From positions 4,909,501 to 4,973,500 of the forward strand of contig NZ_FXUY01000001.1 of the NCBI RefSeq assembly GCF_900182985.1: a stretch of 64,000 nucleotides of DNA, read 5' to 3'. Shown piece by piece: positions 1 through 64,000 of this stretch. Below the pieces are notes generated by a model, which was not told where the DNA came from, made no database searches, and saw only the letters and a list, made by a program, of their open reading frames with translations. Numbering within the stretch: position 1 is the first letter of the stretch; each line of letters begins with the position of its first letter. The DNA is from Pseudomonas helmanticensis. Lineage in GTDB: Bacteria; Pseudomonadota; Gammaproteobacteria; Pseudomonadales; Pseudomonadaceae. A program made the position numbers and the translations under genes.

Positions 1-1
1 C

Positions 2-358
2 TACAACGGCGAGTATGAAGCGCCGCGTGAAGTGCTGCGTGCCCTCGGCATTGAGGTCAAAGAGATGCAACGTTCCGGCTTCCGTTCGCGCTGCTGCGGC
101 GGTGGCGGTGGGGCACCGATCACTGACATTCCGGGCAAGCAGCGGATTCCCGATATGCGCATGGAAGACATCCGCGAGACCGGCGCCGAACTGGTGGCCG
201 TGGGTTGTCCACAGTGCACGGCGATGCTTGAAGGCGTGGTCGAACCGCGTCCGCTGATCAAGGACATTGCCGAGCTGGTCGCCGACGCACTGCTCGAAGA
301 CGCCGCGCCGAACAAGCCTGCGACCCCGGCCAAACGTGAACCTGCGGAGGCCCACTGA
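2..358 (+). CDS. dgcB: DgcB, dimethylglycine catabolism Fe-S protein (C-terminal part)
   Basis: The last 118 codons of a gene whose 5' part lies outside the window. The visible part carries a CCG-type cysteine motif (CCGGGGG) and, about 50 residues later, GCPQC. Together these form the signature of a heterodisulfide-reductase-like CCG domain, which binds an iron-sulfur cluster in electron-transfer proteins. The stop codon overlaps the ATG of etfA by one base, so the genes are probably translationally coupled. By family and context it is DgcB, the partner of DgcA in oxidising dimethylglycine to sarcosine, with electrons leaving through the following ETF. The assignment leans on context because the N-terminal domain is missing. 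Confidence 0.85.
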   Translation, partial: YNGEYEAPREVLRALGIEVKEMQRSGFRSRCCGGGGGAPITDIPGKQRIPDMRMEDIRETGAELVAVGCPQCTAMLEGVVEPRPLIKDIAELVADALLEDAAPNKPATPAKREPAEAH

Positions 359-1578
359 TGAGCGACATTATCCGCCGCGACCCACGCGCCGAATGGATTG
401 CGCGTAACCGTCTGCATCCGCTGCACGCGGCCATGCAACCGGCGCAACACAGCTGGATGGGCCCCAACGGCATCATCCGCAAGAACCTGCACGGCATCGG
501 TTTTATCGGCCCCAACGGCATCAAGCGGATCGACCGCAGCGGCGCGCAGCAGGGCGGGGCGGTCAAACGTTCGGCGGCTGTGGAAGTGCAATTGCCGCTG
601 CATCAGGTGCCCGCGCCCGCGTTTTATATCAGCGTGGTGCCGGACATGGTCGGTGGCCGCTTGAGCAGCCATGATCGCGACTTGCTTGGTCTCGCCCATC
701 AACTTGCCGGCAAGGATGGCGCGGTGTTGGCGGTGGTCTTTGGCGAGCACAAGGAAAACGCTTTCGCCACCGCCGGCGTCGATCGCTTGCTGGTGCTCGA
801 AGGCGAACAGTTCAGCGGTTATGCACCGGAACAGCGGGTGCAAGGTTTGCGCGCTGTGGATAACCAGTTCAACCCGCGTCATTGGCTGCTGCCGGACAGC
901 CGCAGCGGTGGCGGCGAACTCGGTCGGCGCTTTGCCGCTGCACTGGGTGAACGCCCGGCGACGCGGGTCTGGCAGGTCAAGGATCAGGAATGCATCGGCC
1001 GCGCTGGCGCTGGGCTGCAAGACCTCGCCCGTCCGATTGCACGGTTGATTCTGGCTGCGGCCGAATGCGCCGAGCCGGTCAGCGAAACCCGTCACGAAGC
1101 GTTGTCGGTGGAGTTATCCACAAGCGTCGCGCGCAGCCTGTCGCGGATCGAAGATCTCGGCGCGGTGGCGGTCGATCCGGCAGCGATTCCGATGGCCGAA
1201 GCGGAGTTCATTTTCTCCGGCGGTAACGGGGTCAAGGATTGGGCACTGTTCCACGAAACAGCCGCCGCACTCGGCGCCACCGAAGGCGCGTCGCGGGTGG
1301 CGGTGGACGATGGCTTCATGGCGCGTGATCGCCAGGTCGGCGCGTCCGGCACCTGGGTTACCGCGCGGGTTTATGTGGCTGTGGGTATCTCTGGTGCGAT
1401 CCAGCACCTGCAGGGCATCGGCGCCTGCGACAAAGTCGTGGCGATCAATCTCGATCCGGGTTGCGACATGATCAAGCGTGCTGACCTCTCAGTGATTGGC
1501 GAGAGCGCCGAGATCCTGCAGGCCCTGATTGCGGCGGTCGCGGCTTACCGCAATGAAGCCAAGCGCGATGCGGCTTAA
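358..1578 (+). CDS. etfA: Electron transfer flavoprotein alpha subunit
   Basis: A 406-residue protein with the ETF-alpha FAD-binding C-terminal domain, including the signature VGISGAIQHLQG followed by a CDKVVAINLDPGCDM stretch. It has an N-terminal extension of about 65 residues rich in Arg, His and Pro before the usual ETF fold, which makes it longer than the housekeeping EtfA of about 310 residues. Its ATG overlaps the dgcB stop, and etfB follows after 9 bp. Inferred role: accept electrons from dimethylglycine demethylation and pass them to ETF-ubiquinone oxidoreductase. It should be distinct from the fatty-acid-oxidation ETF encoded elsewhere. Confidence 0.92.
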   Translation: MSDIIRRDPRAEWIARNRLHPLHAAMQPAQHSWMGPNGIIRKNLHGIGFIGPNGIKRIDRSGAQQGGAVKRSAAVEVQLPLHQVPAPAFYISVVPDMVGGRLSSHDRDLLGLAHQLAGKDGAVLAVVFGEHKENAFATAGVDRLLVLEGEQFSGYAPEQRVQGLRAVDNQFNPRHWLLPDSRSGGGELGRRFAAALGERPATRVWQVKDQECIGRAGAGLQDLARPIARLILAAAECAEPVSETRHEALSVELSTSVARSLSRIEDLGAVAVDPAAIPMAEAEFIFSGGNGVKDWALFHETAAALGATEGASRVAVDDGFMARDRQVGASGTWVTARVYVAVGISGAIQHLQGIGACDKVVAINLDPGCDMIKRADLSVIGESAEILQALIAAVAAYRNEAKRDAA

Positions 1579-1587
1579 GGAAACGCT

Positions 1588-2358
1588 ATGAACACGAAGA
1601 TTATCAGTCTGGTTTCAATTGGCGCCCACCCGACCTCCGGGCGGCCGCGCCGCGCCGATCAGGACGCGCGCGCCGTGGAACTCGGTCTGCAACTGGCTGG
1701 GGATAACCTGCAAGTGCTGCATGCCGGCGACGTTGCGGAACCGGCGTTGCGCGCTTATCTGGGCATGGGCCTGGAGCAGATGCATGTGCTCGAGCAGCCT
1801 GCTGGCGCCGATGCTTTGCCGGCGCTGACCGCGTACCTGCGCGAAGCGGGCGCCCAAGTTGTACTGACCGGCAGCCAGGCGGAAACCGGTGAAGGTTCGG
1901 GGATGTTGCCGTTCCTGCTGGCCGAAGGTCTGGGCTGGCCGCTGGTGGTCGGATTGGCGCAGGTCGAATCGATCAACGACGGCTCGGCGCTGGTGCTGCA
2001 AGCGTTACCGCGCGGGCAACGGCGGCGCTTGAAGGTGAAGCTGCCGTTCCTCGCGACTGTGGATAACGCCGCGCCGAAGCCTCGGCAGAGCGCTTACGGC
2101 CCGGCGCGACGCGGAATTCTGGAGGCTGCTGATGTCGAGGTTGTCGACGATGAACTCCTCGCGGTTGCCACCCTGCAATCGGCCAAACCACGGCCTAAAC
2201 GCTTGAAAGTGATCAAAGCCAAAAGCGGCGCCGACCGCATGAAAGCCGCTACCGCCAAAGCCAGTGGCGGCGGTGGGCAAGTGCTCAAAGGCGTCACCCC
2301 GCAGGCCGGTGCCGAAGCCATCCTCAAGTTGTTGATTGAAGAAGGCGTCGTCCGCTAG
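1588..2358 (+). CDS. etfB: Electron transfer flavoprotein beta subunit
   Basis: A 256-residue ETF-beta protein starting 9 bp after etfA, with AGGAAACGCT providing a Shine-Dalgarno sequence. The N-terminal half has the nucleotide-binding alpha/beta fold of the family (GAHPTSGRPRRADQDARAVE, later VVLTGSQAETGEGSGMLP). The C-terminal third is Lys/Ala-rich and diverges from the housekeeping EtfB. It pairs with the upstream alpha subunit. The operon probably ends here, because a REP-like hairpin follows 20 bp after the stop. Confidence 0.92.
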   Translation: MNTKIISLVSIGAHPTSGRPRRADQDARAVELGLQLAGDNLQVLHAGDVAEPALRAYLGMGLEQMHVLEQPAGADALPALTAYLREAGAQVVLTGSQAETGEGSGMLPFLLAEGLGWPLVVGLAQVESINDGSALVLQALPRGQRRRLKVKLPFLATVDNAAPKPRQSAYGPARRGILEAADVEVVDDELLAVATLQSAKPRPKRLKVIKAKSGADRMKAATAKASGGGGQVLKGVTPQAGAEAILKLLIEEGVVR

Positions 2359-2377
2359 CCCCGCCCCCCCCAAATCT

Positions 2378-2480
2378 CTGTAGGAGCTGACGAGTGCAAC
2401 GAGGCTGCGATCTTTTGACGTTGATCTTTGAAAACAAAATCAAAAGATCGTAGCCTCGTTGCACTCGTCAGCTCCTACAG
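2378..2480. repeat. REP-type inverted repeat (GTAGGAGCTG family, variant arms)
   Basis: Two near-complementary arms of about 40 nt run from CTGTAGGAGCTGACGAGTGC to the matching GCTCCTACAG end. The arms carry a GACGAGTGCAACGAGG segment in place of the usual GCCGAAGG seen in other copies. It would fold into a long hairpin in RNA and may end etfB transcription. Confidence 0.85.
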
Positions 2481-2510
2481 GTCAGTGGGTTCGCCAAAGG
2501 AATAATGTGA

Positions 2511-3077
2511 ATGACTGTTGAGTTTCGACCTGCGCGGCGTACGGATGCGCGTGAGATTGCCCGCTTGTTTCAGATTTCCTCGGAGGGGGCTGCGGATTAC
2601 ATCTGGAGTCAGTTGGCCGAGCCTGGGGAAGCGCTGCTGGATGTCGGCGAACGGCGTTATGCCCGCGACGACGTGGATTTCTCTTGGCAGAATTGCCTGA
2701 TCGCTGAGGCCAATGGGCGGGTCGTTGGCATGATGCACAGCTATGCCATGCGCGAAGATCCCGATCCGACGCCGCCCACCGATCCGGTGCTGGCGCCGTA
2801 TGCCGATATGGAAGTAGCGGATTCGTTGTACATCTCCAGCCTGGCGCTGCACGAAGGCTGGCGCAATCAGGGATTGGGCGTGCAGTTCCTCCAGCATGCC
2901 CAGGCGCGCGCCGATCAGTTGGCGCTCAACGGTTTGAGCCTGATCGACTATGCGGCCAATACCGGTGCGCGGCGTTTCTACGAGCGCCATGGCTTCGGCA
3001 TCATCAAAACCTGCCAGGTGGCACCGCATCCGCTGATTCGGGTGACCGGTGCGGCTTATCTGATGCACCGCGCTTAA
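2511..3077 (+). CDS. GNAT-family N-acetyltransferase
   Basis: A 188-residue GNAT-fold protein. The acetyl-CoA binding loop is visible as EGWRNQGLGVQFLQHAQARA (motif A, Q/R-x-x-G-x-G/A), followed by the C-terminal ARRFYERHGF segment typical of motif B. The ATG at 2511 follows AAAGGAATAATGTGA and gives the usual family length. It stands alone between a REP hairpin and the DnaA-box tract. The substrate cannot be read from sequence. It has no obvious tie to betaine catabolism. Confidence 0.85.
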   Translation: MTVEFRPARRTDAREIARLFQISSEGAADYIWSQLAEPGEALLDVGERRYARDDVDFSWQNCLIAEANGRVVGMMHSYAMREDPDPTPPTDPVLAPYADMEVADSLYISSLALHEGWRNQGLGVQFLQHAQARADQLALNGLSLIDYAANTGARRFYERHGFGIIKTCQVAPHPLIRVTGAAYLMHRA

Positions 3078-3084
3078 CGTTCGG

Positions 3085-3797
3085 TTATCCACCGGGCAGC
3101 GTTTACGCACAATCCCTGTTGGTCAGTCTGTGGATAAGGTGTTCGCGCCTCACTGCAAGTCACGTCAATCGTGGCTTGCAGCCCGCAGATCAAAAAACGA
3201 CCAGCCTAAGTGACGGTTTTTCCGAGGGTTTTCCTCAGGATAACGGCGTAAGTTGCCCCCAATCTCTGTTGGCGCTTCTGTGGATAAGATGTTCGCTATC
3301 CGCTGCGAGCCTTATAAAACGTGGCTTACAGAGTATTGGTCAATATTTGTTCAATTTACGGTTGTGTTCGACAAATTGTCTATCGAAGAGTGATTTTTCA
3401 CAGCCTTGCGGGTTTTTCCACAGACAAGGCAAAGTTACCCCCGATCTCTGTTGGCGCTTCTGTGGATAACGTGTTCGCCATCTGCTACAGGCCATGCAGG
3501 CCGGGGCTTACGAGGATATGATCAAAAAACGACCAATGCGCCTCGCAAACCGTCCTTCTGGATAAGTCACGATTTTTCTTCGCAAATCAGCGAGTTATTT
3601 TCCCACTCATCCACAGTTACCCCCATTTGCTGTGGGTGGCTATGTGGATAACTTGTTCGTCGAACCCGATAAGCCCCGCCCGCCATAGTGCAAACGGCAC
3701 TTGATCACATTTCATACAGTTCTAAGGCGTTGCCTTGACTTCGAATCCGCTGCTGTCTTCACTGCAATGGCACAAGGACAGCCGTCACTTATCCACA
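3085..3797. repeat. Ladder of DnaA-box-containing repeats (non-coding)
   Basis: This 949-bp stretch between the GNAT gene and the GMC fusion holds no convincing gene. It contains four perfect TGTGGATAA DnaA boxes at 3129, 3279, 3461 and 3643 (spacing 150, 182, 182) and one TTATCCACA at 3789. Near-matches lie at 3085 (TTATCCACC), 3414 (TTTTCCACA) and 3607 (TCATCCACA). Each box sits in a diverged repeat unit: an AGTTACCCCC-like start, TCTGTTGGCGCTTC, the box, then TGTTCG. In two units GATCAAAAAACGACC begins exactly 59 nt after the box start (3188, 3520). Known: TTATCCACA is the high-affinity DnaA site. Inferred: a DnaA-binding or titrating locus. Confidence 0.75.
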
Positions 3798-4026
3798 TCA
3801 GGTTCTGGGAGAACGCATGATGGATAGTCGCTCACACCGCTCCCCGCCCTTTCCCCGCAAGCGCACGCTGCGTCGTGCCGCCAATCAGCACGCTCGCCTG
3901 TAGCGCGCCAACCTGCCAGACCGCTGTGCTGTCGCCGGACTTGATCCGGTGGCCAGGTGTCCGTTCGCCCATCGATTGCAGGCAACCGCAGAGTTGCCCC
4001 ATCTGCCTGATTAGAGGATGCACCCC

Positions 4027-7000
4027 ATGACACGGATCGCAACGCCCATCAGCGAGATCAAGGAACACTACGATGTGATTGTCATTGGCTCGGGTTACGG
4101 CGGCGGCATTGCCGCGTCGCGCCTGTCCCGTGCCGGCAAACGTGTGTGCCTGCTCGAGCGCGGCCGGGAAATCCAGCCCGGCGAATACCCCAACACCATG
4201 ATCGCCGCCACCGAAGAGCTGCAGGTGCATGACCCTGATGGTCATATCGGTTCGCGCACCGGCCTGTTCGACTTGCACATCAACGCCCAGCAAAACGTCG
4301 TGGTCGGTTGCGGCCTCGGTGGCACGTCGCTGATCAATGCCAACGTAGCCCTTGAGCCCGAGCCTGGTGTGTTCGACGACCCGCGCTGGCCGCAAGCGGT
4401 GCGTGAACACCGCGACACGCTGCTCAAGGACGGTTATGCCCGCGCTCGCGAGATGCTCAAACCCACTCCTTATCCGAGCACTTCGCCGAACCTGCCCAAG
4501 CTCGACGCCAACAAGAAATCGGCTGATTTTCTCAAGCAAGGTGCGCATTTCTACAAGCCGCCGATCAACGTGACCTTCGACAAGTTGCCGAATAACCTCA
4601 ACCACGTCGGTGTCGAGCAGCTGCCGTGCAATCAGTGCGGCGACTGCGTCTCGGGCTGTAACAACAAAGCCAAGAACACCACGTTGATGAACTATCTGCC
4701 GGACGCCTGGAACCACGGCGCAGAGATTTTCTGTCAGGCCGAGGTGCGCCATCTGGAGCGCGACGGTGACGGCTGGATCGTGCATTTCCAGTACCTCGAC
4801 AGCGGGCGTGAAATGTTCAGCGCGCCGACATTGTTCGTGAAGGCCGATATCGTCGTGGTCTCCGCCGGCACACTTGGCTCGACCGAAATCCTCCTGCGTT
4901 CGCGCGACAAAGGCGTGGTGATGTCCGGCCAACTCGGCGAGAACATGAGCGGCAACGGCGACATCCTCGGCTTCGGCCACAACTGCGAGCAGGTCATCAA
5001 CGGCATCGGTTTCGGCGCACATTCGGCCAAGGAACTGCACCCGGTCGGCCCGTGCATCACCTCGGTCATCGACATGCGCACCGAAGGCGACTGGCGCAGC
5101 CGCATGGTCATCGAAGAAGGCTCGATCCCCGGCGCGCTCGGCCGGCCGATGGTGCCGAGCATGGCGGGTTTCGCCGAGATGATCGGCGTGGCCACCGATG
5201 ACAGCTTCAGCGGCAAGGTGAAATACAAGGAGCGCGAAGCCGAAAGCTTCCTGCGCGGCCCGTATTACGGCGCGCTGCACAACATGCAGACCTACCTGAT
5301 CATGAGCCATGACAGCGGTCAGGGGCGGATGGTCCTCGACAACAAAGATCAACTGCGCATCGATTGGCCCGGCGTTGGCGAGCAGGAGAACTTCAAACTC
5401 GGCAACCAGCGTTTGCAGCAGAGCACCAAGGCGCTCGGCGGCGTGTGGGTGGAGAATCCGATCTGGACCAAACTGCTCAAGCACAGCATCGTCTCCGTGC
5501 ATCCGTTGGGCGGTTGCGTGATGGGTGAAGACGCCGCGCAAGGCGTGGTCAATCACAAAGGCCAAGTGTTCAGCGGCGCCAGTGGCACCGATGTCTACAC
5601 CAATTTGTACGTGACTGACGGCGCGGTGATTCCGACGTCGCTGGCGGTCAATCCGTTGCTGACCATCTCTGCCGTGAGTGAACGCAACATGGGTTTGCTC
5701 GCCGCCGACCGTGGCTGGCAGATCGACTACACGCTGCCGTCGGCCCCGCGCAAACCGGTGGCGCCGCCAACCCTTGGCGTGCAGTTCACCGAAACCATGA
5801 AAGGATACTTCTCCCGCGCCTTCACCGCGGCACAAAGCACCGATCTGAAAGTCTACGAAGCGGCAGCCAAGCGCGGCGAGGCGGATAACTCGCCGATCGA
5901 CTTCACCCTGACCATCACCGCCAACGACCTCAACCGGATGATCAAGGAACCCGAGCACGCGGCCACGATTGTCGGCACCGTCATCGCGCCGGCGCTGTCA
6001 GCACAGCCGCTGACCGCGAGTAACGGCGTGTTCAACCTGTTCGAACAATTCGAGCAGCAGGTCGATACACGCCACATGAAATACGACATGAAACTGACTG
6101 CCGAGGACGGCAACGACTATTTCTTCAGCGCCTTCAAAACCGTGCCGGAAGACAATGGCGTGCTGAACATCTGGCACGACACCAGCACCCTTTATGTGAC
6201 CTTGTATCGCGGCCCCGACAAGACCGGCGAGGTGATCGGCTCCGGGGTGATGCACATTCATCCGACCGATTTCGCCAAGCAGATGACCACCATGAAGGTC
6301 CTCAATGCGCGTAACGAACGTGAGCGCATCGAAGGGCTGGCGCGGTTCGGCAAGTTCTTCGCCGGGATTCTCTGGGAAAGCTACGGCGGCGTGTTTGCCG
6401 GCGATATCTACTTCAATCCGGATGCACCGCCACGGTTGAAGCGGCCGCTGGATGCACCGGTTCCGGCAGTGCATTTTTTCCCCACCGAAGATGGCGTCGA
6501 ATTGCGCCTGACGCGTTATCAGGCCGGCAGCAAAGGCCCGGTGATGCTGGTGCATGGCTTGGGTGTGGGCTCGAACATCTTCTCCACTGATACCATTCAA
6601 ACCAACCTGCTCGAATACCTGTGCAAGCACGATTATGACGTGTGGCTGCTGGATTTTCGCGTGAGCATTCTGCTGCCGGCGAGCAAGAAGGAGTGGAACG
6701 GCGACCAGATCGCGCAATACGACTTCAAGGCTGCCATCGCGCAGATTCAGCAGCAAACCAACGCCCGCGATGTGCAGTGCGTGGTGCATTGCTACGGCGC
6801 GACGACGTTCTTCATGTCGCTACTCGCCGGTTTGCAGGGCGTGCGTTCGGTGGTCTGCTCGCAGATTGCTGCGGACACCGTGGTCGCTACCGCCACCGGA
6901 TTGAAAGCCGGTCTGCATTTGCCGGGGATGCTCGATGCCATCGGCATCAAGTCGATGACCGCTTACGCCGACAGCAAGGAAAACTGGTTCAACAAACTCT

Positions 7001-7479
7001 ACGACAAGGCCCTCAACGGTTATGCGCGGATCGAGGCGCAGGGTTATTGCACCAATCCGGTGTGCCACCGCATCACCTTCATGTACGCGTCGCTGTATCG
7101 CCACGACACCCTCAACGAAACCCTGCACGACAACCTGCACGAGTTGTTCGGCGAATCGAACATCGAGACCTTCGAGCATCTGGCGCTGATCGTGCGCAGA
7201 GGGCATCTGGTGGATTTCAAAGGCAACGATGTGTACATGCCGCACTTTGATCGGCTGACCATGCCGATCTGCTTTATCAGCGGGGCGGAGAACCAGTGTT
7301 ACCTGCCGGAAAGTACTCTCAAGACCTACCAGCGTTTGTGCGATATGCACGGGCCGGAGCGTTACAGCCGGCAAGTGGTACCGGGCTATGGCCACATTGA
7401 CTGCATGTTCGGCAAGAACGCAGTGGTCGATGTCTACCCGATCATCCTTGAACACCTGGAGAAAACTGCTCAGGCCTGA
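4027..7479 (+). CDS. GMC-family FAD oxidoreductase fused to an alpha/beta hydrolase
   Basis: A 1150-residue two-enzyme fusion. Residues 1-560 are a cholesterol-oxidase-like GMC oxidoreductase with the FAD dinucleotide motif GSGYGG (21-26), the substrate/FAD segment VGCGLGGTSLIN, and a C-terminal HPLGGCVMG...NLYVTDGAVIP...NPLLTISA block. A ferredoxin-like four-cysteine motif, CNQCGDCVSGC (Cys 201, 204, 207, 211), sits inside it. After a linker domain, an alpha/beta hydrolase starts near residue 838 (VMLVHGLGVG). Its nucleophile elbow reads VHCYG, with Cys 922 where Ser is usual, and it ends with GYGHIDCMFG carrying the catalytic His. No signal peptide is seen. The start at 4027 is preferred over 4018 because AGAGG lies 9 nt upstream. 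The substrate is unknown; a sterol-like or long-chain alcohol is a guess from the family. Confidence 0.85.
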   Translation: MTRIATPISEIKEHYDVIVIGSGYGGGIAASRLSRAGKRVCLLERGREIQPGEYPNTMIAATEELQVHDPDGHIGSRTGLFDLHINAQQNVVVGCGLGGTSLINANVALEPEPGVFDDPRWPQAVREHRDTLLKDGYARAREMLKPTPYPSTSPNLPKLDANKKSADFLKQGAHFYKPPINVTFDKLPNNLNHVGVEQLPCNQCGDCVSGCNNKAKNTTLMNYLPDAWNHGAEIFCQAEVRHLERDGDGWIVHFQYLDSGREMFSAPTLFVKADIVVVSAGTLGSTEILLRSRDKGVVMSGQLGENMSGNGDILGFGHNCEQVINGIGFGAHSAKELHPVGPCITSVIDMRTEGDWRSRMVIEEGSIPGALGRPMVPSMAGFAEMIGVATDDSFSGKVKYKEREAESFLRGPYYGALHNMQTYLIMSHDSGQGRMVLDNKDQLRIDWPGVGEQENFKLGNQRLQQSTKALGGVWVENPIWTKLLKHSIVSVHPLGGCVMGEDAAQGVVNHKGQVFSGASGTDVYTNLYVTDGAVIPTSLAVNPLLTISAVSERNMGLLAADRGWQIDYTLPSAPRKPVAPPTLGVQFTETMKGYFSRAFTAAQSTDLKVYEAAAKRGEADNSPIDFTLTITANDLNRMIKEPEHAATIVGTVIAPALSAQPLTASNGVFNLFEQFEQQVDTRHMKYDMKLTAEDGNDYFFSAFKTVPEDNGVLNIWHDTSTLYVTLYRGPDKTGEVIGSGVMHIHPTDFAKQMTTMKVLNARNERERIEGLARFGKFFAGILWESYGGVFAGDIYFNPDAPPRLKRPLDAPVPAVHFFPTEDGVELRLTRYQAGSKGPVMLVHGLGVGSNIFSTDTIQTNLLEYLCKHDYDVWLLDFRVSILLPASKKEWNGDQIAQYDFKAAIAQIQQQTNARDVQCVVHCYGATTFFMSLLAGLQGVRSVVCSQIAADTVVATATGLKAGLHLPGMLDAIGIKSMTAYADSKENWFNKLYDKALNGYARIEAQGYCTNPVCHRITFMYASLYRHDTLNETLHDNLHELFGESNIETFEHLALIVRRGHLVDFKGNDVYMPHFDRLTMPICFISGAENQCYLPESTLKTYQRLCDMHGPERYSRQVVPGYGHIDCMFGKNAVVDVYPIILEHLEKTAQA

Positions 7480-7486
7480 CCCTCTC

Positions 7487-7561
7487 CTGTAGGAGCTGCC
7501 GCAGGCTGCGAACTTTTGATCTTGAAGGGCAAAAGATCGCAGCCTGCGGCAGCTCCTACAG
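7487..7561. repeat. REP inverted repeat (GTAGGAGCTGCCGCAGGCTGCGA family)
   Basis: Facing arms GTAGGAGCTGCCGCAGGCTG and CAGCCTGCGGCAGCTCCTAC around a short AT-rich centre. It lies between the fusion gene and the cytochrome gene and could separate or modulate their transcripts. Confidence 0.9.
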
Positions 7562-7603
7562 GTGCAGTGTCGTGTTCGCAATTCAGACAAGGAAATGGAT
7601 GAT

Positions 7604-9472
7604 ATGGACAGCTACATCCGCTGGTTTCAACGCTTCATCTGGATCGGCATTGCCATGAACATGGTGTTCGCCATCCCCGCGCTGTTCGCGCCGGGGTTGC
7701 TGACATCGGTGGTCGGGCTGCCGCCGCAACTCTCCGACCCATGGCTGGAAAACGCCGGGATGCTGCTGGTCGGCATCAGCGTGTTTTACATGCCGTCGGG
7801 TTTCAACGCACCGCGATACGTGGTGCATTCCTGGCTGTGTGTGCTGACGCGGTTGATCGCGGTGATCTTCTGGATTTACCTGATCAACACCAGTATTCAA
7901 GGTTCGGTGTTCGTACCGATGTTGATGGGCGATCTGAGCTTCTTTCTGATTCTCGGCATTTTGCTGTACTTGGGCACCGCGCCGCAGAATCGGCCATGGG
8001 CGCTGCTCTGCGATGGCTGGCGCGAGTGGCGCGCGGCGTGGGCGCGGCAATGGCAGAGTCACGCCTTCAAAGTCGGCACGCTGATCGTGGTCGCGGTGCT
8101 TGGTTTTATCGGCTACGAAACCTGGTATCAGATGCTCCGCGTCGTTCCCGAGCAGGAATATGCCTCCGACGAAGACCACTACAAGTACGCCGCCATTGGC
8201 CTCGGTATCGAAGCGCGTATTCCGTATTACCTGTTCGCGGTGCTGCCGCAGATGTGCCCGGAGAAAATGCCCAAACCCGGTGGTTGGGAAGTCTTCGGCT
8301 TCCTCTTCGAGAGCGGCAAGGAGCTGCCGATCGGCATGGCCAAGCGACAGATCGGCTACCCGACGGTTGAGCCGAATTGCGCGCTGTGCCACACCGGTTC
8401 CTACCGCGCCAATGCCAGCGATGTCGCCGTCAATGTACCCAGTGCACCGGCCAATACCCTGCAACTGCAAGCCTTCCAGTGGTTCGCCTACGATTGCGCC
8501 AGCGACCCGAAATTCACCACCGACGCGGTGATGGCGGCGATCAACAGCAAGTTTCAGTTGGGCTTCTTCGAAAAACTCTACAACCGCTACCTGATCATGC
8601 CGATGGCAAAAAGCGCACTGCTCAAGCAGAAACAGGCCTACGCCTGGCAGAAACTGCGTCCGCAACAGGGCCCGGGCCGCACGGATACCTTCAACCCGAC
8701 GAAAATGGTCGTGTTCGGCTTCCCGGATGACTCGACCATCGGCACTGTCGATTTGCCGCAGGTGTGGAACCAGCAACCGCGCGAATCGATGTACCTGCAC
8801 TGGGATGGCAATAACAACAAGATCCACGAACGCAACTACGCCGCGGCAATGGCCGTCGGTGCGACGCCGGAATCGGTGTTGCCGCCGAGCTTCAATCGCG
8901 TGACCAACTGGCTGCTCGGGCACAAGGCGCCGGCGTGGCCGTGGGCGCTGGATCAAGCAAAAGTCGCGCAGGGCAAACCGATCTGGGAGGCCAACTGCGC
9001 CGCTTGTCATGACTTCGGCCGCGCCGATACCGGGCAGGTCACGACCAACATCGACCAGCTCGGCACCGATCCGCACCGGCTCGATTCGTTTACCACCGGT
9101 CTGGTGGCCGCGTTCCATTCCTTCAAGAAACCGCCGTTTGATTTCGGCGCGTATCGCAAAACTCAGAGCTACAGCAACACGCCCACCGACGGCGTCTGGT
9201 TGCGCGCGCCGTACCTGCACAACGGCTCGGTACCGACGCTGTGGGACTTGCTGCAACCAGCGGAAAAACGTCCGCAGACGTTCATCACCGGTTCCGACAT
9301 CTACGATCCGGTCAACGTTGGTTTTGTCACCAGCGGCGCCCAGGCCAAGGCCTCGGCCGACTTCAAATACGACACGCGGCTGGAGGGTAACCACAACAGC
9401 GGTCACCTGTACGGCACAACCCTGTCGGACGACGACAAACGCGCGCTCATCGAATTCATGAAAACCCTGTGA
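7604..9472 (+). CDS. Membrane-anchored di-haem cytochrome c
   Basis: A 622-residue protein with five predicted membrane helices in the first 170 residues (about 11-31, 46-63, 72-95, 98-122, 149-168), followed by a large soluble domain with two CxxCH haem-c sites: CALCH at 259-263 and CAACH at 465-469. An odd number of helices with the N-terminus inside puts the haem domain in the periplasm, as haem-c attachment requires. The C-terminal part (APYLHNGSVPTLWDLL) resembles di-haem peroxidase/MauG-like proteins. ATG 7604 is chosen because AAGGA lies 10 nt upstream; the in-frame ATG at 7595 is too close to it. It probably carries electrons from the neighbouring oxidoreductase, but the route is unproven. 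Confidence 0.82.
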   Translation: MDSYIRWFQRFIWIGIAMNMVFAIPALFAPGLLTSVVGLPPQLSDPWLENAGMLLVGISVFYMPSGFNAPRYVVHSWLCVLTRLIAVIFWIYLINTSIQGSVFVPMLMGDLSFFLILGILLYLGTAPQNRPWALLCDGWREWRAAWARQWQSHAFKVGTLIVVAVLGFIGYETWYQMLRVVPEQEYASDEDHYKYAAIGLGIEARIPYYLFAVLPQMCPEKMPKPGGWEVFGFLFESGKELPIGMAKRQIGYPTVEPNCALCHTGSYRANASDVAVNVPSAPANTLQLQAFQWFAYDCASDPKFTTDAVMAAINSKFQLGFFEKLYNRYLIMPMAKSALLKQKQAYAWQKLRPQQGPGRTDTFNPTKMVVFGFPDDSTIGTVDLPQVWNQQPRESMYLHWDGNNNKIHERNYAAAMAVGATPESVLPPSFNRVTNWLLGHKAPAWPWALDQAKVAQGKPIWEANCAACHDFGRADTGQVTTNIDQLGTDPHRLDSFTTGLVAAFHSFKKPPFDFGAYRKTQSYSNTPTDGVWLRAPYLHNGSVPTLWDLLQPAEKRPQTFITGSDIYDPVNVGFVTSGAQAKASADFKYDTRLEGNHNSGHLYGTTLSDDDKRALIEFMKTL

Positions 9473-9496
9473 ACCTTACGGAGAGAGGATTACGCC

Positions 9497-10741
9497 ATGT
9501 CACTGGTCAGTCATTGGGAACACGAGTACGACAAGGTCAAAGTGCGCATTCACGGCTTGTTCACGCGCATGGAAATGGCCTGGATGAAACTCATCAGCGA
9601 GCTGGAGCCGCAGGAGTTTCAAGCGATCATCAAGTTGCTGCAGCGCGGCCATGATCAGGCGCAGTACGTGCTGAAAAATGGCGAGTTGCCGGACGACGAA
9701 CCCGCCGTACCGTGGGAGTTGTCCCATGGTCTGTCGATCCTGCGTATTGGTAACGCCACACCGCTGCCGCAATCGCCGGATCAACTGGCGACCCGGGTGC
9801 TCAAGGACGGCACGATGCTTGGCTGTCGCAAGTGGGAACTGCTCGATCTGCTGTGGAGTGAGGCGCTGCTGAAGTGGATCGAGAACCTGCGCCATCACGC
9901 GACGTTCGGCACTGACCCGGCGGTGGTGCAAATGGACCGTGAGGTGACCCTGGCGATTGCCGGTGACTGGGGCACCGGGCCGTTCGACAGCCACGCACCA
10001 GCGGTGTCGGTGGCCAATCAGATGCAACTGGCTCAGGCCGATTTCACCATTCATCTGGGCGATGTGTATTACGCCGGCAGTCATTCCCAGGAAGACGTCG
10101 ACATGGCGGGCTGGCCGATGGGGACGCACGGCTCGTTCACCCTCAACTCGAACCACGAGATGTACAGCGGCGCCCACGGCTACTTTAAGGAACTGGCCAA
10201 GCGTTTTCCCGGGCAGCAGGGCACCAGTTATTTCGCGCTGATCAATGATGACTGGCTGGTGGTCGGGCTGGATTCCGCCTACGCCTCGGACGCGATGAAC
10301 CTGTACATGGACGGCATGTTGAACGAGCCGCAGATCGAGTGGATGAAAGGTCTGCCGAAACGCAAAAAAATCATGGTGCTCAGCCATCATCAGGGCTTCG
10401 ATATTTCCGGGCACAACGAGACTGCGTTGTATCAACCGGTGTGCGATGCACTGGGGCGTGAGCCGGACTATTGGTATTGGGGGCATCTGCACAACGGCAT
10501 CGTTTATGCGCAGCAGGGCGGTTTGCACGCGCGTTGCGCAGGGCACGGGGCGATTCCCTATGGCAGTTCCAGTGAGCTGAACGGGCATTCGCGGGTGTTG
10601 TGGTCGGAGACGCAGGATGCCAAGGATCCGGCGTATCCGCTGCGGGTGTTGAACGGGTACGCGAAGATCCGCTTGGTGGGGGAGGAGATATTTGAGGAGT
10701 TTATTGGTGAGGATGGATCGGTGAGGTGGTCATCCAAATGA
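9497..10741 (+). CDS. Calcineurin-like metallophosphoesterase
   Basis: A 414-residue protein starting 24 bp after the cytochrome gene, with GGAGAGAGG as ribosome binding site. The metallophosphoesterase motifs appear in order: GDWG (156-159), LGDVYYAG (from 188), SNHE (218-221), SHHQ (296-299) and GHLH (329-332). The first motif has Trp-Gly where Asp-x-His is usual, as seen in some purple-acid-phosphatase-like members. About 145 residues of unrecognised helical sequence precede the catalytic domain. No signal peptide or membrane helix is seen, so a cytoplasmic enzyme is expected. It probably forms an operon with the two genes upstream; its substrate and its link to them are unknown. Confidence 0.85.
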   Translation: MSLVSHWEHEYDKVKVRIHGLFTRMEMAWMKLISELEPQEFQAIIKLLQRGHDQAQYVLKNGELPDDEPAVPWELSHGLSILRIGNATPLPQSPDQLATRVLKDGTMLGCRKWELLDLLWSEALLKWIENLRHHATFGTDPAVVQMDREVTLAIAGDWGTGPFDSHAPAVSVANQMQLAQADFTIHLGDVYYAGSHSQEDVDMAGWPMGTHGSFTLNSNHEMYSGAHGYFKELAKRFPGQQGTSYFALINDDWLVVGLDSAYASDAMNLYMDGMLNEPQIEWMKGLPKRKKIMVLSHHQGFDISGHNETALYQPVCDALGREPDYWYWGHLHNGIVYAQQGGLHARCAGHGAIPYGSSSELNGHSRVLWSETQDAKDPAYPLRVLNGYAKIRLVGEEIFEEFIGEDGSVRWSSK

Positions 10742-10763
10742 GGCGGTGACTGTTCTGACGCCA

Positions 10764-10826
10764 TCGCGAGCAGGCTCACTCCTACAGTTGGAATGCGTTC
10801 CCCTGTAGGAGTGAGCCTGCTCGCGA
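10764..10826. repeat. REP inverted repeat (GTAGGAGTGAGCCTGCTCGCGA family)
   Basis: TCGCGAGCAGGCTCACTCC and its reverse complement face each other across about 15 nt. The element lies between the convergent ends of the phosphoesterase gene and gbcA, so it may act as a shared transcript end. Confidence 0.9.
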
Positions 10827-10837
10827 AGCCTTTGCTT

Positions 10838-12133
10838 TTAGCCTTGGACGGGGACGCCTTTGAGGTACGGCGCAGGCTCGGCGCCGAGGTTGTTCAGCAA
10901 GCGCTCGCTGTACCAGTCGACGAAGTTGACCACGCCAAATTCATAGGTCTTCGAATAAGGCCCTGGCTGATACGCCGTCGAGTTGATCCCGCGCTGGTTC
11001 TCCTCAGCCAGACGCCGATCCTGATCGTTGGTCGCATCCCACACCTGGCGCATGCGCTCGACATCGTAATCCACGCCCTCGACCGCGTCCTTGTGCACGA
11101 TCCACTTGGTGGTGACCATGGTTTCCTGCGCGCTGATCGGCCACACGGTGAAGACGATGATGTGATCGCCCATGCAGTGGTTCCACGAGTGCGGCAGGTG
11201 CAGGATGCGCATCGAGCCCAGATCCGGATTCTTGATCCGGCCCATCAGTTTCGCGCAGCCCTGTTTGCCGTCGAGGGTCATCGACACGGTGCCCTTGAGC
11301 AGCGGCATGCGCACGATGCGGTTGCGCAGGCCGAAACTGGCGTGGGCATAAGGAATCTTTTCGGCTTCCCACGCTGCAGCGGAGGCGGCGACGTGATCCT
11401 TGAACGCCTGATCGGCGCGCGGGTCGGTGACGTCGTCCCATTCCAGCAGGGTTTTCAGCAATTCCGGGTGCGACGCGTTGCAGTGGTAGCACTCGCGGTT
11501 GTTTTCCAGCACCAGTTTCCAGTTGGCCTTTTCCATCAAGGTGGTGGTGATCGCCACCTTGGTGTTTTCCATGTCGTACGGTTCCATGTAGTGGTTCAGT
11601 GTCGACAGGAAGTCATCGATGGCTGGCGGGTTCTCGGCCAGGCTGATGAAGATGTAGCCGCCGGCGGTCTTCACGTTCACCGGTTTCAAACCGTACTGCT
11701 TCATGTCGAAGTCGGCGCCCATTTCGGTGCCAGCGAACAGCAGGCGGCCGTCCAGCTCGTACGTCCACTGGTGGTAGTGGCAGACCAGTTTGGCGACTTT
11801 GCCTTTTTCACTGGTGCACAGGCGCGAGCCACGGTGGCGGCAGACGTTATGGAACGCATGCACCACACCCTCGGCGCCTCGGATGACGATGATCGGGTTC
11901 TTGCCGATCTGCAGGGTCAGGTAGTTGCCCTTGGCCGGGATCTCGCAGGTCATGCCGGCGATCAACCACTCTTTCTGGAAGATCTCCTGCATGTCGATAT
12001 CGAACAGCCGCTCGTCGCTATAGAACGGCTGTGGCAGCGAAAACGTCCGCTCGCGCTCCTGGAGCATTTGTGCGGTGGCCTTGCGTGCGGGTTCCAGCGG
12101 ATCGCCCAGGCTGATTTTTGCGGTGACGTCCAT
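10838..12133 (-). CDS. gbcA: Glycine betaine monooxygenase, Rieske oxygenase component
   Basis: A 431-residue Rieske-type oxygenase. The [2Fe-2S] ligands are seen as CRH (Cys 98, His 100) and CHYH (Cys 118, His 121). The mononuclear iron site is in ENNRECYHCNASHPEL. The sequence, starting MDVTAKISLGDPLEPARK, matches the GbcA family, which with GbcB demethylates glycine betaine to dimethylglycine and formaldehyde. The start at 12133 has GAGGAT about 8 nt upstream; upstream in-frame ATGs give an N-terminus the family lacks. It is transcribed divergently from gbcB across 295 bp, where control by the AraC-type regulator GbdR is expected from other pseudomonads, though I could not define its site. 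Confidence 0.95.
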   Translation of the reverse strand: MDVTAKISLGDPLEPARKATAQMLQERERTFSLPQPFYSDERLFDIDMQEIFQKEWLIAGMTCEIPAKGNYLTLQIGKNPIIVIRGAEGVVHAFHNVCRHRGSRLCTSEKGKVAKLVCHYHQWTYELDGRLLFAGTEMGADFDMKQYGLKPVNVKTAGGYIFISLAENPPAIDDFLSTLNHYMEPYDMENTKVAITTTLMEKANWKLVLENNRECYHCNASHPELLKTLLEWDDVTDPRADQAFKDHVAASAAAWEAEKIPYAHASFGLRNRIVRMPLLKGTVSMTLDGKQGCAKLMGRIKNPDLGSMRILHLPHSWNHCMGDHIIVFTVWPISAQETMVTTKWIVHKDAVEGVDYDVERMRQVWDATNDQDRRLAEENQRGINSTAYQPGPYSKTYEFGVVNFVDWYSERLLNNLGAEPAPYLKGVPVQG

Positions 12134-12371
12134 CGATGTAATCCTCAAGGCCATCTGCGTGGCCGGCGAAAGTGGCTGATCAGGTGTGCTGCAACGGGTG
12201 CTACGCAAGGTGTAAAGAAGCTGTCTTGGTGTTGGGGCGAGTGTGGGCCCGGCGCAGGGCGCAACCTTATCCATGGGCGACATGGTGCAATCTGTTCCCG
12301 ACGCGCAACCCCCGGTGGTTGGGGGCTGGTCGCGATAAGTATGCCGATGTCGCGGATAGGTAAACGGACGG

Positions 12372-12416
12372 TCTGCGCTATACGCAGAATCGCCGACATG
12401 AGGCCGACAGTCGGCC
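12372..12416 (+). promoter_or_regulatory. Two palindromes immediately upstream of gbcB
   Basis: TCTGCGCTATACGCAGA (12372-12388) is a 6-5-6 inverted repeat. GGCCGACAGTCGGCC (12402-12416) is a perfect 7-1-7 palindrome ending 2 nt before the GGAGAA ribosome binding site of gbcB. They could be protein operators or, if transcribed, an RNA hairpin masking the ribosome binding site. No regulator is assigned. Confidence 0.5.
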
Positions 12417-12428
12417 GTGGAGAACAGC

Positions 12429-13529
12429 ATGTCCAACAGCTTCCTGAATCCGGTCACCACCCAGACCTGGGCCAATGGCCGACACATCGTCCGTTGCGTC
12501 AAAGTCATCCAGGAAACCTGGGACGTGCGCACCTTCTGCTTCATGGCTGATCAGCCTATCCTGTTCTTCTTCAAACCCGGGCAGTTCGTCACCCTGGAGT
12601 TGGAAATCGAAGGCCAGCCGATCATGCGCTCGTACACGATCTCCAGTTCGCCGTCGGTGCCGTACAGCTTTTCGGTGACGATCAAGCGCGTGCCGGGTGG
12701 CAAGGTTTCCAACTGGCTGCACGACACGCTTCACGAGGGGCAAGAGTTGGCGGTGCACGGGCCGGTCGGGCTGTTCAATGCCATCGACTTTCCGAGCCCG
12801 AAAGTCTTGTACCTCAGTGGCGGCGTCGGCATCACGCCGTGCATGTCGATGGCGCGCTGGTTTTACGACACCAACGCCAACGTCGACATGACCTTTATCC
12901 ACAGCGCGCGTTCGCCGAAAGACATCATCTATCACCGCGAGCTGGAGCATATGGCGTCGCGGATCGACAACTTCAGCTTGCACCTGATTTGTGAGAAGCA
13001 CGGCTTGGGTGAGCCGTGGGCTGGGTATCGCGGTTACCTCAATCACAAGATGCTTGAGCTGATGGTGCCGGACTTCCTTGAACGCGAGGTGTTCTGCTGC
13101 GGTCCGACGCCGTACATGAACGCGGTCAAGCGCCTGCTGGAAGTGGCCGGTTACGACATGTCGCGGTACCACGAGGAATCCTTTGGCGCCACGCCGCCGG
13201 AAGCCCGTGCCGATGCAGTGGAACAGGCCGAACAGGCAGCCGATGCGCCGGAAATCGATGCGGCGGATCTGCATCAGGTTGAATTCACCTCGTCCGGCAA
13301 GAGCATTCGTGTGGCCCCGGGTGAAACCGTGCATGCGGCGGCGGCCAAGCTGGGGCTGATGATTCCAAAAGCGTGCGGCATGGGCATTTGCGGGACGTGC
13401 AAGGTGCTTAAGCTGGGGGGCGAAGTGGAGATGGAGCACAACGGCGGGATTACCGAGGATGACGAAGCCGAGGGGTACATTCTGTCTTGCTGCAGCGTGC
13501 CGAAGGGGGATGTGCGGATCGAGTTCTGA
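12429..13529 (+). CDS. gbcB: Glycine betaine monooxygenase, reductase component
   Basis: A 366-residue ferredoxin reductase with three parts: an FAD domain (MRSYTISSSP), an NAD(P) domain (GGVGITPCMSMA, later FCCGPTPYM), and a C-terminal plant-type ferredoxin domain with CGMGICGTCKV and a final Cys in LSCC for a [2Fe-2S] cluster. It supplies electrons to GbcA. A loop of about 40 residues rich in Ala, Glu and Asp links the reductase and ferredoxin domains. The ATG at 12429, preceded by GGAGAA, is preferred over the GTG at 12417. Downstream is an inverted-repeat element shared with the convergent SDR gene. Confidence 0.95.
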   Translation: MSNSFLNPVTTQTWANGRHIVRCVKVIQETWDVRTFCFMADQPILFFFKPGQFVTLELEIEGQPIMRSYTISSSPSVPYSFSVTIKRVPGGKVSNWLHDTLHEGQELAVHGPVGLFNAIDFPSPKVLYLSGGVGITPCMSMARWFYDTNANVDMTFIHSARSPKDIIYHRELEHMASRIDNFSLHLICEKHGLGEPWAGYRGYLNHKMLELMVPDFLEREVFCCGPTPYMNAVKRLLEVAGYDMSRYHEESFGATPPEARADAVEQAEQAADAPEIDAADLHQVEFTSSGKSIRVAPGETVHAAAAKLGLMIPKACGMGICGTCKVLKLGGEVEMEHNGGITEDDEAEGYILSCCSVPKGDVRIEF

Positions 13530-13551
13530 AGTCCGCGCCAGACTCAAGCTG

Positions 13552-13730
13552 CCCCTCACCCTAACCCTCTCCCAGAGGGAGAGGGGACTGACCGAGTTGT
13601 TCTCACGAGGTACACCGACTTGAGATATCGAGTCGACTATGGATTCGGTAAAACAGTTTCAGGTCGGCGAAATCCTCAAATATCCCCCATTCAGTCCCCT
13701 CTCCCTCCGGGAGAGGGCTAGGGTGAGGGG
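13552..13730. repeat. CCCCTCACCC/GGGTGAGGGG inverted-repeat element
   Basis: A 179-bp element. It begins CCCCTCACCCTAACCCTCTC and ends with GGGAGAGGGCTAGGGTGAGG plus one G, so its ends are inverted repeats of about 30 nt. The interior contains a GAGGTACACCGACTTGAGAT segment that recurs in the 44950 element. It sits between convergent genes (gbcB and the SDR gene). Confidence 0.85.
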
Positions 13731-13734
13731 CTTT

Positions 13735-14559
13735 TCAGTCGATAAACAAATCCGGCATCAACGCCGCGTCGCTTTCTCGATCAAAGCGATATTGACCGAA
13801 CTCCGTCACGCCGCTCTCGCGCAAAATCTCCTCATCAATCAACAACCGGCCGGTGATCTGTCGCTCGCGGCTAGCCAGGATCACATGCGCCGCATCCGCC
13901 ATGATCGAAGGCAGGCGCGCCTGCTTGAACGACTCCCGATTCCCCAACTGAAACTCAATCGCCGCCGTAGCGATCATCGTCTGCGGCCACAGCGAATTGA
14001 CGCTGATCCCATAACCGGCAAATTCCTCGCTCATCCCCAGCGTCAGCATGCTCATGCCGTACTTGGTCACGGTGTAAGGGCTGAACTGTGCAAACCATTT
14101 GTTCGCCAGATTCAGCGGCGGCGACAGGTTGAGAATGTGCCCGGCGGATTTCTTCAGATAGGGCAGGGCGGCCTGGCTGCACAGCAGCACCGCGCGGGTG
14201 TTGATCTGGTGCATCAGGTCGAAACGCTTGAGTTCGATGTGCTGCACACCGGTCAACTTGATCGCCCCAGCGTTGTTCACCAGCGCATCGATCGCGCCGA
14301 AATGTTCGTTGGCCTGGGCCAGAGCCTGACGCACCGCCTCTTCATCACGCACATCCAGCTGCAATGCCAAGGCCTTGCCGCCCGCCGCTTCGACTTCGGC
14401 GGCGACGCTGTGAATGGTGCCGGGCAGTTTGGCGTGGGGTTCGGCGCTCTTCGCCGCAATGACGATGTTGGCCCCGTCCTTCGCGGCACGCAGCGCAATC
14501 TCACGGCCAATGCCACGGCTGGCGCCGGTGATGAACAGGGTTTTGCCTTGTAACGACAT
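13735..14559 (-). CDS. SDR-family oxidoreductase (hydroxysteroid-dehydrogenase-like)
   Basis: A 274-residue classical short-chain dehydrogenase. The NAD(P)-binding motif TGASRGIG is at 11-18, NNAG at 95-98, and the catalytic Ser 146, Tyr 162 and Lys 166 (YTVTK) are all present. The NLSPPLNL and MIATAAIEF segments resemble HSDL2-type proteins. The substrate is unknown. The start at 14559 is set by AGGAG 9 nt upstream. The stop lies 4 bp from the inverted-repeat element shared with gbcB. It falls between gbcB and ltaA but has no evident role in betaine use. Confidence 0.88.
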   Translation of the reverse strand: MSLQGKTLFITGASRGIGREIALRAAKDGANIVIAAKSAEPHAKLPGTIHSVAAEVEAAGGKALALQLDVRDEEAVRQALAQANEHFGAIDALVNNAGAIKLTGVQHIELKRFDLMHQINTRAVLLCSQAALPYLKKSAGHILNLSPPLNLANKWFAQFSPYTVTKYGMSMLTLGMSEEFAGYGISVNSLWPQTMIATAAIEFQLGNRESFKQARLPSIMADAAHVILASRERQITGRLLIDEEILRESGVTEFGQYRFDRESDAALMPDLFID

Positions 14560-14645
14560 GCCGATGCTCCTGCTTATTGTAATGTGAGCGGAGGGCTCGA
14601 CAGACAATGTAGACCAAGCAGATCAGGTAACACTGTCTACGCCAT

Positions 14646-14780
14646 GATCGTTCCCACGCTCCGCGTGGGAATGCAGCCACTGACGCTCCGCGTCATAGCG
14701 GTGTTAAGGATGTCGACAACGGTGAGTCTGGAACGCGGAGCGTCCCGGGATGCGTTACCACGCGGAGCGTGGGAACGATC
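14646..14780. repeat. REPIN (GATCGTTCCCACGC family), left of the RAYT gene
   Basis: A 135-bp element bounded by GATCGTTCCCACGCTCCGCG and its reverse complement, with inner GACGCTCCGCGTC and GGAGCGTCCC segments. It is the same length as the copy at 15551-15685, and the two bracket the transposase gene. Confidence 0.9.
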
Positions 14781-14800
14781 AGTGCGGAGGGAAGGGATTC

Positions 14801-15476
14801 GATCGTTCCCACGCTCTGCGTGGGAATGCAGCCGTCGACGCTCCGCGTCCCTTATCAGTACCAGCACTGAACCTCAATCAGTCCCGGCATTCCCACGTAG
14901 TTGCTGGCGCTCGAATAACGCCAATGCTCCGGCAAATCCACATACCCGCGTTTGACCGGGTTGTTGTGAATGTATTCAAGTTTCTGGCGCATGACCGATT
15001 CGCTATAAACCATCTCTGCGTGGGAGCCTTCCTGCCACAGCTGATACACGCGATCCTGCTTGTGTGCGCGTTTGCTGAAGCGAAGCCGTTGCAGTGCTTT
15101 ATCAGCGCCTTTGCTTTGCAGGTCATCAATAATCTGTCGAGCGGTGAAAGATTTGAACTGACTGAGACATTTGCTCAGGTCGGGCGCCTGGGCGACGAAG
15201 TGAAGATGGTTTTCCAGGATCACGTAGCCGTACAGTTTCAGATCGTGATGAGTCTGTTGATAACGCCAGCAGTTGAGCAGGTGGTCGACGATGTAGGGGC
15301 GGATGAACAGCGGTAACCATTCCATGATCGTGCAGGTCAGAAAATGCGGTTTGTCGGTTTCGGTAATGGTGTAGCGGCTGCGGCCCATGGGATTCTTCCT
15401 TGAATCTTGCGGTGCGACGGGAATGGAACGCGGAGCGTCCCGGGATGCGTTACCACGCGGAGCGTGGGAGTGATCA
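14801..15476 (-). mobile_element. RAYT unit: tyrosine transposase gene flanked by inverted REP halves
   Basis: The transposase gene is bounded on the left by a REP half (14801-14853, GATCGTTCCCACGCTCTGCG...) and on the right by the opposite half (about 15421-15476, ending CGCGGAGCGTGGGAGTGATC). The halves look like one REPIN opened by the gene. Complete REPINs of the same family lie just outside on both sides. Known: RAYT genes are normally single-copy and flanked by the REP family they mobilise. Confidence 0.85.
14855..15388 (-). CDS. REP-associated tyrosine transposase (RAYT, Y1_Tnp/IS200-like)
   Basis: A 177-residue single-domain HUH transposase. The metal-binding HUH motif is His-Leu-His at 61-63 (ENHLHFVAQAP). 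The catalytic Tyr is Tyr 139 in YIHNNPVKRG, the signature of the RAYT family. The start at 15388 has AAGGAAG upstream. The reading frame is full length with key residues intact, so it may be active. By family knowledge it nicks and joins single-stranded REP hairpins and spreads REPINs. Its flanking REP halves belong to the GTTCCCACGC family also found at 23725 and 30497, the likely substrates. Confidence 0.93.
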   Translation of the reverse strand: MGRSRYTITETDKPHFLTCTIMEWLPLFIRPYIVDHLLNCWRYQQTHHDLKLYGYVILENHLHFVAQAPDLSKCLSQFKSFTARQIIDDLQSKGADKALQRLRFSKRAHKQDRVYQLWQEGSHAEMVYSESVMRQKLEYIHNNPVKRGYVDLPEHWRYSSASNYVGMPGLIEVQCWY

Positions 15477-15550
15477 GGATGAGCCGGGTTGCATTTTCTC
15501 GCTAGAAGAGAAGTCTGGTCTTACGGTGGGAAAAGTCATTCCCGGCCGAA

Positions 15551-15685
15551 GATCGTTCCTACGCTCCGCGTGGGAATGCAGCCACTGACGCTCAGCGTCA
15601 TAGCGGTGCTCAGCTTTACATCTGTGGTGGAGCAGGAGCGCGGAGCGTCCCAGGAGGCATTCCCACGCGGAGCGTGGGAACGATC
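15551..15685. repeat. REPIN (GATCGTTCC family), right of the RAYT gene
   Basis: A 135-bp element bounded by GATCGTTCCTACGCTCCGCG and GCGGAGCGTGGGAACGATC. It is close in sequence to the 14646-14780 copy over both arms but differs in the centre. Confidence 0.9.
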
Positions 15686-15702
15686 AGTGCGGTGGCGTCA
15701 GG

Positions 15703-16743
15703 TCAGGCGGACATGACTTCGCGGATGTCGCGGGCGAGTTCGCGGACGCGTTCTTCTTCGGTGTCCCACGAGCACATGAAGCGTGCGCCGCCCTTGCCGA
15801 TGAAGGTGTAGAAGCGCCAGTTCTTCGCGGTCAGCGCGGCAATGGCCGGTTCCGAGAGTTGCAGGAACACGCCGTTGGCCTGCACCGGGAACATCAGTTC
15901 AACGCCCGGAATGTCACTGACCAGTTCTGCCAGCAATTGCGCGCAGTGGTTGGCGTGGCGCGCATATTTCAGCCAGGCGTCGGTTTCGAGAATGCCAACC
16001 CATGGTGCCGATAGGAAGCGCATTTTCGACGCCAGTTGCCCGGCCTGTTTGCAGCGGTAATCGAAATCTTCCGCCAGTTTGTGGTTGAAGAACAGGATCG
16101 CTTCACCCACGGCCATGCCGTTTTTCGTGCCGCCGAAGCACAGTACGTCAACGCCGGCCTTCCAGGTCAGATCGGCTGGCGAGCAGCCGAGGAAGGCGCA
16201 GGCGTTGGAGAAGCGCGCGCCGTCCATGTGCAGGTGCAGGCCGAGTTCTTTGCAGGTGGCGCTGATGGCGCGGACTTCTTCCGGGGTGTAGACGCTGCCG
16301 ACTTCGGTGGCTTGGGTCAGGGTCACGACGCGCGGTTTCGGGTAGTGGATGTCCTGGCGCTTGAGCGCGACTTCGCGGATCGACTGCGGGGTGATCTTGC
16401 CGTTTTCAGTGCCGGCGATCAGCAGTTTCGAGCCGTTGGAGAAGAATTCCGGCGCGCCGCATTCGTCGGTTTCGACGTGGGCGGTTTCCGAGCAGATCAC
16501 GCTGTGGTAACTCTGGCACAGTGACGACAGGGCCAGCGAGTTGGCGGCGGTGCCGTTGAAGGCGAAGAATACTTCGCAGTCGGTTTCGAACAGTTTGCGG
16601 AAATGATCGGACGCGCGTGCGGTCCATTCATCGTCGCCATAAGCGCGTTGGTGGCCGTGGTTGGCCTGCTCCATGGCAGCCCAGGCTTCAGGGCAGATAC
16701 CGGAGTAGTTGTCGCTGGCGAATTGTTGGCTCTTGTCGGTCAT
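15703..16743 (-). CDS. ltaA: Low-specificity L-threonine aldolase
   Basis: A 346-residue PLP enzyme of the threonine aldolase family that cleaves L-threonine/allo-threonine to glycine and acetaldehyde. Markers are the N-terminal FASDNYSG, the glycine-loop FNGTAANSLAL, the MDGARFSNA segment and the PLP lysine at Lys 207 in FGGTKNGM. The start at 16743 (MTDKSQQFASDN) has GGAAG upstream; the longer frame is unlike the family. Its place beside gbc, glyA and sox genes, as in other pseudomonads, fits a shared role in glycine and C1 metabolism. Confidence 0.93.
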   Translation of the reverse strand: MTDKSQQFASDNYSGICPEAWAAMEQANHGHQRAYGDDEWTARASDHFRKLFETDCEVFFAFNGTAANSLALSSLCQSYHSVICSETAHVETDECGAPEFFSNGSKLLIAGTENGKITPQSIREVALKRQDIHYPKPRVVTLTQATEVGSVYTPEEVRAISATCKELGLHLHMDGARFSNACAFLGCSPADLTWKAGVDVLCFGGTKNGMAVGEAILFFNHKLAEDFDYRCKQAGQLASKMRFLSAPWVGILETDAWLKYARHANHCAQLLAELVSDIPGVELMFPVQANGVFLQLSEPAIAALTAKNWRFYTFIGKGGARFMCSWDTEEERVRELARDIREVMSA

Positions 16744-16869
16744 GGCCGGCTTCCGTGGTCGAGACTCTTGTGAAGGCTCGTGGTCAATGAGGGTGCGCAC
16801 TTTACCGAAGATCTTCCGGGGAGCACACGGGATGTCGCTGGCAGAACATTACATGGACGCAGGCCGATT

Positions 16870-17580
16870 ATGCACCTGACTAAACGCGACGGCGCGCTGG
16901 ATCTGCTCAAGTGGCTGGCGCTGCTGAGCATGTTGCTCGATCACCTGCGATATGTCGGGTTCTCCGCCGATTGGCTGTATGTGCCGGGACGGCTGGCGTT
17001 TCCGTGGTTTTGTCTGGCAATGGCGGCAAATCTGGCGCGCGATGGGTCGCGGAGGATGGAGTGGCGGTATCTGGGGTGGTTGATGCTGTTCAGTGCGGTG
17101 AGCGAGATTCCGTATCGGTTGTACATTCCGGAGCCGGATACGTTGAATGTGCTGCCGACGTTGGCGTTGGGTTTGCTGGTGGCGCGGGGGTGGCAGGATC
17201 CATCGGTGATGTCGCGATTGCTCGGTGTTGCTGCGCTGGTGCTGGCGATGGTTTTCCCGGAGCGGCTGATGTTCGGGTTCTTCGGGGTTGTGCTGCCGTT
17301 GGCAATGCTGCTGGTGTTTCGTCGGCCGTGGTATTTCAGTCTTTTGCCGGGATTGGTATGCCTCGCAGCGAATCAATGGCAAGTGCTTTACGACTCGGCG
17401 AGGTTCGGCAGTAGCGTGGCCATTCTTGGGATTGCCGCGTGTCTGTTTGCGCCAGTGCTCGGAATGTTCCTGTTGCGACATGTGCGACATCTGCAGCCAC
17501 CGCCAATGCGTCGCTGGGCTTACGCCCTTTATCCCGCGCATTTCCTCCTATTGCTCGCCGTCCGCCAGTTGCTCGCCTAA
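16870..17580 (+). CDS. TraX-like integral membrane protein
   Basis: A 236-residue, very hydrophobic protein with about seven or eight membrane helices. The N-terminus (DLLKWLALLSMLLDHLRYVG, later WFCLAMAANLARDG and SEIPYRL) matches the TraX family. TraX acetylates F-pilin in conjugative plasmids, but chromosomal relatives are probably membrane acyltransferases of unknown substrate. ATG 16870 is chosen to begin just before the conserved region. It is divergent from ltaA and followed by a REP hairpin. No conjugation genes are nearby. Confidence 0.82.
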   Translation: MHLTKRDGALDLLKWLALLSMLLDHLRYVGFSADWLYVPGRLAFPWFCLAMAANLARDGSRRMEWRYLGWLMLFSAVSEIPYRLYIPEPDTLNVLPTLALGLLVARGWQDPSVMSRLLGVAALVLAMVFPERLMFGFFGVVLPLAMLLVFRRPWYFSLLPGLVCLAANQWQVLYDSARFGSSVAILGIAACLFAPVLGMFLLRHVRHLQPPPMRRWAYALYPAHFLLLLAVRQLLA

Positions 17581-17583
17581 CCC

Positions 17584-17664
17584 CTGTAGGAGCTGCCGAA
17601 GGCTGCGATCTTTTGATCTTGAAAATCAAAGTCAAAAGATCGCAGCCTTCGGCAGCTCCTACAG
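17584..17664. repeat. REP inverted repeat (GTAGGAGCTGCCGAAGGCTGCGA family)
   Basis: Nearly perfect arms, CTGTAGGAGCTGCCGAAGGC and its complement, with a centre built from GATCTTGAAAATCAAAGTC. It starts 3 bp after the TraX-like gene and may terminate its transcript. Confidence 0.92.
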
Positions 17665-17770
17665 GGGGATGCATTCTTTGGGTCATTTCCAGCCATGTCG
17701 TAAACGCACCTTTGCGTGGCGCGCGCAGGCATTTGAGCTGTCTGCGCCGGTCATACCATCGGCATCAAAG

Positions 17771-17794
17771 GGCACTGCCGTGATTGCCAGTGCC
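17771..17794 (+). promoter_or_regulatory. Inverted repeat upstream of glyA
   Basis: GGCACTG and CAGTGCC, a perfect 7-bp inverted repeat with a 10-nt spacer, end 43 nt before the glyA ATG. It could be an operator or a 5'-leader hairpin of the glyA-sox operon. No regulator is assigned. Confidence 0.4.
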
Positions 17795-17837
17795 TTACCG
17801 AGACGAATGGCGCACAGATGCCGCTGGGAGAGACGCG

Positions 17838-19091
17838 ATGTTCAGCAAGCAAGACCAGATCCAGGGTTACGACGATGCACTGCTGGCGGCGATGAATGCC
17901 GAGGAGCAACGTCAGGAAGATCACATCGAGCTGATCGCGTCGGAGAACTACACCAGCAAGCGCGTGATGCAAGCGCAAGGCAGCGGCCTGACCAACAAAT
18001 ACGCTGAAGGTTATCCGGGCAAGCGCTACTACGGCGGTTGCGAGCATGTGGATAAAGTCGAAGCGCTGGCCATCGAACGCGCCAAGCAACTGTTCGGCGC
18101 CGATTACGCCAACGTCCAGCCGCACTCCGGTTCCTCGGCCAACAGCGCTGTTTACCTGGCGCTGATCCAGCCGGGCGACACCATCCTCGGCATGAGCCTG
18201 GCCCATGGCGGTCACCTGACCCACGGCGCCAAAGTGTCGTCCTCGGGCAAGCTCTACAACGCTGTGCAGTACGGCATCAACACCGACACCGGGCTGATCG
18301 ATTACGACGAAGTCGAGCGTCTCGCCGTCGAATCCAAGCCGAAAATGATCGTCGCCGGTTTCTCCGCTTACTCGAAGACTCTCGATTTCCCGCGCTTCCG
18401 TCAGATCGCTGACAAGGTCGGCGCGCTGCTGTTTGTCGACATGGCCCACGTCGCCGGTCTGGTCGCCGCCGGTCTGTACCCGAACCCGCTGCCGTACGCC
18501 GACGTGGTCACCACCACTACGCACAAAACCCTGCGCGGTCCACGGGGCGGGCTGATCCTGGCCAAGTCCAACGCAGAAATCGAGAAGAAGCTCAACGCCG
18601 CCGTCTTCCCCGGCGCTCAGGGCGGCCCGCTGATGCACGTTATCGCCGGTAAAGCCGTGTGCTTCAAGGAAGCGCTGGAGCCGGGCTTCAAGGCTTATCA
18701 GCAACAAGTGATCGAAAACGCTCAGGCGATGGCCAGCGTATTTATCAAACGTGGCTACGATGTAGTGTCCGGCGGCACCGACAACCATTTGTTCCTGGTC
18801 AGCCTGATCCGTCAGGGCCTGACCGGCAAAGACGCCGACGCCGCCCTCGGCCGTGCGCACATCACCGTCAACAAGAACGCCGTGCCGAACGACCCGCAAT
18901 CGCCGTTCGTGACCTCGGGCCTGCGCATCGGCACCCCGGCCGTCACTACGCGCGGTTTCAAGGTGACTCAGTGCGAAGTGTTGGCTGGCTGGATCTGCGA
19001 CATCCTCGACAACCTCGGTGATGCCGATGTCGAGGCCAATGTTGCCCAGCAAGTGTCGGCCCTGTGCGCAGACTTCCCGGTTTATCGCTGA
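17838..19091 (+). CDS. glyA: Serine hydroxymethyltransferase
   Basis: A 417-residue PLP enzyme interconverting serine/THF and glycine/5,10-methylene-THF. Family hallmarks are [27 protein letters not shown], and the PLP lysine at Lys 230 in [15 protein letters not shown]. The ATG at 17838 follows GGGAGAG. It heads the soxBDAG-purU-fdhA cluster with 20 bp to soxB. Here it probably turns sarcosine-derived glycine and methylene-THF into serine, while a housekeeping copy is expected elsewhere. A palindrome lies in the leader. Confidence 0.96.
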
Positions 19092-19111
19092 GTGTTCTGG
19101 AGTAACTGACT

Positions 19112-20362
19112 ATGCAACGCTATTCGGGCTTCGGCCTCTTCAAACACTCCCTCAGCCACCACGAAAACTGGCAGCGCATGTGGCGCACGCCGACGCCGAA
19201 AAAGGTCTACGACGTGGTCATCGTCGGCGGCGGCGGGCACGGTCTGGCGACTGCTTACTATCTGGCGAAAGAACACGGCATCACCAACGTCGCCGTGGTC
19301 GAAAAGGGCTGGCTGGGCGGTGGTAACACCGCGCGCAACACCACCATCGTTCGCTCCAACTACCTGTGGGACGAGTCAGCGCACCTCTACGAACACGCGA
19401 TGAAACTGTGGGAAGGCCTGTCGCAGGATCTCAACTACAACGTGATGTTCTCCCAGCGCGGCGTCTATAACCTGTGCCACACCCTGCAGGACATCCGTGA
19501 TTCCGAGCGTCGGGTCAGCGCCAACCGCCTCAACGGCGTCGATGGCGAACTGCTCAACGCCAAGCAAGTCGCTGACGAGATTCCGTACCTCGACTGCACA
19601 AAAAACACCCGCTACCCAGTGATGGGTGCGACCGTTCAGCGTCGCGGCGGCGTCGCCCGTCATGATGCCGTGGCCTGGGGCTTCGCGCGTGCCGCCGATG
19701 CGCTCGGCGTGGACTTGATCCAGCAGACCGAAGTGATCGGTTTCCGCAAGGAAAACGGCGTGTGCATCGGTGTTGAAACCAACAAGGGTTTCATCGGCGC
19801 CAAGCGCGTCGGCGTGGTCACGGCCGGTAACTCCGGACACATGGCCAAGCTCGCCGGTTTCCGTCTGCCGATCGAATCCCACCCGCTGCAAGCGTTGGTG
19901 TCCGAACCGATCAAACCGATTATCGACAGCGTGATCATGTCCAACGCCGTGCACGGTTACATCAGCCAGTCCGACAAGGGCGACCTGGTGATCGGCGCCG
20001 GTATCGACGGCTACAACGGCTACGGCCAGCGCGGTTCGTACCCGGTGATCGAACACACCATTCAGGCCATCGTCGAGATGTTCCCGGTGTTGTCGCGCGT
20101 GCGCATGAACCGTCAGTGGGGCGGCATCGTCGACACCACGCCGGACGCGTGCCCGATCATTTCGAAAACCCCGGTACCGAACATGTTCTTCAACTGCGGT
20201 TGGGGCACCGGTGGTTTCAAAGCCACACCTGGCTCGGGCAACGTGTTTGCCGCGAGTCTGGCCAAGGGTGAAATGCACCCGTTGGCCGCACCGTTTTCCA
20301 TCGACCGTTTCCACAACGGCGCACTCATCGACGAACACGGCGCTGCTGCCGTCGCCCACTAA
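19112..20362 (+). CDS. soxB: Sarcosine oxidase beta subunit
   Basis: A 416-residue flavoprotein subunit of heterotetrameric sarcosine oxidase, which demethylates sarcosine to glycine. The FAD motif [17 protein letters not shown] starts near residue 35. [14 protein letters not shown] near residue 184 holds the His expected to bind FMN covalently in this family. The C-terminal [16 protein letters not shown] and [13 protein letters not shown] segments are typical. It is followed by soxD after 14 bp, within the same operon as glyA. Confidence 0.96.
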
Positions 20363-20376
20363 CAGGAGAAATCCCC

Positions 20377-20706
20377 ATGTTGCATATCTTCTGTCCTCAC
20401 TGCGGCGAACTGCGCTCCGAAGAGGAATTCCACGCATCCGGTCAGGCGCACATTCCGCGCCCGCTCGACCCTGGCGCCTGCACCGACGAGGAGTGGGGCG
20501 ACTACATGTTTTTCCGCGATAACCCGCGCGGTCTGCACCACGAACTGTGGGATCACGTTGCCGGTTGCCGTCAGTACTTCAACGTCACTCGCGACACTGT
20601 GACCTACGAGATTCTCGAGACCTACAAGATCGGCACCAAGCCGCAATTCACCGACAAGGCTGATTCTGCGAAAACAGCCACGACGGCGCTGGGAGAGAAG
20701 GTATGA
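20377..20706 (+). CDS. soxD: Sarcosine oxidase delta subunit
   Basis: A 109-residue subunit. The family's zinc site is visible: CPHC (Cys 6, Cys 9) with His 60 and Cys 64 in WDHVAGCRQYF. The RDNPRG segment is also conserved. The stop overlaps the soxA start as ATGA, indicating translational coupling. AGGAGAA precedes the start. It gives structural support within the SoxBDAG complex. Confidence 0.96.
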   Translation: MLHIFCPHCGELRSEEEFHASGQAHIPRPLDPGACTDEEWGDYMFFRDNPRGLHHELWDHVAGCRQYFNVTRDTVTYEILETYKIGTKPQFTDKADSAKTATTALGEKV

Positions 20707-23700
20707 GCCAGACCAATCGCCTGTCCAACGGTGGACGGATCGACCGCAACAAAGTGCTGAGCTTCACCTTCAACGGTCAGAGCTACAAAGGCTTCGAGGG
20801 TGACTCGCTGGCCGCCGCGCTGATCGCCAACGGCGTCGACATCATTGGTCGCAGCTTCAAGTATTCGCGTCCGCGCGGGATCTTCGCCGCCGGTGCCGAA
20901 GAGCCGAACGCGGTGCTGCAGATCGGCGCGACAGAAGCTACGCAGATCCCCAACGTGCGCGCCACGCAACAGGCGCTGTATCAAGGTCTGGTTGCGACCA
21001 GCACCAACGGCTGGCCGAGCGTCAACAACGACATGATGGGCATTCTCGGCAAGGTCGGCGGCAAGCTGATGCCGCCGGGTTTCTACTACAAAACCTTCAT
21101 GTACCCGCAATCGTTCTGGATGACCTACGAGAAGTACATTCGCAAGGCTGCCGGTCTGGGCCGTTCGCCGACCGAAGTCGATCCGGACACTTACGACTAC
21201 ATGAACCAGCATTGCGACGTGCTGATCGTCGGTGCTGGCCCTGCCGGTCTTGCCGCTGCTCTGGCTGCTGCGCGCAGCGGTGCCCGAGTGATTCTGGCCG
21301 ATGAGCAGGAAGAATTCGGCGGCAGCCTGCTCGACTCGCGTGAAAGCCTCGATGGCAAACCGGCGATGGATTGGGTCACCAGTGTCATCACTGAACTGAA
21401 GAACACCCCGGACGTGCTGCTGTTGCCGCGCGCCACGGTCAATGGTTACCACGACCACAACTTCCTGACCATTCACGAGCGTCTTACCGATCACCTCGGT
21501 GACCGTGCGCCAATCGGTCAGGTGCGTCAGCGTATTCACCGTGTCCGCGCCAAGCGTGTGGTGCTGGCGACCGGCGCTTGCGAGCGTCCGCTGGTTTACG
21601 GCAACAACGACGTGCCGGGCAACATGCTCGCTGGTGCGGTGTCGACTTACGTGCGTCGCTACGGTGTAGCGCCGGGCAAGAAGCTTGTCCTCAGCACCAA
21701 CAACGATCACGCCTACCGCGTCGCACTGGATTGGCTCGACGCCAGTCTGCAAGTGGTGGCCATCGCCGATGCCCGTAGCAATCCGCGTGGTGCGCTGGTG
21801 GAAGAGGCGCGTGCCAAAGGCATCCGCATTCTGACTGGCAGTGCCGTGATCGAAGCCCGTGGCAGCAAGCGTGTGACCGCTGCCCGCGTTGCCGCGATCG
21901 ATGTCAAAGCGCACGCCGTGACCAGCCCGGGCGAATGGCTCGACTGCGATGTGATCGCCAGTTCCGGCGGTTACAGCCCGGTTGTTCACTTGGCTTCGCA
22001 CCTCGGTGGCAAGCCGACCTGGCGTGAAGACATCCTCGGTTTCGTACCGGGCGAAGCCCCGCAGAAACGCGTGTGCGTCGGTGGCATCAACGGCGTATAC
22101 GGTCTCGGCGATTCGCTCGCTGACGGTTTTGAAGGCGGCGTACGTGCTGCCGCTGAAGCTGGTTTCCAGACTGTTGAAGGCGTGCTGCCGAAAGCCCTGA
22201 GCCGTCATGAAGAACCGACGCTGGCGCTGTTCCAGGTGCCGCATGAAAAGAACACCGCACGGGCGCCGAAGCAATTCGTCGACCTGCAAAACGACGTGAC
22301 CGCTGCAGCGATCGAGTTGGCGACCCGCGAAGGTTTCGAGTCGGTCGAGCACGTCAAACGCTACACCGCGCTGGGCTTCGGCACCGATCAGGGCAAGCTC
22401 GGCAACGTCAACGGTCTGGCCATCGCGGCCCGCTCGCTGAACGTGACCATCCCGCAGATGGGCACCACGATGTTCCGCCCGAACTACACGCCGGTGACTT
22501 TCGGCGCCGTCGCCGGTCGTCACTGTGGGCACATTTTCGAGCCGGTGCGTCATACCGCGCTGCACGCCTGGCATGTGAAGAACGGCGCCGAGTTTGAAGA
22601 CGTCGGTCAGTGGAAGCGTCCTTGGTACTTCCCGAAAAACGGCGAAGACCTGCATGCCGCCGTGAAGCGCGAATGCAAAGCCGTGCGCGACAGCGTCGGC
22701 CTGCTCGACGCCTCGACCCTCGGCAAGATCGACATTCAAGGCCCGGATGCCCGCGAGTTCCTCAACCGCGTGTACACCAACGCCTGGACCAAACTCGACG
22801 TGGGCAAGGCTCGCTACGGTTTGATGTGCAAAGAAGACGGCATGGTCTTCGACGACGGTGTCACGGCGTGTCTTGCCGACAACCATTTCGTCATGACCAC
22901 CACCACCGGCGGCGCGGCGCGCGTGCTGCAATGGCTGGAGCTGTACCACCAGACCGAATGGCCGGACATGAAGGTTTACTTCACCTCCGTCACCGACCAC
23001 TGGGCGACCATGACCCTGTCCGGGCCGAACAGCCGCAAGCTGCTCAGCGCCGTGACCGACATTGATCTAAGCAACGAAGCGTTCCCGTTCATGACCTGGA
23101 AAGAAGGTCTGGTCGGCGGTGTGCCGGCGCGGGTGTTCCGCATCTCGTTTACCGGTGAACTGTCGTACGAAGTCAACGTGCAGGCCGACTATGCGATGGG
23201 CGTGCTGGAGAAAATCGTCGAGGCCGGCAAGCAGTACAACCTGACCCCGTACGGCACTGAAACCATGCACGTCCTGCGCGCCGAGAAGGGTTTCATCATT
23301 GTCGGTCAGGACACTGACGGTTCGATGACCCCGGACGACTTGAACATGGGCTGGTGCGTCGGTCGCACCAAACCGTTCTCGTGGATCGGCCAGCGTGGCA
23401 TGAACCGTGAAGACTGCGTGAAGGATCAGCGTAAGCAACTGGTCGGCTTGAAGCCGATCGATCCGAACGTGTGGCTGCCGGAAGGTGCGCAGTTGGTGTT
23501 CAACACCAAGCAGGCGATTCCGATGACCATGGTCGGCCACGTGACCTCCAGCTACGCGCACAACTCCCTCGGTTATTCGTTTGCCATGGGTGTGGTCAAG
23601 GGCGGTCTGAAGCGCCTCGGTGAGCGGGTGTTTGCACCGCTGGCGGATGGCAGCGTGATCGAGGCGGAGATTGTTTCTTCGGTGTTCTTCGACCCGAAGG

Positions 23701-23720
23701 GTGATCGCCAGAACATCTGA
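20703..23720 (+). CDS. soxA: Sarcosine oxidase alpha subunit
   Basis: A 1005-residue subunit of the usual family length. The N-terminus has a ferredoxin-like fold without cysteines (FNGQSYKGFEGDSLAAALIA). An NAD-binding oxidoreductase domain begins near residue 176 (VGAGPAGLAAALAAA). The C-terminal 400 residues form the GcvT-like tetrahydrofolate domain (GLLDASTLGKIDIQGPDA...), which captures the methyl carbon as methylene-THF. It overlaps soxD by 4 bp. A REPIN separates it from soxG, which is unusual inside this operon. Confidence 0.96.
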   Translation: MSQTNRLSNGGRIDRNKVLSFTFNGQSYKGFEGDSLAAALIANGVDIIGRSFKYSRPRGIFAAGAEEPNAVLQIGATEATQIPNVRATQQALYQGLVATSTNGWPSVNNDMMGILGKVGGKLMPPGFYYKTFMYPQSFWMTYEKYIRKAAGLGRSPTEVDPDTYDYMNQHCDVLIVGAGPAGLAAALAAARSGARVILADEQEEFGGSLLDSRESLDGKPAMDWVTSVITELKNTPDVLLLPRATVNGYHDHNFLTIHERLTDHLGDRAPIGQVRQRIHRVRAKRVVLATGACERPLVYGNNDVPGNMLAGAVSTYVRRYGVAPGKKLVLSTNNDHAYRVALDWLDASLQVVAIADARSNPRGALVEEARAKGIRILTGSAVIEARGSKRVTAARVAAIDVKAHAVTSPGEWLDCDVIASSGGYSPVVHLASHLGGKPTWREDILGFVPGEAPQKRVCVGGINGVYGLGDSLADGFEGGVRAAAEAGFQTVEGVLPKALSRHEEPTLALFQVPHEKNTARAPKQFVDLQNDVTAAAIELATREGFESVEHVKRYTALGFGTDQGKLGNVNGLAIAARSLNVTIPQMGTTMFRPNYTPVTFGAVAGRHCGHIFEPVRHTALHAWHVKNGAEFEDVGQWKRPWYFPKNGEDLHAAVKRECKAVRDSVGLLDASTLGKIDIQGPDAREFLNRVYTNAWTKLDVGKARYGLMCKEDGMVFDDGVTACLADNHFVMTTTTGGAARVLQWLELYHQTEWPDMKVYFTSVTDHWATMTLSGPNSRKLLSAVTDIDLSNEAFPFMTWKEGLVGGVPARVFRISFTGELSYEVNVQADYAMGVLEKIVEAGKQYNLTPYGTETMHVLRAEKGFIIVGQDTDGSMTPDDLNMGWCVGRTKPFSWIGQRGMNREDCVKDQRKQLVGLKPIDPNVWLPEGAQLVFNTKQAIPMTMVGHVTSSYAHNSLGYSFAMGVVKGGLKRLGERVFAPLADGSVIEAEIVSSVFFDPKGDRQNI

Positions 23721-23724
23721 CACT

Positions 23725-23831
23725 GATCGTTCCCACGCTCTGCGTGGGAATGCATCCCGGGACGCTCTGCGTCCCAAGAGCGGACGCCGAGCGTCCATGG
23801 CGGCATTCCCACGCAGAGCGTGGGAACGATC
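23725..23831. repeat. REPIN between soxA and soxG
   Basis: A 107-bp inverted repeat bounded by GATCGTTCCCACGCTCTGCG and GCAGAGCGTGGGAACGATC, of the family flanking the RAYT gene. It lies inside the sox operon and leaves the soxG ribosome binding site (AGGAAGG) intact. Confidence 0.92.
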
Positions 23832-23852
23832 AAGAATTCAGGAAGGTGCTTT

Positions 23853-24485
23853 ATGACCACAGCCAATATTTACCAACAACGCCCGACTACCGGCGCCAAG
23901 GCCGAGTCGTCGCTGCAGCATGCCGACCTCGCCAGCCTGGTCGGCAAGGGCCGCAAAAACGCCGGCGTGATCGTGCGGGAAAAGAAACTCCTCGGCCATC
24001 TGACCATTCGTGGCGACGGCCACGATGCCGCGTTCGCCGCCGGTGTGCACAAGGCCTTGGGCATCGAACTGCCTGGCGCCCTCAGCGTCATCGTCAAAGG
24101 TGAAACCAGCCTGCAATGGATGGGCCCGGACGAATGGCTGCTGATCGTGCCAAGCGGTGAAGAATTCGCTGCTGAACAGAAACTGCGTGAAGCGCTGGGC
24201 GATCTGCACATCGCGATCGTCAACGTCAGTGGCGGCCAGCAAGTGCTCGAACTGAGCGGGCCGAATGTGCGTCAGGTGCTGATGAAATCGACCAGCTATG
24301 ACGTGCACCCGAACAGTTTTCCGGTGGGTAAAGCGGTCGGCACGGTGTTCGCCAAGTCGCAGTTGATGATTCGACATACCGCTGAAGACACCTGGGAACT
24401 GCTGATTCGTCGTAGCTTCTCGGATTACTGGTGGTTGTGGTTGCAGGATGCTTCGGCTGAGTACGGCCTCAGCGTCCAGGCCTGA
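23853..24485 (+). CDS. soxG: Sarcosine oxidase gamma subunit
   Basis: A 210-residue SoxG-family protein with a folate-binding-like fold (SLQWMGPDEWLLIVP, NVSGGQQVLELSGPNVRQVL, and the C-terminal RRSFSDYWWLWLQDAS). The ATG at 23853 with AGGAAGG upstream is chosen over the earlier ATG at 23820, which lies in the REPIN arm. It completes the SoxBDAG enzyme. It is followed by an inverted-repeat element before purU, so purU and fdhA may be partly uncoupled. Confidence 0.95.
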   Translation: MTTANIYQQRPTTGAKAESSLQHADLASLVGKGRKNAGVIVREKKLLGHLTIRGDGHDAAFAAGVHKALGIELPGALSVIVKGETSLQWMGPDEWLLIVPSGEEFAAEQKLREALGDLHIAIVNVSGGQQVLELSGPNVRQVLMKSTSYDVHPNSFPVGKAVGTVFAKSQLMIRHTAEDTWELLIRRSFSDYWWLWLQDASAEYGLSVQA

Positions 24486-24500
24486 TAGATCAAGAGCCAC

Positions 24501-24661
24501 CCCCTCACCCCAGCCCTCTCCCCCAGGGGGGAGAGGGGGAAAGGGAGCCGATCTCGGGTGTTTTTGCGATCTGCATTCACCTTCAGATTTTCAGGTCGGC
24601 GTAGCTCGAACCAACACCACGGTCAGTCCCCTCTCCCTCTGGGAGAGGGCTAGGGTGAGGG
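24501..24661. repeat. CCCCTCACCC/GGGTGAGG inverted-repeat element
   Basis: A 161-bp element starting CCCCTCACCCCAGCCCTCTC and ending GGGAGAGGGCTAGGGTGAGG plus one G, of the same class as 13552-13730. It sits between soxG and purU. Confidence 0.85.
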
Positions 24662-24703
24662 AAAAACCTGACACCCCGCACAAAGAACAGGAGCCACCGC
24701 ACC

Positions 24704-25561
24704 ATGAGCCGCGCCCCAGACACATGGATTCTGACCGCCGACTGCCCCAGCGTCCTCGGCACCGTGGACGCGGTGACGCGTTTTCTGTTCGAGCAGGGTT
24801 GCTACGTCACCGAGCACCATTCGTTCGATGACCGCCTCTCCGGGCGTTTTTTCATCCGCGTGGAATTCCGTCAGCCTGACGGTTTCGACGAGCAATCCTT
24901 CCGCGCAGGCCTCGCCGAACGTGGCCAGTCCTTCGGCATGATCTTCGAACTGACGGCGCCAAACTACCGGCCAAAAGTGGTGATCATGGTCTCCAAAGCC
25001 GATCACTGCCTCAACGACTTGCTCTACCGCCAGCGCATCGGCCAGTTGTCGATGGACGTTGCGGCGGTGGTCTCCAATCACCCTGACCTCAAGCCGCTGG
25101 CCGACTGGCACCAGATTCCCTACTACCATTTCCCCCTCGACCCCAACGACAAGCCGTCGCAGGAGCGTCAGGTGTGGCAGGTGATCGAAGACTCCGGCGC
25201 CGAACTGGTGATCCTCGCCCGCTACATGCAGGTGCTGTCGCCGGAGTTGTGCCGCAAGCTCGATGGCAAGGCGATCAACATTCATCACTCGTTGCTGCCG
25301 GGTTTCAAGGGCGCCAAGCCGTATCACCAGGCCTACAACAAGGGCGTGAAACTGGTGGGCGCGACGGCGCATTACATCAACAACGATCTCGATGAAGGGC
25401 CGATCATTGCCCAAGGCGTCGAGGCGGTGGATCACAGTCATTACCCTGAGGATTTGATTGCCAAGGGGCGCGATATCGAAGGCCTGACGCTGGCGCGGGC
25501 CGTGGGTTATCACATTGAGCGGCGCGTGTTCCTGAACGCCAATCGCACCGTCGTTCTCTAG
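24704..25561 (+). CDS. purU: Formyltetrahydrofolate deformylase
   Basis: A 285-residue enzyme with an N-terminal ACT domain (about 5-85) and a C-terminal formyltransferase domain. The catalytic Asn 192 and His 194 lie in INIHHSLLPGFKG, and the Asp lies in the NNDLDEGPIIAQ segment. It hydrolyses 10-formyl-THF to formate and THF, returning free folate after sarcosine demethylation. AGGAG precedes the start. It is probably the betaine-pathway copy, with a second housekeeping purU likely elsewhere. Confidence 0.94.
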   Translation: MSRAPDTWILTADCPSVLGTVDAVTRFLFEQGCYVTEHHSFDDRLSGRFFIRVEFRQPDGFDEQSFRAGLAERGQSFGMIFELTAPNYRPKVVIMVSKADHCLNDLLYRQRIGQLSMDVAAVVSNHPDLKPLADWHQIPYYHFPLDPNDKPSQERQVWQVIEDSGAELVILARYMQVLSPELCRKLDGKAINIHHSLLPGFKGAKPYHQAYNKGVKLVGATAHYINNDLDEGPIIAQGVEAVDHSHYPEDLIAKGRDIEGLTLARAVGYHIERRVFLNANRTVVL

Positions 25562-25567
25562 ATCGCT

Positions 25568-25643
25568 AAAAGATCGCAGCCTTCGGCAGCTCCTACAGGA
25601 GGGTGCGATTCATGTAGGAGCTGCCGAAGGCTGCGATCTTTTG
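25568..25643. repeat. REP inverted repeat (outward order)
   Basis: AAAAGATCGCAGCCTTCGGC...CTCCTACA is followed by TGTAGGAGCTGCCGAAGGC...GATCTTTT, so the arms are in the order opposite to the copy at 17584. It lies between purU and fdhA. Confidence 0.9.
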
Positions 25644-25714
25644 ATTTACCGAGCATTTAACGCGCTGCCTGCCTGGGCAACGCGGTTCCATAAAAACAAC
25701 AGCGAGGTGAAAGC

Positions 25715-26914
25715 ATGTCTGGCAATCGTGGTGTGGTGTATCTCGGCGCGGGCAAGGTCGAAGTACAGAAAATCGACTATCCGAAAATGCAGGACCCGCG
25801 CGGTCGCAAGATCGAGCACGGGGTCATTCTCAAAGTGGTTTCCACCAACATCTGCGGCTCCGACCAACACATGGTGCGCGGCCGTACCACGGCGCAGACC
25901 GGTCTGGTGCTGGGCCACGAAATCACCGGCGAGGTGATCGAAAAAGGCTCCGACGTCGAAAACCTGAAAATCGGTGATCTGGTCTCGGTACCGTTCAACG
26001 TTGCATGCGGGCGCTGCCGTTCCTGCAAAGAGCAACACACCGGCGTCTGCCTGACCGTCAACCCGGCCCGAGCCGGCGGTGCTTACGGTTACGTCGACAT
26101 GGGCGACTGGACCGGTGGCCAGGCCGAATACGTGCTGGTGCCGTACGCCGACTTCAACCTGCTGAAACTGCCGGACCGGGACAAGGCCATGGAGAAAATC
26201 CGCGACCTGACTTGCCTCTCCGACATCCTCCCGACCGGTTACCACGGCGCCGTGACAGCGGGCGTCGGCCCGGGTAGCACCGTGTACATTGCCGGCGCCG
26301 GCCCGGTCGGTCTGGCCGCTGCCGCTTCCGCGCGTCTGCTGGGGGCGGCGGTGGTGATCATCGGCGACGTCAACACCATCCGCCTGGCTCACGCCAAGGC
26401 TCAAGGTTTTGAAATTGTTGACCTGTCGAAAGACGCACCTTTGCACGAACAGATCGCCGCGTTGTTGGGCGAACCGGAAGTAGATTGCGCGGTGGACTGC
26501 GTCGGTTTCGAAGCCCGCGGTCACGGCCATGACGGTGCCAAATCGGAAGCACCGGCCACCGTACTCAACTCGCTGATGGGCGTGGTCCGCGTGGCGGGCA
26601 AGATCGGTATTCCGGGCCTGTATGTCACCGAAGATCCGGGTGCCGTCGACGCTGCGGCAAAAATGGGCAGCCTGAGCATTCGCTTCGGTCTGGGCTGGGC
26701 CAAGTCGCACAGCTTCCACACCGGCCAAACCCCAGTGATGAAGTACAACCGCCAACTGATGCAGGCGATCATGTGGGATCGCATCAACATTGCCGAAGTG
26801 GTGGGCGTGCAGGTGATCAGCCTCGATCAGGCGCCAGAAGGTTACGGCGAGTTCGATGCGGGCGTGCCGAAGAAGTTTGTGATTGATCCGCACAAATTGT
26901 TTAGTGCGGCGTAA
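25715..26914 (+). CDS. fdhA: Glutathione-independent formaldehyde dehydrogenase
   Basis: A 399-residue zinc-dependent medium-chain dehydrogenase. Catalytic zinc ligands are Cys 47 (NICGSDQH) and His 68/Glu 69 (GHEITGEV). The structural zinc cysteines are Cys 98, 101, 104 and 112. The Rossmann motif is GAGPVGLAAAASA. The long sequence and tightly bound NAD type match the Pseudomonas formaldehyde dismutase/dehydrogenase family. It oxidises formaldehyde released by betaine, dimethylglycine and sarcosine demethylation to formate. A clear terminator follows 14 bp after the stop. Confidence 0.95.
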   Translation: MSGNRGVVYLGAGKVEVQKIDYPKMQDPRGRKIEHGVILKVVSTNICGSDQHMVRGRTTAQTGLVLGHEITGEVIEKGSDVENLKIGDLVSVPFNVACGRCRSCKEQHTGVCLTVNPARAGGAYGYVDMGDWTGGQAEYVLVPYADFNLLKLPDRDKAMEKIRDLTCLSDILPTGYHGAVTAGVGPGSTVYIAGAGPVGLAAAASARLLGAAVVIIGDVNTIRLAHAKAQGFEIVDLSKDAPLHEQIAALLGEPEVDCAVDCVGFEARGHGHDGAKSEAPATVLNSLMGVVRVAGKIGIPGLYVTEDPGAVDAAAKMGSLSIRFGLGWAKSHSFHTGQTPVMKYNRQLMQAIMWDRINIAEVVGVQVISLDQAPEGYGEFDAGVPKKFVIDPHKLFSAA

Positions 26915-26928
26915 GTTTCGCTCCCATG

Positions 26929-26961
26929 AAAAAGGGCAACCTGTCGGGTTGCCCTTTTTTT
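26929..26961. terminator. Bidirectional rho-independent terminator after fdhA
   Basis: AAAAAGGGCAAC-CTGTCG-GGTTGCCC followed by a run of T: an 8-bp GC-rich stem with A and T runs on both sides. It serves fdhA and the convergent small secreted-protein gene. Confidence 0.93.
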
Positions 26962-26971
26962 ACGTTGGTTT

Positions 26972-27286
26972 TTATTCTTTGAACGAGCATTTGCTGGCGT
27001 CACCGTCAGCAGTAGCACAGTCATCACCTTTCCAGTTGCTCCCGGTGGCTTTAACCGGGGTCTCGTTTCGATAACTGATCGAGGCGCCGCGATCGCCCTT
27101 ACCTTCATACCGGCAAATAACCACCGATTTTGGTGTGTCTTTGTCTTTAAGGCGTGCGGAAGTGAAGGTGAGATCGTCGGCGTCTTGAGATTGGCTCACC
27201 GAGACTGTCGGGCAAGTAGCGGCATAGGCGGTACTCATCATGGCCAGACTCATCAGGACACCCGTGATAACTTTCAGCTTCATCAT
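26972..27286 (-). CDS. Small secreted protein with four cysteines (unknown)
   Basis: A 104-residue protein with a clear signal peptide (MMKLKVITGVLMSLAMMSTAYA, cleavage near residue 22). The mature part of about 82 residues has four Cys (about 25, 58, 89, 99), suggesting two disulfides in the periplasm. GGAG lies upstream of the start. I do not recognise the family with certainty; it resembles short DUF3757-like Pseudomonas exported proteins. It is monocistronic, shares a terminator with fdhA, and has no functional clue from context. Confidence 0.7.
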   Translation of the reverse strand: MMKLKVITGVLMSLAMMSTAYAATCPTVSVSQSQDADDLTFTSARLKDKDTPKSVVICRYEGKGDRGASISYRNETPVKATGSNWKGDDCATADGDASKCSFKE

Positions 27287-27414
27287 TTGTACTCCGTTAC
27301 ATAAATGGGAGCCGCAATACTCGCGTGGATGATGGTTGTCGCCTAGTGTCAGATCTGACAGGTTTATAGTTCGTTTTGAAATATCGATTCACATGGCGTG
27401 CAACTAAAGGGCCT

Positions 27415-27483
27415 AAAAGATCGCAGCCTTCGGCAGCTCCTACACCAATCCATGTAGGAGCTGCCGAAGGCTGCGATCTTTTG
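27415..27483. repeat. REP inverted repeat (GCAGCCTTCGGCAGCTCCTAC family)
   Basis: Two full arms facing outward, separated by CACCAATCCA. It lies downstream of the anti-sigma gene (minus strand) and upstream of the secreted-protein gene. Confidence 0.9.
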
Positions 27484-27494
27484 ATCTTCCGCAA

Positions 27495-28169
27495 TTAGAG
27501 GGCTGCCAAAGCACCCTGATAAAGAACCGGTCCAGTCGGCTGCCCGGTCGGCGAACCACCCTTCGGTTCCAGACTCACCGCCAGCGCAATCGGCTTCCCG
27601 ATCAGAGTCTTCTGCGCCTCGCTCAACTCGACCTTGCCCTTGCCACCCGCCGGGATCACACCCAGCGAGATCGGTTTGCCGTCGGCAGGGATTGCCCACA
27701 GTTCCAGGCTGCGATCAGGCGCGACGGAGGCCAGTGTCAGCGGCTCCACTTGCAGATAATCCGCATGCGCCTCGACCTTCAGCGCCGGTTGCGCCTCGGC
27801 GGTCAGCAGGGTGGCGCTGTAGCGGGTGTCGTCGCGGTTGTACAGCGAACCGAGGAACACCAGCACGACAATCGAGCAAGCTGCCGCCGAGAGTCGTAGC
27901 CAATTCCAGAACGGACGTTTCTCGGGGACATGCAGCACTTGCGGTTCGATGCGCGCGGTGATGCCTTGCCACACGCGGTCCGGCACCGGATGTTCCGGCA
28001 AGGATTCGGTGAGGCTGACCAGCGCTTCCTGCCACTGCGCCAGTTCGGCACGCAACGCAGGGTCATCCAGCAGCAATTGTTCAAAACGCCGACGTGCAGG
28101 CGCAGGCATCAGGCCGATGGCGTAATCGGCGGCGAGGGCGCGGCGCAGGGCGGGGGTCTGGTAGTTCAT
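27495..28169 (-). CDS. RskA-type anti-sigma factor
   Basis: A 224-residue membrane protein. The cytoplasmic N-terminus (DYAIGLMPAPARRRFEQLLLDDPALRAELAQWQ) resembles anti-sigma-K domains. One membrane helix (about 91-110, SAAACSIVVLVFLGSLY) is followed by a periplasmic domain with the RskA pattern RSLELWAIPADGKPISLGVI. Its ATG overlaps the sigma gene stop by 4 bp, a translational coupling typical of sigma/anti-sigma pairs. The zinc-binding HxxxCxxC motif is absent. It should hold the upstream sigma factor inactive until a signal arrives. Confidence 0.9.
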   Translation of the reverse strand: MNYQTPALRRALAADYAIGLMPAPARRRFEQLLLDDPALRAELAQWQEALVSLTESLPEHPVPDRVWQGITARIEPQVLHVPEKRPFWNWLRLSAAACSIVVLVFLGSLYNRDDTRYSATLLTAEAQPALKVEAHADYLQVEPLTLASVAPDRSLELWAIPADGKPISLGVIPAGGKGKVELSEAQKTLIGKPIALAVSLEPKGGSPTGQPTGPVLYQGALAAL

Positions 28170-28801
28170 GATTCAAGGCACCGGCGCAAGCGTTCCATGC
28201 CGCGGCGGATCCATGATTTGACCGTCCCCAGCGGTGTCGCGAGGTGTTCGGCGAGTTCCGTACACGACAATCCCTGAAAGTAGGCCACAGTGATCGACTG
28301 GCGCTGCATGCTTTCAAGCGTTTCCAGGCAACGGTTCAACGCATGAGCCTCACGGGCGCTGTCCAGTTGTTCGTGAGCCGAAGGACTGGCGTCCGCCAGC
28401 GCGTCCTGTTCCAGATCGGTCAGCGGGCGCTCGCGCTGTTTGCGCAACTGGTCGATGGCTTGATTGCGGGTGATGTTGATCATCCAGGTCAGCGGCGCCG
28501 ACAAGTGCGCTTGATAGCGCGAGGCGTTGTTCCAGATGCGCACGAAGGCTTCCTGCAATACTTCTTCAGCCAGATCCGCGCGGCCCATGAAACGCAGGGC
28601 CACGCCATGCAGGCGCGGGCCGACGCTGCGGTAGAGGGTTTCGAAGGCGCGACGGTCACCCAGTGAACACTGGGCCAACAGCTGTCGCAACTGATCGGTG
28701 TCGGCGGTGGAAATAGCGACTCTCCAGGCAAATGTCGGGCGACGAGGGCGCAGCTCGGGCTGTTCACAGGCTAGTTCAGCGATAGCGGTTGTGCCATTCA
28801 T
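28166..28801 (-). CDS. ECF sigma factor (SigK-like)
   Basis: A 211-residue ECF sigma factor. Region 2 is seen as DRRAFETLYRSVGPRLHGVALR...AEEVLQEAFVRIWNNASRY and APLTWMINITRNQAIDQLRKQ. Region 4 is TLESMQRQSITVAYFQGLSCTELAEHLATPLGTVKSWIRRGMERLR. The N-terminal 30 residues are unlike the family, so the true start may be later, but no better start codon is obvious. It is co-transcribed with the RskA-like anti-sigma. The regulon is not evident. Confidence 0.92.
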   Translation of the reverse strand: MNGTTAIAELACEQPELRPRRPTFAWRVAISTADTDQLRQLLAQCSLGDRRAFETLYRSVGPRLHGVALRFMGRADLAEEVLQEAFVRIWNNASRYQAHLSAPLTWMINITRNQAIDQLRKQRERPLTDLEQDALADASPSAHEQLDSAREAHALNRCLETLESMQRQSITVAYFQGLSCTELAEHLATPLGTVKSWIRRGMERLRRCLES

Positions 28802-28949
28802 CGCGGCAATTCCAGGGTTTCACGATTCATATACGTGGGTATGATGAAAATGGATGCGCAGGCGAGGAACATGCCCGCGAGTCCCCGGTCAAACCGGCAG
28901 TTTTATCGTCCATCGACGGACGGTTTTCACAGCGCAAGAGGATGTCTGA

Positions 28950-29507
28950 ATGAAGATTTCACGCGGTATTGCCATGGCTTCGCTGATGACCCTTGCGGCC
29001 AGCCCGGTGTTTGCCGGTTTCAGCCTGGACGATGTGACCAAGGCAGCTTCAAGCATGCAGGGCGGCAACGCGGCCACTGCTGCGGCACCGACCTCGGAAA
29101 CCGCTGGCCTGCTGCAAGCGGTCACCGGTCTGGGTGTTACCCCTCAGCAAGCCGTCGGCGGCACCAGTGCAATGCTTGGCCTGGCCAAGAACCAGTTGAG
29201 CAGCACCGATTATTCGCAGTTGGCCAAAGAAGTGCCGGGCATCGACAAGCTGTCGGGCGGTAGCGGCAACCTGGCAGCGTTGAGCGGGTTGTTGGGCTCG
29301 TCGGGCAAGTCGGCCGGTCTGGAAAACGCACTGGGCAACGTCAAGAACACCAGTGACCTGAACAACGCCTTCGGCGCGTTGGGCATGGACAGCGGCATGG
29401 TCGGCCAGTTTGCCCCGGTGTTGCTCAAGTATCTGGGTGACCAAGGCGTCGGCGGCCCGCTGCTGCAAAGCCTTGGCAGCATCTGGGGCGCCGGCACCGG
29501 TAGCTGA
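28950..29507 (+). CDS. DUF2780 exported protein
   Basis: A 185-residue protein with a signal peptide (cleavage after ASPVFA, about residue 22). The mature part is Gly/Ala/Ser/Leu-rich and matches the DUF2780 (VcgC/VcgE) family: LLQAVTGLGVTPQQAVGGTSAMLGLAKNQ, then VPGIDKLSGG. Its function is unknown; a periplasmic or outer-membrane location is expected. It is divergent from the ECF sigma gene across 148 bp and may belong to that regulon (inference). Its stop is 1 bp from the end of the convergent acyltransferase gene. Confidence 0.85.
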   Translation: MKISRGIAMASLMTLAASPVFAGFSLDDVTKAASSMQGGNAATAAAPTSETAGLLQAVTGLGVTPQQAVGGTSAMLGLAKNQLSSTDYSQLAKEVPGIDKLSGGSGNLAALSGLLGSSGKSAGLENALGNVKNTSDLNNAFGALGMDSGMVGQFAPVLLKYLGDQGVGGPLLQSLGSIWGAGTGS

Positions 29508-29508
29508 T

Positions 29509-30396
29509 TCAGCGCCGCTCGCTGCGCAGTTCGGCGATGCGTCGATCCTTGTCGTTCCAGAGCTGGTTGACCCAGTTCTGGACCGTCTGGCGAAACGCCG
29601 GATCGTTCTCGTAATCGCCCTGCCACAGCGCCGGATCGAGTTCGCGGGTCTGGATGTCGATGATCACGCGCGGCACGGCGCCGCTGATCAAATCCCAGAA
29701 GCCTGGAATTTTCTCCTGTGGATAAACCACAGTGACATCGAGAATCGCATCCAGCTGTTCACCCATCGCCGCCAAGACAAACGCCACGCCGCCAGCCTTG
29801 GGCTTGAGCAAATGGTTGAACGGTGATTGTTGCTCGGCGCTTTTCGCCGCCGTGTAGCGCGTGCCTTCCAGATAATTCACCACGGTCACTGGCTGTCGCT
29901 TGAACAGCTCGCAGGCCTGTTTGGTGATCTCCAGATCCTTGCCCGCCAGCTCGGGGTTCTTCGCCAGAAAGGCCTTGGTGTAGCGCTTCATGAACGGGTA
30001 ATCCAGCGCCCACCACGCCAGCCCCAGAAACGGCACCCAGATCAGTTCTTTCTTGAGGAAGAATTTGAAGAACGGCGTGCGCCGGTTCAGCGTCTGGATC
30101 AGCGCCGGGATGTCGACCCACGATTGGTGGTTGCTGACCACCAGGTACGAGGTGTCGCCACGCAGATCCTCGCCACCGCGAATGTCCCACTGAGTGGGGA
30201 TGCACAGGCGGAAAATCAGCTTGTCGATCTCGGCCCAGGTCTCGGCGATCCACATCACCGCCGACGACGCATAGTCGCGCCAGCGGCCCGGGGCGACCAG
30301 TTTGAGCAGGGCAAACACCAGCAACGGCCCGATCAGGATCAGGGTGTTGAGCAACAGCAGCAAGGTGACGAAACAGCCGGTGAGCAGGCGGCGCAT
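29509..30396 (-). CDS. Lysophospholipid acyltransferase family protein
   Basis: A 295-residue PlsC-type acyltransferase. One N-terminal membrane helix (about 7-32) is followed by the NHxxxxD catalytic motif as NHQSWVD (89-95), and later a VVNYLEGTRYT block for glycerophosphate binding. It resembles YihG-type 1-acyl-glycerol-3-phosphate acyltransferases. The start at 30396 (MRRLLTG) is preferred to upstream ATGs, which give no added conserved sequence. It acts at the inner membrane; the exact acyl acceptor is unknown. Confidence 0.88.
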   Translation of the reverse strand: MRRLLTGCFVTLLLLLNTLILIGPLLVFALLKLVAPGRWRDYASSAVMWIAETWAEIDKLIFRLCIPTQWDIRGGEDLRGDTSYLVVSNHQSWVDIPALIQTLNRRTPFFKFFLKKELIWVPFLGLAWWALDYPFMKRYTKAFLAKNPELAGKDLEITKQACELFKRQPVTVVNYLEGTRYTAAKSAEQQSPFNHLLKPKAGGVAFVLAAMGEQLDAILDVTVVYPQEKIPGFWDLISGAVPRVIIDIQTRELDPALWQGDYENDPAFRQTVQNWVNQLWNDKDRRIAELRSERR

Positions 30397-30496
30397 AAGC
30401 AACTCTTTGCAAACGGATGGGCGCGCCATGATAAGCAGCTTCGCGCGGCAGGCCAAATCAACGCTGACGAATGTTTCACTTTAGTCGCGTTAACCT

Positions 30497-30598
30497 GATC
30501 GTTCCCACGCTCTGCGTGGTAACGCCGCCCGGGACGCTCCGCGTCCCTGTGACGCAGAGCGTCACTGGATGCATGCCCACGCAGAGCGTGGGAACGAT
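30497..30598. repeat. REPIN (GATCGTTCCCACGC family)
   Basis: A 102-bp inverted repeat from GATCGTTCCCACGCTCTGCG to its complement ending GGAACGATC. It is a probable substrate of the RAYT at 14855 and lies between divergent genes. Confidence 0.9.
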
Positions 30599-30653
30599 CA
30601 AGCGCGCAACGGTCTAAAATTCCGTTGCCTAACTCCCCAAGGAAGCCCCTTAC

Positions 30654-31157
30654 GTGAAATCCCTCCTTGCACTGTTTGCCCTCGTCGCCCTGCCGGTCAT
30701 GGCCGCCGAGCCGACCCTGTACGGGCGCTACGAATACATCGCGCTGCCGGAAATCGGCGGCGAAGTGCTCAAGGCCAAGATGGACACCGGCGCGCTGACT
30801 GCCTCGCTGTCGGCCAAGGACATCGAAACCTTCACCCGCGATGGCGAGGATTGGGTGCGTTTCCGCCTCGGCACCAAGGACGCCAGCAACAAGGTCTACG
30901 AACACAAGGTCGCGCGGATCAGCAAGATCAAGAGCCGCTCGGATGAAGAGGACGAGGGCGAAAGCACCGAAGTCGCCAAGCGCCCGGTGGTCGACCTGGA
31001 GCTGTGCCTGGGCGACGTCAAGCGTACCGTAGAGGTCAACCTGACCGACCGCAGCAACTTCAATTATCCGCTGCTGATCGGTGCCAAAGCCTTGCGCGAG
31101 TTCGGTGCGGCAGTCAACCCGGCGCGGCGCTTCACGGCTGACAAACCGGACTGCTGA
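30654..31157 (+). CDS. Putative ATP-dependent zinc protease family protein (RimK-linked, PF05618-like)
   Basis: A 167-residue exported protein starting with GTG and AAGGAAG upstream. A signal peptide (cleavage near VMA-AEP) precedes a retropepsin-like domain: KAKMDTGALTASLSA holds the DTGA motif of this family, and NYPLLIGAKALREFG is the matching C-terminal strand. Despite the database name, the fold is that of an aspartic protease. Its function is uncertain. It is 72 bp upstream of creB and may share its transcript. Confidence 0.82.
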   Translation: MKSLLALFALVALPVMAAEPTLYGRYEYIALPEIGGEVLKAKMDTGALTASLSAKDIETFTRDGEDWVRFRLGTKDASNKVYEHKVARISKIKSRSDEEDEGESTEVAKRPVVDLELCLGDVKRTVEVNLTDRSNFNYPLLIGAKALREFGAAVNPARRFTADKPDC

Positions 31158-31229
31158 GCCAAGTGGTCTCATTGACGTAACGTCAGGCTTGGGGCACCGT
31201 TCGCGCACTCAACCACGGGCTCGGACGCC

Positions 31230-31910
31230 ATGCCTCATATCCTGATTGTCGAAGACGAAGCGGCGATTGCCGACACGCTGATTTTTGCCTTGCAGGGCGA
31301 GGGTTTCAGCACCACGTGGCTGAGCCTTGGCGCAGCGGCGCTGGAGCATCAGCGACAGACCCCGGCCGATCTGATCATCCTCGACATCGGCCTGCCGGAC
31401 ATCAGCGGTTTCGAGACCTGCAAACAGCTGCGGCGTTTCAGCGAAGTGCCGGTGTTGTTCCTCAGCGCCCGTGATGCCGAGATTGATCGCGTGGTCGGGC
31501 TGGAGATCGGCGCTGACGACTACGTGGTCAAGCCGTTCAGCCCGCGCGAAGTCGCGGCGCGGGTCAAGGCGATCCTCAAACGCATGGCGCCACGTCCCGC
31601 CATCGAGGCCGCTTCGGCGCTGTTTCGCATTGATCCCGAGCGCGTGCAGATCAGCTATCGAGGCCAGCCGCTGAGCCTGACCCGCCACGAATTCCGTCTG
31701 CTGCAATGCCTGCTCGAACAACCCGAGCGGGTGTTCAGCCGCGAACAATTGCTCGACGCGCTGGGCGTGGCGGCCGATGCCGGTTACGAGCGCAGCATCG
31801 ACAGCCACATCAAGAGCCTGCGCGCCAAGTTGCGGCTGGTGCGTGCCGCCGCCGAGCCGATCCAGACCCATCGCGGCCTCGGCTACAGCTATAGTCCGGG
31901 GCACAGCTGA
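31230..31910 (+). CDS. creB: Response regulator CreB
   Basis: A 226-residue OmpR/PhoB-family regulator. The receiver has an acidic pocket (VEDE), phospho-acceptor Asp 52 (LDIGLPDISG), Ser 79 and Lys 101 (KPFSPREV). The winged helix ends ...ERSIDSHIKSLRAKLRLV...HRGLGYSY. The stop overlaps the creC ATG by one base. Its partner creC and target gene creD follow, so CreB is favoured over other OmpR-type names. In other bacteria CreBC affects AmpC beta-lactamase expression and stress fitness. Confidence 0.93.
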   Translation: MPHILIVEDEAAIADTLIFALQGEGFSTTWLSLGAAALEHQRQTPADLIILDIGLPDISGFETCKQLRRFSEVPVLFLSARDAEIDRVVGLEIGADDYVVKPFSPREVAARVKAILKRMAPRPAIEAASALFRIDPERVQISYRGQPLSLTRHEFRLLQCLLEQPERVFSREQLLDALGVAADAGYERSIDSHIKSLRAKLRLVRAAAEPIQTHRGLGYSYSPGHS

Positions 31911-33328
31911 TGTCGTTGGGCCTGCGGATATTTCTGGTGTATGTGCTGTTTATCGGCCTCACCGGTTATTTCGTGCTCAATACGGTAATGGAAGAAATCC
32001 GTCCCGGCGTGCGTCAGTCCACCGAAGAAACCCTGGTGGACACCGCGAACCTGATGGCGGAAATCCTTCGTGACGACTTCAAGGCCGGCACCCTCAGCGA
32101 GAATCGCTGGCCGCAGTTGCTGCGCGCCTATGGCGAACGCCAGCCGCAAGCGACGATCTGGGGCTTGCCGAAAAATCAGGTCAACCACCGCATCTACGTA
32201 ACTGACGCCAAGGGCATCGTCGTCCTCGACTCCAGCGGGGTGGCGGTCGGTCAGGATTACTCGCGCTGGAACGACGTCTACCTGACCCTGCGCGGTGAGT
32301 ACGGCGCGCGCTCGAGCCGCAGCGATCCGAATGACGCCAACTCTTCGGTAATGCACGTCGGCGCGCCGATTCGCGATAACGGCAAAATCATCGGCGTGGT
32401 CACCGTGGCCAAGCCCAACAGTTCATTGCAGCCTTATGTTGATCGCACCGAGCGGCGCTTGCTGTTTTACGGCGCGGGTCTGATCGGCCTCGGTCTGCTC
32501 TTCGGTGCATTACTGTCGTGGTGGCTGAGCCGTGCGCTGCATCGTTTGACCGGTTACGCCCAAGCCGTCAGCGAAGGTCGGCGGGTGGAAGTGCCGCATT
32601 ATCGCGGCGGTGAACTGGAACAACTCGCCACCGCTGTGGAGCAGATGCGCACGCAACTGGAAGGCAAGGCCTACGTCGAGCGTTATGTGCACACACTGAC
32701 CCATGAATTGAAGAGCCCGCTGGCGGCGATTCGTGGCGCCGCCGAGTTGCTGCAAGGGGAAATGCAGCCGGTTCAGCGCCTGCGGTTTGTCGGCAACATC
32801 GACAGTGAAAGCGCGCGGATGCAGCAGTTGATCGAGCGGTTGCTGAATCTGGCGCAAGTCGAACAACGCCAAGGCCTGGAAGAACGGGTCGCGGTGCCAC
32901 TGGCGGTGTTGGTGGATGAGTTGTTGCAGGCGCAGGCCGCGCGGATTGAAGGTAAACAGCTGCGGATCGAGCAGATGATTGCGGCGGATCTGCTGTTGAC
33001 GGGCGAGCCGTTTCTGTTGCGCCAGGCGCTGGGCAATCTGCTGGAGAATGCCCTCGATTTCACCCCTCGAGAGGGGTTGTTGCGTTTCAGTGCCGAGCGG
33101 GTTGACGAGCAGATCGAGTTTCGTCTGTTCAATGAAACTGCGCCGATTCCTGACTACGCTTTGCCGCGTCTGACTGAGCGCTTCTACTCGTTGCCGCGTC
33201 CGGACAGTGGGCGCAAAAGCACGGGGTTGGGGCTTAACTTCGTTGAAGAAGTGGTCAAGTTGCATGGTGGGGTGATGCGGATTCGCAATGTCGAGAACGG
33301 GGTTGAAGTGAGATTGCGCTTGCCTTGA
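31910..33328 (+). CDS. creC: Sensor histidine kinase CreC
   Basis: A 472-residue membrane kinase. Helix 1 (about 6-24) and helix 2 (about 185-205) frame a periplasmic sensor of about 160 residues. A HAMP region follows, then the H-box THELKSPLAAIRGAAEL with His 265 as phosphorylation site. The HATPase part has LGNLLENALDFTP (N box) and STGLGLNFVEEVVKLHGG (G2 box). It is translationally coupled to creB. The sensed signal is unknown. Confidence 0.93.
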   Translation: MSLGLRIFLVYVLFIGLTGYFVLNTVMEEIRPGVRQSTEETLVDTANLMAEILRDDFKAGTLSENRWPQLLRAYGERQPQATIWGLPKNQVNHRIYVTDAKGIVVLDSSGVAVGQDYSRWNDVYLTLRGEYGARSSRSDPNDANSSVMHVGAPIRDNGKIIGVVTVAKPNSSLQPYVDRTERRLLFYGAGLIGLGLLFGALLSWWLSRALHRLTGYAQAVSEGRRVEVPHYRGGELEQLATAVEQMRTQLEGKAYVERYVHTLTHELKSPLAAIRGAAELLQGEMQPVQRLRFVGNIDSESARMQQLIERLLNLAQVEQRQGLEERVAVPLAVLVDELLQAQAARIEGKQLRIEQMIAADLLLTGEPFLLRQALGNLLENALDFTPREGLLRFSAERVDEQIEFRLFNETAPIPDYALPRLTERFYSLPRPDSGRKSTGLGLNFVEEVVKLHGGVMRIRNVENGVEVRLRLP

Positions 33329-33350
33329 TACCGAGGTGCGGCTATTGCGA

Positions 33351-33418
33351 GCTGGCTCACTCCTACAGTTTGGAATGCGTTCCCCTGTAGGAGCTGCCGA
33401 AGGCTGTGATCTTTTGAT
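33351..33418. repeat. Hybrid REP pair with arms of two different families
   Basis: The left arm (GCGAGCTGGCTCACTCCTAC) belongs to the GTAGGAGTGAGCC family. The right arm (GTAGGAGCTGCCGAAGGCTG) belongs to the GCCGAAGG family. They share only the CTCCTACAG/CTGTAGGAG core. The pair lies between creC and creD. Confidence 0.8.
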
Positions 33419-33420
33419 CC

Positions 33421-33458
33421 CCACACAAACTCCACAATCTCCCCACATTCCTCCCACA
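33421..33458 (+). promoter_or_regulatory. Four CCACA direct repeats at 11-nt period upstream of creD
   Basis: CCACA occurs at 33421, 33432, 33443 and 33454, each separated by exactly 6 nt. The array ends 41 nt before the creD ATG. Known: the E. coli cre tag is TTCAC-N6-TTCAC, the same 11-nt geometry. Inferred: a CreB binding array with a changed core sequence. Confidence 0.6.
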
Positions 33459-33499
33459 ACCAATCACCAGACTCTGCCCATCCAAACAGGGAGAGTCCC

Positions 33500-34867
33500 A
33501 TGAACAAGAATCTGACAATAAAGCTCGGCGCCATTGCCCTGCTGATCCTGCTGCTGTTGATCCCGTTGCTGATGATTGATGGCGTTATCGATGAGCGCCA
33601 ACAACTGCGCGACGGCGTACTCGAAGACATTGCCCGCAGTTCCAGTTACAGCCAGCAACTGAGCGGGCCGGTGATGGTGGTGCCGTATCGCAAAGTGGTA
33701 CGCACGTGGAAAACCAACGAAAAAACCAATCAGCGTTATGAAGACATCGGCGAAGAGCGCGGACGTCTGTATTTCTTGCCGGAGCGTTTCGAACTCGACG
33801 GGCAGGTGCAAACCGAGCTGCGCAAGCGTGGCATTTACGAGGCGCGGCTGTTCCACGCGGATAACCGTATCAATGGGCATTTCTCGTTGCCGGCCCAGTT
33901 GGGCATCAAGGAAAACTTCGCCGACTACCAGTTCGACGCGCCGTTTCTCGCCGTGGGCATCAGCGATATTCGCGGGATCGAAAACGCGCTGAAACTGGAA
34001 CTCGACGGTCAGCGCCTGGACTTTGTGCCAGGTACCGAGGTCGGCTGGCTCGGTCAAGGTGTGCGGGTAGCACTGCCAGTGCTCGACACCAGCAAACCTG
34101 TGGAAATGGCCTTCGCTTTCGACCTGCGCCTGCAGGGCACGGGTTCGTTGCAGGTGTTGCCGGTGGGCAAGACCAGCGGCGTCAGCCTCGCCGCCAACTG
34201 GCCGCATCCGAGTTTCGTCGGCAACTTTCTGCCGGCCAAGCGCGAGATCAACGATCAGGGTTTCAGCGCCGATTGGCAGACTTCGTTTTTCTCCACCAAC
34301 CTGCAAGAGGCGATGGAGCGCTGCGTGCTCGGCGACTGCGAGGCGTTCAACGGGCGCAGTTTCGGGGTGAGTTTCATCGACCCGGTGGATCAGTATCTGA
34401 AGAGTGACCGGGCGATCAAATATGCCTTGCTGTTCATCGTCCTGACGTTCGCCGGTTTCTTCCTCTTCGAAGTGCTCAAGAGCCTGGCGGTGCACCCGGT
34501 GCAGTACGCGTTGGTCGGTGTCGCGCTGGCGTTCTTTTATCTGTTGTTGCTGTCGTTGTCCGAGCACATCGGCTTTGCCCTCGCGTATCTGCTGTCGGCC
34601 AGTGGTTGTGTGTTGTTGATCGGCTTTTATGTCTGCCACGTGTTGCACAGCGTGCGCCACGGCTTGAGTTTTTCGGCGGGGTTGGCGGCGTTGTATGGCC
34701 TGCTGTATGGGTTGCTGAGTGCCGAGGATTACGCGCTGTTGATGGGCTCGTTGTTGCTGTTCGGTTTGCTCGGGGTGTTCATGGTGCTGACGCGCAAACT
34801 GGATTGGTACGGGATTGGGCAGAAACCGGCCAAGCCGTTGGCGTTTGATATCGGGGTGGTGGAATGA
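33500..34867 (+). CDS. creD: Inner membrane protein CreD
   Basis: A 455-residue CreD-family protein. One N-terminal helix (about 8-30) is followed by a large periplasmic domain (about 31-305, with MVVPYRKV and VGISDIRGI segments) and a C-terminal bundle of five or six helices (DRAIKYALLFIVLTFAGFFLFE, HPVQYALVG). GGGAGAG precedes the start. In other species creD is the most strongly CreBC-induced gene and affects envelope and beta-lactam responses. It lies 171 bp after creC behind a hybrid REP and a repeat array, so it probably has its own promoter. Confidence 0.93.
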   Translation: MNKNLTIKLGAIALLILLLLIPLLMIDGVIDERQQLRDGVLEDIARSSSYSQQLSGPVMVVPYRKVVRTWKTNEKTNQRYEDIGEERGRLYFLPERFELDGQVQTELRKRGIYEARLFHADNRINGHFSLPAQLGIKENFADYQFDAPFLAVGISDIRGIENALKLELDGQRLDFVPGTEVGWLGQGVRVALPVLDTSKPVEMAFAFDLRLQGTGSLQVLPVGKTSGVSLAANWPHPSFVGNFLPAKREINDQGFSADWQTSFFSTNLQEAMERCVLGDCEAFNGRSFGVSFIDPVDQYLKSDRAIKYALLFIVLTFAGFFLFEVLKSLAVHPVQYALVGVALAFFYLLLLSLSEHIGFALAYLLSASGCVLLIGFYVCHVLHSVRHGLSFSAGLAALYGLLYGLLSAEDYALLMGSLLLFGLLGVFMVLTRKLDWYGIGQKPAKPLAFDIGVVE

Positions 34868-34957
34868 GCCGGTCGTTGGGGTTGCGCGAGGATCAGCGCT
34901 GGAAGGATGAGTTGGTGACGCGGATTATCGGCTATTTGCCTGTGGAACCGAGTTGCC

Positions 34958-35055
34958 GCCATCGCTGGCAAGCCAGCTCCCACAGGGTTTGTGGCGGATC
35001 GGTGGTTGGTGTCATCACCGATTCCATTGTGGGAGCGGGCTTGCTCGCGAAGAGG
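34958..35055. repeat. REP-like pair (GGGAGCGGGCTTGCTCGCGAA class)
   Basis: CGCTGGCAAGCCAGCTCCCAC and GTGGGAGCGGGCTTGCTCGCG form imperfect facing arms between creD and the GST gene. Confidence 0.75.
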
Positions 35056-35075
35056 CCGGAACAGGCACCCAAGAA

Positions 35076-35705
35076 CTAAGGCTTGGGCATCGTCGCGATC
35101 ATGGACGCTCGCTGACTCACCTCAAAAAACCAGTTGGCCAATTGCGGGTTGGCGTCACGCCAGCCTAGGTCCGGGAAGCGCAGGTCGAGGTAACCGAGCG
35201 CACACGCCACGCTGATCGCGGCCACATCGAAGTGGCTGGTCAGCTCGGCGATTGCATCGTTTTCCAACAGATTCAACGCGCGACGGATCTTCTCGCGTTG
35301 GGCTTCGAGCCATTCGTCCCAATGTTTCTCTGGCGCGCGCAAGACCAGTTCATAACGCACCATCACCGAGGCGTCCATGATCCCGTCAGCCATCGAGGCC
35401 AGAGTCAGACGACGCCAGCGGGCCGCGCCTTCACGCGGGATCAACGGGTTGCCGACGTGTTGGTGGTCGAGGTATTCGAGGATCACGCGGCTGTCATGGA
35501 TGACGTTGCCATCGGCCAGGCGCAGGGCCGGAATCTTGCCCAGCGGATTGTCGGCGTTGAGCTCGGCACTCGGGCTGACCGGGCTGAGCACACAGTCTTG
35601 CAACGCGACGCGATCCTGCTGGCCGGTCTCGTGCAGCAACACCATCACTTTGCGTACGAACGGGGAAAGCGTGTTGTGGTACAGGGTCATGCTGGGGGCG
35701 GACAT
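35076..35705 (-). CDS. Glutathione S-transferase family protein
   Basis: A 209-residue GST. The N-terminal thioredoxin-fold domain shows SPFVRKVMVLLHETG, NPLGKIPALRLADG with the cis-Pro, and DSRVILEYLDH (Glu/Asp-Ser motif). The helical C-terminal domain follows (ISVACALGYLDLRFP). The start at 35705 gives MSAPSMTLYHNTLSPF; the longer open frame upstream crosses a REP element and is spurious. The substrate is unknown, with a probable cytoplasmic detoxification role. Confidence 0.9.
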   Translation of the reverse strand: MSAPSMTLYHNTLSPFVRKVMVLLHETGQQDRVALQDCVLSPVSPSAELNADNPLGKIPALRLADGNVIHDSRVILEYLDHQHVGNPLIPREGAARWRRLTLASMADGIMDASVMVRYELVLRAPEKHWDEWLEAQREKIRRALNLLENDAIAELTSHFDVAAISVACALGYLDLRFPDLGWRDANPQLANWFFEVSQRASMIATMPKP

Positions 35706-35783
35706 TGGCAGGGTCTCGATCAGAACGATGAGGGAGCAGCATAGCGCGTCAGCGCACGAGCTCAAGCCTGACGCCGGACCCAA

Positions 35784-35873
35784 TGTAGGAGTGAGCCTGC
35801 TCGCGATAGCGCAATAACATTCAACATCAATGTTGGCTGACCCACCGTTATCGCGAGCAGGCTCACTCCTACA
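35784..35873. repeat. REP inverted repeat (GTAGGAGTGAGCCTGCTCGCGA family)
   Basis: TGTAGGAGTGAGCCTGCTCG and its complement flank a centre of about 36 nt that itself has inverted ATTCAACATCAATGTTG. It lies between the small membrane protein gene and the GST gene. Confidence 0.92.
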
Positions 35874-35881
35874 AAGGTTTT

Positions 35882-36061
35882 TCAGCTTCGCAGCAGTAGA
35901 CCTCTTATGGCCAGAACCGCCGGCACACCCAGCCCGACCCAGCTCAACGCATCCCAGACCCCGTCCCCCAGCAACGCCGCAAACAACCCCGCCGCACTCA
36001 GCAACGCAATCACGATCGGCGTGCTGAAGACTTTCCAGAAATTCGACTGACGCGGCTTCAT
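35882..36061 (-). CDS. Small two-helix membrane protein at end of iron operon
   Basis: A 59-residue protein starting MKPRQSNFWKVFSTPIVIAL. Two hydrophobic helices (about 14-30 and 37-55) are seen. Its ATG overlaps the stop of the PepSY gene by 4 bp, so it is almost certainly translated with it. No family is recognised with certainty; similar tiny proteins follow FoxB-like PepSY genes. It may assist the PepSY protein in the inner membrane (inference). Confidence 0.75.
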   Translation of the reverse strand: MKPRQSNFWKVFSTPIVIALLSAAGLFAALLGDGVWDALSWVGLGVPAVLAIRGLLLRS

Positions 36062-37188
36062 GCAGAGGCCTCCGCCGGTTCCGGCACAGGCTTGGCGGCC
36101 TTGCGCCGCACCACCCACAGATACACGCCACTGCCAAGAACGATGATGGTCAGCACATCGAGCGTGGCCCAGAGGATTTTCATTGGCATGCCGCCGTAGT
36201 CACCGAAGTGCAGCGGCTGCGACATGCCCATGGCGTCCATGTACCACGGCCGCTCGGCCACCGCCGTGACCTTCAGGGTAGTGGCGTCGATCAACACCGG
36301 CGTCAACAAGTGCGAAGTCAGGTGCGTGCCGCCCTTCATGAACACCGAGTAATGATGCTCGCTGGAAAACCGCGTGCCGGGGAAGGCAATGAAATCCGGC
36401 TTCATGCCCGGTGCAACTTCAGCGGCGATATCGAGCAACCGCGTGGCCGGCGCCAGATGGGTCAGTGGCGGGGCGTCGCGATAAGGCTCGATCAGCGCAG
36501 TCAGTGCTTCGTTGCGCCAAGCGGCGATCAACAGATCGGCGCAGGCGCTGATCACACCGGTGACGCCCACCACCAGCGCCCACGTCAGGGTGACTACGCC
36601 GATCAGGTTATGCAGGTCAAGCCAGCGCAACCGGGTGGATTTATCCTGGCGCACCGTGCCGAATTTCAGCCGGCGCATGAACGGCAAATACAGCACCGTC
36701 CCGGAGACGATGGCCACGACAAACAGCAAACCCATGAACGCCAGCAGCAACTTGCCCGGCAGCCCGGCGAACATGTCGACATGCAGGCGCAGGATGAACA
36801 GCATCAAGCCGCCGTTGGCCGACGGGGTTTCCAGCGCTTCACCAGTGCGCGCATCGAGCATGAAGGTGTGCGAGGAGTTCGGCTCGGTGCCGGCGGTTTT
36901 CGCCATGATCGTCAGCACGGCATTCGGCTCATCGTCGTCGAAGCCGAAGTACTGCACGACGTCGTCAGGGCGATGTTTTTCTGCGGCCTCGACCAGTTGC
37001 GCCAGATTCAGCCGCGGCGTGTCGGCGGGCATCTCACGCACTTCGGGGGCATCGCCGAGCAGGTGCTCGATCTCGTGATGGAAAATCAGTGGCAAACCGG
37101 TCAATGCCAGCATCAGCAAAAACACGGTGCAGATCAGACTGGTCCAGGTGTGGATAAACGACCAGCGACGAATTGTTTTACTTTTCAT
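36058..37188 (-). CDS. PepSY-TM protein, putative siderophore-iron reductase (FoxB-like)
   Basis: A 376-residue inner-membrane protein with four helices (about 10-35, 130-155, 180-205, 335-355). Conserved His are visible: SFIHTWTS near the N-terminus, FHHEIEHLL, RLHVDMF and WLDLHNLIG. These suit haem binding as in PepSY_TM reductases. GAAGG precedes the ATG at 37188. It lies directly downstream of a TonB-dependent receptor, the position of foxB in ferrioxamine systems. Likely role: reductive iron release from a siderophore in the periplasm. Confidence 0.85.
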   Translation of the reverse strand: MKSKTIRRWSFIHTWTSLICTVFLLMLALTGLPLIFHHEIEHLLGDAPEVREMPADTPRLNLAQLVEAAEKHRPDDVVQYFGFDDDEPNAVLTIMAKTAGTEPNSSHTFMLDARTGEALETPSANGGLMLFILRLHVDMFAGLPGKLLLAFMGLLFVVAIVSGTVLYLPFMRRLKFGTVRQDKSTRLRWLDLHNLIGVVTLTWALVVGVTGVISACADLLIAAWRNEALTALIEPYRDAPPLTHLAPATRLLDIAAEVAPGMKPDFIAFPGTRFSSEHHYSVFMKGGTHLTSHLLTPVLIDATTLKVTAVAERPWYMDAMGMSQPLHFGDYGGMPMKILWATLDVLTIIVLGSGVYLWVVRRKAAKPVPEPAEASA

Positions 37189-37262
37189 TTCATGACCTTC
37201 AAAAACACCAAAGCCGTCCACGAGGGACGGCCTGGTCACAGGGCCTGTTTCAGCTCAGTTGC

Positions 37263-39701
37263 TTACCACTTGTAAGTGGCACTGGCGACGACGCTGCGCT
37301 GGTCGCCGTAGTAGCAGTAGAAACCGTCGCAGGTGGAAATGTAGTCCTTGTCGAACAGGTTGGTCGCGTTGAGTGCCAGCGACGCGCCTTTGAGGCTGTT
37401 GTCCAGACGGCCGAGGTCGTAATGCACGGCCGCGTCGAACACGGTGTAGGCGTCAGCCTTGCCCAGCCAGGTGTTGCCTTTGTCGCCGTAGGTGTTGCCG
37501 GTGTAGCGCACGCCGCCGCCGATGCCGAAGCCGTCGAGTAGGCCGGTGTGCCAGGTGTAGTCGGTCCACAGCGAGGCTTGCTGGTTCGGCATCAGTTGCA
37601 GGCGATTGCCTTTGTCGACGCCTTTCTGCACCTCGGACTTGGCCAGGGTGTAGGCGGCGATGACTTTCAGGTTATCGGTCACGTCGGAGACCGCTTCCAG
37701 CTCCAGGCCTTTGACTTTCACTTCGCCGGTCTGGCTGGTGATCGTCACGTTGTTGACGATGCTGTTGACCGAGACGTTCTTCTGGGTCAGGTCATACACC
37801 GCCGCGCTGAGCAGGGTTTTGCTGCCCGGTGGCTGGTACTTGATGCCCATTTCCCACTGCTTGCCTTCGGTCGGCTTGAACGAGTCGGTCGAGGTCGCGT
37901 CGGCGCCGCTGGTGGGCTGGAACGATTCGGCATACGACAGGTATGGCACAAAACCCGAGTCGAACACGTAGCTGATCGCCGCGTTGCCGCTGAACGCTTT
38001 GTCACGCTGAGTGTTGGTGGCGTCGCCCTTGTTGATGAACTGCGTGCTGGTGTGCACCCAGTCTTCACGCCCGCCGAGGGTCAGGCGCCACTGGTCGAGG
38101 GCCATCTGGTCCTGCACGTAGAGACCGGTCTGGGTGGTCTTCTGGTCGTAATCGTAAAACGCGCTGGAGCGCGGTGGACGCACGATGGTCTGGCCGTAGA
38201 TCGGGTTGTTGACGTTGATGTCCGGCGCGGAGCCAAAGATCGAGGTGTAGTTGGTGTTGCTGCGTTGATGATCGAGACCCAGCAGCAGCGTATGGCGGAT
38301 GTCGCCGGTGGCGAAATCGGCCTGGAAGTTGTTGTCCACGGCGAACTGGCTGATGTCTTCATCGACGTTGGTGGTGCCGCGGCCGACATTGCCCTGATCG
38401 TCGACGGTGAACCCGGCGAACGACGGGTTGTAGCTGTTGACGGTGACGGTCTGGAAGGCCAGATCCGACTTGGTGTAACGCAGGTTCTGCTTGAACTGCC
38501 AGACGTCATTCAGGCGATGTTCGAAGGCGTAACCGAGCGCGTAGTAGGTGCGGTCGTAGTAGTCGTAGTCAGGATCACCGAGGTTCTTGTGGTGGGAGAT
38601 CTTGCCGAACGGCATGTCGATCTTGGTGCCCTGGATCGGGTAGAACTGGCTGGTGACGCCGGTATCGTCACGGGTGAACTGCGTGAGCAGGGTCAGCTTG
38701 GTATCGTCGTCGATATTCCAGGTCAGGCTCGGCGCGATGTTGTAGCGCTTGTTTTCGATGTGGTCGATCTGCGTGTCGCTGTCGCGCACGACGCCGCTGA
38801 TGCTGTACAGGAACTGACCAGCCTCATCAATCTTGTCGGTGCTGGCGAAGTTGATCTGGCGATGGTTGTCGCTGCCGTATTGCAGCTGAATTTCGCTGCT
38901 GGCTTCGGCACTTGGACGGCGGCTGACCATGTCCAGCAAGCCGCCCGGAGGCGTCTGGCCGTATACCGACGACGCCGGGCCACGCAGCAGGGCGAGGCGA
39001 TCGAGGTTCCAGGTTTCCGGTTTCGGGTTGGCGTAGACACCGCGTGGCAGCGGCAGGCCATCGAGGAACTGGGTCGGCTCGAAACCACGCACGCGCAGCC
39101 AGTCGATGCGGGTGTCGCTGCCGTAGCTGCTGGCGGTGATGCCCGGCATGTAGCGCACGGCGTCGTCGAGGCTGTGCACGCCACGATCTTCCATTTGCTG
39201 GCGCGTCGCAACCGAGATCGAGCGGGGAGCTTCGACCAGCGCGGTGTCGGTCTTGGTGCCGGCGGCGGTGCGGGTGGCGGTGTAGCCCTCGACCGGGCTC
39301 CAGGCGGTTTCGCTGTTTTCCACGCCGATGACCGAAGTCTCCGGCAGGGCCAGCGTACCTTCAGGCACGGCGACCAGGCTGTAAGTGCCGGCGTTGCTTT
39401 GTTCCAGTTGCAGACCGGTGCCACGCAGGGCTGCACGCAAGGCGCCGGCCGCGTCGTACTGACCGCTCACCGGTGCCGAGGTCTTGCCGGCTGCCAGCGC
39501 CGGGTTCAGCGACAGCGCGAGGCCGCCCTGGCTGGCGATCTGGTTGAGCGTGGTCGACAGCGGCGCGGCGGGCAGGTTGTAGGCGCGAACGCTGGACGCT
39601 TGTTCAGCGGCGAGCAACGGGTTGCTGATCAGCGGCGCGCTGAGAGCAATGGCGACGGCCAGCAGGCTGGGGCGCAACAAGGTGTCTAGCGAACGGGACA
39701 T
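37263..39701 (-). CDS. TonB-dependent siderophore receptor with signalling domain
   Basis: An 812-residue outer-membrane receptor. The signal peptide ends near LLAA-EQASS. An STN signalling domain (about 40-110, LSTTLNQIASQGGLALSL) follows, then the plug (VEAPRSISVATRQQMEDRGVHSLDDAVRYMPGI) and a 22-strand barrel ending in a C-terminal Trp (VVASATYKW). The C-terminal CDGFYCYYGDQRS block resembles FhuA/FoxA hydroxamate receptors. AGGAG lies upstream of the start. With the adjacent FecR-like and sigma genes it forms a cell-surface-signalling system. A hydroxamate such as ferrioxamine is a guess for the ligand. Confidence 0.93.
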   Translation of the reverse strand: MSRSLDTLLRPSLLAVAIALSAPLISNPLLAAEQASSVRAYNLPAAPLSTTLNQIASQGGLALSLNPALAAGKTSAPVSGQYDAAGALRAALRGTGLQLEQSNAGTYSLVAVPEGTLALPETSVIGVENSETAWSPVEGYTATRTAAGTKTDTALVEAPRSISVATRQQMEDRGVHSLDDAVRYMPGITASSYGSDTRIDWLRVRGFEPTQFLDGLPLPRGVYANPKPETWNLDRLALLRGPASSVYGQTPPGGLLDMVSRRPSAEASSEIQLQYGSDNHRQINFASTDKIDEAGQFLYSISGVVRDSDTQIDHIENKRYNIAPSLTWNIDDDTKLTLLTQFTRDDTGVTSQFYPIQGTKIDMPFGKISHHKNLGDPDYDYYDRTYYALGYAFEHRLNDVWQFKQNLRYTKSDLAFQTVTVNSYNPSFAGFTVDDQGNVGRGTTNVDEDISQFAVDNNFQADFATGDIRHTLLLGLDHQRSNTNYTSIFGSAPDINVNNPIYGQTIVRPPRSSAFYDYDQKTTQTGLYVQDQMALDQWRLTLGGREDWVHTSTQFINKGDATNTQRDKAFSGNAAISYVFDSGFVPYLSYAESFQPTSGADATSTDSFKPTEGKQWEMGIKYQPPGSKTLLSAAVYDLTQKNVSVNSIVNNVTITSQTGEVKVKGLELEAVSDVTDNLKVIAAYTLAKSEVQKGVDKGNRLQLMPNQQASLWTDYTWHTGLLDGFGIGGGVRYTGNTYGDKGNTWLGKADAYTVFDAAVHYDLGRLDNSLKGASLALNATNLFDKDYISTCDGFYCYYGDQRSVVASATYKW

Positions 39702-39821
39702 ACGGCGGCTCCTGAATGGAAATATTTCTCAATTGCCTGTGTGCCGGATGAAACTCGAAAAGTGATAGGGCTGGATGAAAATAATTTCGATTTGCGGAAA
39801 ACAGCGGTGTGGCGGATGACG

Positions 39822-39891
39822 CCATCGCGAGCAGGCTCACTCCTACAGGGGAACGCATTTCAACTGTAGGAGTGAGCCTGCTCGCGATAGC
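39822..39891. repeat. REP inverted repeat (GTAGGAGTGAGCCTGCTCGCGA family)
   Basis: CATCGCGAGCAGGCTCACTC and its complement flank CAGGGGAACGCATTTCAACT. It lies between the FecR-like gene and the receptor gene, suggesting the receptor has its own promoter. Confidence 0.92.
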
Positions 39892-39909
39892 AACCGCTCA
39901 GCCACCCGA

Positions 39910-40884
39910 TCATTCAGGCTTGGAATCAGCCTTCGCGACTGTCACCCAATACTGCGTGTGCTGCTCGATCTGTACCGGCAGGGTCGGCAGCAGGGCGTTC
40001 AGCGCTTTGTCGGTGTCATGCAGCGGAAAGCTGCCGGTAATCCGCAGATCAGCCACGTCCGGCGCGACGCCCAGGTGCCCGCGTCGATAACGCCCGAGTT
40101 CATGCACCAGATCGCCCAGCCGCGCGTTGTCGACCACCAGCATGCCGCGCGTCCACGCGTCGGCGCCGGGATTGAGCGCGACAATCGGGTCCAGCCCGTC
40201 GCTACGCAGCAGCACTTGCTGGCCTTCACGGAGGATCTGTTCTTCAGGGTTCGTTGGCGTGTGTGCCGCCACCGCCGACTGCAACACGCTCAGGCGCGTG
40301 CCATCTTCCTCGCGCTTGACCAGGAACCGCGTGCCGAGGGCGCGCATGCTGCCCTCGCGGGTTTCGACGATAAACGGCCGCGCATCGCCATGACCGGTTT
40401 CGACGAGAATCTCGCCTTCCTGCAAAACGATCAGCCGGCGCTTGTCATCGAAACGCACATCCACCGCGCTGTGGGTGTTGAGATTGAGCACGGTACCGTC
40501 GGCAAGGTGCAGGGTGCGTTGTTCACCGGTGGCTGTGCGCTGATCGGCGAGCCAGTAATCCAGCGGCAGATAACGCTCACTCAGGAACAGGCCCAGGCCG
40601 ATGACCACGACGACGCTGGCCAAACCGCTGCCAAGCCTGCGCACGCGCCGGCGAATGCCCTCGCGCGATTGCAACAAGGCACTGCGCGCCGGACCTTTGG
40701 CCACGCTGAAGCGCTGATCGAGCATGCCCAGCTGCCGCCAGGCGCGCGCGTGTTCTTCATGCGCTGCGTGCCATTTGGCGAACTCTTCGCGTTCCAGCGG
40801 GCTGCTCGAATCGAGGGTCAGTTGCCAGGCAATTGCCGCGTCCAGCACATGCGCCGGTACGGGGCGGGAACTGGCGGGACTCAT
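39910..40884 (-). CDS. FecR-like anti-sigma regulator
   Basis: A 324-residue transmembrane regulator. The cytoplasmic N-terminus (AIAWQLTLDSSSPLEREEFAKWHAAHEEHARAW) is the FecR N-terminal domain. One helix (about 88-104, SVVVVIGLGLFL) is followed by the periplasmic FecR domain (GEQRTLHLADGTVLNLNTHSAVDV, RALGTRFLVKREEDGTRLSVLQ). It overlaps the sigma gene by 4 bp. It should receive the STN signal of the receptor and control the ECF sigma factor. Confidence 0.93.
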   Translation of the reverse strand: MSPASSRPVPAHVLDAAIAWQLTLDSSSPLEREEFAKWHAAHEEHARAWRQLGMLDQRFSVAKGPARSALLQSREGIRRRVRRLGSGLASVVVVIGLGLFLSERYLPLDYWLADQRTATGEQRTLHLADGTVLNLNTHSAVDVRFDDKRRLIVLQEGEILVETGHGDARPFIVETREGSMRALGTRFLVKREEDGTRLSVLQSAVAAHTPTNPEEQILREGQQVLLRSDGLDPIVALNPGADAWTRGMLVVDNARLGDLVHELGRYRRGHLGVAPDVADLRITGSFPLHDTDKALNALLPTLPVQIEQHTQYWVTVAKADSKPE

Positions 40885-41399
40885 GTCGGCTCACCGTACA
40901 GGGCGATGTAGCACTGACGAATGCCTTGCGCCAGATACTGACGCACGCGCGGCACCGAAACACCGAGCTTCTCGGCGATCTCGGCATGGCCGAGGCCATC
41001 AAGGCGGTTGTACAGGAAAGCGGCGCGGGCCTTGGTCGACAGTTTGCCGAGCAAGCGGTCGATGGCCTTGAGGTCTTCGAGGATCAGTTGCTGTTCTTCT
41101 ATAGAAGGTTGTTCGCCTTCAGGGATCAGCATCAATTCGGTGAGATAGGCCTGCTCCAGCGCGGCGCGACGGAAATAGTCGAACAGCAGGCCTTTGGCGA
41201 TCGCCACCAGAAAGGCCCGTGGCTCACGCGGCGTCAGCAATTCATCGCGGCCGAGCAGGCGCACGAAAGTGTCCTGGCTCAAGTCTTCGGCGCGTTGCGG
41301 ACAGGCCACATTGCGCCGCAGCCACGCCAGCAGCCAACCGCGATGGTCGCGATACATCGCACCGACGAGCTGACTGTGAGGGCTTGGGGCTGACGACAC
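40881..41399 (-). CDS. FecI-like ECF sigma factor
   Basis: A 172-residue iron-starvation-type ECF sigma. Region 2 is visible as YRDHRGWLLAWLRRNVACPQRAEDLSQDTFVRLL and region 4 as LSTKARAAFLYNRLDGLGHAEIAEKLGVSVPRVRQYLAQGIRQCY. The start is GTG at 41399; a later ATG at 41357 is possible because neither has a strong ribosome binding site. It should direct transcription of the downstream receptor. A Fur box was sought upstream but none is convincing. Confidence 0.92.
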   Translation of the reverse strand: MSSAPSPHSQLVGAMYRDHRGWLLAWLRRNVACPQRAEDLSQDTFVRLLGRDELLTPREPRAFLVAIAKGLLFDYFRRAALEQAYLTELMLIPEGEQPSIEEQQLILEDLKAIDRLLGKLSTKARAAFLYNRLDGLGHAEIAEKLGVSVPRVRQYLAQGIRQCYIALYGEPT

Positions 41400-41430
41400 C
41401 GGACATCACCGATTGGGAAATGTTAACTAA

Positions 41431-41445
41431 CGCGAATTGTTCGCG
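41431..41445 (-). promoter_or_regulatory. Palindrome upstream of the iron ECF sigma gene
   Basis: CGCGAATTGTTCGCG, a perfect 6-3-6 palindrome, begins 32 nt before the sigma start codon (minus strand). It does not match the AT-rich Fur consensus. Possible operator for another regulator. Confidence 0.4.
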
Positions 41446-41508
41446 ATTCTGGCAGAGGTGGGAATGGTTAGCAATTGGCCACTGGTCAGATGACACGTTT
41501 GGACAACC

Positions 41509-41595
41509 CTGTAGGAGCTGCCGCAGGCTGCGATCTGTTGATCTTGTTTTTGCAGATCAAGGTCAAAAGATCGCAGCCTTCGGCAGCTCCTACAG
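41509..41595. repeat. REP inverted repeat (GTAGGAGCTGCCG family)
   Basis: Arms CTGTAGGAGCTGCCGCAGGC and GCCTTCGGCAGCTCCTACAG around a centre with GATCTTGTTTTTGCAGATC. It lies between the sigma gene and the exonuclease gene. Confidence 0.92.
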
Positions 41596-41602
41596 GGGGG
41601 GG

Positions 41603-42310
41603 TTAGAAGGACGGCGCTTGCTGGCGGCGCTTCCATTGGCTCAGGCGTTGCTGCAGGTTCAGCGGGCTGTGCATCTGTTGCTGACGCGCGCGACTGAACA
41701 AAATCAATGCCAGTTCCGCCGTGGCCAACGCATCGGCACTCGCGTTATGCCGTTCGAACACCTCAAGCTTGAACCAGTCGATCCACTCATCCAGCCCGGC
41801 TTCGCGAATGTTCGCCTGTGGGCACAGCAGCGGGGCGATGTCGGCGACATCCAGAAACACCTGCTGCAACTTGTGCCCCAGATGCTCCTTCAACGCGCGT
41901 CCAAGCATGTGCTGATCGAATGGCGCATGAAACGCCAACACCGGGCTGTCGCCGATAAACTCCAGCAGTTCCAGCAATGCTTCGACCGGGTCACTGCCGG
42001 CGGCAATCGCATTCGGCCCCAGGCCATGAATCAATACGCTGGGGCTGAGCTTCAACTCTGTGCATTGCAGCGTGCGTTCGAACTGCTGGCTGAAATCGAT
42101 CGCGCCATCCTCGATCACCACCGCGCCAATCGACAACACCCGATCCTTGTTCAGGTTGAGCCCGGTGGTTTCCAGATCCAGCACCACCCAGCGCTGCTCA
42201 CGCAGGCTGCATTCACCCAGCTCGGTGATCGCGGGCAGTTTTGCCAGGCGTTGCTGTAAATCCACTGACAGCACCGGGCTGGCCGGACGCAGCCACGAAA
42301 ACAGGCTCAT
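41603..42310 (-). CDS. DEDDh 3'-5' exonuclease (DnaQ-like)
   Basis: A 235-residue exonuclease. ExoI is VVLDLETTGL (Asp 45, Glu 47), ExoII is in LAFHAPFDQHML, and ExoIII is ERHNASADALATAEL with the final His-x5-Asp pattern, giving a complete DEDDh site. It is shorter than bacterial DNA polymerase III epsilon and lacks its C-terminal polymerase-binding tail. Its ATG overlaps the stop of the CBS/nucleotidyltransferase gene by 4 bp. This pair is common in pseudomonads. The substrate is unknown. Confidence 0.88.
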   Translation of the reverse strand: MSLFSWLRPASPVLSVDLQQRLAKLPAITELGECSLREQRWVVLDLETTGLNLNKDRVLSIGAVVIEDGAIDFSQQFERTLQCTELKLSPSVLIHGLGPNAIAAGSDPVEALLELLEFIGDSPVLAFHAPFDQHMLGRALKEHLGHKLQQVFLDVADIAPLLCPQANIREAGLDEWIDWFKLEVFERHNASADALATAELALILFSRARQQQMHSPLNLQQRLSQWKRRQQAPSF

Positions 42311-44241
42311 AGCTGATACCGCAAGGTCAGGCTGCTTTGCAGGCGCTGCGCCTGTCGCAACGACTCACGCAGAATGCGCCGATCGAGATGGTTGAGGCTG
42401 TCCGGATCGACGCGGTTGGAGTACGGCAGATTCTCGCGGGTCTGCAGTTGATGCTGTTGCATGCGCGTCTGCTGGATGAAGTGATACGCCTCTTCATAGG
42501 CCGCGCCGTCGAGCCGTTCGATGACTTCCTTGTCGACCAACTGACGGAAACGTTCGAGGGTGTTGTTGGCGTCGATGCCGTTGGCCAGCGCCAGCAGTCG
42601 CGCGCCATCGACGAACGGCGTCAGGCCTTGGACCTTGAGATCGAGCGTGGCTTTCTCGCCATTCTTGCGCGCCAGTACAAACTCGCGGAAGCGCCCGACC
42701 GGCGGACGATTGCGTAGCGCGTTGTCGGCCATCATGCGCTGGAACAAGCGGTTGTCGCCGACCTGATCGAGAATGCTCCGGCGTAGTTGCGCGCAACCTT
42801 GTTCATCGCCCCAGACCACGCGCAGATCGAAATAAATGCTCGACCCCAACAGGTTCTCCGGCGTCGCCTCACGAATAAACGCCGCAAAGCGCCGTGCCCA
42901 TTCCGCCCGCGACAAGCACAGCTCGGGGTTGCCGGCCATGATGTTGCCCTTGCACAAGGTGAAGCCGCACTGCGCCAGGCTCTGATTGATCTGTTGGGCA
43001 ATCGGCAGCAGCTTGCCGCGAATCTCCGCCGCATGCGCGGCATCGCGGGCATCGAACAGAATGCCGTTGTCCTGATCGGTGTGCAGCGTTTGCTCGCGGC
43101 GGCCTTCACTGCCGAAACACAGCCAACTGAACGGCACGCCGGGGTCGCCTTTTTCGGCGAGGGTCAGTTCGATCACCCGGCACACGGTGTGGTCGTTGAG
43201 CAGGGTGATGATGTGGGTGATCTGCGTCGAAGACGCGCCGTGAGCGAGCATGCGTTCGACCAGTTGGCCGATCTCGCCGCGCAGGCTCACCAATTGTTCG
43301 ACGCGTTGCGCGCTGCGAATGGTCCGCGCCAGATGCACCAGATCGACCCGTTGCAGCGAGAACAGATCACGCTCCGAGACCACTCCGCACAGGCGTTGAT
43401 CCTTGACCAGACAGACGTGGGCGATGTGCCGTTCGGTCATGGCAATCGCCGCATCGAAGGCGCTGTGGTCCGGTGAAAGGTAGAAGGGCGCGTGGGTCAT
43501 ATGGCGCTCGATGGCTTCGCCGAAATCGCCGATGCCTTCAGCCACGACATGGCGCAGATCACGCAGGGTGAAAATCCCCAGCGGCGCCTTGTGCTGATCC
43601 ACGACGACGATGCTGCCGACCTGTTGCTCATGCATCAGCTTCACCGCTTCGCGCAGTGGCGTTTGCGGGCTGCACGTCACCGGGTGACGCATCGCCAGTT
43701 CGCCGAGGCGGGTGTTCAGCGAGTACTGGGTGCCGAGGGTTTCCACGGCTTTCTGCTGCACTTGCTGATTGACCTGATCGAGCAGGCTGCTGACCCCGCG
43801 CAAGGCGAAATCACGGAAGCTGTTGGAGAGCGCGAATAACTTGATGAACGCCAGTTTGTTCAGTTGCAGGCAGAAGGTGTCTTCGCCAGCCAAATGCTCG
43901 GTGCGCGTCGCGCGTTCGCCGAGCAATGCGGCCAGCGGAAAACATTCGCCGGTAGTGATTTCAAACGTGGTCTCGGTGCCGGGTTTGGTGATGTGCTGGC
44001 GTTCGCCAACCACCCGGCCCTGTTTGACGATATAGAAGTGTTCGACCGGGCCGTCGCTGGGTTTGATGATGCTCTCGCCCTGACCATAGAACCGCAGCTG
44101 ACATTGCTCCACCAGATAAGCCAGGTGAGCGTGTTCCATCTGATTGAAGGGCGGGAAGCGCTGGAGGAATTGCAGGGTGCCCTGAATGTTCTGCAATACC
44201 GCGGTTTTCCCTGCCTGGGTGAAGGCGTCCGCTTTACTCAT
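42307..44241 (-). CDS. cNMP-binding/CBS/DUF294 putative nucleotidyltransferase
   Basis: A 644-residue signalling protein. In order it has a cyclic-nucleotide-binding-like domain (about 25-140), two CBS domains (about 170-285, MRHPVTCSPQTPLREAV), a DUF294 nucleotidyltransferase domain (CFGSEGRREQTLHTDQDNGI, the G-S and D-x-D type metal site) and a DUF294 C-terminal substrate-binding domain. The start is uncertain (44241 or 44247). It is translationally coupled to the DEDDh exonuclease. Related pairs often sit near acetate uptake genes. The nucleotidyl acceptor is unknown. Confidence 0.87.
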   Translation of the reverse strand: MSKADAFTQAGKTAVLQNIQGTLQFLQRFPPFNQMEHAHLAYLVEQCQLRFYGQGESIIKPSDGPVEHFYIVKQGRVVGERQHITKPGTETTFEITTGECFPLAALLGERATRTEHLAGEDTFCLQLNKLAFIKLFALSNSFRDFALRGVSSLLDQVNQQVQQKAVETLGTQYSLNTRLGELAMRHPVTCSPQTPLREAVKLMHEQQVGSIVVVDQHKAPLGIFTLRDLRHVVAEGIGDFGEAIERHMTHAPFYLSPDHSAFDAAIAMTERHIAHVCLVKDQRLCGVVSERDLFSLQRVDLVHLARTIRSAQRVEQLVSLRGEIGQLVERMLAHGASSTQITHIITLLNDHTVCRVIELTLAEKGDPGVPFSWLCFGSEGRREQTLHTDQDNGILFDARDAAHAAEIRGKLLPIAQQINQSLAQCGFTLCKGNIMAGNPELCLSRAEWARRFAAFIREATPENLLGSSIYFDLRVVWGDEQGCAQLRRSILDQVGDNRLFQRMMADNALRNRPPVGRFREFVLARKNGEKATLDLKVQGLTPFVDGARLLALANGIDANNTLERFRQLVDKEVIERLDGAAYEEAYHFIQQTRMQQHQLQTRENLPYSNRVDPDSLNHLDRRILRESLRQAQRLQSSLTLRYQL

Positions 44242-44499
44242 AACCATTACCGCAGTCTTTTTTGAATTGTTGTTGTCGGATCGTTGCGGCCATGGTCGAC
44301 CCCTGCGCGCAGGGTGCCCATTGGACGTAAGTCTAGGTTTTGCCACCATTGGCGCAGTTTCGGAGATGCCCTACGCAAACAGTCGGAAATTCCCGCAGTT
44401 ACCCCCTTGGAAAAAAATCCGACGAAGTGCACATTGAAGCTCTGCCCAGCGATGTCTGACCACATGCCAGGTGATTGATTTGCACACTTAGAGAACGCT

Positions 44500-44946
44500 A
44501 TGTCCGACCACGATATTTTGAGCGATGCCGAGCGTGAAGCGCTCAGCGCAGTGATGCTCGAACCCGATCTGCCGCCGCAACGTGTCCTGATCGTCGATGA
44601 CGACAAGGATGCGCGGGAACTGCTATCGGAGATTCTCGCGTTGGACGGCATTCGTTGCATGACCGCGGCCAGTGGCGAAACGGCACTGAAGATGCTCGCC
44701 GAGAAACCTTTGATCGGCTTGGTGATCACCGATCTGCGCATGGGCAATGTCGATGGCCTGGATCTGATTCGCCAGGTGCGCGAGTCGGTGAGGGCGGCGA
44801 TGCCGATCATCATTGTCTCGGGCGACGCCGATGTGAAGGACGCAATCGCGGCGATGCATTTGAGCGTGGTGGATTTTCTGCTCAAGCCGATTGATACGGT
44901 GAAGTTATTGGCGTTGGTGAAACATGAATTGGGGATTGAGCTGTAG
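44500..44946 (+). CDS. Single-domain response regulator
   Basis: A 148-residue CheY-like protein: 26 unstructured residues, then a receiver with Asp 33/34, phospho-acceptor Asp 78 (VITDLRMGNVDG), Ser 107 and Lys 129 (LLKPID). It has no output domain, so it probably acts by protein contact or in a phosphorelay. It is divergent from the CBS gene across about 260 bp. No kinase is adjacent in the window. Confidence 0.88.
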   Translation: MSDHDILSDAEREALSAVMLEPDLPPQRVLIVDDDKDARELLSEILALDGIRCMTAASGETALKMLAEKPLIGLVITDLRMGNVDGLDLIRQVRESVRAAMPIIIVSGDADVKDAIAAMHLSVVDFLLKPIDTVKLLALVKHELGIEL

Positions 44947-44949
44947 AAG

Positions 44950-45258
44950 CCCCTCACCCTAGCCCTCCCGAAACGTCGGACCGCCCGGAGGGAGAGGGGA
45001 CTGACCGCGGTGGATGTTCGAGGTACACCGACTTGAGATTCCCAGTCGAACTCAGGTTTTGAAAAGCACCAAGATCAGCTCCCTTGCCCCTCTACCCTTG
45101 GCAATTCCTGAGTCGAGCTCAGATTTTGAAAAGCATACAGATCTGCTCCCTTTCCCCTCTACCCGTGGCAATTCCTGAGCCGAGCTCAGATTTTGAAAAG
45201 CATATAGATCTGCTCCCTTTCCCCTCTACCCCATGGGGGAGAGGGCTGGGGTGAGGGG
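44950..45258. repeat. CCCCTCACCC element with internal 67-bp triplication
   Basis: A 309-bp element with ends CCCCTCACCCTAGCCCTC and GGGCTGGGGTGAGGGG. It shares the GAGGTACACCGACTTGAGAT segment with the 13552 copy. Inside, three tandem units begin at 45051, 45118 and 45185 (period exactly 67), each with CTCAG(G/A)TTTTGAAAAGCA and a CCCCTCTACCC end. It lies between convergent genes. Confidence 0.88.
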
Positions 45259-45303
45259 GATGGATCTTAAGCCGACCAGAAAACCCAGCCCCGCAGCATA
45301 AAC

Positions 45304-45336
45304 AAAAAAGCCCTGATCTCTCGATCAGGGCTTTTT
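45304..45336. terminator. Bidirectional rho-independent terminator
   Basis: AAAAAA-GCCCTGAT-CTCTCG-ATCAGGGC-TTTTT: an 8-bp stem with A and T runs, serving glcB (minus strand) and any readthrough from the response regulator. Confidence 0.92.
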
Positions 45337-45358
45337 CATATCCGGCATCTACGCAAAT

Positions 45359-47536
45359 TTACAGGCCGTTGGCTGCCTTGAACTCGCGACGACGACGGTG
45401 CAGGACCGGCTCGGTGTAGCCGTTCGGCTGCTTGGTGCCTTCGACCACCAGTTCGACCGCCGCCTGGAAGGCGATGTTGCTGTCGAAGTTGGGGGCCAGC
45501 GGACGGTACAGCGGATCGTTGGCGTTCTGACGGTCAACCACCGGCGCCATGCGCTTGAGGCTTTCCATCACTTGCGCTTCGGTGACCACGCCGTGGCGCA
45601 GCCAGTTGGCGATGTGCTGGCTGGAAATACGCAGCGTGGCACGGTCTTCCATCAGGCCGACGTCATTGATGTCCGGCACTTTGGAGCAACCAACGCCTTG
45701 GTCGATCCAGCGCACTACATAACCGAGAATGCCCTGGGCGTTGTTGTCCAGTTCGTTCTTGATCTGCTCCGGGGTCCAGTTCGGGTTGACCGCCAGCGGG
45801 ATGGTCAGGATGTCGTCCACCGAAGCGCGAGCACGTTTGGCCAGTTCGGCCTGACGGGCGAACACGTCGACCTTGTGGTAGTGCAGCGCGTGCAGTGCAG
45901 CAGCGGTCGGCGATGGAACCCAGGCGGTGTTGGCGCCGGCCAGTGGATGCGCAATTTTCTGCTCGAGCATCGCCGCCATCAGGTCCGGCATCGCCCACAT
46001 GCCTTTGCCGATTTGTGCGCGACCTTGCAGGCCGGTGCTCAGACCGATATCAACGTTCCAGTTTTCGTAGGCGCCGATCCACTTCTCTGCCTTCATGTCG
46101 GCCTTGCGTACTACCGGGCCGGCTTCCATGGAGGTGTGGATTTCATCGCCAGTGCGGTCGAGGAAACCGGTGTTGATGAACACCACGCGCTCGCTGGCTG
46201 CCTTGATGCAGGCCTTGAGGTTGACCGTGGTACGGCGTTCCTCGTCCATGATCCCGACTTTCAGCGTGTTGCGCGCAAGGCCCAGCACGTCTTCGATGCG
46301 ACCGAACAGCTCGTTGGTGAACGCTGCTTCTTCCGGGCCGTGCATCTTCGGTTTAACGATGTAGACCGAACCGGTGCGGGTGTTGCGACGCGAGGTGTTG
46401 CCGTTGAGGTTGTGCATCGCCGCGAGGCAAGTGACCAGACCGTCGAGGATGCCTTCCGGCACTTCGTTACCGTCTTTGTCGAGAATCGCGTCGATGGTCA
46501 TCAGATGGCCAACGTTACGCACGAACAACAGCGAACGACCGTGCAGCGTCACTTCACCGCCATTCGGCGCGGCGTAGGTACGATCCGGATTCATGGTGCG
46601 AGTGAAGGTCTGGCCGCCCTTGGACACGGATTCCGACAGATCGCCCTTCATCAGGCCGAGCCAGTTTCGGTAGATCACCACTTTGTCGTCGGCATCGACG
46701 GCCGCCACGGAGTCTTCGCAGTCCATGATGGTGGTCAGGGCCGCTTCCATCAGGATGTCTTTGACGCCGGCCGCATCGGTCTGGCCGACCGGGGTGGTGG
46801 CGTCGACCTGGATTTCGAAATGCAGACCGTTGTGTTTCAGCAGGATCGCGATTGGCGCGTTGGCGTCGCCCTGGAAACCGATCAGTTGCGCATTGTCGCG
46901 CAGGCCAGCGTTGCTGCCATCCTTGAGGGTGACCAGCAGTTTGCCGTCAGCGATTTTGTAGCCGGTCGAATCAACGTGGGAGCCAGCGGCCAATGGCGCG
47001 GCTTCGTCGAGGAAGGCACGGGCGAAGGCAATGACTTTGTCGCCACGCACCTTGTTGTAGCCTTTGCCTTTTTCCGCGCCACCGTCTTCGCTGATCGCGT
47101 CGGTGCCGTAGAGGGCGTCATACAGCGAACCCCAACGGGCATTCGAGGCATTGAGAGCGAAGCGGGCGTTCATCACCGGCACAACGAGTTGCGGGCCGGC
47201 GGTACGGGCGATTTCATCATCGACGTTTTGTGTCGTTGCCTGGAAATCAGCCGCTTCTGGCAGCAGATAACCGATTTCTTGCAGGAACGCTTTGTAGGCT
47301 ACGGCGTCGTGCGCCTGACCGTTGCGTTCCTGATGCCAGGCGTCAATGCGTGCCTGGAAGTCATCGCGTTTGGCGAGTAGGGCTTTGTTCTTCGGCGCCA
47401 GGTCATGAATGACCTTGTCGGCACCTTCCCAGAATTTGTCGGCGGTGAGGCCGGTACCGGGAATGGCTTCGTTGTTCACGAAGTCGAACAGGACTTTGGC
47501 GACCTGCAGGCCACCGACTTGAACGTGTTCAGTCAT
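45359..47536 (-). CDS. glcB: Malate synthase G
   Basis: A 725-residue enzyme of the expected length that condenses glyoxylate and acetyl-CoA to malate. Family segments include [36 protein letters not shown], and [17 protein letters not shown] with the acidic residues for Mg2+. The C-terminal domain has [31 protein letters not shown]. The start at 47536 has TGAGG upstream. It stands alone here, outside any glc glycolate operon. Confidence 0.96.
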
Positions 47537-47548
47537 TGCTTGCCTCAC

Positions 47549-47960
47549 TCTGCTCAGCTATTTCGCTTTTCAGCTCTTCAATTTGACAATGAAGCCTCTG
47601 GCCATTTAAACCACAAACCTGCCGACCAGTACATGCCATTGCTGGCGGCTGGGCTGGGACCAATCAAAGGCTTGGGGCCTTGCTGACGGGGCTTTCAGGG
47701 TTGCGAACGTGCCTTGGGCAGACATCGGTTCAGCGTTATGTAGTGCGCGCTGCGGCATACTACATGATGAGTTGCGCTTGTGAAAATCAGACTAATTACG
47801 TCGTTCTGCGACCTCATGTCGCATTGCGGTCACATCGCGGAACGGGATGTTCTCAAAAAACCATTGGATTGTTCCAGCTAAATATCAAAAGTTGTACACA
47901 TAAATACTATTTGGCTGCTATGGCGCAGTTTTTGTGGTGCGCACCTTGATGGCGAGTGGA
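47549..47960. other. Non-coding region upstream of glcB, nothing recognised
   Basis: About 410 bp with no supported gene or clear motif. It should contain the glcB promoter (minus strand) but I cannot place it. Short open frames here lack ribosome binding sites and family likeness. Confidence 0.6.
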
Positions 47961-48087
47961 TTTGTGGCGAGGGGATTTATCCCCGTTGGGTGGCGAAGCC
48001 GCCCCCAGCGTTTCTGGCAGATAAACCGAATTGGCAGGATTTACGACTGCTGCGCAGCCGGACGGGGATAAATCCCCTCGCCACAAA
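47961..48087. repeat. REP-type pair (GTGGCGAGGGGATTTATCCC family)
   Basis: TTTGTGGCGAGGGGATTTAT at the left and the complementary ATAAATCCCCTCGCCACAAA at the right, with a GC-rich 80-nt centre. This is a further Pseudomonas repeat family, seen once in the window. Confidence 0.88.
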
Positions 48088-48093
48088 TTGATA

Positions 48094-48132
48094 CCCAAAC
48101 CCAAACCCAAACCCAAACCCAAACCCAAACCC
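48094..48132. repeat. Hexanucleotide microsatellite (CCCAAA)6.5
   Basis: 39 bp of perfect CCCAAA repeats, directly after the GTGGCGAGGGG element and 100 bp before the ACT-domain gene. Copy number may vary by strand slippage. Confidence 0.95.
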
Positions 48133-48232
48133 AGGCACAGTTTTTCAGCAAGGCAGGTCGGGTCGGGCTGAATTGACGTGCTTGCCTATACTTGCCCTTC
48201 TATAACAAAAGTCATGACAAGAGGGCGGCGCC

Positions 48233-48751
48233 ATGGACCATCTCGTACTCACCGTGTTCGCCCCGGACAAGCCCGGGCAGGTCGAGCGCATTGCCCAATG
48301 CATCGCCGACCATGGTGGAAACTGGCTGGAAAGCCGGATGTCGCGGATGGCCGGGCAGTTCGCCGGGATTCTCCGGGTGGGCGTGCCGGCGGAGGCTTAC
48401 GACGAATTAGTCGATTCCCTACAAGCCTTGTCGACACATGGCATTCGCGTGCTGATTGCCGAAAGCGGTATCGAACAGTCCTGTACCTGGAAACCGATCG
48501 CCATGGAGCTGGTAGGCAACGACCGGCCGGGGATTGTGCGCGACATCACGCGGCTGTTGAGCGAGCAGGGCGTCAACCTCGAACGGCTGGTGACTGAGGT
48601 GCGTCCGGCACCGATGAGCAGCGAACCGCTGTTTCACGCCGAGGCGATTCTCGCGGTGCCGCTAACCTTGTCGCTCGACGTCTTGCAGTCACGCCTGGAA
48701 ACCCTGGCCGATGATCTGATGGTCGAGTTGGTGTTACGCACAGACCTTTGA
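48233..48751 (+). CDS. Tandem ACT-domain regulator (GcvR-like)
   Basis: A 172-residue protein of two ACT domains (about 3-80, LTVFAPDKPGQVERIAQCIADHGGNW; and 88-170, MELVGNDRPGIVRDITRLLSEQGVNL). This is the architecture of GcvR, the glycine-responsive antagonist of GcvA. Pseudomonads have more than one such protein, so the true target is unsure. A microsatellite lies in the upstream region. No gcv genes are adjacent, but the window is rich in glycine metabolism. Confidence 0.82.
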   Translation: MDHLVLTVFAPDKPGQVERIAQCIADHGGNWLESRMSRMAGQFAGILRVGVPAEAYDELVDSLQALSTHGIRVLIAESGIEQSCTWKPIAMELVGNDRPGIVRDITRLLSEQGVNLERLVTEVRPAPMSSEPLFHAEAILAVPLTLSLDVLQSRLETLADDLMVELVLRTDL

Positions 48752-48789
48752 ACACCGTCCGGGTTATCCAGTTTTAACGTGCACCTGCC

Positions 48790-48977
48790 TGTGGATAACC
48801 TGTAGAGACCAGCCGCAGCGCCATACAGACTGCGGCTTTGCGCTAATTGATCAAAAAACCGCCAGCATTCAGTGACTTGCACACAAACGGCGGGGATCAC
48901 GCTGTGGATAACCTTGGGAAGGAACGTGGCAGGCCACGAGAACCGTGGCCTGCGGGGGTTTGTACGTTTTTTGATCA
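48790..48977. repeat. Distant copy of the DnaA-box repeat unit
   Basis: Perfect TGTGGATAA at 48790 and 48903. GATCAAAAAACCGCC begins at 48849, exactly 59 nt after the first box, the same spacing as in the 3129 and 3461 units. An inverted ACGTTTTTTGATC follows at about 48965, at the rarD stop. It fills the gap between the ACT-domain gene and rarD. Confidence 0.75.
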
Positions 48978-49862
48978 GGCGCGGCGACGCAAACTGATTA
49001 CGGCGTCGACGCTGTAAACGGCCAGACCGGCCCAGATGAAGATGAATGCGATCAGTGTGCTGGACGACAAGTGTTCACCGAACAGCAGCACCGCTTGCAA
49101 CAGCACCAGTGTCGGTGCGAGGTATTGCAGGAAGCCGATCGTGGTGTAAGGCAAGTGTCGCGTGGCGGCGTTGAAGCACACCAACGGGACCAAGGTGACC
49201 GGCCCGGCGGCCACCAGCCACCACGCTTGCGACGTGGTCCAGAACTCGGGTTGTGCGCTGGTCGCGGTCTGGTTGAAGAGCAGCCAGGCAATGGCAATCG
49301 GCACCAGCATCCAGGTTTCCACCACCAGCCCCGGCAACGCCTTGACCGGCGCCTGCTTGCGGATCAGGCCGTAGAAGCCGAAGGTCAACGCCAGCACCAG
49401 CGACACCCACGGCAAGCTGCCGACCTGCCACACCTGCTGCGCCACGCCCACCGCCGCCAAGGCGACTGCGACCCACTGCATCCGCCGCAGACGCTCGCCA
49501 AGAAGCAACATCCCCAAGAGCACGTTGACCAGCGGGTTGATGTAGTAACCGAGGCTGGCTTCGAGCATGCGCCCGTTGTTCACCGACCATACGTAAGTCA
49601 GCCAGTTGGCGGCGATCAACGTACCGCTCAACGCGAGGATCGCCAGGCGTTTCGGGTTGTCGAGCAGTTCGCGCAACCAGCCCGGGTGCTTCCACACCAT
49701 CAGCAACAGCGCGCCGAACAACGCCGACCACAACACCCGGTGGATGATGATCTCGACCGCCGGAACCTCGGCAATGGCTTTGAAATAGATCGGGAACAGG
49801 CCCCAGATGATGTAGGCACTCAGGCCCAGAATGTACCCGCGACGCGGGTTGGCGGCTTGCAT
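48975..49862 (-). CDS. rarD: RarD-type EamA-family transporter
   Basis: A 295-residue inner-membrane protein with about ten helices in two EamA repeats. RarD hallmarks are GLSAYIIWGLFPIYFKAIAEVPAVEIIIHR, ANWLTYVWSVNNGRMLEASLGYYINPL and FLQYLAPTLVLLQAVLLFGE. The start at 49862 has AAGGAT upstream; the longer frame is not conserved. It is linked by name to chloramphenicol sensitivity; the substrate is unproven. Confidence 0.92.
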   Translation of the reverse strand: MQAANPRRGYILGLSAYIIWGLFPIYFKAIAEVPAVEIIIHRVLWSALFGALLLMVWKHPGWLRELLDNPKRLAILALSGTLIAANWLTYVWSVNNGRMLEASLGYYINPLVNVLLGMLLLGERLRRMQWVAVALAAVGVAQQVWQVGSLPWVSLVLALTFGFYGLIRKQAPVKALPGLVVETWMLVPIAIAWLLFNQTATSAQPEFWTTSQAWWLVAAGPVTLVPLVCFNAATRHLPYTTIGFLQYLAPTLVLLQAVLLFGEHLSSSTLIAFIFIWAGLAVYSVDAVISLRRRA

Positions 49863-49963
49863 GCAGAATCCTTGCTCAGGCAGCTGACAAAGGGGGGATT
49901 GTAAGGAGATTTGTCTACGAATGTCGTAGCGCAATGGTCGGGAAATTGTGAACACCGAACAAA

Positions 49964-50054
49964 TGTAGGAGTGAGCCTGCTCGCGATAGCGCTCTGACAT
50001 TCAACATTTTCGTTGACTGGATAAAACGCTATCGCGAGCAGGCTCACTCCTACA
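49964..50054. repeat. REP inverted repeat (GTAGGAGTGAGCCTGCTCGCGA family)
   Basis: TGTAGGAGTGAGCCTGCTCG and its complement around a centre with ATTCAACATTTTCGTTGA, close to the copy at 35784. It lies between srkA and rarD (both minus strand). Confidence 0.92.
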
Positions 50055-50069
50055 GAGGATGAAGGCGGG

Positions 50070-51044
50070 TCAGAAGAGTTTCAGTGGCTCTTCATTCAGT
50101 GCGGACAGTTGCTCGCGCAACGCCAACACCTGATCGCCCCAGTAACGTTCAGTACCGAACCACGGAAAACTGTGCGGAAACGCCGGGTCATCCCAACGCC
50201 GTGCCAGCCAAGCGCTGTAATGCATCAGGCGCAGCGCGCGCAACGGTTCGATCAGCGCCAGTTCGCGCGGGTCGAAATCGTGGAATTCGTTGTAGCCGTC
50301 CATCAACTCAGACAGTTGCCCGAGGCATTCCTGACGGTCGCCGGCCAGCATCATCCATATGTCCTGCACGGCCGGGCCCATGCGGCAATCGTCGAGGTCG
50401 ACGATGTGGAACATCTCGTCGCGGCACATCATGTTGCCGGGGTGGCAGTCGCCGTGCATGCGGATGTTCTGGTGCGGCGTGTTGGCGTAGGCATCTTCCA
50501 CACGCTTGAGCAGGTCGCGGGCGACCGACTCGTAGGCCGGCAGCAGGCTTTTCGGAATGAAATTGCCTTCGAGCAAAGTGTTCAGCGAGGCGTGGCCGAA
50601 GTTCTGCACGGCGAGGGCTTCACGGTGTTCAAACGGCTTGGTTGCGCCGACCGCGTGAATCCGCCCGAGCAACTGGCCCAGGCGATACAACTGATCAAGA
50701 TTGCCCGGCTCCGGCGCCCGACCGCCGCGACGCGGGAACAGAGTGAAGCGGAAACCGGCATGCTCGTGCAGGGTTTCGCCGTTGTGGATCAGCGGCGCCA
50801 CCACCGGGATTTCGACGTCGGCCAACTCGAAGGTGAACTTGTGTTCTTCGAGGATGGCTTCGTTGGTCCAGCGCTGCGGGCGGTAGAACTTGGCGATCAG
50901 CGGCTCGGAGTCTTCGATGCCGACCTGATAAACGCGGTTTTCATAGCTGTTGAGCGCCAGAATGCGCGCATCACTGAGGAAGCCGATGCTTTCAACGGCA
51001 TCGAGGACGAGGTCGGGTGTGAGGGTTTCAAACGGGTGGGCCAT
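50070..51044 (-). CDS. srkA: Stress response kinase A (YihE-type Ser/Thr kinase)
   Basis: A 324-residue aminoglycoside-phosphotransferase-fold kinase. Its residues match YihE/SrkA: LNSYENRVYQVGIE near the N-terminus, the catalytic loop MHGDCHPGNMM with Asp and Asn, and the metal-binding VDLDDCRMGPAVQD. The ATG at 51044 has AGGAG upstream. In E. coli SrkA counters stress-induced death, partly through MazF. It acts in the cytoplasm. It is monocistronic between REP elements. Confidence 0.92.
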   Translation of the reverse strand: MAHPFETLTPDLVLDAVESIGFLSDARILALNSYENRVYQVGIEDSEPLIAKFYRPQRWTNEAILEEHKFTFELADVEIPVVAPLIHNGETLHEHAGFRFTLFPRRGGRAPEPGNLDQLYRLGQLLGRIHAVGATKPFEHREALAVQNFGHASLNTLLEGNFIPKSLLPAYESVARDLLKRVEDAYANTPHQNIRMHGDCHPGNMMCRDEMFHIVDLDDCRMGPAVQDIWMMLAGDRQECLGQLSELMDGYNEFHDFDPRELALIEPLRALRLMHYSAWLARRWDDPAFPHSFPWFGTERYWGDQVLALREQLSALNEEPLKLF

Positions 51045-51133
51045 GCTGACTCCTGCGCGCAGCAGGCTGCCGCGTCCGGCCCAGCATGGTAGCGCAGATG
51101 GCAGCGGGGGAGGTGGTTGGTGTCTGGGAGGGC

Positions 51134-51231
51134 CTCTTCGCGAGCAAGCCCGCTCCCACATTGGATTGTCTGTGTGCCTGAGATAGTTGGCACACTGAAG
51201 ACCCTGTGGGAGCGAGCCTGCTCGCGAAGGC
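51134..51231. repeat. REP-type pair (CGCGAGCAAGCCCGCTCCCAC class)
   Basis: TTCGCGAGCAAGCCCGCTCC and GGGAGCGAGCCTGCTCGCGA face each other. The element is between phoX and srkA, 7 bp from the phoX stop. Confidence 0.85.
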
Positions 51232-51237
51232 GGTTTA

Positions 51238-53139
51238 TCAGGCGCCGACTATTCCGCCATCCTCACGGGTAATCGCCATCACTGACGAGCGCGGTTTGCC
51301 ATTCGGCAAATGCTCAGGGAACGTCGAACCGCCGTTCTCCCCCGGATGCTGAATCCCGACAAACAGGGTCTTCTGATCCGGCGAGAAGCTGATCCCGGTA
51401 ACTTCACAACCAATCGGCCCGACCATGAAGCGGCGAATTTCACCGGTCTTCGGATCGGCGCAGAGCATCTGGTTATTGCCCATCCCGGCAAAGTCGCCGG
51501 CGTTGCTGGAGTCGCCATCAGTGAGAATCCACAAGCGCCCGGCCTTGTCGAAGCCCAAACCATCGGGGCTGTTGAACATGTTCTGCGCGGTGATGTTTTT
51601 CGAGCCGCCCTTCGGCGTCCCGGCGTGCACGCCCGGGTTGCCGGCGACCACAAACAGATCCCAGGCAAACGTCTTCGCCGCGTGATCGTCGCGATCAGTG
51701 CGCCAGCGCAGGATCTGCCCGTAAACGTTCTTTTCACGAGGGTTCGGTCCGCCCACCGGTTGCCCGTCTTCGCCGCGCTTGGCGTTGTTGGTCAGGGTGC
51801 AATAAACCTGGCCATCCTTGGGGCTGACGACGATCCATTCCGGGCGGTCCATGCGCGTGGCACCAACAACACTGGCGGCGAGGCGCGCGTGGATCAGCAC
51901 TTCAGCCTGATCGGCGAAACCGCTGCTGGCGTCGATACCGTTTTTGCCGTGGGTCAGTTCGATCCACTGGCCCTGGCCTTTCGGATGGTCGGGGTTGCTG
52001 TCGCCGTTGTCGAACTTGGCCACGTACAGGGTGCCGTGATCGAGGATGTCGCGGTTGGCCTTGGCGTTGCGATGGTTGATGCGGTCACGGCTGACGAATT
52101 TGTAGATGAACTCGCCACGCTCGTCGTCGCCCATGTACACCACAGCGCGGCCGTCGTCGGTCTCGGCGAGTGCGGCGTTTTCATGTTTGAAACGACCCAG
52201 CGCCGTACGCTTGACCGGGGTCGATTGCGGATCGAACGGATCGATCTCGACCACCCAACCGTGACGGTTGAGTTCGTTGGGGTTCTTCGCCATGTCGAAG
52301 CGCGGGTCATACGGATGCCAGTTGATCTCGCGGCTGGCGGCCGACACACCGTAGCGCTTCTGCGCCGGATCGAACTGTTGCTGGGCGTTGCTGCTGCCGA
52401 AGCAGTCGGTGAAGTTTTCTTCGCAGGTCAGGTAAGTACCCCACGGGGTTTTACCGTTGGCGCAGTTCTGGAAGGTGCCGAGGACTTGTTTGCCGTGTTT
52501 GTCGGCGGCGGTTTTCATCAAGGCGTGACCGGCAGCGGGGCCGCCGATGCGCAGCGGTGAGTTGCCGTGGATTCGGCGGTTGTAACGCGAGCCTTGAACG
52601 AACTGCCACTGGCCGTTCTTGCGCTGCACCTCGATCACCGAAACGCCTTCGCAGGCCAGCGCCTTGCGTACGTCCTCGGCCGATTTCGGCATGCCACCGT
52701 GCGGGTAGAGATAGCGGTAGTTGGTGTATTCGTTGTTGATCGCCATCAACGCGCGGTTGCGGTCGTCGGGGAAAGCGAACAGGCTCATGCCGTCATTGTT
52801 GTCGCCGAACTGCACTTCCTGTGCAGCGGCGGTGCCGTTGCCGCTCGGGTCGAAGGCCGGGCCGTTTTTGTGCAACGGATGGCCCCAGCTGATCAGCACC
52901 GAGGATTTGTAGCCTTTGGGCAGGCTGATCACGTCGGTGGTCGCCGCCGGAATGCTTTCGAAACCGAGCAAACGGCTGTTACCGGCACTGATGCCGGTGG
53001 CCAGCGCGCTACGGCTCAACAGGCTGCCACCGAGGAACATCGCTGCGCCGCACAGCGCACCGGCGCCGATGAAACCGCGACGGCTGAGGCCGACCATTTT
53101 TTCCAGGTCAGTCGATTGGTTTTCTTCTAATAGGCTCAC
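51238..53139 (-). CDS. phoX: PhoX-family alkaline phosphatase (Tat-exported)
   Basis: A 633-residue phosphatase of the calcium/iron-dependent PhoX family. A Tat signal (SRRGFIGAG, 19-27) precedes a hydrophobic stretch, then the beta-propeller sequence with family motifs: WGTYLTCEENFTDCFG, VKRTALGRFKHENAA, GDDERGEFIYKFVS, and NSPDGLGFDKAGRLWILTDG. It hydrolyses phosphate esters in the periplasm. Induction under phosphate limitation is expected, but only a weak, mis-spaced Pho-box-like sequence lies upstream. Confidence 0.92.
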   Translation of the reverse strand: MSLLEENQSTDLEKMVGLSRRGFIGAGALCGAAMFLGGSLLSRSALATGISAGNSRLLGFESIPAATTDVISLPKGYKSSVLISWGHPLHKNGPAFDPSGNGTAAAQEVQFGDNNDGMSLFAFPDDRNRALMAINNEYTNYRYLYPHGGMPKSAEDVRKALACEGVSVIEVQRKNGQWQFVQGSRYNRRIHGNSPLRIGGPAAGHALMKTAADKHGKQVLGTFQNCANGKTPWGTYLTCEENFTDCFGSSNAQQQFDPAQKRYGVSAASREINWHPYDPRFDMAKNPNELNRHGWVVEIDPFDPQSTPVKRTALGRFKHENAALAETDDGRAVVYMGDDERGEFIYKFVSRDRINHRNAKANRDILDHGTLYVAKFDNGDSNPDHPKGQGQWIELTHGKNGIDASSGFADQAEVLIHARLAASVVGATRMDRPEWIVVSPKDGQVYCTLTNNAKRGEDGQPVGGPNPREKNVYGQILRWRTDRDDHAAKTFAWDLFVVAGNPGVHAGTPKGGSKNITAQNMFNSPDGLGFDKAGRLWILTDGDSSNAGDFAGMGNNQMLCADPKTGEIRRFMVGPIGCEVTGISFSPDQKTLFVGIQHPGENGGSTFPEHLPNGKPRSSVMAITREDGGIVGA

Positions 53140-53209
53140 ATCAGGCTCCCTGCTTGGTTTTGGCAGCTACCTTAATGAGCGTCGATGACGCTTTCGTTGC
53201 AGCGCCCGA

Positions 53210-53974
53210 CTACAGCGGAGTACCGATCAGCACGTTGGACGCTGAAAACTGCACCTGCACCGGTTGTTCAACGGTCAGACCACGGGTGCGCAAGTCCAGC
53301 GGCTCGGCCAGGGCGCAGAGGGTATGGCCGTTGGGCAGGGTAATGCGCACTTCGCTGGGGCCGTCCTCGGCATCGAGAATGGCTTCGATGGTGCCCTTCA
53401 GAAGATTGTGACCAGACGTTGCAGGTTGCTCGACGGTCAGCAGTTCGAGCCAGCCAGCCTTGATCAACGCCACCACTTCGGTGCCGGACTGCAGTTCCAG
53501 GTGCACGGTGCTGTCGTGGGTGATCTGCGCGTCGAGGTGCAGGCCTTCAGCCAGTTCGAGGCGGATCAGGTCATTGCGGCCCTGACTGTCAATCGCCACG
53601 ACCTTGCCGTGCAACTGATTGCGCGCGCTGGTTCGGAGCATCAGCCGACCAAGCAGGTCAAGATCGCTAGCGTCTTCCGCCGCTTCCAGCACCTGCGCCT
53701 GCAAGGCTTGCAGCTTTTGATACAGGCGCAACACCCGTTCGCCTTCGCTGGACAGTTTTGCGCCGCCGCCGCCCTTGCCGCCGACGGCGCGTTCGACCAG
53801 CGGTTTCTGCGCGAGATTGTTCAGCTCATCGATCGCATCCCACGCCGCTTTGTAACTCAGGCCTGCGCTTTTTGCCGCGCGGGTGATCGAACCCTGTTCG
53901 GCGATGTGTTGCAGCAGGGCGATGCGCTGCGGACGGCGGACGATGTGCTGGGACAACAGGGAAGGCATGGGCAT
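53210..53974 (-). CDS. modE: Molybdate-responsive regulator ModE
   Basis: A 254-residue ModE: an N-terminal LysR-like winged helix (RIALLQHIAEQGSITRAAKSAGLSYKAAWDAID, then the GGKGGGGAKLS wing) and two C-terminal TOBE molybdate-binding domains (SARNQLHGKVVAIDSQGRNDLIRLEL and SGHNLLKGTIEAILDAEDGPSEVRITL). It senses molybdate and represses the mod transporter in other bacteria. Mod genes are not in the window. The start is 53974 or the ATG two codons later. Confidence 0.93.
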   Translation of the reverse strand: MPMPSLLSQHIVRRPQRIALLQHIAEQGSITRAAKSAGLSYKAAWDAIDELNNLAQKPLVERAVGGKGGGGAKLSSEGERVLRLYQKLQALQAQVLEAAEDASDLDLLGRLMLRTSARNQLHGKVVAIDSQGRNDLIRLELAEGLHLDAQITHDSTVHLELQSGTEVVALIKAGWLELLTVEQPATSGHNLLKGTIEAILDAEDGPSEVRITLPNGHTLCALAEPLDLRTRGLTVEQPVQVQFSASNVLIGTPL

Positions 53975-54054
53975 GAATGGGGTGCTTTTTAGCTGTGGCG
54001 GTGGGGAGTGAAGTTGGCCGCTCGCGACGCGAGAGTCAAGTCAAACCCAATCCC

Positions 54055-54135
54055 CTGTAGGAGCTGCGGCACGCTGCGATCTTTTGATCTTGTTTCCAGA
54101 GATCCAAAGATCGCAGCGTGCCGCAGCGCCTACAG
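54055..54135. repeat. REP inverted repeat (variant GCGGCACGCTGCGATC arms)
   Basis: CTGTAGGAGCTGCGGCACGC and GCGTGCCGCAGCGCCTACAG. Both arms carry the same ACGC change against the usual GAAGGC, so they are compensatory and keep the pairing. Confidence 0.9.
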
Positions 54136-54149
54136 GGGTTATGTAGGCT

Positions 54150-54884
54150 TCAGGTTCCGGGTTTTGGCGTGCGGGCGAGGCAATAGACGTCAACTCTTGC
54201 TGCGCCAGCTTTCATTAACAATCGGGCCAACGCTTGGGCGGTGGCGCCGGTCGTCAGCACATCATCGATCAACGCCAGATGTCGGCCCTTCACCTGTGCA
54301 TCGGGATTGAGGCTGAAGGCTTGCAGCAGATTGCGTTTACGCGCCTTGGCGTCGAGATCCTGCTGCGCGCTGGTGTTATGAACCCTGTCTAGAACATCTT
54401 CCTCGCAAGGTAAATCCAGCGACTTGCCCAGCCAACGCGCCAACAGCGCCGCTTGATTGAAACCGCGCTGACGCAAGCGTTGTTTCGCCAGTGGCACCGG
54501 CAACAACGCATCAGGCCTTGGCAAACCCTCTTCGAAGCGATGTTGCAGGTATTGCCCGAGAACGTCGGCGAGCAGGTGGCCAAACGGCCATTTCGCGTTG
54601 TGTTTAAACCGTGTAATCAAACTGTCGAGCGGGAAGCCATACAGCCACGGCACGACCACCTGTTCGAACGCCGGCGGCTCTAGCAGGCACTCGCTACACG
54701 TGCGTCCCGCTGCGGTCTGCGGCAAAGCGCAGGTGACGCAATGCTCGCCAAGCCACGGCAGATCGGTTTCGCAGGCGACGCAGATTGGCAATTCTGCGTC
54801 TGCGGGCTCATCGCACAACAAACAGGTCTGTACGTTTTTTAAACAGATGTAAACCGACTCTTTGCATGGTGGTTGACAGCGCAT
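54150..54884 (-). CDS. comF: ComF-family phosphoribosyltransferase-like protein
   Basis: A 244-residue ComF. The N-terminal zinc-ribbon cysteines come in pairs (CLLC, CVAC, CVTC, CSEC). The PRTase part has LPVPLAKQRLRQRGFNQAALLA and the PRPP loop LALIDDVLTTGATA. In naturally competent bacteria ComF aids uptake and processing of single-stranded DNA. The start at 54884 puts the first codons over the bioB promoter/operator on the opposite strand; a later start is possible, but the cysteine pairs begin soon after. Confidence 0.9.
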   Translation of the reverse strand: MRCQPPCKESVYICLKNVQTCLLCDEPADAELPICVACETDLPWLGEHCVTCALPQTAAGRTCSECLLEPPAFEQVVVPWLYGFPLDSLITRFKHNAKWPFGHLLADVLGQYLQHRFEEGLPRPDALLPVPLAKQRLRQRGFNQAALLARWLGKSLDLPCEEDVLDRVHNTSAQQDLDAKARKRNLLQAFSLNPDAQVKGRHLALIDDVLTTGATAQALARLLMKAGAARVDVYCLARTPKPGT

Positions 54885-54900
54885 GTCTCTTCCTTAAATA
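54846..54900 (+). promoter_or_regulatory. Putative BirA operator and promoter of bioBFHCD
   Basis: TGTAAACC (ending 54854), then 15 nt, then GGTTGACA (54870-54877) matches the BirA site form TTGTAAACC-N15-GGTTTACAA with few mismatches. TTGACA at 54872-54877 is a perfect -35 box inside the right half. An AT-rich TTAAATAT at 54893-54900 could be the -10. It ends 75 bp before the bioB ATG and overlaps the comF start. Confidence 0.65.
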
Positions 54901-54975
54901 TGCGGAACATCCGTGTAGCGCCTGTGGGTATTCCATTTCCGCAGTCGCGAGCCAAGCATAACCAAGGAATTACCC

Positions 54976-56031
54976 ATGAGCGCGAGCACCACCGCCACCC
55001 TGCGTCACGACTGGTCTGTGGCCGAAGTCAGAGCACTCTTCGTACAGCCTTTCAACGACTTGCTGTTCCAGGCGCAAACGGTGCACCGCGCACATTTCAA
55101 CGCCAACCGCGTGCAGGTTTCGACGCTGCTGTCGATCAAGACCGGCGCCTGTCCGGAAGACTGCAAGTACTGCCCGCAGTCCGGTCACTACAACACTGGC
55201 CTTGAAAAAGAAAAGCTGATGGAAGTGCAGAAAGTCCTCGAAGAGGCGGCACGTGCCAAGGCGATCGGCTCGACGCGGTTCTGCATGGGTGCGGCGTGGA
55301 AACATCCGTCGGCGAAAGACATGCCGTACGTGCTGAAGATGGTCGAAGGCGTGAAAGCCATGGGGCTGGAAACCTGCATGACCTTGGGCCGTCTCGATCA
55401 GGATCAGACCGAAGCACTGGCCAAGGCTGGCCTCGATTACTACAACCACAACCTCGACACTTCGCCTGAGTTCTACGGCAGCATCATCACCACCCGTACT
55501 TACAGCGAGCGTCTGCAAACGCTGGCCTACGTGCGTGAATCGGGGATGAAGATCTGCTCCGGCGGTATTCTCGGCATGGGCGAGTCGCTGGATGACCGCG
55601 CCAATCTGCTGATCCAGTTGGCCAACCTGCCGGAACACCCGGAGTCGGTGCCGATCAACATGCTGGTGAAAGTCGCCGGCACGCCGCTGGAAAACGCCGA
55701 AGACATCGACCCGTTCGACTTCATTCGCATGCTCGCCGTGGCGCGCATCCTCATGCCGCAATCCCACGTGCGCCTGTCCGCTGGCCGCGAAGCGATGAAC
55801 GAGCAGATGCAGGCCCTGGCTTTCTTCGCCGGTGCCAACTCGATTTTCTACGGCGACAAACTGCTGACCACCGCCAACCCGCAGGCCGACAAGGACATGC
55901 AACTGTTTGCACGTCTGGGCATTCAGCCGGAAGCGCGTGAAGAGCATTCCGACGAAGTTCATCAAGCCGCGATCGAGCAGGCGCTGGTCGAGCAGAAAAG
56001 CAGCGAGCAGTTCTACAACGCCGCCGTCTAA
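54976..56031 (+). CDS. bioB: Biotin synthase
   Basis: A 351-residue radical-SAM enzyme that inserts sulfur into dethiobiotin. The [4Fe-4S] cysteines are Cys 59, 63 and 66 in [14 protein letters not shown]. Further BioB segments are [29 protein letters not shown], and [10 protein letters not shown] with the Arg ligand of the [2Fe-2S] cluster. AAGGAATT precedes the start. First gene of the bio operon; bioA is not in the window. Confidence 0.97.
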
Positions 56032-56048
56032 CCGCCCCATGCATCCCA

Positions 56049-56134
56049 TGTAGGAGCTGCCGAAGGCTGCGATCTTTTGATCTTGTCTGTTAAAAAACAA
56101 GATCAAAAGATCGCAGCCTGCGGCAGCTCCTACA
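56049..56134. repeat. REP inverted repeat between bioB and bioF
   Basis: Arms TGTAGGAGCTGCCGAAGGCT and GCCTGCGGCAGCTCCTACA around a palindromic centre (TTGATCTTG...CAAGATCAA). It interrupts the otherwise tight bio operon 18 bp after bioB. Confidence 0.93.
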
Positions 56135-56161
56135 GAGTTGTTTTTTACTGTCGAGGCCTGC

Positions 56162-57340
56162 ATGTCTTTCGATCTCGCCGCACGCCTTGCTGCCCGTCGT
56201 GCTGAAAATCTGTATCGCCAGCGACCGCTGCTCGAGTCTCCGCAGGGGCCGCACGTGGTGGTCGATGGTCAGCCGTTGCTCGCCTTCTGCAACAACGATT
56301 ACCTCGGTCTGGCCAATCATCCGCAAGTCATCGAAGCGTGGCGCGCCGGCGCCGAACGCTGGGGTGTCGGCGGCGGTGCGTCGCATTTGGTGATTGGTCA
56401 CAGCGGCCCGCATCACGCGCTTGAAGAAGCACTGGCCGATCTCACCGGTCGACCACGCGCGCTGCTGTTCACCACCGGTTACATGGCCAATCTCGGCGCC
56501 GTCACGGCGCTGGTCGGGCAGGGCGATACGGTGCTGGAAGACCGTCTCAATCACGCCTCGCTGCTGGATGCCGGCCTGCTGTCCGGCGCGCGTTTCAATC
56601 GTTATCTGCACAACGACGCGGTGAGCCTGGCCAAGCGCCTGGAGAAAGCCTCCGGCAATACGCTGGTGGTCACCGATGGCGTGTTCAGCATGGACGGCGA
56701 CCTCGCTGATCTGCCGGCGTTGGCCCGCGAGGCCAAGGCCAAAGGCGCGTGGCTGATGGTCGACGATGCTCACGGTTTCGGCCCGTTGGGTGCCAACGGT
56801 GGAGGGATCGTCGAGCATTTCGGTTTGAGTCAGGAGGATGTGCCGGTTCTGGTCGGCACCCTCGGCAAGGCGTTCGGCACGGCGGGTGCTTTTGTTGCCG
56901 GAAGCGAGGAACTGATCGAGAGTCTGATCCAGTTCGCCCGCCCGTACATCTACACCACCAGCCAACCGCCGGCACTGGCGTGTGCAACGCTGAAAAGTCT
57001 GGAATTACTGCGTTCCGAGCATTGGCGGCGCGAGCATCTTGATCTGCTGATCCGTCAATTTCGCCAAGGGGCCGAGCAGATCGGACTGCAACTCATGGAC
57101 AGCTTCACCCCGATTCAACCGATCATGATTGGCGATGCCGGGCGCGCCGTACGCCTGTCGCAAATGCTCCGCGAGCGCGGCTTGCTGGTCACGGCAATCC
57201 GCCCGCCCACCGTGCCCGCTGGCAGCGCACGACTGCGGGTGACCCTGACCGCTGCCCACAGCGAGGCGCAGGTGCAGCTATTGTTGGAAGGACTGGCCGA
57301 TTGCTTTGCCCACCTGTCGCCGGAGCCAAGCCATGCGTGA
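56162..57340 (+). CDS. bioF: 8-amino-7-oxononanoate synthase
   Basis: A 392-residue PLP enzyme of the alpha-oxoamine synthase family, joining pimeloyl-ACP and L-alanine. [29 protein letters not shown], and [10 protein letters not shown] are diagnostic, with PLP lysine at Lys 236 ([11 protein letters not shown]). The ATG at 56162 begins the conserved sequence [13 protein letters not shown]. It overlaps bioH by 8 bp. A REP hairpin separates it from bioB. Confidence 0.96.
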
Positions 57341-58064
57341 TCGCCTGATTCTGCTGCCTGGCTGGGGCCTCGGTGTTTCGCCGATGGAGCCTTTGGCCGC
57401 CGCATTGCAAGGCCTCGATGAGCATCTGAAGGTTGAAATCGAGCCGTTGCCGGAGATCGATTCCGGCGACTTGCAAGACTGGCTGGAAGAACTCGATGAA
57501 CGCATTCCTGAGGATGTCTGGCTCGGTGGCTGGTCGTTGGGAGGCATGCTCGCGTCGGAGTTGGCGGCGCGCCGTGGCGAACGTTGCTGCGGGTTGCTGA
57601 CGCTGGCGAGCAATCCTGCGTTTGTCGCCCATGAACAGTGGCCGAACGCGATGCCCGCCGAGACTTTCGACGCGTTTCTCGCCGGTTGCCAGGCCGATCC
57701 GCGCATGATCCTCAAGCGTTTCTCGCTGCTGTGTGCCCAGGGCGCAGATGACGCGCGCGGCTTGTCGCGGCTGATGCTCGGCGGCGCACCGCACACCACG
57801 CCCGCGTCGTTGATGGCGGGGCTGAAATTGCTCGCACAACTGGACACTCGCGAAGCGTTGCAAGCGTTTCGTGGGCCGCAGTTTCATCTGTTTGCCGGCC
57901 TCGACGGGCTGGTACCTGCGGAGGCGGCGGGGGACTTGTTCAGCCTGTTGCCGGATATCGAAATTGGCCTGATCGAACAGGCCAGCCATGCGTTTCTTCT
58001 GGAGGACCCCCACGGAGTGGCCGGTGCGATCCAGGCTTTTTTACATGAGTGCGGTGATGACTGA
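57333..58064 (+). CDS. bioH: Pimeloyl-ACP methyl ester carboxylesterase
   Basis: A 243-residue alpha/beta hydrolase with [15 protein letters not shown] at the N-terminus, nucleophile Ser 68 in GWSLGG, an Asp in FAGLDGLVP and the His in [12 protein letters not shown]. It frees pimeloyl-ACP from its methyl ester, closing the BioC-BioH module. It overlaps bioF by 8 bp and bioC by 8 bp, so the genes are tightly coupled. Confidence 0.94.
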
Positions 58065-58869
58065 TTTGTCTCTTGTTGCGCTGCCTGGCGGCTTGCCTGA
58101 CAAGCGTCAGGTCGCGGCTTCTTTTTCTCGCGCGGCGGCCAGTTATGACAGCGTCGCCGAGTTGCAACGTGATGTCGGTACACAATTGCTGAAGCGCCTG
58201 CCGCAGGAGTTCGTGCCTGCGCGTTGGCTGGATCTGGGTTGTGGCACGGGTTATTTCACTCGCGCGTTGGCTTCGCGGTTGGCCGGGAGCCACGGGCTGG
58301 CGCTGGACATCGCCGAGGGCATGCTCAATCACGCGCGTCCATTGGGTGGCGCTGAGTATTTCATTGCTGGCGATGCCGAGCGGCTGCCGTTGCAGAATTC
58401 GACCTGCGATCTGATCTTTTCCAGCCTCGCGGTGCAGTGGTGCGCGGATTTCGATGCGGTGCTCAGCGAAGCTTTTCGCGTACTGAAACCGGGCGGGATT
58501 TTCGCATTTGCTAGTCTTTGTGTAGGGACGTTGTTTGAGTTGCGCGATAGCTGGCGGCAGGTCGACGGGCTGGTGCACGTCAACCGCTTCCGCGAGTTCG
58601 CCCGTTATGAGCAGTTGTGTGCAGCCAGTGGCTTGCGCACGTTGAGTCTGGAGAATCAGGCGCATGTGCTGCATTACCCGGATGTGCGCAGTCTGACCCA
58701 CGAATTGAAAGCCTTGGGTGCGCACAATCTGAATCCCGGGCGGCCGGGCGGGTTGACCGGGCGTGCACGAATCCTCGGGCTGGTCGAAGCTTACGAGCAG
58801 TTCCGTGAGGCGTCGGGATTGCCAGCGACTTATCAGGTGGTCTACGCCGTGTTGGAGAAACCCGTATGA
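58057..58869 (+). CDS. bioC: Malonyl-ACP O-methyltransferase
   Basis: A 270-residue SAM methyltransferase. [26 protein letters not shown] is the BioC N-terminus, [15 protein letters not shown] is motif I, and [26 protein letters not shown] is motifs II-III. It methylates malonyl-ACP to start pimelate synthesis by the fatty-acid machinery. The start at 58057 follows family likeness; an in-frame ATG lies at 58045. It overlaps bioD by 4 bp. Confidence 0.94.
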
Positions 58870-59546
58870 GCGCAGCCTATTTCATTACCGGAACGGACAC
58901 TGATGTCGGCAAGACCACCGTCGCCGCCGGATTGCTGCATGCGGCACGATCCGCCGGGCTGAGTACGGCGGCGGGCAAGCCGGTCGCTTCCGGGTGCGAA
59001 GTGACGCCGAAGGGGTTGCGAAATTCCGATGCGCTGGCGTTGCTGGCCGAATGTTCGTTGCCGCTGAGTTATCAACAGGTCAATCCGGTTGCCTTTGAGC
59101 CTGCAATCGCTCCGCATCTCGCGGCGCGCGAGGCGGGTGTGGCGTTGACGGTGCAATCGTTGCTGGCACCGATGCGCGAGATTCTGGCGATGAATGCCGA
59201 TTTCACCTTGATTGAGGGCGCGGGTGGCTGGCGGGTGCCGCTGGCGGATCAGGATAATTTGTCCGACCTGGCAATTGCGTTGAAGCTGCCGGTGATTCTG
59301 GTCGTGGGGGTGAGGTTGGGGTGCATCAGCCATGCCTTGCTGACCGCTGAGGCGATCGCCCGCGATGGTCTGCAGTTGGCGGGGTGGGTGGCGAATATCA
59401 TTGATCCGAAGACATCGCGGCTGGAGGAAAACCTCGCGACATTGGCCGAGCGGATTCCGGCGCCGTGTCTTGGGCGCGTACCGAAACTGAAAGCGCTGAG
59501 TGCCGAGGCGGTGGCGGATCATCTGCAACTGGATTTGCTCGACTAA
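58866..59546 (+). CDS. bioD: Dethiobiotin synthetase
   Basis: A 226-residue P-loop enzyme: GTDTDVGKT (9-17) binds ATP, and [10 protein letters not shown] and the C-terminal GRVPKL segments are typical of BioD. It closes the ureido ring of 7,8-diaminononanoate with CO2. It overlaps bioC as ATGA. Last biotin gene; the next gene is 109 bp away. Confidence 0.96.
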
Positions 59547-59654
59547 GCTTTTCTCTATGGGCAGGCACTGTGCCATTAGTGTTTTTGACGGGTGTTTTTC
59601 TGGCGCCTCTGCTTCAATGGCGACTATTGATCCTTCCCAAGGATGAGAACCGTT

Positions 59655-59951
59655 ATGGAAATCTCCGGTAACACAGCTTTTTATGCGGGTTTGAGCACCA
59701 TTCAGACCGGGCAGAACCGCGTCGATCAAGCTGCCAGCCAGATCGCCAACAACACGATCGAGCGTTCGGTCACCAGCCAGTCTTCGGAAGCACAGATTGA
59801 TCGTTTGCGTGGCGTGGATCGCAGCCAGCAAATGGACCTGGGCAGTGACATGGTGCAGATGGCCCAAGGCAAGTTCCAAGTAGAGCTGGGCGCGAAAGTC
59901 GCCAAGGCATCCGACGAAGTGCTCGGTACGATCATCGATACTTTCGCCTGA
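59655..59951 (+). CDS. Small protein resembling a flagellar rod N-terminal segment
   Basis: A 98-residue protein conserved at this place after bioD in pseudomonads as a hypothetical. The sequence AFYAGLSTIQTGQNRVDQAASQIANN looks like the N-terminal helix of flagellar rod/hook proteins (Ala-x-x-Gly-Leu...IANN). A predicted C-terminal helix follows, with no globular domain between. AAGGATGAG is 8 nt upstream of ATG 59655. No export signal is seen. The function is unknown; the rod likeness is my reading of the pattern. A terminator follows 24 bp later. Confidence 0.8.
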   Translation: MEISGNTAFYAGLSTIQTGQNRVDQAASQIANNTIERSVTSQSSEAQIDRLRGVDRSQQMDLGSDMVQMAQGKFQVELGAKVAKASDEVLGTIIDTFA

Positions 59952-59975
59952 GTTTTTCGCCGTCCGCCTGTTGAG

Positions 59976-60000
59976 CGCCGCGCCTTGTCGCGGCGTTTTT
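59976..60000 (+). terminator. Rho-independent terminator after the rod-like gene
   Basis: CGCCGCG-CCTTGT-CGCGGCG followed by TTTTT. A perfect 7-bp GC stem; probable end of the bio transcript. Confidence 0.9.
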
Positions 60001-60121
60001 CGTTGTAAGTCCTTCTCCCTCAACTAATCTTTTTTCAGCGCCCGTGGCTCGTTCGAGTCCATGGCGGTTCGCTGCGTCCGCCGTTTGAAAGAGGCGGGGA
60101 CGAACGGCAAAACATCGATGC

Positions 60122-60166
60122 TTGACAAGATTTCGGCGTAAACGTATGTTTCAAACAACTGTTTGA
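60122..60166 (+). promoter_or_regulatory. Promoter with PsrA-type operator upstream of the acyl-CoA dehydrogenase gene
   Basis: TTGACA (60122-60127), a 17-nt spacer and TATGTT (60145-60150) form a sigma-70 promoter. The palindrome CAAAC-AACT-GTTTG (60152-60165) covers the expected start site. Known: PsrA, a fatty-acid-responsive TetR regulator of pseudomonads, binds G/CAAAC-N2-4-GTTTG/C. Confidence 0.75.
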
Positions 60167-60226
60167 CCGTCACAACAAATCAACACGGTCGTTCATTCCC
60201 GGTTACATCAGCAGAGGTTTATCGCT

Positions 60227-62032
60227 ATGCCTGACTACAAGGCCCCCTTGCGTGATATTCGCTTCGTTCGTGACGAGCTGCTCGGCTACGAAGCGCACTA
60301 TCAGAGCCTTCCGGCTTGCGCAGACGCAACTCCGGACATGGTTGACGCCATTCTCGAAGAAGGCGCCAAGTTTTGTGAGCAGGTACTGGCACCGCTGAAC
60401 CGCGTGGGCGACCTCGAAGGTTGCACCTGGAGCGAGTCCGGCGTGAAAACCCCGACGGGCTTCAAAGAGGCTTACAAGCAATTTGTCGAAGGCGGCTGGC
60501 CAAGCCTGGCGCACGACGTTGAGCACGGCGGCCAAGGCCTGCCGGAGTCGCTGGGTCTGGCCGTAAGCGAAATGGTTGGCGAAGCCAACTGGTCGTGGGG
60601 CATGTACCCAGGCCTGTCGCACGGCGCGATGAACACCATCTCCGAGCACGGCACGCCAGAGCAGCAAGAAGCCTATCTGACCAAACTGGTTTCCGGCGAA
60701 TGGACCGGCACCATGTGCCTGACCGAACCGCACTGCGGCACCGACCTGGGCATGCTGCGCACCAAGGCCGAACCTCAGGCCGACGGTTCCTACAAAGTCT
60801 CCGGCACCAAGATCTTCATCTCGGCCGGTGAACACGACATGGCCGACAACATCGTCCACATCGTGCTGGCTCGCCTGCCGGACGCACCGGCTGGCACCAA
60901 AGGCATCTCGCTGTTCATCGTTCCCAAGTTCATGCCGAATGCTGACGGCAGCATCGGTGAGCGCAACGCAGTGACTTGCGGTTCGCTGGAACACAAGATG
61001 GGCATCCACGGCAACGCCACCTGCGTGATGAACTTCGACGGTGCTACCGGGTTCCTGATCGGCCCGGCGAACAAAGGCCTGAACTGCATGTTCACGTTTA
61101 TGAACACCGCACGTCTGGGTACCGCGCTGCAAGGCCTGGCCCACGCCGAAATCGGTTTCCAGGGTGGCCTGAAATACGCTCGCGATCGTCTGCAAATGCG
61201 CTCGCTGACTGGCCCGAAAGCGCCGGAAAAAGCCGCTGACCCGATCATCGTGCATCCTGACGTACGTCGCATGCTGTTGACCATGAAGGCTTTCGCCGAA
61301 GGCAACCGCGCGATGGTGTACTTCACCGCCAAACAGGTCGACATCGTCAAATACGGCGTCGATGAAGAAGAGAAGAAGAAAGCCGACGCACTGCTGGCCT
61401 TCATGACCCCGATCGCCAAAGCGTTCATGACCGAAGTCGGTTTTGAATCCGCTAACCACGGCGTACAGATCTACGGCGGCCACGGCTTCATCGCCGAGTG
61501 GGGCATGGAGCAAAACGTTCGCGACAGCCGTATTTCGATGCTGTACGAAGGCACCACCGGTATCCAGGCACTCGACCTGCTCGGCCGTAAAGTGCTGATG
61601 ACTCAAGGCGAGGCCCTGAAAGGCTTCACCAAGATCGTCCACAAGTTCTGCCAGACCCACGAAGGCAACGAAGCCGTTGCAGAATTCGTTGCACCGCTGG
61701 CTGCGATCAACAAGGAATGGGGCGAGCTGACCATGAAGGTCGGTATGGCCGCGATGAAAGATCGCGAAGAAGTCGGCGCGGCGTCCGTGGACTACCTGAT
61801 GTACTCCGGTTATGCCTGCCTGGCTTACTTCTGGGCCGACATGGCGCGTCTGGCCGCTGAAAAGCTGGCAGAAGGCACCGGCGACGCAGCGTTCTACACC
61901 GCCAAACTGCAAACTGCGCGCTTCTACTTCCAGCGTATCCTGCCGCGTACCCGTACTCACGTGGTCACCATGCTGTCGGGCGCCAACAACCTGATGGACA
62001 TGAAAGAAGAAGACTTCGCACTGGGCTACTAA
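60227..62032 (+). CDS. fadE: Acyl-CoA dehydrogenase (fatty acid beta-oxidation)
   Basis: A 601-residue acyl-CoA dehydrogenase of the large class with a C-terminal extension. Signature segments are [41 protein letters not shown], and [42 protein letters not shown]. It performs the first step of beta-oxidation and passes electrons to ETF. AGCAGAGG lies upstream. In P. aeruginosa the homologue after bioD is a FadE under PsrA. A PsrA-like site in the promoter fits this. Confidence 0.94.
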
Positions 62033-62050
62033 GCCTTAACGCGGTCGCTT

Positions 62051-62089
62051 GAAAAAACCGCTGCGCCTTCGGGTGCAGCGGTTTTTTTT
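62051..62089 (+). terminator. Rho-independent terminator after the acyl-CoA dehydrogenase gene
   Basis: AAAAAACCGCTGC-GCCTTCGG-GTGCAGCGG followed by eight T. Stem of about 9 bp, strong T run. Confidence 0.93.
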
Positions 62090-62304
62090 GCGTTGGATTT
62101 TTCCCCAACTCCGGGGGCGATTCCCCAGCAGAAACGGTGGCTGCCAGCGCGCGGCCCCGCGTTTATTGATGCAAAATGTTTCTACAAGAGCTGGCCAATT
62201 AATTGCACTGCGCAGATTAACCGGCGCTCACGAGAAATCCACCGCTGTTTCACGACGCCTCTCGCCCGGCAAAACTCATAACAACAACCGTCAGGGTGAA
62301 GCAC

Positions 62305-64000
62305 ATGAACATCTGCCGACTTGTCTGGTTAGCCCTTGCATTTGCGGTCTCTGGCGCGATGGCCGCGACGCCCGCCGAAGTAGATCCGCCCGTGCCGGAA
62401 GTGCCGAGCCTGCAATCGCTGCGTGGCATGGTGCCGCCCGATCCCTCCGGGACAGAAGGCGGACGCAAAGTCGACTTGATGACCGACTACGTGCTCAACC
62501 GCTCCGCCGCGATCCTGCTGGGCAAAGCGCTGTTCTGGGACATGGAAGTCGGCAGCGATGGCGCTACCGCTTGCGCGTCCTGCCACTACCACGCTGGCGT
62601 CGATCACCGCAGCACCAACCAGCTCAACCCCGGCCAGGCGCACACCAACACCAACGTCGCCTCGATCTTCAACAAACCTTTCCTAGCGTCGGACATTCCC
62701 GGGGACGTGGCGTCCTACGCGACACTGTCTGGCGGCAAGGGCGGGCCGAACTACACACTGAAGAAAACCGACTTCCCGACTCACGTGCTGAGCAATCCAC
62801 TGGAGCGTAATTCGCCAATCGTTTACTCAAGCGATGATGTCGTCGGCTCGCAAGGCGTGTTCGACGCCAACTTCGTCAAACCCAACCAGCCGCGTTTCGA
62901 CAAATGCACCCAGCAACCGGACGGCATTTTCCAGGTCGGTGGCATCAACGTACGGCGCAGCACCGGACGTAATGCGCCGTCGGTAATCAACGCCGCGTTC
63001 AATGTGCGTAACTTCTGGGATGGCCGCGCGAATAACGTGTTCAACGGATTCTCGCCGTTCGGCAATCGTGATCCCGATGCAGGGATTTACGTGACCGCCG
63101 AGCGCAGCACCGTGGCGACCAAAGTCAGGCTGGCGCTCAACGATGCCTCCGCCGCGTCGCAAGCGGTGGGCCCGCCCGGCAGCGCGGTGGAAATGTCCTG
63201 CGGCGGCCGCACCTTTGCCGACATCGGCCGGCGCATGCTCGATCAGTTGATGCTCAAGCAGCAGCGGATCTCCTCCAACGACTCTGTACTCGCCTCGGTA
63301 TCCGGCGCGCGGCGTCCGACCTATCGTGAACTGATCAAGAACGCCTTCCAGCCACGCCTGTGGAACGCTACGCAAAACGTGCTGGTTGGCGGCGCACCGT
63401 ACACGCAGATTGAGGCCAACTTCCCGCTCTTCTTCGGGCTGGCAATTCAAATGTACGAGTCCACGCTAATATCAGACCAAGCGCCGATCGATGCTTACCT
63501 GCAGGGCGATTCGACCGCCATGAACGCGCAGCAAGTGCTGGGCATGAACCTGTTTCTCGGCAAAGGCAAATGCGTCAGTTGCCATGGCGGCGCGGAGCTG
63601 ACCAACGCTGCCAGCCGCCTGTTGATGCATCCGCGTGAGCGCATCGAACGTATGGTCATGGCCGACAACCTCACCACTCTTTACGACAACGGCTTCTACA
63701 ACACCGGCGTGCGTCCGACGTCCGAAGACCTGGCCCTTGGCGGCACCGATGCCTGGGGTAATCCGTGGTCGTTCAGCCGGCAATACAACAAGTTGCTGCA
63801 GGGTGGCAGCATTCCCGATCCGCTGGACGTCGATGTCTGCACCTTCGAGGCACCGCTGAGCGCAGCGATTCCGTGCGATGCGACGCTCAAACCCAACGTC
63901 AACTTCCGCGATTCGGTCGACGGTGCCTTCAAGACTCCAACCCTGCGCAACATCGCCCTGACCGGGCCGTACTTCCACAACGGCAGCCGCGCGACGCTCA
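62305..64000 (+). CDS. MauG/di-haem cytochrome c peroxidase-like protein (3' end cut by window)
   Basis: An open frame of 565 codons running off the window end without a stop. A signal peptide (MNICRLVWLALAFAVSGAMA, cleavage near residue 20) leads to the periplasm. Two haem-c sites are seen: CASCH at 90-94 and CVSCH at 423-427. Peroxidase/MauG segments FWDGRANNVFNGF, GMNLFLGKGKCVSCHGG and TPTLRNIALTGPYFHNGS follow the family order. It is longer than CcpA-type peroxidases (about 320 residues), with an insert between the haems. GTGAAGCAC upstream is only a fair ribosome binding site. The substrate is unknown; protein or peroxide are options. Confidence 0.87.
   Translation, partial: MNICRLVWLALAFAVSGAMAATPAEVDPPVPEVPSLQSLRGMVPPDPSGTEGGRKVDLMTDYVLNRSAAILLGKALFWDMEVGSDGATACASCHYHAGVDHRSTNQLNPGQAHTNTNVASIFNKPFLASDIPGDVASYATLSGGKGGPNYTLKKTDFPTHVLSNPLERNSPIVYSSDDVVGSQGVFDANFVKPNQPRFDKCTQQPDGIFQVGGINVRRSTGRNAPSVINAAFNVRNFWDGRANNVFNGFSPFGNRDPDAGIYVTAERSTVATKVRLALNDASAASQAVGPPGSAVEMSCGGRTFADIGRRMLDQLMLKQQRISSNDSVLASVSGARRPTYRELIKNAFQPRLWNATQNVLVGGAPYTQIEANFPLFFGLAIQMYESTLISDQAPIDAYLQGDSTAMNAQQVLGMNLFLGKGKCVSCHGGAELTNAASRLLMHPRERIERMVMADNLTTLYDNGFYNTGVRPTSEDLALGGTDAWGNPWSFSRQYNKLLQGGSIPDPLDVDVCTFEAPLSAAIPCDATLKPNVNFRDSVDGAFKTPTLRNIALTGPYFHNGSRATL

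Follow-up and report, generated by a model that had tools for sequence, protein, structure and literature searches.

A co-inherited Pseudomonas gene set encoding a GMC flavoenzyme–acid-lipase-fold fusion, a RoxA-like di-haem protein and a metallophosphoesterase: a candidate lipid-processing operon

The described systems closest to the locus analysed here are GMC flavoenzymes, lysosomal acid and gastric lipases, purple-acid-phosphatase-like metallophosphoesterases and the di-haem proteins RoxA and FadCcp. The [3Fe-4S] ligands of FAD-glucose dehydrogenase are spaced C-x5-C-x3-C (PMC6719666), the F317Y variant of the rubber oxygenase RoxA has a Tyr-ligated haem (PMC6797691), FadCcp (PA2077/PA2078) is reported to carry F301Q and to be exported by a cleaved signal (PMC4496055), and the electrons of the membrane peroxidase YhjA have been proposed to come from quinol (PMC10301912). 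Among open-licence PMC papers we found no title describing a set of genes like the one presented below.

The window (the whole stretch of DNA analysed, 64,000 nucleotides) comes from a Pseudomonas chromosome, the source genome being 6.53 Mb, and Pseudomonas sp. DTU12.3 (99%) is the nearest named relative among the matches listed. Three genes, all open and complete, occupy positions 4027-10741 of the + strand, with the following features:

3817..3903, + strand: 28-codon ORF conserved upstream of the fusion gene, C-terminal RRAANQHARL
3981..3998, + strand: hairpin GGCAAC-N6-GTTGCC, conserved in the leader just 5′ of the fusion gene
4027..7479, + strand: fusion of GMC flavoenzyme, middle domain and acid-lipase-fold domain, 1150 aa; a second ATG in frame lies at 4018
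4033..5718, + strand: GMC FAD domain (model residues 5-566)
4627..4659, + strand: C-x2-C-x2-C-x3-C motif, its cysteines unchanged throughout the 45 aligned sequences
5773..6390, + strand: middle domain, modelled as mostly beta
6433..7476, + strand: acid-lipase-fold domain, with Cys nucleophile at 6790-6792 and His at 7393-7395
7291-7293, + strand: Asn at the probable acid place of the acid-lipase-fold domain, in a conserved GxxN
7595..9472, + strand: RoxA-like protein with two haem c and a membrane anchor; start at 7595 or 7604
7595..8137, + strand: helical N-terminal part of the cytochrome, from model and hydropathy
8378..8392, + strand: CALCH, the first haem c motif, unchanged throughout the 43 aligned sequences
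8798..8839, + strand: HWDGN...ERNY stretch, where model confidence is low
8996..9010, + strand: CAACH, the second haem c motif, likewise unchanged in all 43
9497..10741, + strand: metallophosphoesterase, 414 aa

The gap between the fusion and cytochrome genes is 115-124 bases and that between the cytochrome and phosphoesterase genes 24 bases. For the fusion we prefer the ATG at 4027, because the one at 4018 directly abuts a GAGG stretch resembling a ribosome site; the 1150 residues counted from 4027 are the usual length among relatives. The conserved hairpin is a possible regulatory element and the 28-codon ORF a possible leader peptide. Between 3000 and 11000, neither promoter-like sites (1 versus 2.7 in shuffled sequences) nor terminator-like sites (7 versus 7.3) were in excess, and no Rfam match was obtained at 3000-4100 up to E 2. 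The unit is flanked upstream by etfA/etfB and a GNAT gene and downstream by convergent gbcA with gbcB, the NCBIfam matches of etfA, etfB, gbcA and gbcB all being over cut-off. A functional link to the breakdown of glycine betaine, considered on account of these flanks, was rejected, the flanks being found at 0 of 6 non-Pseudomonas loci.

By sequence comparison, the three genes are a co-inherited unit in Pseudomonas. Profiles for the fusion (A1), the cytochrome (A2) and the phosphoesterase (A3), built from 45, 43 and 36 sequences, were each searched against 169 Pseudomonas genomes at E≤1e-200, 1e-100 and 1e-80, respectively. The fusion was found in 34 genomes, the cytochrome in the identical 34, and the phosphoesterase in those 34 plus one more (G1447), a co-occurrence that excludes chance association. 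Loci were compared for the best 80 of 135 relatives, 74 of them from Pseudomonas, and 70 of these 74 carry all three genes complete and in unchanged order on a single strand, the two gaps having medians of 117.5 and 30 nt. The exceptions are L051, where the cytochrome match is in two pieces, L085, at a contig end, L089 (Pseudomonas sp. LD120), without the cytochrome, and L101, with a cytochrome remnant. The co-conservation by which the original prediction had proposed to be judged is thus borne out, both in co-occurrence and in gene order.

Outside Pseudomonas, where genome counts include the window's own genome or the genome on which the sample was centred, the fusion is rare. Within the phylum it was found in 7 of 398 genomes (E≤1e-150; G422 with the GMC domain only), within the class in 8 of 369 (E≤1e-100; in G836, G944 and G1036 the match is confined to the GMC part, although the G944 protein, at L140, also contains a hydrolase part), in 3 of the 247 genomes sampled from the phylum to which an Ignavibacteria MAG belongs (G577 without the hydrolase part), in 2 of 240 genomes of the class of G297, one of these being a single GMC gene, and in 1 of 151 genomes of the order of G577, namely G577 itself. 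Nine of 72,556 plasmid records match it at E≤1e-60, seven of them covering at least 80% of the query. All three genes occur in kept order in Pokkaliibacter (L106) and the Ignavibacteria MAG (L109), Zooshikella (L099) has the fusion and the phosphoesterase, and at L108, L112 and L113 neither window-type partner lies beside the fusion. Contigs of equal length, namely 149978 (Andreprevotia), 30942, 10148 and 178439 bases (the last near Pseudomonas), appear among the best 120 matches of each protein; they may be the same contigs, which would point to further loci with all three genes.

The original prediction described the first protein as a cholesterol-oxidase-like flavoenzyme joined to a hydrolase. 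Pfam confirms both parts (GMC_oxred_N/C and Abhydrolase_1); the middle domain (~5773-6390) had gone unmentioned. The best PDB sequence relatives of the GMC domain are class I cholesterol oxidases (Streptomyces, 1b4v, 4u2l), although the score against the cholesterol oxidase model NF058674, 156.3 bits, is far under the NCBI cut-off of 850. H494 of HPLGG (5500-5502) and N544 of VNPLLTI (5650-5652; A1 numbering) are invariant in 45 aligned sequences, and a HMMER alignment, which does not extend over the stretch of the catalytic Glu361, sets these two motifs on the cholesterol oxidase stretches of His447 and Asn485, as numbered in PDB titles. The GMC fold and the active-site His and Asn are thus shared with class I cholesterol oxidase, whereas the cysteine motif and the two additional modules are particular to the fusion, on which no export signal was seen. 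In structure, fructose dehydrogenase tops the matches of the GMC domain, and the FAD-glucose dehydrogenase of Burkholderia is, like the fructose dehydrogenase of Gluconobacter, among the best. Three of the fusion's cysteines match the C-x5-C-x3-C spacing of the FAD-glucose dehydrogenase cluster ligands; compared with such Fe-S GMC dehydrogenases the fusion motif has one extra invariant Cys. Motifs of [4Fe-4S] ferredoxins carry such an extra Cys, and from the cysteine spacing alone the motif is predicted to provide [4Fe-4S] ligands, which suggests that the GMC module may be a dehydrogenase. Unlike in the BcGDH/FDH complexes, no gene for a hitchhiker subunit or triheme subunit adjoins the fusion, as judged from the ORF list and NCBIfam for the surroundings in the window.

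For the middle domain no Pfam family was found at E≤0.01, the lone weak match being MDH (E 0.064). In Pseudonocardia the three modules are separate genes, with a middle-domain gene that is 30% identical. The whole hydrolase domain has the lysosomal-acid-lipase fold. In contrast to lysosomal acid lipase and gastric lipase it is fused to a flavoenzyme, has a Cys instead of a Ser nucleophile and an Asn at the probable acid place. The Cys is invariant, being present in every hydrolase domain aligned. The alignment to acid lipase leaves the stretch of the triad Asp uncovered; the Asn of the conserved GxxN was placed as the probable catalytic acid by alignment within the family rather than against a solved lipase. 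Taken with the GMC domain's sequence proximity to cholesterol oxidases, the acid-lipase fold fits a lipid-like ester or alcohol as substrate, in keeping with the lipid-like substrate that had been proposed for the system.

The third protein matches PF00149 (29.4 bits, Pfam cut-off 21.5), and its metal-site motifs, which are invariant in 36 aligned sequences, are shared with purple-acid-phosphatase-like enzymes of PF00149. It differs from these in that no export signal was seen and about 150 N-terminal residues precede the Pfam match; its PDB matches are weak (tartrate-resistant acid phosphatase, E 1.6e-4). We surveyed the neighbours of the fusion, picked mechanically as ORFs with a length of 90 codons or more, in 22 loci from outside Pseudomonas that have both GMC and middle domains (L099, L106, L108, L109, L112, L113, L116-L119, L125, L126, L129-L134, L136-L138 and L140). 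Left out were Pseudonocardia L135 (where the modules are split between genes and no nearby gene is annotated as a metallophosphatase), very long GMC proteins (L011/L123, L139, L141), single GMC genes (L120, L142, L143), weak GMC-domain matches (L010, L012-L030, L122, L124), second copies (L114, L115, L127, L128) and Pseudomonas loci. A metallophosphatase-type gene lies at most two genes from the fusion in 15 of the 22, five of the 15 being counted on Pfam matches below cut-off (L108, L131, L137), on motifs (L133) or on similarity to the L131 and L142 genes (L118); the L133 phosphatase, with four metal motifs, and that of L118 have no Pfam match, and the L131 gene is named metallophosphoesterase in RefSeq. 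Fourteen of the 15 are on the same strand, the L118 gene being divergent and two genes away, and no such gene lies within two genes at L116, L119, L129, L130, L132, L136 and L138 (7 of 22). As a background to this count, a PF00149 gene would be expected within two places of fewer than 1% of genes, going by the 11 PF00149 genes (PhoD genes left out of the count) among an estimated ~5,800 genes of one genome, that of the window.

The associated phosphatases are of several types: the window type at L099, L106 and L109 (counted by similarity to the window gene), PhoD types at L106, L108, L112, L113 and L137, one type at L118, L125, L126 and L131 that also lies beside the single GMC gene of L142, a further type at L134 and L140, and single cases at L117 and L133. 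Between these groups no BLAST match at E≤1e-3 was obtained, except marginal ones via L109 proteins (best E 2.6e-5). This repeated association of different metallophosphatases with the fusion is taken as the strongest functional signal, and it agrees with the phosphate-ester step that had been foreseen. A DUF6765 gene adjoins the fusion at L108 and L117, a family name that was not found in open-licence PMC papers; assigning the 339-aa gene beside the fusion of L119 to DUF6765 was rejected, as it has no Pfam match.

The second protein had been called a five-helix cytochrome with two haem c, and the two CxxCH motifs stand. The model has long helices before the haem domain at residues 2-31, 50-71, 76-99, 103-127 and 156-181, with further helices at 33-40 and 134-153, and shows low confidence in several stretches of the haem part. 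Because the hydropathy scan gives four peaks, five membrane helices would be a reading of the model rather than a measurement. The RoxA-like Pfam domain and two haem c motifs are common to this protein, RoxA and FadCcp, and RoxA is its best fold match, but the window protein has membrane helices and not a cleaved signal. It falls below the cut-off of the RoxA rubber oxygenase model NF050033 (54 bits; cut-off 1000) and above that of the di-haem peroxidase subfamily NF040606 (202.7 bits; cut-off 150), and it belongs to a group containing lipid oxygenases. In a weak alignment (17.7 bits for this stretch), it appears to have His and Tyr where RoxA has Phe301 and Phe317, with Trp at Trp302, the His being placed by adjacency to the aligned Trp; this His before the Trp would set it apart from PA2077/PA2078, reported with F301Q. 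The cytochrome is optional across fusion-bearing relatives: no relative at E≤1e-20 was present in 3 of the 5 fusion-bearing genomes searched. A different di-haem peroxidase gene (CCP_MauG) follows the fusion at L136. The haems of c-type cytochromes are expected to be periplasmic, and no signal peptide or Tat motif was seen by eye on the fusion, which would put the two on opposite sides of the membrane, the fusion in the cytosol and the haem domain in the periplasm.

From the linkage of the modules, their motifs and their folds, as established by sequence and comparison, we infer a chemistry and its compartments. The operon would be a lipid-processing system that combines ester cleavage and alcohol oxidation in the cytosol with a phosphoesterase and an optional membrane di-haem enzyme, a reading to which we give a probability of roughly 0.4. 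With the acyl ester of some hydrophobic alcohol as substrate, the Cys-His hydrolase module would carry out cleavage or transfer in the cytosol; the middle domain may help to hold the lipid, and the GMC module would oxidise the freed alcohol, with electrons passing from FAD via the Fe-S cluster to an acceptor, for which quinone would be the first choice. The phosphoesterase would take a phosphate off the same lipid, before or after, and the di-haem protein, where present, could be a periplasmic lipid-hydroperoxide or peroxide enzyme acting on the oxidised lipid or on peroxide. The substrate may be an ester or phosphate of an isoprenoid, sterol-like or long-chain alcohol; lipid-related neighbour genes were each a single case. 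We hold somewhat more tentatively to the specific version in which a Cys-His-Asn lipase is joined to an FAD/[4Fe-4S] GMC enzyme, metallophosphatases have been recruited repeatedly and independently, and a membrane di-haem lipid-hydroperoxide enzyme was added in one branch.

The best of the alternatives, unlikely in our view, is biosynthesis instead of breakdown: the lipase module with its Cys nucleophile would act as an acyltransferase, and the operon would make or modify a lipid that is secreted or belongs to the membrane. The replacement of Ser by Cys in all aligned hydrolase domains would agree with this, as would the gene run of L126, in which a patatin and an acetoacetate decarboxylase-like gene are joined, farther off, by one for a ketosynthase III; that run is, however, a single case, and the scan of the neighbours in the window recognised no gene for an acyl carrier or a CoA ligase.

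Two further schemes, both rather improbable, give the di-haem protein a direct part in the GMC reaction. The GMC module could be a dehydrogenase that passes its electrons straight to the cytochrome, which would feed them into the respiratory chain; the complexes of fructose dehydrogenase and glucose dehydrogenase work in this way, and the original prediction had it much the same. The structural match to fructose dehydrogenase, the Fe-S-like motif, the adjacency and co-inheritance of the two genes and the di-haem peroxidase gene of L136 speak for such a transfer, but the fusion seems to lack an export signal whereas the haems should be periplasmic, no cytochrome relative was found at E≤1e-20 in the three genomes mentioned above, nor is there one at the LD120 locus, no small extra-subunit gene lies between the three genes, and the cytochrome is RoxA-like with two haems and not a triheme carrier; direct electron transfer is therefore weakly supported. 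It could also be that the GMC module is an oxidase that uses O2 and makes H2O2, which the membrane di-haem protein removes as a quinol-linked peroxidase. One would then understand the proximity to cholesterol oxidases, the NF040606 score, the CCP_MauG gene at L136 and the His and Tyr at the distal haem positions (in the weak alignment), given the Tyr-ligated haem of RoxA F317Y (PMC6797691) and the proposal that YhjA is a quinol-fed membrane peroxidase (PMC10301912). The conserved Fe-S-like motif would rather suggest a dehydrogenase, and the optional occurrence of the cytochrome also argues against this scheme. That the genes share a position only, gained once between etf and gbc without a common function, would agree with convergent gbcA at most 3 kb downstream in 70 of the 74 Pseudomonas loci but is very improbable, since gene order is kept in Pokkaliibacter and Ignavibacteria without the etf/gbc flank, the contigs of equal length suggest more such loci, and the fusion repeatedly has metallophosphatases from several families as neighbours.

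What we describe is a new combination of known kinds of enzyme, and the fusion and phosphoesterase, often with the cytochrome, point to an undescribed processing route for a fat-like molecule. If the lipid-processing reading is true, a single operon would bring together ester cleavage or transfer, alcohol oxidation and phosphate removal; 34 of the 169 Pseudomonas genomes sampled carry it, and it occurs complete or partial in other phyla. The acid-lipase fold with a Cys nucleophile and the ferredoxin-like cysteine motif of the GMC module are both directly testable, and the latter bears on how GMC enzymes choose between oxygen and a respiratory acceptor. The natural substrate might bring to light a lipid that has been overlooked in bacteria living in soil or in association with plants.

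The region directly upstream of the fusion gene contains two candidate leader elements that are conserved across most of the loci surveyed. A 28-codon ORF (window 3817-3903), whose C-terminus RRAANQHARL is conserved, lies directly upstream of the gene and was recovered by pattern search in 54 of the 65 Pseudomonas loci (54/69 overall). A hairpin, GGCAAC-N6-GTTGCC, is located at window 3981-3998, 5′ of the fusion start codon; its stem is exact in 56 of 71 loci, occurs as a variant in nine, and was not located by the script in six. Judged by eye, the changes in the hairpin appear to be two-sided in three loci (L080, L085 and L098).

Outside the full fusion, the GMC family is found in other architectures. 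One locus harbors a tandem pair in which a gene for a single GMC protein precedes that for a full fusion (L118:2312-7601), and three others encode proteins of approximately 2000 aa that carry a fusion-family GMC domain together with further parts, each adjoining a gene of about 600 aa (L139:7433-13705, L141:5468-11494 and L123:8233-14280). In a genome from the same phylum as the Ignavibacteria MAG, a gene run (L126:7938-16679) encodes a GMC-middle protein, a metallophosphatase, a patatin, three small membrane proteins, one of them a DUF4345 protein, an acetoacetate-decarboxylase-like protein and a separate Cys hydrolase. At another locus the fusion has no adjoining RoxA-like cytochrome, and the next ORF 3′ of it is a CCP_MauG di-haem peroxidase gene (L136:5966-7021). 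The genome harboring the operon itself encodes a second RoxA-group di-haem protein (L033, G000:C1:2417559-2418560), with Gln-Trp at the place of Phe301-Trp302 (RoxA numbering), the same as is reported for PA2077 (PMC4496055). Within the window, an ORF on the minus strand (14855-15388) was recognised by eye as resembling a REP-associated (RAYT) transposase.

The intergenic region before the fusion gene (window 3129-3797) harbors five perfect DnaA boxes (TTATCCACA), four of which sit within repeats, with spacings of 150, 182 and 182 bases. At least three boxes were found in the corresponding kilobase of 63 of 69 loci, that is, in 63 of the 65 from Pseudomonas and in none of the four others. Across the whole window 14 boxes were observed versus 0.12 expected from shuffling, and they are therefore common outside this intergenic region as well. 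The cluster at 3129-3797 may represent a datA-like DnaA-binding locus.
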